Made by a program: the position numbers and the translations under genes. From a virus, in IMG/VR virus record IMGVR_UViG_3300023176_001575, positions 1-26,650 of that record: 26,650 nt of DNA; one strand, given 5' to 3'. The notes under the pieces were generated by a model. It was not told the origin of the DNA. It saw only the letters and a list, made by a program, of their open reading frames with translations, and did not search any database. Positions 1 through 26,650 of this stretch are shown piece by piece. Within the stretch, counting starts at the first letter, position 1. Each line of letters starts with the position of its first letter.

Positions 1-966
1 TGCTTGTCTAGTTTTAGGACCATATTTGCCGTCTACGTCTAACTCAGGGTCTGCACCTAAATAATTTAAAGCTTGCTGTAATAGCTCTGTGCCACTGCGG
101 CCGGCTGCACTTCCACTTGCGCTTTGTCTAGCAAGAGTATTATCACGGGTTGTACTGATACTGCTTAGGTCTGGTTTTTCTGCTTGGTCTGCTACCCTAG
201 GAGGTACAACAATTACTACTGCTTCCTCTTCTGCTACTGCTTCAGCAGGAGTTTCAGGCACTTCATCTGGTGCAACAAATTCTACAGGCTTACCGTAAAT
301 ACGTTCTAGATCTTGTCTAAGTTCTTCAGGAGCACCTCTTGGAATTGGTTGATCTGCTAACCATCCTCTAACTGCTTCATTACATTGCCTATAAGCATTA
401 CGCCATCTTCTAACCTCAGCACTGTTAGAAGCATCTATTGGAGATCCTCTACTTACATCAATACCGTCCATTGCATATATCATACTATGTTCTGCATCAT
501 TGATTGTGCTTCCAGAACTGTCACGGCTAATTGAGCTTCTGAATTCCGAAGGCATCCGAGAAAGCAAACTTGATATTCTTCCAATAATTCTAAAACCTCT
601 GTGTCTTAATTCATGGCTAAGAGCTTCAGCTTCATTTTCACCTTGTTGTCCTGTAGCGTTTAGCTGAGGATACAAACTTGGACTCATCCCAATTCCCATT
701 CCTGGAGCAAAAACTCCTTCTGCTCCAGCCCAATTGCTTAGTATACCGCCAATTTCAATTCTAACAGGCTCTGCCATGGTAGGTGCTTCTGGATGGCCTG
801 CTATACCTAACCACATTATAGCATCTAGTCTTTGTAAGGGATTATTTGTAGATGCAGCATGTGCAGCGAGATTAATTCTAAACTGTCTCCAGTCTATTCT
901 TTCACCCCTTGTAAATGCTGGGTCACTATCTGCTTCTGCTAAAAATTTAAGATAAGTCCATTTCAT
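1..966 (-). CDS. HExxH metallopeptidase-like protein with peptidoglycan-binding module (3' end outside window)
   Basis: An open frame of 322 codons starts with ATG at 966 and runs off the left edge without a stop. Residues 118-122 are HELRH, matching the HExxH zinc-metallopeptidase signature; E159 or H160 in NDAEH could supply a third ligand, which is a guess. An acidic, Ala/Glu/Val/Pro-rich linker at about residues 250-290 leads to a partial peptidoglycan-binding (PG_binding_1-like) repeat at about 292-322, containing DVDGKYGPKT. The combination suggests a virion-associated or lytic cell-wall enzyme, but the catalytic class is not certain. The N-terminus MKWTYLKFLAEA resembles a T4 capsid-targeting sequence with a gp21-type site (LAE before A12). 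The gene follows the 58-aa gene by 11 bp and probably shares its sigma70 promoter. Confidence 0.75.
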   Translation of the reverse strand, partial: MKWTYLKFLAEADSDPAFTRGERIDWRQFRINLAAHAASTNNPLQRLDAIMWLGIAGHPEAPTMAEPVRIEIGGILSNWAGAEGVFAPGMGIGMSPSLYPQLNATGQQGENEAEALSHELRHRGFRIIGRISSLLSRMPSEFRSSISRDSSGSTINDAEHSMIYAMDGIDVSRGSPIDASNSAEVRRWRNAYRQCNEAVRGWLADQPIPRGAPEELRQDLERIYGKPVEFVAPDEVPETPAEAVAEEEAVVIVVPPRVADQAEKPDLSSISTTRDNTLARQSASGSAAGRSGTELLQQALNYLGADPELDVDGKYGPKTRQA

Positions 967-977
967 GTAGTATTTAG

Positions 978-1154
978 TTACATTTCATTTTTCTTTTCTT
1001 GTATTTCTTTACGTCTATCTTTTGATAATTTTCCTAAATCTCCAAGTGCTTTACGAGCTCTTGCGGCGGCGGCTTTTACGCCCTTTTCGTCAAATGTTTC
1101 TGCTTCTTTTAAATAGTTGTTAAAAGCGAGCACGATTTCGTCATGTATTGTCAT
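978..1154 (-). CDS. Small basic helical protein, 58 aa, function unknown
   Basis: A 58-codon frame opens with ATG at 1154 and ends with TAA at 978-980. A good Shine-Dalgarno (AAGGAG) sits about 6 nt upstream. The protein is Lys/Arg/Glu/Ala-rich and predicted fully helical. It has an acidic N-terminal third (MTIHDEIV...) and a strongly basic middle, with AAAARARKALGDLGK followed by a KDRRKEIQEKK tail. It looks like the small conserved proteins of marine T4-like phages that are sometimes described as nucleoid- or histone-like. I recall the type but cannot assign a function. It is the first gene after a consensus sigma70 promoter, which suggests early or constitutive expression. A role in binding DNA or in organising another protein is possible but unproven. 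Confidence 0.8.
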   Translation of the reverse strand: MTIHDEIVLAFNNYLKEAETFDEKGVKAAAARARKALGDLGKLSKDRRKEIQEKKNEM

Positions 1155-1175
1155 GTTAATTCTCCTTATTATTTT

Positions 1176-1204
1176 ATTATAATATTAAATTATGAAGTTG
1201 TCAA
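1176..1204 (-). promoter_or_regulatory. Consensus sigma70 promoter P1 for the 58-aa gene
   Basis: On the minus strand, TTGACA (1199-1204) and TATAAT (1176-1181) are separated by exactly 17 bp. The -35 box begins 3 nt after the stop codon of the PAAR gene. A transcript would start near 1169, about 15 nt before the start codon at 1154. This is a perfect match to the bacterial housekeeping promoter, so the downstream pair of genes is probably read by host polymerase early in infection. Confidence 0.85.
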
Positions 1205-1207
1205 CCA

Positions 1208-1507
1208 TTATTCTCCGTCTGCAAAGACAACAGTTGACGCACTACCAGCAGCATTAGGCACCCAACTGCCGTGTCCACTGGTAGCATCAGCTAATCTATG
1301 CACAGGAATTCCATCACAAAATACAGTTGGACTGTGTCCTTGAGCTGGGTCTCCGCAGTATGTTGTGTCGCCTCTCCTAACTACTCTCTCGTTATCGATA
1401 TATGTAGTAGGAGATCCTGTAGCATACTTAGTTTGGTGAAAAGGTGCAGGACTTGGACTAGCATGTCCCACATGGTTATCTAAATTGGTTCTTACTATTC
1501 CTGGCAT
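1208..1507 (-). CDS. PAAR-domain baseplate spike-tip protein
   Basis: This 99-residue protein has the layout of PAAR proteins, which cap the membrane-piercing spike of contractile tails (T4 gp5.4) and bind a metal at the tip. GHASPSPAPFHQT near the N-terminus, the pattern PTTYIDNERVVRRGD and then SPTVFCDGIPVHRLADATSGHG are typical PAAR repeats with conserved Gly, Pro and His. The length is normal for a stand-alone PAAR protein. The ATG at 1507 overlaps the stop of the giant fibre gene (TAATG), so translation is probably coupled. Its place next to the fibre gene fits a tail module. The exact metal ligands cannot be fixed by eye, but the His/Cys-containing repeats are consistent with the family. 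Confidence 0.88.
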   Translation of the reverse strand: MPGIVRTNLDNHVGHASPSPAPFHQTKYATGSPTTYIDNERVVRRGDTTYCGDPAQGHSPTVFCDGIPVHRLADATSGHGSWVPNAAGSASTVVFADGE

Positions 1508-4500
1508 TACACTTTTACCTCTATAAGTTCTATTCCATCAGTATCTTTATCTTCAATTGCTTTACCAATAATTGCGCCGCCAATATACTTATCGGTAGCA
1601 ACACCTACCCCTGGAGTATTGCTGGCTATTATAAAATCACCTTTGCTTACACGCCCTTCTACTTTCACCGGTATACGTCCTTTGAGTGCAATAGGTTGTC
1701 CGTCTGCCATATTGTTCATTACAAATGCAGGATTAGTTGTAATTACACCTGCTACTTTAGTAGTGCCCCAACCTACTGCAATAGTAAGTTCTACATCGCC
1801 GCCGAACATAACTACAGTGCCTGGTTCGTATTCTTCATCTGTAGCATATATCTCTGCAACGTCAGCATATGTTGCTTCAAACTTACTGCCAGTAGTTAAT
1901 GTCCAATTACCTGTAATAGTACCTGCTGTTGCTGCTGCTCCTGTGGTTATAGATGTAGTCTTTAGGGTATCACTTACATACACAACACCAGTACCGTTAC
2001 CACTTAATGTAAGATCGGTATTTGCACTATTTGTTGTTAAGGTATCTGATTTAAGTCCACCCGTTGTTAATATTTGATTGGTAGTGTTTCCTCGGTCGGC
2101 AACAGTATCAAGAGTATCTGCTTCGCTAGGTAAGGTTATAGTCTTAACATTAACACCAGTCACGTGTCCAGTTGCATTAGTTGATATGCTGTCTACAATG
2201 TCAAACGTTCCTGCAAAACCAACAGATGCACTATCTGATGTGTTAGTTCTTGTTGTAGCATCGTGATTTATAGTGATAGTCTGATTACTGCTCTGGTTAG
2301 TTGTAAAGTTACTGTCGACTTCTCCGTTACTGAGGTATGTACCTGCTGTAATAGTAATAGTTCCGTCTTGGATATCACTAGTAAATGCAACAGTACCGTC
2401 AGCATCTTTAAATGTAATAGTTCTATCTGCTGTTGGTTCTGTAACTGTTATTGTAGTTTCGTGTGCGTCAGGAGTATTACCTTCGAAAATAATAGATTTT
2501 CCGTTAAGTGTAAGGATTGCGTCACTGGAACTACTACCCACCAAACGCATCAATTCGTATGTGCTTCCGCCACTAGGAGCATGCGTCCAAGCAAAATATT
2601 CGTTATTGTTGTCTGTTGTTTGGAATTCTAGTCTACTGTTAGTGTCAGAATCTCCTGTGTTGTAAAACTTAATACTTGCACCGTCTGTATTCATAGACCA
2701 TGTTAAGCCAGTAGCTGTGGTATTAAAGTTTAAGTTCCCTGTCATAGTATCGCCGGTGTCTATGACAAATCTTCCATCAAGATCAACTGTTGCTGTTGTA
2801 GCATCACCTCTTGTGAGAGTAAGCACCCCGTCACTAGTATTGAAACTAGCACTGTCTATCCTACTGTCGCCGGCAGCAACACTTACATCGCCTGCTAGTG
2901 CAATATCATCATAGGTGCTGCCATCATTAGTTAACTGCCATTTATCAGCAGTTTCATTCCATATCACAGAAACATTGGTGCCTGTGCCTCTTTCTACTTC
3001 TATACCAGCATCTGTACCTGTAACAGAAGGATCTCCTGTGTAATTACTGTTTAGGATGATTGTATTATCTTCAACTGACAAATCACTAAGTACTGTACCA
3101 CCTACTGTCAAGTTACCAGCAATATCAACATCGCCATCAATGTCAACATCGTTTTTAATATAAACATCACCAGTTGAACCGCTTGCTTCAAACATTATTG
3201 CAGGAGTTGGGTCATTTTCATAAATTCTAAATATCCCGCCTTTGCGTATAAATGTTGTACCTGAAGTTCCATTTACATTAAACACTCCTAGAGGAGTGGG
3301 TGTAGAATTATCATAAACTGTAAAATTACCTTCATTGTTGATAGTAAAGTTTCCTTCAATATCAACATTACCAGTAGCACCATCTACAGCAAATGTTTCA
3401 ACAGGTGTGGGAGTGGTGCTATCATATACACTAATATCTCCCGATGCATTTACAATAATGCTATCTGTATCTAATAATTCTGTATAAACATTTTGGAATC
3501 TCAGGTTATTTGTACCCAAGTCAAAAGTCCCGTCACTGTTAGGAATGATGTCACTATTTAAATTTGCTTCAAAAGTAACATTATCATTAGAGTCGGTTCC
3601 TATGGTGGTGTTTCCTTGGACTTCTAAATTTCCTGTGATAGTTTGATTAGTTAATGTTGTTTCAGTTGTGCTAAATGTACCTGTTACAGAAAGGTCACCT
3701 ATTACCTGCACACTACCTAAATTACTTCCTGTAAATCCTGGAGTAAAAGTTATAGTGCCGCTTGATGCAGATCCTGTACCTCTGATAATATTCCCATTTA
3801 TAGTAATGTTGTTATCATCTATAACAATATCATCAACTGTTATATCGTTTGCAGTAAGTCCAGTTACAGTTGTATCTGAAGCGAGAGTAATTTGACCAGA
3901 GCCATTTGCTGTAATTCTAATATTTTGATCTACTGCTGTACTAATTGTAATTTCATCAGTTTCGTCCGAAATAACTTTTTTGCCATTTATATAGAGACTT
4001 CCTGGACCTAAATAAAGTTCTGCCCAAGGATTGGCCTGTGTTCCTAAAGACCAAACATCTCCTAGTGTAGGAATAATATTGCCGCTAGGGTATAAATCTC
4101 CATCTAGGTTAAACTCGCCTGTAAAATTTACAGTACCTGTAACATCAAGAGCGGTTGTGCTACTCGAGCTTACAACAGTTAATGTATTGCCATCAAAAGT
4201 TAACTCTGCATAATCTTGTAATTCTCCAGCAGTTCCTGCAACAACGATTCTATTAGGTGTTAGGTCTTCAACATTAGCACTTGCTAATGTAGCACTTACA
4301 TCAATATCTAGTGTCTGGGAGCCTACAGAGTTTGCTGTGATATCTGTAACATTAAGTACTCCTAGGTTAACAATATCGTTACCGTCCATATCGATATTGC
4401 CTTCCATTGCTTGACTACCATCAAGCATTAGTGTGCCTGCACCTAATCGTTGAGCACCTACAGTTGCACCGTTTTCTTCTTGACCTAAACGTTTGTTAAT

Positions 4501-7500
4501 ATAATTTACAACAGCTTGTTCTGTTGGGACTGCTTCATCGCTTATATCAGACATGTCACTGTCTGCACTAAACTCATTTATAGTTACGCCCCGGCTAAAT
4601 CCTAACCCATCTAAATTGCTCAAAGCAATAGCAGCATTAAACGATATACTACCATCTCCTTGATTTACTCTGAAATAATCTCCAACTCTAAAGTTACCAT
4701 CTTGGTCATTTGTTACAAAGAATACACGCCCTGGTGCAGTTTCGTTAACTTCTTGTGTTTGCACTGCTGTTCTAGCAGGAGGTCCATATAGTTCTCTAGG
4801 ATAATTACTGTCCTCATAAGCACCTGTACCTATGTCAAGCATATCGTGATTACCTGCTTTTACAATACTAAAGTCGGTAAATATATCTCCTTCTAATCCA
4901 GGTTGAGGACTTAGTCTTAAACTTTGTAAATCTGCCACATCGTCTGTCAAAGCAGGAGTAACTGTTAAAGTTGTTGCTCCATCATATGCTGTTACAGTAT
5001 AGATTGTACCCTTGTATCCTATGCGTCTATCGAGTATTTCATCTTCAGTATAATTGATATTGTTGATTGTAATATCAGTGTTTCCGGCTGCTGTAACTCC
5101 GTTAGCAACAACACTAAAGTGATTTATTGAAGGGATGGTTCTTATTACAAAGTCGGAACCAACCGGATCAATGTTTATTATTCTATAACCAGTATCTGGT
5201 TCGTCATCGTATAATAATGCAGCACCCAAAAGTAATTGGCTTATGTCTTGGTCTGCTGATACTTTATATTCTTGTAACAGTCTAATGTTAATATCATTAC
5301 CATCCGGTATGTCAGCAAGTAGTCCTTGAGCGCTACCCCTTATGTTGAGTGTATTGCCTTGGAAGTTTCCTATTTCATAACGAACAATACCTGTTGGCAG
5401 GCCGTGATCGACCTCGGCAACCATTACATTGAAAAACGTTGCAGGATCTCCATTTACATCAACAGCGTTGCGAACCACTATTTGTAAATCTCCTAGAACA
5501 TTATCTCCCACTACTGTGCTGTCTGCTTCTGCAATAAACACTGTTTCCGATAGAGTAGTAGCTCTCACCGGAACTTCAAATGGGTTTCTGCCCTCTGCAC
5601 CTAAACCATATATACCATTAGAACTAGAACCATTAAGTGATCTTATCTCAGAACCACTTTCTGCCTTGTAAGTATAACCACAGTAATAAGTGAATATAGA
5701 TACAAGTTCGCAACGAGCATTGTTGCGAGCAAGAACCCCATAACCTAAGTTACCAAACATTGTCCAGTCAGTAGCAACAAAAGATTTGTTACCAGCTGTA
5801 ATCATTTCAGCCCCGCGACCAGCAATACTACTAGGAATAGGTGTACTATCGTTGATATTTACTTTAAACTTAGGTAATGATGTATCAACAGAATCTATAC
5901 CAAATTCCATTATAGATAGAATTTTATCAAAATCAGTCTGTGTTTTATCTTTAAGAGTACTGCTAACACTAATAGTTAAATCAAATGTTTGACTCGATAC
6001 AGATTGATATGTAGTTGCTGGTGTTGCGTTTGATAGAACTTGATATATCAAATATTTTGCATGAGCATTTGCTGCTAGAGTTTCTGTCAACTGTGTAGTA
6101 ATTGCTACACTAGGATCGCCTAGATCAGATACATTTCTATAGTATTTTCTACCGGCTTCTTCGCTTCTTGCTGATCCGCCAAACAAGTCATTGCTAATAG
6201 CACTTATAATTAATCCTGTATCTCTCCTACAAAGATCTACATTATAAACTAGTGCAGGGTATTGATCTGCAATAAACGCATCTACCTCGTCTTGTATCCA
6301 AACTTTATTAGATTCTAATAAATCGTGTGCTGCTTTTATGTTAGAATAGTTAGATATAACATTTGTTACTATACCAAAAAGGTCAGTCAATCTAGTGTTT
6401 ATGTCCACACCAGACTGGTAATTACTATCTTGTATTTGTGTTATGGTGCTTTGGTAAACTTTACTAGGTACACTATTATTAACAACATTAATGGCTAAAT
6501 CTCTTGCATAGTTAATGGCGTCTACTGTTTCTGCTTCTTGATCTGCTATTACTGTACTACCAGTTTCAAAATATGTTTTTCCTGCTTTGACAGTTTCAAT
6601 TTCTCCGCCATAAATCAAATCATGTCGCATAGCGTCTATAAGCAGGCCTACATCTCTACGGCAGGTTGCTTCATCATAAGTGAAACTTGCGTAGGCTGTA
6701 TCAATAAAAGCAATTGTGCTATTAATAATATCTGTAGTGTCTGTAACTAGAACAGTTCTAGCATCTATTGCTTTTTGAAATTCTGTTTGTAGTAAAGGAG
6801 GGGTGGCATTAAACAAGTCTGTAATGCTAGGATATTCTGTTAATGGCGCATAGTTTGTGCCGTAAGATATAACTTCTCCTACAATCGTAACAAGGGCGTT
6901 AGCTGTATCTATTTTTGTTTGTGTTACTGTTTCTACATTAGGAACAATTACCTGTGGAACATCTAATTGGTATTTGTCATTCCATTCTATACTATCGTCA
7001 TTAGTAAAAATTACACCTAGTATTATTTTTAATCTGTTGTATGCTGCAAGGTGTTGTTCTTGTTGCGTAGGAACTTGGCTTGTAATACCAAGCCAATAAG
7101 AATTAGCAATTTCTATTGTAGCAAAATTGCCTCCGTATATTAAATCAAAAATTAGTGCATTAACAACAAATTCTGTATCTCGTTTACACTTATCAATATC
7201 GTATGAAAAAGATGCAAACGGCGCAATACTATTGTTTATTTGATAATTTATCCAAGCAGTTAATTCTGCTTTTATAAATGGAATATTTTGCGATAATATT
7301 TGGATGATCGCATCTTTTTCATCATTGTAAACTGTTGCTGGCCAATAAATTTCTGGTATAGTTTGATTGTTTATTGTATCAATTATACTATTAAAAAGTT
7401 GTGTGTTTTTTGTTTGACTAGCTGTATGAGAAGTTAGACTTGTGTTAGCCTGTCCTTTGGCATAATTTATTCCTCCAGCAGTTTCTGGTCGTTGGTCAGA

Positions 7501-8898
7501 TAAAACATAAGCACTATTAGGTCTAAGGTAGGACGTAGCAGACAAGTGGGTTAAAAAGTTAGTGCCTAACACGTTGTCATAAGAAACATTCCTTAGTATT
7601 TTATCTAAATCTCTCCGACACTTATCCCTATTGTAATTAAAGATATACTTGTCATTAACAAACTGTATTGTTTCTTCTTGTATAAATTCTTTATTAAGTC
7701 TTAATAATTCTGCTGCATCTTCTTCGCCCAACCCATCCGATTCTACACTGTCTGCTTGATATCTAACACCGTCAATATAAAAAGCAGTAGGCATATTTGG
7801 TTTTCTATAAAAGCCACTAGCAATCATAGCACCGTCTGATTCTACTATATCTACATTAAAATCCTGATTGCCTGTAAATCCATCAGCAAACATTCCGCCA
7901 TGGAAGCCAACTGCGTAAGGGTCAGTGTTGTAACTACTTTTAGCAAAACATACTCCTGTATGAGGATAAGGTGATTTGGTTAAAATTTGTCCTTCTGGAT
8001 CTAGTACAAAACAAAAACTGTTGTGAAGATCGGTTCCGAAATCATGGAACCAGTTTGTGTCATTACATAAGAATATATCAATATCTGTATTATCTTTAGG
8101 AGTTGAAAACTCATCCGAAGCATCAGTTAAATAATGAAATCCAAAATAACCGTCTGGATACTCATCAGTCTCTCGCCAAAAACGAACTTTTGCCCAAGGT
8201 GATTGAGAAACTACTCCAGCTTTAGGCCGTACAGTTGTACGTCTTTGTCCACTGCCAAATATAGATGTATTAGTTGGAACACGAATAGGAAGATGTTCTT
8301 CATAAATGCCACTTGCTACCTTAACAAGAACTTGTACTTGCCGATATGGTTGTTCTTCATTTACAAAAGGCTCTGTTTCTGGTCTAGCATTGACTATATC
8401 TTCTGCCAAACGCATTGCTGCGTTGATTGTTCTAAATGCAGTGCCCCAACTACGCCCTCTTTGAGCTCCATAACGTCTACTATCAGTTCCGTCTAAACTA
8501 ACATGTAATTCTATTACATCGCCAGTAATGACATTTTTATCAAGGAAAAACCATTCTTCACCATCACTGAACTCTAAAACTTTGTCCTGGCTGTTAAATC
8601 GTAATCCACCTTTTAAAGGAGCAGGGCGTTGTGCATTTAAACCTCCAGGTAATCTTAAACTTCGTGCAAGTCCATCGTCTCCTAGGATTACTGCTACGTT
8701 ATCTCCAACTTTTAGGTCACCGTTTGTATCGACCACCACAGCATCATTAAAAACACTTATGCCGCCATAGGTTTCACCATCACCGACAAACACTTGTTTT
8801 AATTCTGTGTCGTAAATAATTTCGCCTTTGAGAGGTACAAATTTTAGTCTTTCTGCTGTTGTACCTCGGCGTAAAAGGATACTACCTAATTCTGCCAT
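1507..8898 (-). CDS. Giant tail fibre / virion structural protein, 2463 aa
   Basis: The gene starts 3 nt after the preceding stop, with an AGGA Shine-Dalgarno. Residues 1-50 (LLRRGTTAER, then PLKGEIIYDTELKQVFVGDG) match the Mtd N-terminal domain type found at the base of many phage fibres. Residues about 130-225 look like the start of a pectate-lyase beta-helix (RRYGAQRGRSWGTAFRTINA). Four repeats with a C(R/K)RD motif follow at residues 427, 571, 746 and 890. The long C-terminal half is Thr/Asn/Asp/Gly-rich with short beta repeats, typical of fibrous trimers. The last ~125 residues (from about 2337, TYADVAEIYATDEEYEPGTVVMF) resemble the C-terminal head of marine phage fibres and the Peptidase_G2-like intramolecular chaperone domain. 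It is likely a distal or baseplate-attached fibre that contacts the host. The host receptor is unknown. Confidence 0.88.
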   Translation of the reverse strand: MAELGSILLRRGTTAERLKFVPLKGEIIYDTELKQVFVGDGETYGGISVFNDAVVVDTNGDLKVGDNVAVILGDDGLARSLRLPGGLNAQRPAPLKGGLRFNSQDKVLEFSDGEEWFFLDKNVITGDVIELHVSLDGTDSRRYGAQRGRSWGTAFRTINAAMRLAEDIVNARPETEPFVNEEQPYRQVQVLVKVASGIYEEHLPIRVPTNTSIFGSGQRRTTVRPKAGVVSQSPWAKVRFWRETDEYPDGYFGFHYLTDASDEFSTPKDNTDIDIFLCNDTNWFHDFGTDLHNSFCFVLDPEGQILTKSPYPHTGVCFAKSSYNTDPYAVGFHGGMFADGFTGNQDFNVDIVESDGAMIASGFYRKPNMPTAFYIDGVRYQADSVESDGLGEEDAAELLRLNKEFIQEETIQFVNDKYIFNYNRDKCRRDLDKILRNVSYDNVLGTNFLTHLSATSYLRPNSAYVLSDQRPETAGGINYAKGQANTSLTSHTASQTKNTQLFNSIIDTINNQTIPEIYWPATVYNDEKDAIIQILSQNIPFIKAELTAWINYQINNSIAPFASFSYDIDKCKRDTEFVVNALIFDLIYGGNFATIEIANSYWLGITSQVPTQQEQHLAAYNRLKIILGVIFTNDDSIEWNDKYQLDVPQVIVPNVETVTQTKIDTANALVTIVGEVISYGTNYAPLTEYPSITDLFNATPPLLQTEFQKAIDARTVLVTDTTDIINSTIAFIDTAYASFTYDEATCRRDVGLLIDAMRHDLIYGGEIETVKAGKTYFETGSTVIADQEAETVDAINYARDLAINVVNNSVPSKVYQSTITQIQDSNYQSGVDINTRLTDLFGIVTNVISNYSNIKAAHDLLESNKVWIQDEVDAFIADQYPALVYNVDLCRRDTGLIISAISNDLFGGSARSEEAGRKYYRNVSDLGDPSVAITTQLTETLAANAHAKYLIYQVLSNATPATTYQSVSSQTFDLTISVSSTLKDKTQTDFDKILSIMEFGIDSVDTSLPKFKVNINDSTPIPSSIAGRGAEMITAGNKSFVATDWTMFGNLGYGVLARNNARCELVSIFTYYCGYTYKAESGSEIRSLNGSSSNGIYGLGAEGRNPFEVPVRATTLSETVFIAEADSTVVGDNVLGDLQIVVRNAVDVNGDPATFFNVMVAEVDHGLPTGIVRYEIGNFQGNTLNIRGSAQGLLADIPDGNDINIRLLQEYKVSADQDISQLLLGAALLYDDEPDTGYRIINIDPVGSDFVIRTIPSINHFSVVANGVTAAGNTDITINNINYTEDEILDRRIGYKGTIYTVTAYDGATTLTVTPALTDDVADLQSLRLSPQPGLEGDIFTDFSIVKAGNHDMLDIGTGAYEDSNYPRELYGPPARTAVQTQEVNETAPGRVFFVTNDQDGNFRVGDYFRVNQGDGSISFNAAIALSNLDGLGFSRGVTINEFSADSDMSDISDEAVPTEQAVVNYINKRLGQEENGATVGAQRLGAGTLMLDGSQAMEGNIDMDGNDIVNLGVLNVTDITANSVGSQTLDIDVSATLASANVEDLTPNRIVVAGTAGELQDYAELTFDGNTLTVVSSSSTTALDVTGTVNFTGEFNLDGDLYPSGNIIPTLGDVWSLGTQANPWAELYLGPGSLYINGKKVISDETDEITISTAVDQNIRITANGSGQITLASDTTVTGLTANDITVDDIVIDDNNITINGNIIRGTGSASSGTITFTPGFTGSNLGSVQVIGDLSVTGTFSTTETTLTNQTITGNLEVQGNTTIGTDSNDNVTFEANLNSDIIPNSDGTFDLGTNNLRFQNVYTELLDTDSIIVNASGDISVYDSTTPTPVETFAVDGATGNVDIEGNFTINNEGNFTVYDNSTPTPLGVFNVNGTSGTTFIRKGGIFRIYENDPTPAIMFEASGSTGDVYIKNDVDIDGDVDIAGNLTVGGTVLSDLSVEDNTIILNSNYTGDPSVTGTDAGIEVERGTGTNVSVIWNETADKWQLTNDGSTYDDIALAGDVSVAAGDSRIDSASFNTSDGVLTLTRGDATTATVDLDGRFVIDTGDTMTGNLNFNTTATGLTWSMNTDGASIKFYNTGDSDTNSRLEFQTTDNNNEYFAWTHAPSGGSTYELMRLVGSSSSDAILTLNGKSIIFEGNTPDAHETTITVTEPTADRTITFKDADGTVAFTSDIQDGTITITAGTYLSNGEVDSNFTTNQSSNQTITINHDATTRTNTSDSASVGFAGTFDIVDSISTNATGHVTGVNVKTITLPSEADTLDTVADRGNTTNQILTTGGLKSDTLTTNSANTDLTLSGNGTGVVYVSDTLKTTSITTGAAATAGTITGNWTLTTGSKFEATYADVAEIYATDEEYEPGTVVMFGGDVELTIAVGWGTTKVAGVITTNPAFVMNNMADGQPIALKGRIPVKVEGRVSKGDFIIASNTPGVGVATDKYIGGAIIGKAIEDKDTDGIELIEVKV
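3151..3444 (-). repeat. Three short STPTP-type beta repeats inside the giant fibre
   Basis: Three consecutive units of roughly 30-38 residues share the pattern (S/T/R)-(V/I)-Y-(D/E)-x-(S/T/D)-x-P-T-P followed by F-x(V/A)-x-G-x-x-G. Examples are SVYDSTTPTP, TVYDNSTPTP and RIYENDPTP. They probably form successive beta layers of the fibre shaft. Confidence 0.7.
5998..7662 (-). repeat. Four diverged protein repeats with C(R/K)RD motif inside the giant fibre
   Basis: Four segments share the pattern Y-x(5)-C-(R/K)-R-D, then a helix, in repeats 2-4 followed by D-L-(I/F)-x-G-G. Their cysteines are residues 427, 571, 746 and 890, so the spacings are 144, 175 and 144 residues. Repeat 1 is the most diverged and lacks a clear GG. 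The segments are rich in charged and aromatic residues and look helical, unlike the beta-rich rest of the fibre. The DNA copies are diverged, so this is an old duplication. Confidence 0.8.
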
Positions 8899-8901
8899 CT
8901 A

Positions 8902-9120
8902 TTAATTCCTATTCGGGTTATAGTCTGGATTAGGCACATATGTAGCTGTACCTTCTTTAGGTAGTAGTCCTCCGTTTTGATAATTTACACTTTGCGCAAA
9001 TGATCCTCCGTCCACTTGTACAAAAGATGTAGCATTGCCATAGACAAGTTTACCGCCTTCTACAGCTGATCTAGTAAAAAGATTTGTTTCATCAAATGGG
9101 GCACCACGATATAAAGTCAT
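8902..9120 (-). CDS. Small protein next to the giant fibre, 72 aa, function unknown
   Basis: The frame could begin at 9129 (MYSM), but AAGAGG at 9130-9135 abuts that ATG. It is 9 nt from the ATG at 9120, so the start at 9120 (MTLYRGAPFDETN) is preferred. The 72 residues contain many Gly, Asn, Ser and Tyr, no obvious membrane segment and a Pro/Asn-rich C-terminus. I do not recognise a family. It ends 3 nt before the giant fibre gene and is led by a NATAAATA element, so it is probably a late structural or assembly protein for that fibre. Confidence 0.72.
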   Translation of the reverse strand: MTLYRGAPFDETNLFTRSAVEGGKLVYGNATSFVQVDGGSFAQSVNYQNGGLLPKEGTATYVPNPDYNPNRN

Positions 9121-9129
9121 ACTATACAT

Positions 9130-9135
9130 CCTCTT
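9130..9135 (-). promoter_or_regulatory. Ribosome-binding site that selects the start at 9120
   Basis: AAGAGG on the minus strand lies 9 nt from the ATG at 9120 and has no spacing to the in-frame ATG at 9129. The downstream ATG is therefore the likely start. Confidence 0.6.
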
Positions 9136-9141
9136 ATGATG

Positions 9142-9149
9142 TATTTATC
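9142..9149 (-). promoter_or_regulatory. T4-like late promoter candidate (GATAAATA)
   Basis: GATAAATA on the minus strand differs by one base from the T4 late -10 element TATAAATA. It lies about 20 nt upstream of the start at 9120 in a non-coding gap, and no -35 box is evident. It would give the fibre, PAAR and small gene block its own late transcript. Confidence 0.55.
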
Positions 9150-9165
9150 GTTGACTTTATTAGGT

Positions 9166-9456
9166 TTAAGAAAGAGCTATACCTGTGGTGCTTTGCACAT
9201 ATTGCTTGCTAATTTCTTCTTCTGTTTTAGCAATACAACTTACTGCGTTTGATTGCAGTACAAATTTAGAATTTGCAGATACACTAAACATGAAAGGTGC
9301 TAGACCTAAACCAGTTTGTTGAGCAATAAGGACCATTGGTTTATGCACTGTGTATCCTTTTGCATCTTCTGCTTCTAAACGTCCAATAATTTCTTCACCT
9401 GAAGTTAGTTTAAAACTTACATTATCGCCTACTTTGTAGGGAGTTTCAATTAACAT
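9166..9456 (-). CDS. Small protein with Sm/LSm-like core, 96 aa
   Basis: Residues about 8-45 (VGDNVSFKLTSGEEIIGRLE, then GYTVHKPMVL) resemble the Sm1 strand pattern of Sm/LSm/Hfq-fold proteins. That pattern is a bent beta hairpin with the ending Leu-x-x-Gly-x-x-(I/V)-x-Gly. The following section (FMFSVSANSKFVLQSNAVSCIA) could be strands 4 and 5. Homologous short proteins occur in marine T4-like phages without a known role, as far as I recall. If the Sm fold is right, the protein may bind RNA or form a ring; this is inference from pattern only. The ATG overlaps the glutaredoxin stop (TAATG), so it is expressed in the nrdB operon. Confidence 0.75.
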   Translation of the reverse strand: MLIETPYKVGDNVSFKLTSGEEIIGRLEAEDAKGYTVHKPMVLIAQQTGLGLAPFMFSVSANSKFVLQSNAVSCIAKTEEEISKQYVQSTTGIALS

Positions 9457-9707
9457 TATAAACTGTATCCTGTTCCGTTATAATTAGTATCTTCTAAATA
9501 GCCTGCAAGGTTTTCATACCCGCCTATTTTTTGTCCATTTACCACAATTTGTGGAAATGTACGTGCTTCAGGAAACTCTTGTAAAACTTCCTCACGCTCA
9601 AAGTCTACACCAAGTTGCCTGTATTCATACGATAATTTACGCATTTCACATAATCTTTTTGCTGCCTCGCAATGCGGACATTGTGGTTTACCCCATATTT
9701 GTATCAT
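9456..9707 (-). CDS. nrdC: Glutaredoxin
   Basis: This 83-residue protein has the thioredoxin fold pattern of glutaredoxins. It shows an early beta strand (IQIWGKPQ), the redox motif C10-P-H-C13, a helix, then TFPQIVVNG with the conserved cis-Pro and GGYENL near the end. Glutaredoxins re-reduce class I ribonucleotide reductase using glutathione or thioredoxin reductase of the host. The gene starts inside the nrdB stop (ATGA overlap), which places it as the electron donor made together with the small subunit. The length is typical for phage glutaredoxins. The symbol follows T4 usage; grx is equally fair. Confidence 0.92.
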   Translation of the reverse strand: MIQIWGKPQCPHCEAAKRLCEMRKLSYEYRQLGVDFEREEVLQEFPEARTFPQIVVNGQKIGGYENLAGYLEDTNYNGTGYSL

Positions 9708-10807
9708 AAACTAAATCCTTTTAACATATTTTTATCGACATCTTGTTTTATTCCGCCAATAACATAGCTTTCAACTTCTGTTTCTTGTGGAGCAACTTGA
9801 AGTCCGCTACTACTTAGCCAATGCTGTGTCCATGGTAAAGGATTTGTGTTTACTGGAGCATCAAAAATAGCATTAAAGCCTAAAGCCTTAAGACGTCTAT
9901 TGGCAATATATTCCACGTACTGATGTAAAAGTGTAGAGTTTAGTCCAATCATTGATCCGTCTTTAAACAAATAGTCTGCCCAGTCTTTTTCTTCCGCCAC
10001 ACATTCGCGCCATAGGTTATAAACATCTTCTTCACATTCTTTTGCAATCTTGGCCATTTCAGGATCATCTTTACCTTGAGCCCATAGTTTCAATACATGT
10101 GTTGAAAGTGCCAAATGCTGTGCTTCATCCCTAGCAATAAGACTAATAATCTTAGCACTACCTTCCATTAGCTTTAGTTCTCCAAAGCCAAATGTACAAG
10201 CAAAACTCACATAGAAGCGAAGACCTTCAAGAATATTAACAGTCATCATCGCGAGATATAATTTTTTCTTAACCTCTTTAAGACTACCTTCTTTGCGATG
10301 GAAGTATGCATCTGACGCTGCATTAAACTCGTCATAGTATTTTGTAACACTTTGCGCACGAGCCAAAATTTTATCATCATCAAGTATAGTATCAAATACT
10401 TCACTGGGGTCAGCATAAATGTTCTTCATAATGTGTGTATAGGAACGGCTGTGTATAGTTTCAAAAAAGTCCCAAGTTACAATGCAGCCTTCCAGTTCAG
10501 GTATACTTACATGAGGAAGGAAAGACAAACAAGGTCCACGTCCTTGTACTGAGTCAAGCAGTGTTTGATACTTGAGATTGGCGGTAAAGATGTGCTTCTG
10601 CTCTGGACGGAAGTTTGCATAGTCTGCTCTATCTTTTTGCAAACTTACTTCTTCAGGCCGCCAAAAGTAACCAAGCATAGTTTGATTTAATTTATCGAAC
10701 ACAGGAAATTTAAATGTGTCGTATCTTTGGGTGTTTTGTTCTGCACCAAAAAACATATTCTGCTTTGTAAAGTCTACTTTTTCTTTGTTAAAAACTGTTC
10801 GAGACAT
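9704..10807 (-). CDS. nrdB: Ribonucleoside-diphosphate reductase, small (radical) subunit, class Ia
   Basis: The 367-residue protein is the diiron/tyrosyl-radical subunit that generates the radical for dNTP synthesis. All expected ligands are present: D62, E116, H119, E194, E228 and H231. The radical tyrosine is Y123 in the segment ETIHSRSYTH. The tail ends in a short acidic/hydrophobic C-terminus (...DKNMLKGFSL) that would dock on NrdA. The length is normal. The ATG at 10807 has a good Shine-Dalgarno (AAGGA). The gene has its own sigma70 promoter in the 53-bp gap after nrdA and overlaps the glutaredoxin gene by 4 nt. It gives the phage extra deoxynucleotides for replication. Confidence 0.97.
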   Translation of the reverse strand: MSRTVFNKEKVDFTKQNMFFGAEQNTQRYDTFKFPVFDKLNQTMLGYFWRPEEVSLQKDRADYANFRPEQKHIFTANLKYQTLLDSVQGRGPCLSFLPHVSIPELEGCIVTWDFFETIHSRSYTHIMKNIYADPSEVFDTILDDDKILARAQSVTKYYDEFNAASDAYFHRKEGSLKEVKKKLYLAMMTVNILEGLRFYVSFACTFGFGELKLMEGSAKIISLIARDEAQHLALSTHVLKLWAQGKDDPEMAKIAKECEEDVYNLWRECVAEEKDWADYLFKDGSMIGLNSTLLHQYVEYIANRRLKALGFNAIFDAPVNTNPLPWTQHWLSSSGLQVAPQETEVESYVIGGIKQDVDKNMLKGFSL

Positions 10808-10829
10808 ACTTGTTCCTTATTTTTTGTAT

Positions 10830-10858
10830 ACTATACTAAATTTTATTAGGGTTGTCAA
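10830..10858 (-). promoter_or_regulatory. Sigma70 promoter P2 between nrdA and nrdB
   Basis: TTGACA (10853-10858) and TATAGT (10830-10835) on the minus strand are 17 bp apart. The -35 box starts 2 nt after the nrdA stop. The 10 bases around it (GGTTGACAAC) are identical to those at P1. Transcription would start near 10823, and the nrdB ribosome-binding site follows. Confidence 0.82.
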
Positions 10859-10860
10859 CC

Positions 10861-13170
10861 TTAAATTGCGCATGCTTCGCACATTTCGTCATTTTCTTTA
10901 TCATCGCTAAAGCCATTAAGGATTACTTCCACAGGCTTTTCTTCTACTAATTCGCTAGGATCTTCCTTGTAATCGTATGTGTTTTGATAGTAAGAAGTTT
11001 TCCATCCTAACTTGTATGTAGTCAATAAATCGTTTATCATTTGACTCATTGGCACTTCATTATTTTCATAGTGTGTAGGATTGTAACTCCAGTTGCCTGA
11101 AATAGCCTGATCGAAAAACTTTTGCATCACCGCAACAATTTTGATGTAACCTTCGTTGCTAGGCATGTCCCACAGCAAGGTGTAGTGTTGCTTAAGACTT
11201 TGATATTGTGGAACAATCTGTTTAAGGGGGCCCTTTTTGCTTTTCTTAACGGACAGGTATCCTCTAGGTGGCTCGATTCCGTTTGTTGCGTTCGACACAA
11301 CGGAACTGCTCTCCGAAGGCATTTGTGCGGACAATGTGCTGTGCCGTAACCCGAATTGTTTAATATTGTTGCGTAAAGATTCCCAATCATAATTTAACTC
11401 ATTTGCTACTATAGTGTCAACATCCTTTTTATATGTATCAATAGGAAGAATGCCGTCGCTGTATTTAGTACGTCCAAAAGCGTCACATGCACCGCGTTCT
11501 TTAGCAAGTGTGTTAGATGCTTTTAGTAGATAGTATTGGAAAGCTTCTGTTAGGTCATGTACAAGTTTCCATGCTGTCTCGTCACCATAATTGGCATGAT
11601 TCTTTGCAAGATAATGTGCTAGACCAATGTAGCCAATTCCTAAAGAACGACGAGCTTTAGTTGAAATCTCGGCTGCCTTGATAGGATAGCGTTGATAATC
11701 AATTATTTCTTCCAATGCTCTTACTGCAAGATCACACAATTCTTCTAAGTCATCTAAGGTTCTAATAATTCCTACATTGATTGCACTTAGGATACACAGA
11801 GCAATTTCTCCATTTTCATCGTCAATGTGTTGTAGTGGTTTTGTAGGTAGTGTAATCTCTTGGCACAAGTTACTCATATAAACAGTGTCTTTGAAACTGC
11901 TGTGTGTGTTAGCGTGGTCTACATTCATAATATAAATGCGACCTGTTTCTGCACGTTCTTTGATAAGTGCTGAGAACAATTCCATTGCATCAATGCGCTT
12001 TTTCTTAATGCTAGTAGCACGTTCGTATTTTTCGTATAGTTCTTGAAACACTGCTGGATCGCCAAAGTATGCTTCGTATAATCCTGGTACATCATGTGGC
12101 GAGAAAAGAGTAATTTCTCCACCAGCTAACAATCTTTCATACATTGTTTTATTAAGTTGGATTGAGTAGTCTAGTTTGCGTACACGGTTGTCTTCTGTAC
12201 CTTTGTTATTTTTCAGTACAAGAATGTCTTCAATCTCTTGATGCCAAAACGGGAAATGTGTAGTGGCACTGCCGCCTCTTACTCCATTTTGTGTGCAACA
12301 TCTTACTGTGCTTTCAAATTTCTTTAGAAACGGAATGATTCCTGTATGGGCAACTTCTCCTCCTCGGATTTTTGAGTTAACTCCTCTAATGCGTCCTGCA
12401 TTGATTCCGATGCCTGCCCTTTGCGCTGTGTAGCGGCCAATGGACATATCGCTGGCAAAGATGCTATCAAGTGTGTCGTCGCTATCAACAAGAACGCAGG
12501 AGGCAAACTGGCGCACAGGAGTGCGTACTCCGGCCATGACCGGGGTTGGAATGTTGATTTTAAAAAGTGAGGTCGCATCGTAGTATCTCCTTACATAATA
12601 CATTCTATTTTCAGCAGGATAGTTTGCAAATAGAGTTGCTGCAATCATCATGTACATATATTGTGGTGTTTCGAATAAGTCTCCAGATGATCTATCCTGT
12701 ACAAGGTATTTGTCTACAACTTGACGTAGGCCTGCGTAGGTAAAGTTTTCATCACGCTTGTGGTGTATATAACTATCCATGCGATCAATTTCTTCGTCAG
12801 TGTATTTCTCTAATATTTCTGAATCGTAAACACCCCTGTCTATATTTTGTCTAATCATATCGCGCAAAGGAATAGTTTGAAACTGGCCAAAAACTTGCTT
12901 ATACAAACCATAAGTTAATAGTCTAGCTGCTGCAAATTGATAGTTAGGATTATCTAAAGAAATCAAATCGTTTGCAGAACGAACAAGAATTTCTTGTATT
13001 TCTGAAGTGCTCATGCCATCATAAAATTGTAAATTAGCGTTCATTTCAATTTGGCTGCTACTAACACCTGCTAAGTTTTTACAAGCTTCTTCTACAACAA
13101 AGTGTATTTTTTCAATGTTTAGTGATTCTCTGCGGCCATCGCGTTTTACAATTTTTATACCATTTGACAT
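10861..13170 (-). CDS. nrdA: Ribonucleoside-diphosphate reductase, large (catalytic) subunit, class Ia
   Basis: The 769-residue protein reduces ribonucleoside diphosphates. It begins with an ATP-cone region (residues about 4-90, IKIVKRDGRRESLNIEKI). Catalytic residues are in place: redox Cys C225 (FASCVLVD), N434/C436/E438 in SNLCQEI (thiyl radical Cys C436), and partner Cys C459 (IALCILSAINVG). The radical-transfer tyrosine pair lies in TSYYQNT. The C-terminal shuttle is CEAC followed by AI, with two residues between the cysteines, whereas Escherichia coli has four. No intein or intron interrupts the gene. The ATG at 13170 follows a purine-rich AAGAAGGAAAAG stretch. nrdB follows 53 bp downstream. 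Confidence 0.97.
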   Translation of the reverse strand: MSNGIKIVKRDGRRESLNIEKIHFVVEEACKNLAGVSSSQIEMNANLQFYDGMSTSEIQEILVRSANDLISLDNPNYQFAAARLLTYGLYKQVFGQFQTIPLRDMIRQNIDRGVYDSEILEKYTDEEIDRMDSYIHHKRDENFTYAGLRQVVDKYLVQDRSSGDLFETPQYMYMMIAATLFANYPAENRMYYVRRYYDATSLFKINIPTPVMAGVRTPVRQFASCVLVDSDDTLDSIFASDMSIGRYTAQRAGIGINAGRIRGVNSKIRGGEVAHTGIIPFLKKFESTVRCCTQNGVRGGSATTHFPFWHQEIEDILVLKNNKGTEDNRVRKLDYSIQLNKTMYERLLAGGEITLFSPHDVPGLYEAYFGDPAVFQELYEKYERATSIKKKRIDAMELFSALIKERAETGRIYIMNVDHANTHSSFKDTVYMSNLCQEITLPTKPLQHIDDENGEIALCILSAINVGIIRTLDDLEELCDLAVRALEEIIDYQRYPIKAAEISTKARRSLGIGYIGLAHYLAKNHANYGDETAWKLVHDLTEAFQYYLLKASNTLAKERGACDAFGRTKYSDGILPIDTYKKDVDTIVANELNYDWESLRNNIKQFGLRHSTLSAQMPSESSSVVSNATNGIEPPRGYLSVKKSKKGPLKQIVPQYQSLKQHYTLLWDMPSNEGYIKIVAVMQKFFDQAISGNWSYNPTHYENNEVPMSQMINDLLTTYKLGWKTSYYQNTYDYKEDPSELVEEKPVEVILNGFSDDKENDEMCEACAI

Positions 13171-13197
13171 GTTCTTTTCCTTCTTGTTATAGGTTAT

Positions 13198-13620
13198 TTA
13201 TTGAAGTGGATCTAGTGTATAGACTGTTTGCGATACAAAACTTTGTGGCAATTCGCTCCTATCTATACATGTATTATTCCATCCTAAAATATGATTATTT
13301 ACAAATAGCAGATAGTATTGTTCTTTACTGTCCCTATCTATACCAATATGTATCTCAAAATTTGACCCCTTAAAGCGTTCAGTTAACTGTAAAGAATACG
13401 CCATTCCTAGTACAATACAGAACTGGCAATATTGATTTTCTAAAACAAGTTCCCATGGACTAGGCCAAGTTGCTTTATCCCAAGGATCGGTGTGTATACT
13501 CACCCTCGGAGCATGGTCGTAAGCTTCTATAAGATCTTTGAGTGGTGTGGTTGATACTTCTAAACTCTGCCGAAGGCAGCTCCACGAAGATAAGCGATCC
13601 TCATATTTTTGATCGAACAT
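13198..13620 (-). CDS. Conserved-type phage protein upstream of nrdA, 140 aa, function unknown
   Basis: The ATG at 13620 overlaps the stop of the beta-helix fibre gene (TAATG), so the two are probably translated together. The protein is soluble and Trp-rich, with WPSPWELVLENQYCQF near residues 52-67 and a beta-rich second half (FEIHIGIDRDSKEQYYLLFV). It has no membrane segment and no motif I can name. I believe related proteins occur beside fibre genes in other marine T4-like phages, which would fit a fibre assembly or structural role. The functional guess rests only on position. Confidence 0.78.
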   Translation of the reverse strand: MFDQKYEDRLSSWSCLRQSLEVSTTPLKDLIEAYDHAPRVSIHTDPWDKATWPSPWELVLENQYCQFCIVLGMAYSLQLTERFKGSNFEIHIGIDRDSKEQYYLLFVNNHILGWNNTCIDRSELPQSFVSQTVYTLDPLQ

Positions 13621-15320
13621 TATTCCCCGCTTGCGTCTATTCTAGTTTTTTTAAGTTTCACTTTGTACTCTATTTGCGATGCATCATCGGAAGGCATCTG
13701 ATTTGAAATCTTAACATCTATTACACTTACTTCACCAAAGAATGTCTCTAGTGTAGCATCAAAATAAATTTTGTCAAGATATAAATCGCTGCCTGCTCCT
13801 ATAAATGTATGCTCGTCTGATACTGCAACTGTCTTGTTGTAACCGTCACAGTTTATAGTTAATGTTCCTGCTCTATGGGCAGCATACGTTCTACTAGTTA
13901 TAATATAATCTATTTCATATGTTTGGTTAGCAACATCTTGTTCTGCTGGAAGTCTAAATGTCTTTGCATATATAGGCTCACTGTCAACGTTAAGACCTGT
14001 GTAACCAATTGTGTTAAGTACATGTCTTTCGCCAAATTCGCAATTGACACTTCCTTCAATCTCTGGAACATAATCATAACTAATCCAATAGGCAGGTGTA
14101 TAACTAAGCTCTTTTGTTCTAGCAAAGTAGTCTTTGTCACTACCGTTGGTGCTAGTTTCATACTTAATAATACTGTGCTGACTTTGATATTCTGCGCCGC
14201 CATCACAGCCACAAGAATTAAATTTATTAGAAATACTATTGTTCCATTCTCCAAACTTAATCCAAATTGCCTGTTTGTCTATGTTGCTAAATCTAGATTT
14301 TTCAAAAATGTTATTGTAAGGACCGTAATTTTTACTAGAGTATAACCCTGGATCTAAACTTATTAGATTAATACCAAATGCCACTCCGTATCCTAAACTA
14401 TTAAAATCACAATCTGTCCAAATGTTATTGTTTGTATCCCAATCAGAACTTACCGCGTAACTAAAGCCATCTAAAGTGACGTTCTTAAATGTATTATTCT
14501 TAGTTTCAACAACGCTAGATACCAAACTAAGATTGTTTAGTTCCACAGCTACTTCTGATGTAGAAATTGTGTCACTTGTTGACCAAGGACCTTTGATTTT
14601 CATATCTTCAAAGTAACTGTCTTTACAGCAATCAAGCACTAAACCTTTATTTCCTGTTGCAGTTGTGTCGATTGTAATACCTTTGATTGTGATATTACTA
14701 GGTTGATTTAGTGTAGTGGTGCTTGCTTTGGTTGCAGGTGATCCTATTATACTATCTGCATTGACAGTTTTAAATATTTCACCAATTGTAGTTGAGCATT
14801 TAATTATTGTTTTATCACTACCTGCACCTACCAATGTAGCGTATGGAGGTATATAAATTGTATCACTAATCAAATACTCTCCTGCCTCTAAGTGTAATAC
14901 TACTCTACTTTGCGGTAATCCGCCGTTAGATGTATTTAGATAAAGTTGATCAATAGCAGTTTGTAATTGTGAGGTTACATTTGTAGTTCCGTCGCCTACA
15001 ACGCCAAACGCTCTGATACTTACTCTGTCGTCAAGTCTGTCTTGAAGCGAACGTTGTACTGGTGTTGCACCAGTTATAAGAATACCGGAATCATTTTTAT
15101 AGATATAAGTGTCAGCAACAGAAAATATATCATCATACTGTGTTAAAACTTTTGTGTTGCCTACCTGCGGAGCGCCTTCACTTACTGGTCCATTACCGAT
15201 ATAAAGTTCCCTAGTGTCAACTGCCCAACCAAACTCACCAGACGATAGTTGAGGTACTCCAGTTCCTATGTTTTTTTGTCCTCTACGAACTTGAATTCTT
15301 GATATTTGTACGACAGCCAC
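13620..15320 (-). CDS. Beta-helix tail fibre/tailspike protein, 566 aa
   Basis: Translation starts at GTG (15320) with GGAG 6 nt upstream; no better ATG is near. Residues 1-50 (QVRRGQKNIGTGVPQLSSGEFGW up to ELYIGNG) match the Mtd N-terminal type seen in the giant fibre. Residues about 98-125 (RVSIRAFGVVGDGTTN) are the classic opening of a pectate-lyase-3 right-handed beta-helix. The middle is a long series of short strands rich in Asn, Thr and Ser (NITIKGITIDTTATGN, NTFKNVTLDGF). The last ~100 residues form a separate beta domain. It is likely a baseplate-attached fibre or spike that binds or degrades a surface polysaccharide. Catalytic residues cannot be assigned by eye. Confidence 0.88.
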   Translation of the reverse strand: MAVVQISRIQVRRGQKNIGTGVPQLSSGEFGWAVDTRELYIGNGPVSEGAPQVGNTKVLTQYDDIFSVADTYIYKNDSGILITGATPVQRSLQDRLDDRVSIRAFGVVGDGTTNVTSQLQTAIDQLYLNTSNGGLPQSRVVLHLEAGEYLISDTIYIPPYATLVGAGSDKTIIKCSTTIGEIFKTVNADSIIGSPATKASTTTLNQPSNITIKGITIDTTATGNKGLVLDCCKDSYFEDMKIKGPWSTSDTISTSEVAVELNNLSLVSSVVETKNNTFKNVTLDGFSYAVSSDWDTNNNIWTDCDFNSLGYGVAFGINLISLDPGLYSSKNYGPYNNIFEKSRFSNIDKQAIWIKFGEWNNSISNKFNSCGCDGGAEYQSQHSIIKYETSTNGSDKDYFARTKELSYTPAYWISYDYVPEIEGSVNCEFGERHVLNTIGYTGLNVDSEPIYAKTFRLPAEQDVANQTYEIDYIITSRTYAAHRAGTLTINCDGYNKTVAVSDEHTFIGAGSDLYLDKIYFDATLETFFGEVSVIDVKISNQMPSDDASQIEYKVKLKKTRIDASGE

Positions 15321-15345
15321 GTGATTCTCCTACGCTTTTATTATG

Positions 15346-15353
15346 TATTTATG
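15346..15353 (-). promoter_or_regulatory. T4-like late promoter candidate (CATAAATA) for the beta-helix fibre
   Basis: CATAAATA on the minus strand overlaps the stop codon of the exonuclease gene. It lies about 26 nt upstream of the GTG start at 15320, with the ribosome-binding site between. It would separate late expression of the fibre from the early exonuclease. Confidence 0.6.
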
Positions 15354-16029
15354 CGAACTTTTCATAATAGGTATACACTCGTTGGTACCATTCGTTGCGC
15401 CATTCTTCGTACTCACTAGGCCAAATATCAAACTGTTGATACTCACCTGCACGACTGCACATAAACACATGTCCTTCGCATATATTCGTTCCGTAGATTT
15501 CATTGTGTGCTTCTGCATATGCGACAAGTTGTAGGAAATAGTCAACTACCCATTCGACTTTTTTAGGCTTGTTAGTTTGTTTAAAGTCCATGATAGAGGG
15601 TTTACCTCTGTACTGTCCAACTAAGTCAGTTGTACCTGCATACATGTTAGGCATGTATAAGTTTACTTCTGACCCCCATATTTCATCTACATCTGTTAGT
15701 GCTTGAGTTTTTATTTGTTCTGCCATCATATGTGCTTGTTGAGCATATGGATTGCTTCCAGGCTGTGGCCATTCTCCTGTGTCGATGTAATCTTCGAGAT
15801 ACTTATGCATCCTAGTACCCACACCTGCGGCTTCAGTTACAATCTCTTGTGCCTTTGCTTCCCCTACTCGTTTCCGCCATTGTACCAAGTGTGTTTTATC
15901 TTTGGTAGCGTCAAGTATTGTTGTTACGCTTGCAACAGCATTACCGTCAGGTGTTTCATATAAACGTTTACCGTTTACTTGTTTTCTAGATATTGATTGG
16001 TAGTCGTATTTCTTTATTATTAAAGTCAA
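15349..16029 (-). CDS. PD-(D/E)XK (RecB/MGME1-like) exonuclease, 226 aa
   Basis: Motifs of the RecB-type nuclease fold are in order: GVGTRMHKYLED (H75), a Glu on a beta strand (E121), GTTDLVG (D135), IMDFKQTNK (D148-F-K150) and FLQLVAYA (Q167). These residues bind Mg2+ and cut DNA in the family. Single-strand or end-processing exonuclease activity in replication or recombination is likely. The start is unusual: TTG at 16029 with TAGGA 7 nt upstream. The nearby ATG hits a stop after two codons, and the next in-frame Met is inside the catalytic domain. A consensus sigma70 promoter lies just upstream, which marks this as an early gene inside a late block. Confidence 0.9.
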   Translation of the reverse strand: MTLIIKKYDYQSISRKQVNGKRLYETPDGNAVASVTTILDATKDKTHLVQWRKRVGEAKAQEIVTEAAGVGTRMHKYLEDYIDTGEWPQPGSNPYAQQAHMMAEQIKTQALTDVDEIWGSEVNLYMPNMYAGTTDLVGQYRGKPSIMDFKQTNKPKKVEWVVDYFLQLVAYAEAHNEIYGTNICEGHVFMCSRAGEYQQFDIWPSEYEEWRNEWYQRVYTYYEKFA

Positions 16030-16036
16030 AACATTT

Positions 16037-16040
16037 TCCT
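16037..16040 (-). promoter_or_regulatory. Ribosome-binding site that selects a TTG start for the exonuclease
   Basis: AGGA on the minus strand sits 7 nt before TTG at 16029. The ATG in between opens a frame of only two codons. No other in-frame start lies between the promoter and the conserved core. Confidence 0.55.
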
Positions 16041-16054
16041 ATATAATTTAATTT

Positions 16055-16083
16055 ATTATATAGTCAATAGTAGTATTTGTCAA
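16055..16083 (-). promoter_or_regulatory. Consensus sigma70 promoter P3 for the exonuclease
   Basis: TTGACA (16078-16083) and TATAAT (16055-16060) on the minus strand are exactly 17 bp apart. They begin 7 nt after the stop of the gene at 16091-16477. A transcript from near 16048 would have a leader of about 19 nt. Confidence 0.85.
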
Positions 16084-16090
16084 TTGAAAA

Positions 16091-16477
16091 TTAAAGTTTT
16101 GCACCAACATCTGTAGCACGTTTAGCCATTTGATCCACAGTATCGCCGCCTGTTTGACTATCTGCTTGAGGCACATCAGACTTTTCTTGTTTAGCAGTTT
16201 TTGGTTCTATACCTTCCTGACTAAAATTAGACACCATTGCTTTTACTCTTGGATCAGTATCATATGCTGCTTTGAAGGAATTGTAATCAAATGTTTCTGC
16301 GCCAACATTCTGCATAAGTTTATTTAGATCTAAATTTTTTGATCCTTGGCGTATTGCATCTGCTTTAGGTTTATCAAAATGTAAAAAAACGGTGACGCCT
16401 TTTTGATCAGCATCACCGATTATTGTTCTAAGTACTTGTACTAATTTACTAGGCTGGGCAGTTTCATCCTCTGTCAC
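16091..16477 (-). CDS. Acidic/polar protein, 128 aa, possibly expressed partly by -1 frameshift
   Basis: The frame begins with GTG at 16477, which overlaps the stop of the upstream gene as GTGA. Only A-rich sequence lies where a Shine-Dalgarno should be. The first ~75 residues are mixed alpha/beta (KLVQVLRTIIGDADQKGVTV). The C-terminal ~45 residues are polar and Gln/Asp/Gly/Thr-rich, probably disordered. I do not recognise a family. A slippery A AAA AAG at the end of the upstream gene would, after a -1 shift, read straight into this frame and give a fusion of about 542 residues. Whether it is made alone, as a fusion, or both is open. Confidence 0.72.
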   Translation of the reverse strand: MTEDETAQPSKLVQVLRTIIGDADQKGVTVFLHFDKPKADAIRQGSKNLDLNKLMQNVGAETFDYNSFKAAYDTDPRVKAMVSNFSQEGIEPKTAKQEKSDVPQADSQTGGDTVDQMAKRATDVGAKL

Positions 16478-16501
16478 TTTTTTTTTGACAAAAGAACTCC
16501 T
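16474..16501 (-). promoter_or_regulatory. Candidate programmed -1 frameshift site (A AAA AAG) with SD-like stimulator
   Basis: On the minus strand the upstream gene ends TCA AAA AAA AAG TGA. A AAA AAG is the heptamer used for -1 frameshifting in bacterial dnaX. AGGAG (16497-16501) lies 13 nt upstream of the heptamer, comparable to the dnaX stimulator, which sits about 10 nt upstream. The -1 frame continues as GTG ACA GAG, which is exactly the next gene. I see no strong downstream hairpin. Nine adjacent A residues also make a sequencing or assembly error possible. Confidence 0.5.
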
Positions 16502-17718
16502 AATCTGCGTGACTGCTCTAGCATTGCTTTCTTTTTGTACATGCGTGACTCGCGTCTTGCACGACCTGCTTCATCTGTGCCACCAGCTGCTGCCGCTGCT
16601 GCTCCAAATTCGTCTTGGTCAACTGTTGGCTCCATGTCAGCTGTATCTAGTTCTACACCTTGTGCTGCTTCTGCTTCTGCATCTGCTGCACCCATGTCCG
16701 GAGCAGGTGCTTCGCCTTCGCCAGTTAACATACCAACGCCTGTCGTTAAACTAGTGCGTGTACCTTCCATTGCGGCGTAAAGTTGTTCTAGTGCAGGCTT
16801 AACAGTGTTAACAAAAGCGTCTGCTTGTTGTTGTCCCATTTCATCGCGGATAGCGTCAGCAAGTTCTAGCATGGACTCTGACTGCATTTCTGCTGTGTCT
16901 TCCATCCAACCAGTAAGTCTGTCAACCATATCTTTAGAAGCCATTACTAGTTCTGCTTTATCTTCTTCGCCTTCACGTATAATAGAATCACCTAATAAAT
17001 CAAATAATGATCCTGGTGCTTTTTGTGCATTAGGATTGTCTGTTTGTTGTGCATTAGGATTGTCTGTTTGTTGTGCTTTATCGGCTTGGAACCTATCAAT
17101 TCTTCTCCTAATTTCTGCACGTTTTTCAGGAGAAATAGCGTTGTATGCCTTTTCAGCCTCTGGATTTAAAGTTAAAATTCCTGCATCAAGCATCATCTGC
17201 ACTGCTGGATCATCTATCTCAACATTACCGTCACCATATGTACGACCTCGTATATCACCTACTGGCTTTGTACCAAACCTTTTCTGAATTGCTTTCTGTA
17301 AGTTTAGGTCAACTTCGTCTTCACTATCTACACCCATAAACTCGTCTACTTGATCTTCACCAACTGGCTTTTTCTTTTTATCTTTAAGAGCTTTTTTCAT
17401 AGGCTCTTTTTTGTCTCCGTCACCATCGATATCAATATAGTCTGGTTTTGCTGCTTCTTCTACATCTGAACGTTCGCTAATAGCTGCATTGAGAACATCA
17501 AGGAAGAGTTTGTTCTTGCTATAGGTTTGGTTTTTGTGTAAGCCGCCATAGCTTTCGTTTGTTTCAATATCACTAAGTTTTGTTCTAATTTTATTACGAG
17601 CATCTTGTAGTTGCTCTAAAGTAAATTTATCTGTATCAATACGAGTACCGTACTTCTTTGCGAGCGTCTCGTTCAAAGAAGCTGAAGTAATCGGTCTGTT
17701 AATTTCTCTTATAATCAT
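16474..17718 (-). CDS. Acidic virion/core-type protein with Ca-loop-like motif, 414 aa
   Basis: The ATG at 17718 has AGGAAGAG upstream and a late-type element before it. The N-terminus contains SLNE followed by T18, a possible prohead-protease site. Residues 91-107 read KPDYIDIDGDGDKKEPM. The Asp residues at 96, 98, 100 and 102 resemble a calcium-binding loop, and this DGD-KKEPMKK pattern recurs in marine T4-like phage proteins. The middle has Gln/Asn repeats (QQTDNPNA twice). The second half is helical and then Ala/Glu/Gly-rich and acidic (about 330-390), ending in a basic tail (RARRESRMYKKKAM). A scaffold, core or internal head protein is plausible. I cannot match it to a named T4 gene. Confidence 0.78.
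   Translation of the reverse strand: MIIREINRPITSASLNETLAKKYGTRIDTDKFTLEQLQDARNKIRTKLSDIETNESYGGLHKNQTYSKNKLFLDVLNAAISERSDVEEAAKPDYIDIDGDGDKKEPMKKALKDKKKKPVGEDQVDEFMGVDSEDEVDLNLQKAIQKRFGTKPVGDIRGRTYGDGNVEIDDPAVQMMLDAGILTLNPEAEKAYNAISPEKRAEIRRRIDRFQADKAQQTDNPNAQQTDNPNAQKAPGSLFDLLGDSIIREGEEDKAELVMASKDMVDRLTGWMEDTAEMQSESMLELADAIRDEMGQQQADAFVNTVKPALEQLYAAMEGTRTSLTTGVGMLTGEGEAPAPDMGAADAEAEAAQGVELDTADMEPTVDQDEFGAAAAAAGGTDEAGRARRESRMYKKKAMLEQSRRLGVLLSKKK
17023..17076 (-). repeat. Perfect 24-bp tandem repeat (two copies plus 6 bp)
   Basis: A 24-bp unit is present twice without mismatch at 17023-17046 and 17047-17070, and its first 6 bases continue at 17071-17076. It encodes the octapeptide unit QTDNPNAQ in the protein at 16474-17718. 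Identical copies at the DNA level point to a recent slippage duplication in a flexible linker. Confidence 0.9.
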
Positions 17719-17749
17719 GTCTACTCTTCCTAATAGATTTTGTTATAGT

Positions 17750-17757
17750 TATTTATG
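17750..17757 (-). promoter_or_regulatory. T4-like late promoter candidate (CATAAATA) for the 414-aa gene
   Basis: CATAAATA on the minus strand sits in the 43-bp gap after the gene ending at 17762. It is about 31 nt upstream of the ATG at 17718. The same octamer is found at 15346-15353 and 19214-19221. Confidence 0.58.
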
Positions 17758-17761
17758 CCAA

Positions 17762-18184
17762 TTATGAAAATATAAAACAATCTAGACGCTTGATAGCAGC
17801 ATAGGTCCTATCTTTTGCAATTTGATATCTAATCTCTATGGCTTCTTTTTTAAATTCGTCTTTTGTTGTTGATATTGTGTGTTTATAAAAAATCGAATCT
17901 ATATACTGTTTTTCTATTTCTTTGTCCAAAGGTAAGACAAATTTTTCTATGTCTCTATTTTTATTGTAAGCTTTGGCAAGAGCAATAGCAGCTCTTTTAC
18001 AAAATGTTTCGTATAAAAAACTGCCTTCTTTGGTGATATCATATATCACATAACCATTTTTATTTTTTCTAATAACAGTTTTACCTATACGGATGCTGTT
18101 TCCCTTTTGGTAAGGAAACATAGTCGGATCTATATTAGATTCGATTATTTCGTTTAAATCTTTAAGGATTTTTTCATTTATCAT
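17762..18184 (-). CDS. Lys-rich protein, 140 aa, function unknown
   Basis: An upstream TTG (18199, MWLQKM) is in frame, but the ATG at 18184 (MINEKILKDLNEII) is a more usual start and is chosen here. Neither has a strong Shine-Dalgarno. The protein mixes helix and strand and is rich in Lys, Ile and Tyr. A central hairpin reads GNSIRIGKTVIRKNKNGYVIYD, and a C-terminal helix contains KDRTYAAIKRLD. No catalytic motif stands out and I cannot name a family. It overlaps the stop of the previous gene by 11 nt and is the last gene of the block starting at 19470. A structural or DNA-associated role is possible from its neighbours only. Confidence 0.75.
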   Translation of the reverse strand: MINEKILKDLNEIIESNIDPTMFPYQKGNSIRIGKTVIRKNKNGYVIYDITKEGSFLYETFCKRAAIALAKAYNKNRDIEKFVLPLDKEIEKQYIDSIFYKHTISTTKDEFKKEAIEIRYQIAKDRTYAAIKRLDCFIFS

Positions 18185-18377
18185 TTTTTGCAACCACAAA
18201 ACTATTTTTATGACGTATCTTACTTACCAGACTTTTTCGTATCAAGTTGTTAATAATGACTTGTTCTCTTTCGTTAAGACTACTTATTGCTACAGGGGTG
18301 TCTAACGAGTCATAAAGAAACTTTTCCTCGTTAGTCATGTATATAGAAAAATCTGCAATAAGATCGTTTATTTTCAT
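18174..18377 (-). CDS. Small protein with possible winged-helix fold, 67 aa
   Basis: ATG at 18377 overlaps the upstream stop (ATGA). The sequence reads as two helices (INDLIADFSIYMTNEEKFLY; SSLNEREQVIINNLIRKSLV) and a short hairpin (KIRHKNSFVVAKND). This helix-helix-wing order is like compact winged-helix DNA-binding proteins. Similar small proteins (NEE..., EREQ..., NLIRKSLV) seem familiar from marine T4-like phages but have no known role that I can cite. A regulator or DNA-binding structural protein is possible. The fold guess is weak. Confidence 0.72.
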   Translation of the reverse strand: MKINDLIADFSIYMTNEEKFLYDSLDTPVAISSLNEREQVIINNLIRKSLVSKIRHKNSFVVAKNDK

Positions 18378-18655
18378 CTGATGCTTGCAATCTGTGCTTG
18401 TATAGCTTTTACGTTTTCTTTAGCTGCTTTTTCAGCGTCTTGTGCTTGCTTTAGTTGTATTTGTAACTGCTTCTTTTGTGCAATTTTTTGTTGGTTTTGT
18501 TTCATAGGATCCATTGCCTGACCCTGTTGATCTGCTGCTTGGTTTGTTGCAGTGTTAGCTTGTGTTTGCGGAGTAGATGGTGCGCCAGCTACATTAGTAC
18601 CGGGTGCGCCAGGTGCTGTAGGGATTGCTTCGTTTACTATATCTAATATTTTCAT
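18374..18655 (-). CDS. Low-complexity plus coiled-coil protein, 93 aa
   Basis: ATG at 18655 has AGAAGG upstream and overlaps the preceding stop (ATGA). The N-terminal leader MKILDIVNEA is similar to the T4 capsid-targeting leader, with a possible cut after E9. Residues 11-50 are Pro/Ala/Thr/Gln-rich and likely disordered. Residues 52-93 (KQNQQKIAQKKQLQIQL, then AKENVKAIQAQIASIR) form a long Gln/Lys/Ala coiled coil. No catalytic residues are visible. It fits a scaffold- or internal-protein type, but composition alone does not prove it. Confidence 0.75.
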   Translation of the reverse strand: MKILDIVNEAIPTAPGAPGTNVAGAPSTPQTQANTATNQAADQQGQAMDPMKQNQQKIAQKKQLQIQLKQAQDAEKAAKENVKAIQAQIASIR

Positions 18656-18936
18656 ATCTTTTTCCTTCTGGTGCCAGCATTCATTCTTGCTACTCTTTTT
18701 GAAACAGGGTTAGTCCTTTTAGTCCTACTTGTTTTAATTTTTATAGTTTGTCCTTTAGCCCTTTTGGTTGCTTTAAACTGTTGGCTTTTCTTAATGTTGA
18801 TAGGTGCCATACAAGCCGCCGCACTTGCTCTAAGTTGTCCTTTTCTCGGACCTGTAGTACATCTATACTTATATGTAGGCCCGCTTTTGCTTTTACCCCA
18901 TGCTCGAGTTGCTTCAAAAATCTCTACTACTAGCAT
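18652..18936 (-). CDS. Basic protein, paralog B of a tandem pair, 94 aa
   Basis: The ATG at 18936 overlaps the stop of the neighbouring paralog (TAATG). The leader MLVVEIFEAT contains I-F-E before A9, an exact fit to the T4 gp21 cut pattern. The rest is strongly basic. The core KYRCTTGPRKGQ has its second Cys 15 residues after the first, then PINIKKSQQFKATKRAKGQ, then SRTKRTNPVSKRVARMN. It aligns along its length with the protein at 18936-19208. The Lys/Arg content suggests nucleic-acid binding or DNA condensation in the head. The paired Cys could bind metal or form a disulphide, but two Cys alone are too few for a zinc site in a monomer. Confidence 0.8.
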   Translation of the reverse strand: MLVVEIFEATRAWGKSKSGPTYKYRCTTGPRKGQLRASAAACMAPINIKKSQQFKATKRAKGQTIKIKTSRTKRTNPVSKRVARMNAGTRRKKI

Positions 18937-19208
18937 TATCTGTTTAGCCTTTTCAACAACTTTGATGCAGGATTTACTCGTTTAGTTTTTCTTGCCTTTC
19001 TAACTATACGTGATCCTAATCTTGCTTTTGTTCTTTTAAAAGTTGCTCTCTTTTTCAAATCAACTGGTTCGAAGCATTGAGATGTTTTGGCAACAACTCT
19101 GCCCTTTCTTCGGCCTGAAGTACAACGATATTTTCTTACCAGTTTCGTACCTTTTCTGGCCCAAACCTGTTTTTCGTCTAGGGATATAGTCAACTCTCTT
19201 AATAACAT
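18936..19208 (-). CDS. Basic protein, paralog A of a tandem pair, 90 aa
   Basis: It shares with the next gene the order KYRCTSG-RKG, Cys 15 residues later, P-(V/I)-(D/N)-(L/I)-KK, FK-T-(K/R)-A, K-KTKR-NP-SK-L-RLN. About a third of the residues are Lys or Arg. The leader MLLRELTISLDEK has LDE before K13, a weaker protease-site match. No Shine-Dalgarno precedes the ATG at 19208, and a CATAAATA element ends only 5 nt before it, so a near-leaderless late transcript is possible. It is probably a DNA-binding structural or internal head protein, by composition and context only. Confidence 0.8.
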   Translation of the reverse strand: MLLRELTISLDEKQVWARKGTKLVRKYRCTSGRRKGRVVAKTSQCFEPVDLKKRATFKRTKARLGSRIVRKARKTKRVNPASKLLKRLNR

Positions 19209-19213
19209 AAAGT

Positions 19214-19221
19214 TATTTATG
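19214..19221 (-). promoter_or_regulatory. T4-like late promoter candidate (CATAAATA) just before the basic pair
   Basis: The minus-strand CATAAATA ends at 19214, and ATG begins at 19208. Transcription starting at the usual distance would begin at or near the start codon. It may therefore produce a leaderless message or serve mainly the second gene of the pair. Confidence 0.42.
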
Positions 19222-19227
19222 CAGATT

Positions 19228-19470
19228 TTAATTGAAAGATATTAAAAGTACAACAATAGTAGATAGTAGGCCAGCAACAATGGTTCCGGCTGCACCTACT
19301 ATTACTTTTATCATTGAAGAATTACCACTCTGAATGTCTTTACGAATTTCAGTAACTGTGTGTTCTACTTTTTGTAATCTTTCATCCAGTTGCTGATAAC
19401 GAAGAGCACACAGATCAACGTGTGCTTCTAAACTTTCTTTTTCTAATGATGTGGTAGGCAAATCTGCCAT
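19228..19470 (-). CDS. Coiled-coil protein with C-terminal membrane segment (XhlA/holin-like), 80 aa
   Basis: ATG at 19470 follows GGAG at a good distance. Residues 10-47 form a heptad-rich helix (LEAHVDLCALRYQQLDERL, then VEHTVTEIRKDI). Residues 53-79 are one hydrophobic segment (MIKVIVGAAGTIVAGLLSTI and on to ISFN). This layout of a soluble N-terminal coiled coil plus one tail-anchor helix is that of hemolysin XhlA-type proteins and some phage holins. It could form the membrane lesion for lysis, or anchor a complex at the membrane. No second membrane helix is present. Holin function is unproven. Confidence 0.78.
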   Translation of the reverse strand: MADLPTTSLEKESLEAHVDLCALRYQQLDERLQKVEHTVTEIRKDIQSGNSSMIKVIVGAAGTIVAGLLSTIVVLLISFN

Positions 19471-19541
19471 AATAAATTCTCCGTAAGTAAACTCGTAGTT
19501 GGCCTTAGTATGTGTTATTATGTTTGCCTATTGTATGCATT

Positions 19542-19549
19542 TATTTATC
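19542..19549 (-). promoter_or_regulatory. T4-like late promoter candidate (GATAAATA) for the holin-like gene
   Basis: GATAAATA on the minus strand overlaps the TGA stop of the gene ending at 19548 and precedes a 77-bp gap before the ATG at 19470. The gap otherwise holds only the GGAG ribosome-binding site and an 11-codon frame not thought to be real. Confidence 0.5.
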
Positions 19550-19940
19550 AGTCTTCTAAGAAATTAAACACTATGTTTGTGTCATTTTTACAAGAAGTTC
19601 TAAATACTCTGTTGTTGTTACTGGCTGTTTCATCTAGATCTGTAATGATAGGAATTAAATCAAAATCATTTTTTAGCATTTCTTGATTAATTGCACCTTC
19701 GTAATCTACTTCAAAACAAAAATCCCAATAACGCTGTTTACCTGTATATGATTTACCAAAGCCTAACGTGTCTATTTCTCCCACACAAACTTTACAATAA
19801 ACAGGTGATAGGTTGACACGAAGTCCTATAGTTTGCAGAACAGTATTGTAGTTTGCCTGTTGACTATAAAGTTTTTTGTCGTCTTGTCTTCTAGCATTAG
19901 TTTCTGTAATATCAACAAGAGTTTTGAGTTTTATACGCAT
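19548..19940 (-). CDS. Protein of unknown function, 130 aa
   Basis: The ATG at 19940 lies 20 nt after the terminator of the upstream gene and has only a weak Shine-Dalgarno (TAAG). The protein is mixed alpha/beta. A basic N-terminus (MRIKLKTLV) leads into a Gln/Asn/Lys stretch and then a Cys-containing core (PVYCKVCVGEIDTLGFG). WDFCFEVDYEG and an acidic beta/loop tail (FDLIPIITDLDET, ending FLED) follow. Four Cys occur, but not in a clear metal-site pattern. I do not recognise the family. Because it sits behind a terminator it probably has its own promoter; GATAAGTA around 19948-19955 is a weak late-type candidate. Confidence 0.75.
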   Translation of the reverse strand: MRIKLKTLVDITETNARRQDDKKLYSQQANYNTVLQTIGLRVNLSPVYCKVCVGEIDTLGFGKSYTGKQRYWDFCFEVDYEGAINQEMLKNDFDLIPIITDLDETASNNNRVFRTSCKNDTNIVFNFLED

Positions 19941-19958
19941 ATTTTACTTATCGGTCAT

Positions 19959-19987
19959 AAAAAAAGGGCCCACATAAATGTGAGCCC
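19959..19987 (-). terminator. Rho-independent terminator after the 118-aa gene
   Basis: On the minus strand GGGCTCACAT and ATGTGGGCCC form a stem with one G-T pair and a very short loop (19966-19987), followed by seven T (19959-19965). It starts 24 nt after the stop at 20012. This is the only textbook terminator in the window. Confidence 0.88.
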
Positions 19988-20011
19988 CAATCCTAAGGTA
20001 GTTAGGAAATA

Positions 20012-20368
20012 TTAAGCAACTGCGAAGCTTGATGCTGCTGCAACTGCTGTGTCTGTTCCAACACCGTCAAGTGCTTCGATGCGAGCTGCAATTGAAGCTG
20101 CTGTGTTGTGATGACCGTCCATGATAACTGACATTGTGCCGTTACCATCGTTAGTTGCGTGAGCAAGCATTGGGCTTAGTTCACGTAGGATTAGGTCATA
20201 TAGTGAACCTGATGCACCGTCGTTTGCACGTAGATCAACTGCTGTGTTGTCGCCGTTTGATGTTGAACGTACTGTGATTAGGTATCCCTGTAGTTGTGCT
20301 GTAGTTTCTAGTGTTCCTACTGCGTTTGCTCCACCGTTCGCTGGTGTTACGTCATATGTTACTGCCAT
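20012..20368 (-). CDS. Ala/Gly/Thr-rich lysine-free protein, likely abundant virion protein, 118 aa
   Basis: The gene has a strong Shine-Dalgarno (CAGGAG), its own 5' hairpin and a rho-independent terminator, so it is a one-gene transcript. Its GC content and codon choice (GCT, GGT, GAC, CGT) are clearly richer than its neighbours, as expected for very high expression. The protein has no Lys, Cys or Trp, only four Arg and many Ala, Gly, Thr and Asp. It reads as short beta strands (GYLITVRSTSNG, TMSVIMDGHH) with a helix (SIAARIEALDG). A decoration, head-fibre or tail-associated structural protein is the best guess. No family is recognised with certainty, and a role in the host cell cannot be excluded. 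Confidence 0.82.
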   Translation of the reverse strand: MAVTYDVTPANGGANAVGTLETTAQLQGYLITVRSTSNGDNTAVDLRANDGASGSLYDLILRELSPMLAHATNDGNGTMSVIMDGHHNTAASIAARIEALDGVGTDTAVAAASSFAVA

Positions 20369-20393
20369 TTTCTTTCTCCTGTTTCTCTAATGG

Positions 20394-20416
20394 CAAAACG
20401 CCGCTCAAGCGTTTTG
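20394..20416 (-). promoter_or_regulatory. 5' stem-loop in the leader of the 118-aa gene
   Basis: CAAAACGC and GCGTTTTG are perfectly complementary (8 bp) around a 7-nt loop. The hairpin lies between a late-promoter-like GGTAAATA (20426-20433) and the ribosome-binding site near 20377. It could stabilise the 5' end of the mRNA, or act as a weak terminator of the upstream operon. It lacks a T tail outside the stem, so the first is more likely. Confidence 0.55.
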
Positions 20417-20425
20417 TTACATTAT

Positions 20426-20433
20426 TATTTACC
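20426..20433 (-). promoter_or_regulatory. Weak T4-like late promoter candidate (GGTAAATA)
   Basis: GGTAAATA on the minus strand matches six of eight bases of the T4 late element. It lies 10 bp upstream of the leader hairpin and in the 80-bp gap after the gene ending at 20449. A start near 20420 would put the hairpin at the very 5' end of the message. Confidence 0.4.
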
Positions 20434-20448
20434 ATTTTACAGAAAAAA

Positions 20449-21324
20449 CTAGTCTTTTAGGTGTTTTTTGGCTCTCTGATGGAGAACTTTTAGTTGTTGA
20501 ATGTACCCCGGGCCTGCTTGTACAATCTCTGTAACCATTTTGATTACAGGCAAATATGCAGCCACCATTGTACTAGAAACCGCTGTTCCTTTTTTAGCAA
20601 AATTAATAAACTGCTTTGCCATCATTAATTTACTTGTACCAACCAAATATTTGTAATTGTTTATTGTTGCATCATCAACAACTATATCTGGAACACTGAT
20701 GTTAGGTTCTGTGTCTACAACATTACTATTTTCAAAATCGCCTTGTTGTGCAAACTTTTCCAAGTGTTCTATTATATCACTTGATCTTAGTTTAGCTCTT
20801 GCAGCGTACAAAAGTTTTGTTATTGTTTGCCCACGCTGCACATTGTTTAGTTTACTAAAATTAAGTATGTTGCGTCTAATTATTTTATAGTCGCTATTTG
20901 TTATTTTTAACGCAGATTCTACCTTAATAACTATTTCACTACCGCTAGTTGTATCACTTCCTGTTGATATTTTATGTAAATATCCATTAAGTTGCATTGT
21001 TGGCAGGTGTACATACTGTCTCAGTCTTCTAGCAGCAGCCGGGTCTTTTAATTTATCTATTGCTTGGTCATCGCCTGTTACATAATATATAAAATTATAT
21101 AAATCTGTAGCATCGACTTTAAATTTATTGTAGTTAGAATATTGAGTTGTTTTAGAAGTATATTTTTGTACGATATTTTTATATGCAGGAGACAATCTTA
21201 ACGCTTCTAATATTAGAAGTGTTAGGTATAATCGTTCGCAACAATCTGTAAAAGTCAAAGACTTTCTATTATTTGCATCTCGGGTCATCCTAGCTTCTTG
21301 TAGGTCCTGCAAAAATTCCATCAT
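20449..21324 (-). CDS. Helical protein of unknown function, 291 aa
   Basis: The first ATG (21324) overlaps the upstream stop (TAATG); a second Met follows directly. The leader MMEFLQDLQEARM contains L-Q-E before A11, an exact gp21-type pattern. The remainder is mostly alpha-helical and basic (SPAYKNIVQKYTSK; RRLRQYVHLPTMQLNG; AARAKLRSSDIIEHLEKFA). A short acidic beta-like section lies near residues 205-220, and a last helix ends in KVLHQRAKKHLKD. No catalytic motif or known domain is recognised. It is the last gene of the 24858-20449 operon, so it is probably co-produced with the ligase-like and nucleotidyltransferase proteins. Confidence 0.8.
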   Translation of the reverse strand: MMEFLQDLQEARMTRDANNRKSLTFTDCCERLYLTLLILEALRLSPAYKNIVQKYTSKTTQYSNYNKFKVDATDLYNFIYYVTGDDQAIDKLKDPAAARRLRQYVHLPTMQLNGYLHKISTGSDTTSGSEIVIKVESALKITNSDYKIIRRNILNFSKLNNVQRGQTITKLLYAARAKLRSSDIIEHLEKFAQQGDFENSNVVDTEPNISVPDIVVDDATINNYKYLVGTSKLMMAKQFINFAKKGTAVSSTMVAAYLPVIKMVTEIVQAGPGYIQQLKVLHQRAKKHLKD

Positions 21325-21704
21325 TATCCTAAGTACTTCTGCATAAACATTTTTGGCATTTCGTGATAATCTTTAATGTCTAAGAAATCAACCAAACCAT
21401 TTGATGTTTGAATATCCTTAATAAATTGTGTGCGAACTATTGGTTTCACTTTGTCAGTAGTAGCAAACATTCTGAGCATTCTAGCTTGGTCTGCTGTTAC
21501 TTTATGTTCTTTCCCGTCATCTGTAACCACAGTATTAACAGGCTTTGGATTGCCTTGACTATCCAAAACTTTTCCTAGTTGATCAAACATAGATGCTTGC
21601 TTAAAGCCTTGACCTTCATCATCATCTCTGTCTAATTCTGATCCTAAGTTACCTAAACCAAAGTCTCTAAATGATGCTTCTTTAACAATGTCATTCATTT
21701 TCAT
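21324..21704 (-). CDS. Protein of unknown function with capsid-targeting-like leader, 126 aa
   Basis: The ATG at 21704 has AAGGA 8 nt upstream and lies 11 bp after the ligase-like gene. The leader MKMNDIVKEA is close to that of the 93-aa protein at 18374-18655 (MKILDIVNEA) and to T4 internal proteins. A polar, Asp-rich section (SELDRDDDEGQG) follows, then a compact helical C-terminal half (TADQARMLRMFATTDKVKPI; YHEMPKMFMQKYLG). No catalytic motif is visible. The next gene starts in its stop codon, so the two are probably translated in fixed ratio. Confidence 0.8.
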   Translation of the reverse strand: MKMNDIVKEASFRDFGLGNLGSELDRDDDEGQGFKQASMFDQLGKVLDSQGNPKPVNTVVTDDGKEHKVTADQARMLRMFATTDKVKPIVRTQFIKDIQTSNGLVDFLDIKDYHEMPKMFMQKYLG

Positions 21705-21715
21705 TGTAGTATTCC

Positions 21716-22894
21716 TTATCGTTGTACTGATCTATTTGCCCTGGTAAAATATTTACGAGGTACAAGTTTTATGTCACCTTGTGGGTGAGCCATTACATAA
21801 CCTTCACCACCTTCACCGTGGGCATCTGAAGTTACAGGACCATGTGGCCCTATTGAAGCCTTAACATCTGTATTATGACTATCAAATTGATTGATTACAT
21901 CATCTTTAATTTGTTGTATGCCTTTTACTATTGTCCATAATGCAATAAAGCCTTGATTATTTTCCCTAATCCATTCAAAAATTCTTTTCTTTTTGGGATC
22001 ACTTAATTTACTCGTACTTAGCCAATTTTCAAAATCGTCGCCTAAGGTTGAAAGATCGCCATCTACTTTGTGATTTGTATAGGTGTATAAAACTTGACTA
22101 AAATCTTTAATTTTTAATTCTGTAAGTCTTGCAACATTAAGAAGTGCATCGATTGCTTGTGCGTTCTGAGCAACAAGCGCCTTTAGATTGTTAATATTTT
22201 CATCATCTATTTCTGCTGGCTGCTGTACTGTTACCGAAGGGAATATCAAAACTTCTTCGCCTTGGAACTTATCTCGTATCGCAGGCGCAATTTCTGTTTC
22301 TTGTCCTGTTGTTGGATCTATATATCTATGTATGACTATTCCTGTTTTAGATCTAGCAATCCTTTGTCCTAAATCACTGTTTTCAGCAACTGTATATGTA
22401 ACAATGTTTGGTGTAAAAATGTAGTTACCATTTTGTTTTTCAGGTGTATTAAAATATAACAAATCGCCTTTAAAAAATCCTATTAAATCAGATGGCACTG
22501 CTTTTTCATATTCGTCAAAAATGTCAGCCATATTACCTGCTAGTTGTCTATAACCTTCTGGATCATTTTGTGCGCCGGGCCGGGCCATAAACATTGCCGC
22601 CACATCCTTTGCTGACTTTGCTTTTCCGTCATATCCTTTGGCTCCAAATCCTGATTTGTCTGTGAGTATAAACTCTCCATTTTCATCGCGGCCAAAAATG
22701 ATTGCGGGAGATCCGTCCCATTTAATAGTGACATTTGTGTGTTGACCTTTCTCTAAATTTAATAAACTATCCAATGCTCTAACAGCACCTTTAGATCCTT
22801 CCCAGAAAACAATATCTTCAGCATGCTGTATGCGAGCTTCTGCTTCATTTAACTGTATTTTTGATTCTACTAACTTTATTTCTCTATAACGCAT
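21716..22894 (-). CDS. Protein with DNA/RNA ligase-type covalent nucleotidyltransferase motifs, 392 aa
   Basis: Motif I of the ligase/capping-enzyme superfamily (K-x-D-G) fits VTIKWDGSPAIIFG, with K58 as the candidate AMP/GMP-carrying lysine. Further along, LIGFFKGDLLYF (about 137-148) is a weak match to motif III. GEGYVMAH (E364-G-Y-V) and DIKLVPRKYF (K376) fit motifs IV and V near the C-terminus. The order and spacing suit the fold, although 200 residues of helical sequence lie between III and IV. If correct, it could seal or modify nucleic acid or a protein. The substrate is not known. The leader has LVE before S11 and LNE before A18, both gp21-like. The gene starts in the upstream stop (TAATG). 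Confidence 0.78.
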   Translation of the reverse strand: MRYREIKLVESKIQLNEAEARIQHAEDIVFWEGSKGAVRALDSLLNLEKGQHTNVTIKWDGSPAIIFGRDENGEFILTDKSGFGAKGYDGKAKSAKDVAAMFMARPGAQNDPEGYRQLAGNMADIFDEYEKAVPSDLIGFFKGDLLYFNTPEKQNGNYIFTPNIVTYTVAENSDLGQRIARSKTGIVIHRYIDPTTGQETEIAPAIRDKFQGEEVLIFPSVTVQQPAEIDDENINNLKALVAQNAQAIDALLNVARLTELKIKDFSQVLYTYTNHKVDGDLSTLGDDFENWLSTSKLSDPKKKRIFEWIRENNQGFIALWTIVKGIQQIKDDVINQFDSHNTDVKASIGPHGPVTSDAHGEGGEGYVMAHPQGDIKLVPRKYFTRANRSVQR

Positions 22895-23730
22895 TATGCT
22901 AGTCCTGTAACCTGTGCTCCTAGAGATGCAACACTTACACCGCCAAATGTGCTTATGTCATAGTCCCAATACCTATTTGGTCCTGTGTCAACATGAAGCA
23001 CATTAGATCCAAAACCAAATCCACTAAAGCCAGCACGTCTTGCTGCCTGTACCAATCTTAGTTTATCGTTGTCACGCATACCACTAATATTTAGATCTAA
23101 AGCCCTTCCGTGGAAGTGCTGGCTTCCTGGTGTGTTTGTTTCTCTACTTGTACCTGCCCTGGCAATGGCATCATTTATCCCTACTTCTCTACCAAACAGT
23201 CTAACCATTTCTCTATAAGGTCCTGCTAGAGTTGCATCCATGTTAGCTTCTGCATCTCTAGACGTCATACGGCTTTGGCTACCGTCCAGGGTAAACAACG
23301 CACCGGAACTAGTTGGTCTTGTAAACTCGCTTGATGGACTATCTTGTCTTCCACCTCTAGGTCTATTTGATGATGAGTTACTACTGCCTCTAAACGGTCT
23401 AGCAGGTTGCAGCTCTCCTCTTCCTAATTTTTCAATAGCTTGTAAACTAGGTTCTCCAAATACATCACCACCACCTGGAATATTATAATCACTTTTGAAG
23501 GCAGCAACAGCCCTTGCAGTGTTAGATCCATACTTACCGTCTACTCCTGTTGGGCCTACATCATATCCCAGTACACTAAGGATGTGTTGTACTTGAGAAA
23601 CTTGTTCTTTTTCCTCTTCTGGATATTCTCCAGCATTGTGTTTGCGTAACTCTTCAGATAAAGCTAGTGACTCGCATAGACTTTTTAGATAAAATAAGCT
23701 TTCATTTGTTCTGAATTCTTCAAATCTCAT
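22894..23730 (-). CDS. Peptidoglycan-binding and peptidase M15-type cell-wall hydrolase, 278 aa
   Basis: Residues about 43-85 form a PG_binding_1-type helical repeat (VQHILSVLGYDVG; GVDGKYGSNTARAVAAF). A Ser/Arg/Gly/Pro linker (about 112-145) leads to a C-terminal M15 domain. S203-Q-H205-F-H-G-R-A-L-D212 and LHVD (H246) give the zinc ligands H205, D212 and H246 typical of D-Ala-D-Ala peptidases such as VanY and many endolysins. It should cut the peptide part of peptidoglycan. The N-terminus MRFEEFRTNES is leader-like but a poorer protease-site match. It may be the lysis enzyme or a virion-borne wall hydrolase. It overlaps its neighbours by 4 and 1 nt. Confidence 0.87.
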   Translation of the reverse strand: MRFEEFRTNESLFYLKSLCESLALSEELRKHNAGEYPEEEKEQVSQVQHILSVLGYDVGPTGVDGKYGSNTARAVAAFKSDYNIPGGGDVFGEPSLQAIEKLGRGELQPARPFRGSSNSSSNRPRGGRQDSPSSEFTRPTSSGALFTLDGSQSRMTSRDAEANMDATLAGPYREMVRLFGREVGINDAIARAGTSRETNTPGSQHFHGRALDLNISGMRDNDKLRLVQAARRAGFSGFGFGSNVLHVDTGPNRYWDYDISTFGGVSVASLGAQVTGLA

Positions 23731-24608
23731 TTTATCCCTGCCAAGTCTTTAATTCTTGCTAGTTCGTTGTCTGCTTGACTTCTAAGTTCGGGAGGAACGC
23801 CTATGTCTTGGACCTGCGCATTTTGTGCAAAGCTATCTAATATCCTTTGAGTAAGTTCTTCAGGATAGTTCTTCTCCATTGCAAGTTTTAGACTTTCGTA
23901 ACTGTTTAGATCTTTAACATTATCTAGTCCTAGTGCTTGTGCAACTTCGTTGCCGTCTGTGATTGGGTCGCCTATAACAGTATCAATATTTGCTTTTGTG
24001 TAGCCTTGGCCGTTTGCTTTAGGCTTAGGTTTTCTTTCTACACGTAGTAATCCGTTGTTGCCCCACTTCCATCTTGTCACAGAAACAGGACGTCCATCAT
24101 CTATTGTTTCTTCAGACTTTTCTCTATCATAAAATGCAGCGATAGTTGAAATAAGAATATTTCTAAACACACCTTTGTATTGTGATTCTTCTCTACTGGG
24201 AGAATGGTAGTAAGTTCTTAACCAGTTAGGATCGCCGCCAGGCATAAAATCAACCTGTACTTTACCTGTGCGTGGGCCATGTTTTGGATCATTGCTTTTC
24301 TTTGTAGCATCATAGCCTACTATCATCACACTAGATAATATTAAACCACCTTTTGGTTCGTGAGCAATAATAACAGGAGAGGCAGCAACTTTTTGTTTAA
24401 GTTCTTCGAATTCTTGTGGACTGCGTATTTGTACAGCAACATCAATGTCGCCGGAAAATTCTTTCTTGCCTACGCTACCAAGCACCCAATTTTGAAGATC
24501 CATTCCTAAACTTTGTTCTAATCTAGCAAGGGTAGGTTTAATTTCGTCAATATGTATCGGGCCTACTCCAGGCATGTGTGGAATATCTGCTTCGAAGAAT
24601 TTAGTCAT
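23727..24608 (-). CDS. Polymerase-beta-fold nucleotidyltransferase, 293 aa
   Basis: The signature hG[GS]-x(8)-Dh[DE]h is clear: G44-S45, then SGDIDVAV with D54 and D56. The third metal-binding Asp is D120 in KVQVDFMPGG. These residues bind two Mg2+ and transfer NMP to an acceptor in the family (kanamycin nucleotidyltransferase, minimal NTases, tRNA-modifying enzymes). Basic stretches near 180-205 (VTRWKWGNNG; VERKPKPKANGQG) could hold nucleic acid. The acceptor is unknown. The very short N-terminus MTKFFEADIP has FFE before A7, a near gp21 match. It overlaps the small gene upstream by 8 nt and the M15 gene downstream by 4 nt. Confidence 0.85.
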   Translation of the reverse strand: MTKFFEADIPHMPGVGPIHIDEIKPTLARLEQSLGMDLQNWVLGSVGKKEFSGDIDVAVQIRSPQEFEELKQKVAASPVIIAHEPKGGLILSSVMIVGYDATKKSNDPKHGPRTGKVQVDFMPGGDPNWLRTYYHSPSREESQYKGVFRNILISTIAAFYDREKSEETIDDGRPVSVTRWKWGNNGLLRVERKPKPKANGQGYTKANIDTVIGDPITDGNEVAQALGLDNVKDLNSYESLKLAMEKNYPEELTQRILDSFAQNAQVQDIGVPPELRSQADNELARIKDLAGIK

Positions 24609-24858
24609 TATTTCTACTCTCTATAACTTTGGTCATGCCTCGTTTAAATTTACGAGGGTCGCCGCTCTTGATACTGTTTAAAAAACGTCTTTCTAACTCA
24701 CTTGCTGTAGTATCGTCGTAAGTTGCCTGGATTCTGTTTAGTAGATTAATTGCACTTTCGATTATATTATCAGCAGAAGATTGTATCATTCTGTCAGGAT
24801 CTCTATTTAGGTTTAAACTATTAAGTTCTTGCAAAATACTTCTAGTACGTTTTTTCAT
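24601..24858 (-). CDS. Small basic helical protein, first gene of the operon, 85 aa
   Basis: An in-frame ATG at 24906 exists, but the ATG at 24858 (MKKRTRSILQELNSLN) has GGAG 7 nt upstream and lies after a late-type element, so it is preferred. The 85-residue protein is helical and rich in Arg, Asn and Ser (DPDRMIQSSADNIIESAINL; RRFLNSIKSGDPRKFKRGMT). It has no catalytic motif. LQE before L12 is a weak protease-site match. It is the first gene of a five-overlap operon ending at 20449. Function unknown. Confidence 0.75.
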   Translation of the reverse strand: MKKRTRSILQELNSLNLNRDPDRMIQSSADNIIESAINLLNRIQATYDDTTASELERRFLNSIKSGDPRKFKRGMTKVIESRNND

Positions 24859-24865
24859 TATCCTA

Positions 24866-24869
24866 CTCC
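24866..24869 (-). promoter_or_regulatory. Ribosome-binding site that selects the start at 24858
   Basis: GGAG on the minus strand is 7 nt from the ATG at 24858. The longer in-frame start at 24906 would place its ribosome-binding site across the divergent promoter region, so it is rejected. Confidence 0.6.
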
Positions 24870-24875
24870 GTAATG

Positions 24876-24883
24876 TATTTAGC
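24876..24883 (-). promoter_or_regulatory. Late-type promoter candidate (GCTAAATA) for the minus operon
   Basis: GCTAAATA on the minus strand matches six of eight T4 late -10 bases. It lies 17 nt upstream of the ATG at 24858, in the divergent gap shared with the lipase gene. Confidence 0.4.
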
Positions 24884-24888
24884 GTTAG

Positions 24889-24896
24889 AATAAATA
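24889..24896 (+). promoter_or_regulatory. Late-type promoter candidate (AATAAATA) for the lipase gene
   Basis: AATAAATA on the plus strand is one base from TATAAATA. It lies 28 nt upstream of the ATG at 24925, back to back with the minus-strand element at 24876-24883. Confidence 0.5.
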
Positions 24897-24910
24897 TGAG
24901 TAGCACACTT

Positions 24911-24919
24911 GAGGGAGGG
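24911..24919 (+). promoter_or_regulatory. Strong ribosome-binding site for the lipase gene
   Basis: GAGGGAGGG ends 5 nt before the ATG at 24925. The alternative GTG at 24919 lies inside this run, so ATG is the likely start. Confidence 0.65.
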
Positions 24920-24924
24920 TGAAA

Positions 24925-25689
24925 ATGTCTATATCAGATATGAATTTCAAACAAAAATCCTTATTATTTGCAAAATTAGCTTCGATTGCGTATTGTAACG
25001 AAAAAGATGCGAAAAGTCAAGCAAAAAAATTAGGATTTACAACAACAGAATTTTATAATAGGGATGGTGCACAGGCATATCGTTTTATGAACAAAGATGA
25101 TATCGTCATTGCTTGTAGAGGAACACAGCCAAGCGAGTTTAACGATATTAAAGCAGATCTCAAAGCAATGCCTGTAATGGCTGAAACTGTTAGCAGGGTC
25201 CACAGAGGTTTTAAAGCAGAAGTAGACGAACTTTGGCCAATGGTCGAAGAAGATATTCTTCGCAAAGCAAATATAAACAAAACACTTTGGTTTTGTGGAC
25301 ACAGTTTAGGAGCAGCTATGGCTACTATAATGGCAAGTCGTTGTAAACACAACGTCGATCTTAGCGATCCTATTGAACTCTATACTTTTGGTTCTCCAAG
25401 AGTAGGATGGAGAGCTTATTGTAAAAGTTTAAACGTAGAACATCATCGTTGGGTCAATAATAACGATATTGTTACACGGGTTCCACTAGCAGCTATGGGT
25501 TATGTACATCATGGCACAGAACATTATATGAATGCTTACGGTAACGTTCGTAAGATGACAGCATGGCAGCGTGTAAAAGATCGCTGGCGTGGTATGTGGA
25601 TGGGGATCAAAAAAGGTTCTATAGACAACTTTTCAGATCACAGCATGGTAAACTATATTGCTAATCTTGAGAAGTGGAACGACGAATAG
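24925..25689 (+). CDS. Class 3 lipase-like alpha/beta hydrolase, 254 aa
   Basis: The only plus-strand gene. The catalytic triad of class 3 lipases is complete: S127 in CGHSLGAA, D181 in NNNDIVTRVP and H239 in FSDHSMVNY. The oxyanion-side strand VIACRGTQPSEFND and the family motif ELYTFGSPRVG are in place. No signal peptide or membrane segment is seen, so it would act in the cytoplasm or after lysis unless packaged. The reaction is ester hydrolysis, perhaps of membrane lipids or storage esters; the substrate is unknown. It ends 29 nt inside the convergent dehydrogenase gene. The single reversed orientation with its own promoter suggests a separately acquired cargo gene. Confidence 0.87.
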   Translation: MSISDMNFKQKSLLFAKLASIAYCNEKDAKSQAKKLGFTTTEFYNRDGAQAYRFMNKDDIVIACRGTQPSEFNDIKADLKAMPVMAETVSRVHRGFKAEVDELWPMVEEDILRKANINKTLWFCGHSLGAAMATIMASRCKHNVDLSDPIELYTFGSPRVGWRAYCKSLNVEHHRWVNNNDIVTRVPLAAMGYVHHGTEHYMNAYGNVRKMTAWQRVKDRWRGMWMGIKKGSIDNFSDHSMVNYIANLEKWNDE

Positions 25690-26413
25690 TGCTATTGTAA
25701 GCGTCAGCTTCTTCTAACAGGGTAAGTCTAGCATTATAGGCTTGCCCTGATTTTATAACTGCACGAACGTCTTTAGGAAAACAATGTCCACCGTAGCCTC
25801 GCGCATTTGTAACACCTGTGTGACTACCCCCAATACGCTCGTCTGCACTGATAACGTTTGCTACTGCTTCATAGTCTAGCCCATGTGCATGTGCATAATC
25901 GTATACCTGGTTAAAGAAGCTTACTTTGAGTGCGAGGAAACTGTTACGTAATACCTTTGCGGCTACTAGGTCTTCAGGGTTTTCAATACGAATGTTTATA
26001 GGACCTAAAGCACGTAAGAAAAAGTCACTCCAAAAGTTGCAACTGTCTCCACCGAAGTAATGTTCTTTGTTTTCTAATGCATCTTTTTGCCAGTGTGCCG
26101 CTCGTAAAAACTCTGGAGAAAACGTTAAGTCGCGTCCTAGGTCTGCAAGCATACGCCAACCTTCTACTGAGATTGTGCTTTTAATTAGAATAGGAACATC
26201 TCCTACACTATCAATAACATTAAACACATTTTTCATTTCACATGAGCCGTCTGCTCTTGACGGAGTGCTAACACAAACAATCACAGCATCAGCATGACGC
26301 AAGTCACCGTAGTGTCCTTTGTCAGGATCACTAACAATAATATCGTGATAGTCTTTAAAGATAAGTTCTTGGGCTTTACCTACAAAGCCGTAACCTGCTA
26401 TTCCTAGTTTCAT
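25661..26413 (-). CDS. Short UDP-glucose/GDP-mannose dehydrogenase family protein, 250 aa
   Basis: The N-terminal NAD-binding Rossmann motif is G7-Y-G-F-V-G12 (IAGYGFVG). The family marker FSPEFLRA is at about 98-105. The central helix region with K153 and N157 (AAKVLRNSFLALKVSFFNQ) is present. The catalytic Cys is C211 in GYGGHCFPKD. The family oxidises UDP-glucose or GDP-mannose to the uronic acid with two NAD+. At 250 residues it lacks the usual C-terminal nucleotide-sugar-binding domain of enzymes of about 390-450 residues, so activity or substrate may differ. The start overlaps the upstream stop (ATGA). It may provide sugars for altering the cell surface or glycosylating phage parts. Confidence 0.88.
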   Translation of the reverse strand: MKLGIAGYGFVGKAQELIFKDYHDIIVSDPDKGHYGDLRHADAVIVCVSTPSRADGSCEMKNVFNVIDSVGDVPILIKSTISVEGWRMLADLGRDLTFSPEFLRAAHWQKDALENKEHYFGGDSCNFWSDFFLRALGPINIRIENPEDLVAAKVLRNSFLALKVSFFNQVYDYAHAHGLDYEAVANVISADERIGGSHTGVTNARGYGGHCFPKDVRAVIKSGQAYNARLTLLEEADAYNSTIRRSTSQD

Positions 26414-26646
26414 TTTTTACCTAATGCTCTCAACATCATTTCTTGATCGTGTTTCTTTAGATATTCTTCTTCTGTGTCGCCGTAGGTTGAACACTTGTCC
26501 AGTTCCTGTTGCACAAAGAAAAGCAGTTCGTACAGTTCTCTTTTGCATCCCCAGGTATTAAAGCCGTCCATTCTTGGATCAGTTGCAGCCCAAGTTATCC
26601 TGCCTACTGTTCTGCAGATATCTTTTATGTCCCAATCTTTTATCAT
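26410..26646 (-). CDS. Small protein of unknown function, 78 aa
   Basis: The ATG at 26646 is four bases from the window edge, so the true start and promoter cannot be checked. The protein is compact and helical, with three Cys and several Trp (KDWDIKDICRTVGRITWAA; GCKRELYELLFFVQQELDKC). No motif or family is recognised. It overlaps the dehydrogenase start by 4 nt (ATGA), so they are probably co-translated. The short length fits the many small early proteins of T4-like phages. Confidence 0.72.
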   Translation of the reverse strand: MIKDWDIKDICRTVGRITWAATDPRMDGFNTWGCKRELYELLFFVQQELDKCSTYGDTEEEYLKKHDQEMMLRALGKK

Positions 26647-26650
26647 ATTA

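Follow-up and report, generated by a model that had tools for sequence, protein, structure and literature searches.

In E. coli dnaX, the heptamer A_AAA_AAG lies in phase by a stop codon and the frameshift shortens the product. T. thermophilus dnaX and IS-element genes carry a conserved run of exactly nine A's from which two products arise, and it has been proposed that nine A's conserved among homologs mark purposeful transcriptional slippage (PMC1088944). Frameshifted virion or assembly genes have also been described in phages (T3/T7 gene 10A/10B, Lactobacillus phage A2, Listeria phage coat proteins and tail gpG/gpGT), where -1 or +1 recoding near the gene end gives a minor C-terminally extended form of the protein (PMC5009743). 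The T4 protease gp21 cleaves its substrates behind L/I-x-E, and leaders of about 10 residues with such a site at their end take internal proteins into the head (PMC9026906), IPI-III and Alt being the capsid-targeted examples. In retroviral Gag-Pol, a minor frameshift product joins a second protein to a structural one and carries it into the particle, and the viral protease releases it.

The locus described here lies in the window, a 26,650-base virus contig from IMG/VR that was analysed as a whole and compared with its IMG/VR relatives. Two overlapping genes, named A and B, meet at a run of nine A's:

17718-16474, minus strand: gene A, open reading frame of 414 aa, its 0-frame product ending in ...RRLGVLLSKKK and the stop
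16501-16497, minus strand: AGGAG, SD-like, 13 nt 5' of the heptamer, present in the window's clade only
16486-16478, minus strand: A9 run, candidate slip site, in the context TCA AAA AAA AAG
16483-16477, minus strand: heptamer A_AAA_AAG, the last seven bases of the A9+G run
16477-16475, minus strand: GTG of the gene B reading frame, in a 4-nt overlap with the TGA (GTGA)
16476-16474, minus strand: TGA, 0-frame stop of gene A, 1 nt past the A9 run
16477-16091, minus strand: gene B, open reading frame of 128 aa, open in the -1 frame

Gene A ends with ...TTA GGA GTT CTT TTG TCA AAA AAA AAG TGA, and the A9 at the A/B junction is the sole run of nine or more A's or T's in the window. We consider it very probable, from comparison with the relatives, that this run is a programmed -1 recoding site yielding an A-B fusion. 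Straight reading of most transcripts would give A (414 aa) and -1 reading of a fraction would give a fusion of 542 aa (...LLSKKK-VTEDETAQ..., with the predicted junction peptide KVTEDETAQPSK), which would be the normal source of B and its sole source in most relatives. We infer from sequence that the fusion is produced, as well as its rate, the machine responsible and its purpose. No earlier description of this site was found in a literature search, most subscription journals being outside its reach.

An earlier sequence-only reading of the window had placed the heptamer directly before the TGA with AGGAG 13 nt upstream, and these coordinates agree with ours. It had also remarked that the -1 frame leads precisely into the next gene, which is true and yet uninformative, since any 4-nt overlap leaves the downstream gene in -1 relative to the first. 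The A/B arrangement by itself proves nothing; the evidence for recoding is its conservation.

Compared with E. coli dnaX, the locus has the same heptamer in phase by a stop codon, to which the window adds an SD-like element; here, however, the shift lengthens the product into a fusion, the family conserves neither SD nor hairpin, and nine A's are kept rather than six. The likeness to T. thermophilus dnaX and the IS-element genes is the conserved run of exactly nine A's with two products, whereas here the short product would be the standard one and slippage would add a second gene to a phage virion gene, as read from sequence alone. With the phage frameshifts it shares recoding near the gene end with a minor extended form; unlike them, it involves a different pair of proteins and a candidate protease site at the junction, and some clades have exchanged it for a separately started B with its own leader.

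Conservation was followed from both genes. A search with gene B gave 80 IMG/VR loci, to which extra searches with distant members added more, leaving 76 after deduplication. In 45 of these, 8-10 A's end gene A and B lies in the -1 frame, and 29 of the 45 have no ATG, GTG or TTG in the B frame ahead of the conserved domain; in the other 31, the run is lost and B begins at its own ATG. Gene A was found in at least 564 IMG/VR contigs, which makes its carriers an abundant uncultured marine jumbo T4-like phage group, and 57 distinct deep loci among the matches listed were added to the set; run and -1 frame are present in all 57 (A9 in 52, A8 in 4, A10 in 1). All slip junctions collected, including these 57 from the gene A matches listed, come to 95 distinct ones.

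B lies in the -1 frame at 95/95 of these junctions, and no stop codon occurs within its first 15 codons. The run is A9 in 82, A10 in 8 and A8 in 5, and is followed by G (86), T (8) or C (1). It opens at the wobble position of a TCA (84), CCA (3), GGA or TTA codon, and the 0-frame stop lies 0-13 nt past the run, mostly 0-7. Eighty of the 95 junctions have no ATG, GTG or TTG at the junction (GTA, GTC, GTT, GAC, ATA and GCT are examples) and in 68 the first 15 B codons lack any start; at the loci without a start, the earliest one in frame mostly comes 30-60 codons into the conserved domain. Thus the claim of the sequence-only reading that -1 recoding fuses A and B into 542 residues is borne out by the family. 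Gene callers limited to ATG, GTG and TTG would, in most members, miss B or start it 30-60 codons late.

The GTG of the window has to be judged against this background. GTG is found at the junction in 15/95, equal to the number with TGA as the stop of A, and the GTG of the window, which exists only through the TGA of A, is best read as incidental. As the window itself has a GTG, the lack of independent initiation of B can be claimed for it only through its family. Additionally, dN/dS of B is 0.05-0.14 between locus pairs, pairs without any start codon included, and B is by this measure a real protein under strong purifying selection. The slip arrangement is kept even in two loci whose B has 39% identity (L169, L216).

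The 31 loci without the run bear on the refutation proposed for the fusion, namely homologs in which the heptamer is absent while both genes persist. Literally, these loci are such homologs; however, they have swapped the site for a separate start codon and a leader. In one example the junction reads TCA ACA AAG AAG TAA GGATTAGAC ATG, with the run gone and the ATG present, and one locus (L020) looks intermediate, with TCA AAA AAG AAA TAG, an open -1 frame and an ATG. Separate loci end A as STKK, SSRK or SSRN; since the A protein of these loci does without the lysines, slip loci would keep them for the nucleotide run. B of the separate loci starts at its own ATG with a leader of 8-10 residues of the form M(K/R)...(L/I)xE. 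On a tree of B, separate-gene loci form nested groups that correspond to about three changes, with slip loci on both of the deepest branches (the tree was rooted at midpoint only, and many forks are weak). This constitutes a natural experiment in which the same two proteins would be obtained via slippage in most lineages or via separate starts in nested clades that gained a leader.

As to the machine that shifts, polymerase, ribosome or both would give the identical 542-aa protein, so that proteomics alone cannot separate the mechanisms. We lean towards transcriptional slippage, in which RNA polymerase would insert one additional A at the nine-A tract. In the coding sequences of four relatives, sense runs of nine or more A's number 13 against 47.2 +/- 5.0 expected from synonymous shuffles, a 3.6-fold depletion (0/200 shuffles as low as 13); by the same shuffles A8 is depleted 1.8-fold and A5-A6 are undepleted. 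Runs of eight or more are depleted whichever of the three phases they occupy (0.38-0.49), in-frame A6G heptamers only to 0.70, and all four relatives keep the A9 run at the A/B junction. Transcriptional slippage is favoured both by this frame-independent avoidance of A>=8 elsewhere and by the keeping of nine A's where the heptamer needs six. A run of about nine or more, as transcriptional slippage calls for, is found at 90/95 junctions (A9 or A10), with A8 in 5. Additionally, 9/95 junctions carry A10T or A9C in place of A9G; in E. coli, A_AAA_AAA and A_AAA_AAC are reported to shift much less readily than A_AAA_AAG (PMC5009743), and these nine junctions, whose heptamers would be poor for such ribosomes, favour the polymerase as well. 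On the other hand, replication slippage can likewise cause avoidance of long A runs, and a second upstream A9 that is present in eight loci would, under transcriptional slippage, truncate A at a cost.

These eight loci (L019, L030, L057, L059, L060, L067, L069 and L071) have the second run 48 or 57 nt 5' of the junction run; reading in -1 from that point would end at a stop within three codons, and a truncated third A product is possible. In another locus (L256) a second TCAAAAAAAAAG lies within the first codons of B, as though the slip site had been duplicated in tandem. A recurrent A9 was seen in just one further gene, represented by apparent homologs in two genomes (G002, 29370-30788, and G003, 71527-73266; L227 and L235), each with an A9 and an A8 run C-terminally, the counterpart in G001 having two A8 runs.

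The rival that survives best is ribosomal -1 slippage of the dnaX type on A_AAA_AAG alone, stimulated by an SD or a hairpin and with no polymerase slippage, which we regard as rather unlikely. The junction is A-run plus G at 86/95, with A_AAA_AAG in frame, the window has its AGGAG, in-frame A_AAA_AAG is mildly avoided elsewhere, and in a few lineages the site is followed by highly stable hairpins (z to -5.95). In L075, L165, L166 and L079 a strong hairpin begins 7-11 nt past the site, as expected of ribosomal frameshifting, and counts against the polymerase. Nevertheless, the dnaX-like apparatus proposed by the sequence-only reading is not supported in the family. The AGGAG is confined to the window's close relatives and no SD-like element is conserved across slip loci; anti-SD pairing 5' of the heptamer was not above background in 45 loci (mean duplex -3.1 versus -3.7 kcal/mol), and downstream folding showed no overall difference between slip and separate-gene loci. 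One close relative of the window (L001) has no downstream hairpin (z +1.85). A general SD or hairpin stimulator was dropped for these reasons, neither pairing nor folding being stronger than in the respective comparison. The nine A's and the nine A10T or A9C junctions weigh against an exclusively ribosomal shift as they weigh for the polymerase. Transcriptional and ribosomal slippage acting together are somewhat less likely still than the ribosome alone.

Translational coupling, in which ribosomes ending at the TGA would re-initiate at the GTG and produce free B and no fusion, is improbable. It draws on the classic GTGA overlap of the window and on the GTG at 15/95 junctions, and re-initiation could also supply some free B in the window and at the 14 other GTG junctions. 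However, coupling cannot serve the 80 startless junctions, at which A-run, -1 frame and purifying selection on B persist, the GTG just tracks the TGA of A, and no SD is suitably spaced from the GTG, as the sequence-only reading had correctly noted. A sequencing or assembly artefact, whereby a single missing A would split one long gene, has a negligible probability, for although homopolymers are error-prone in principle, the split recurs, with its run length, at 95 distinct junctions from many metagenomes with differing stop codons and positions, the window junction is shared exactly by two independent metagenome assemblies (L001 and L002), and other lineages evolved two separately started genes.

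The programmed recoding preferred here would join a virion protein to a second protein. Gene A matches phrog_14154, 'virion structural protein' (E 1.4e-12), as do 23/30 of its relatives, and its central helical domain corresponds to the N-terminal part of gp44 of Agrobacterium phage Atu_ph07 (profile E 4e-15), a 771-aa virion structural protein in one continuous frame with a different C-terminus and with no B detectable there; the virion proteomics of Atu_ph07 has been published (PMC6102473). Among cultured phages, only the central domain of A reaches Atu_ph07, and tblastn against cultured phages with B, with the B of one relative (L080) and with full-length A gave no match. An AF2 model of A is all helical with acidic linkers (mean pLDDT 67.7). 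The B of the window gave nothing significant against PHROGs and Pfam. Its model is a compact domain (pLDDT 76) with a best Z of 4.9 to a winged-helix domain (PDB E 0.15), a weak match that suggests a winged-helix-like fold and from which no function is drawn. A tail-assembly chaperone of the gpG/gpGT kind was considered and rejected, since A matches a head-and-packaging virion family and not tail chaperones, and an exonuclease, a tail-spike-like gene and nrdA/nrdB lie beside it.

Why a phage would attach B to a virion protein can be approached through short motifs around the junction and in neighbouring genes. As a tentative proposal, to which we give somewhat less than an even chance, A may deliver B to the head in a low, fixed proportion, and the gp21-type protease of the phage may free it there. 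B would enter the head solely as the C-terminal part of a minor, extended form of A, a cut at (L/I/V)xE past the junction would release it, and clades that split the genes would have given B a capsid-targeting leader of its own, fusion and leader being interchangeable delivery routes. If this is true, recoding and head assembly would be connected in T4-like phages. The relevant features of the window are as follows, a slash marking the candidate cleavage point:

16477-16469, minus strand: V-T-E, candidate prohead-protease site (KKK-VTE/D) directly past the junction
17718-17668, minus strand: N-terminus of A, MIIREINRPITSASLNE/T, possible targeting leader with an LxE site, conserved across A relatives
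18374-18655, minus strand: neighbour gene with capsid-targeting-like leader MKILDIVNE/A
21324-21704: neighbour gene with capsid-targeting-like leader MKMNDIVKE/A
21716-22894: neighbour gene with capsid-targeting-like leader MRYREIKLVE/S
22894-23730: neighbour gene with capsid-targeting-like leader MRFEEFRTNE/S

Each element of this delivery is backed by comparison, packaging and cleavage being suggested by the short motifs. Past the junction, [LIV]xE is found in 36/38 distinct slip loci versus 10.5 expected from shuffles, and the strict [LI]xE in 16/38 versus 5.7; [LI]xE is present in 21/21 distinct separate-gene leaders versus 7.5 expected. Leaders of this type occur on several neighbours in the window (MKVYELYEG, MRVHEIFEN, MKILDIVNEA, MKMNDIVKEA), and in four relatives they are enriched at N-termini, with 18/867 versus 15/3611 at internal Met (p 7e-6). 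Two deeper jumbo relatives with the slip site (G019 and G020, of 357,559 and 330,024 bases) encode a gp21-type protease (139582-140208 in G020) and gp23, and the gp23 of one of them has an LSE/S site ahead of SATAGATSAGN; a gp21-type protease is also found in Atu_ph07. In the incomplete contigs nearer the window, gp20, gp21 and gp23 were not found, nor were they found via contigs extending the 179-kb one, and the terminase PF03237 was not found in the shorter contigs.

With T4 IPI-III and Alt, the separate-gene B shares the leader form and the two jumbo relatives share the protease type; unlike the T4 sites, the predicted site of the slip-type B frequently opens with V in place of L/I. The likeness to Gag-Pol is one of proposed logic only, for here the virus is a dsDNA phage, there is no sequence relation, and packaging and release would be predictions from motifs.

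Some further observations concern the window and its relatives. On the minus strand of the window, several consecutive genes at 18374-24608 have M(K/R)...xE leaders, which suggests a block of head-bound proteins. A contig of this phage group (L162 / L213) lies inside a GTDB genome labelled as a Rickettsiales MAG, which may be a hint of the host or a binning error. Finally, within its first 40 kb the 179-kb relative (G001; L217-L218) has a long row of open reading frames with at least eight radical-SAM CxxxCxxC motifs and with SPASM-like cysteine motifs, which is unusual in a phage.
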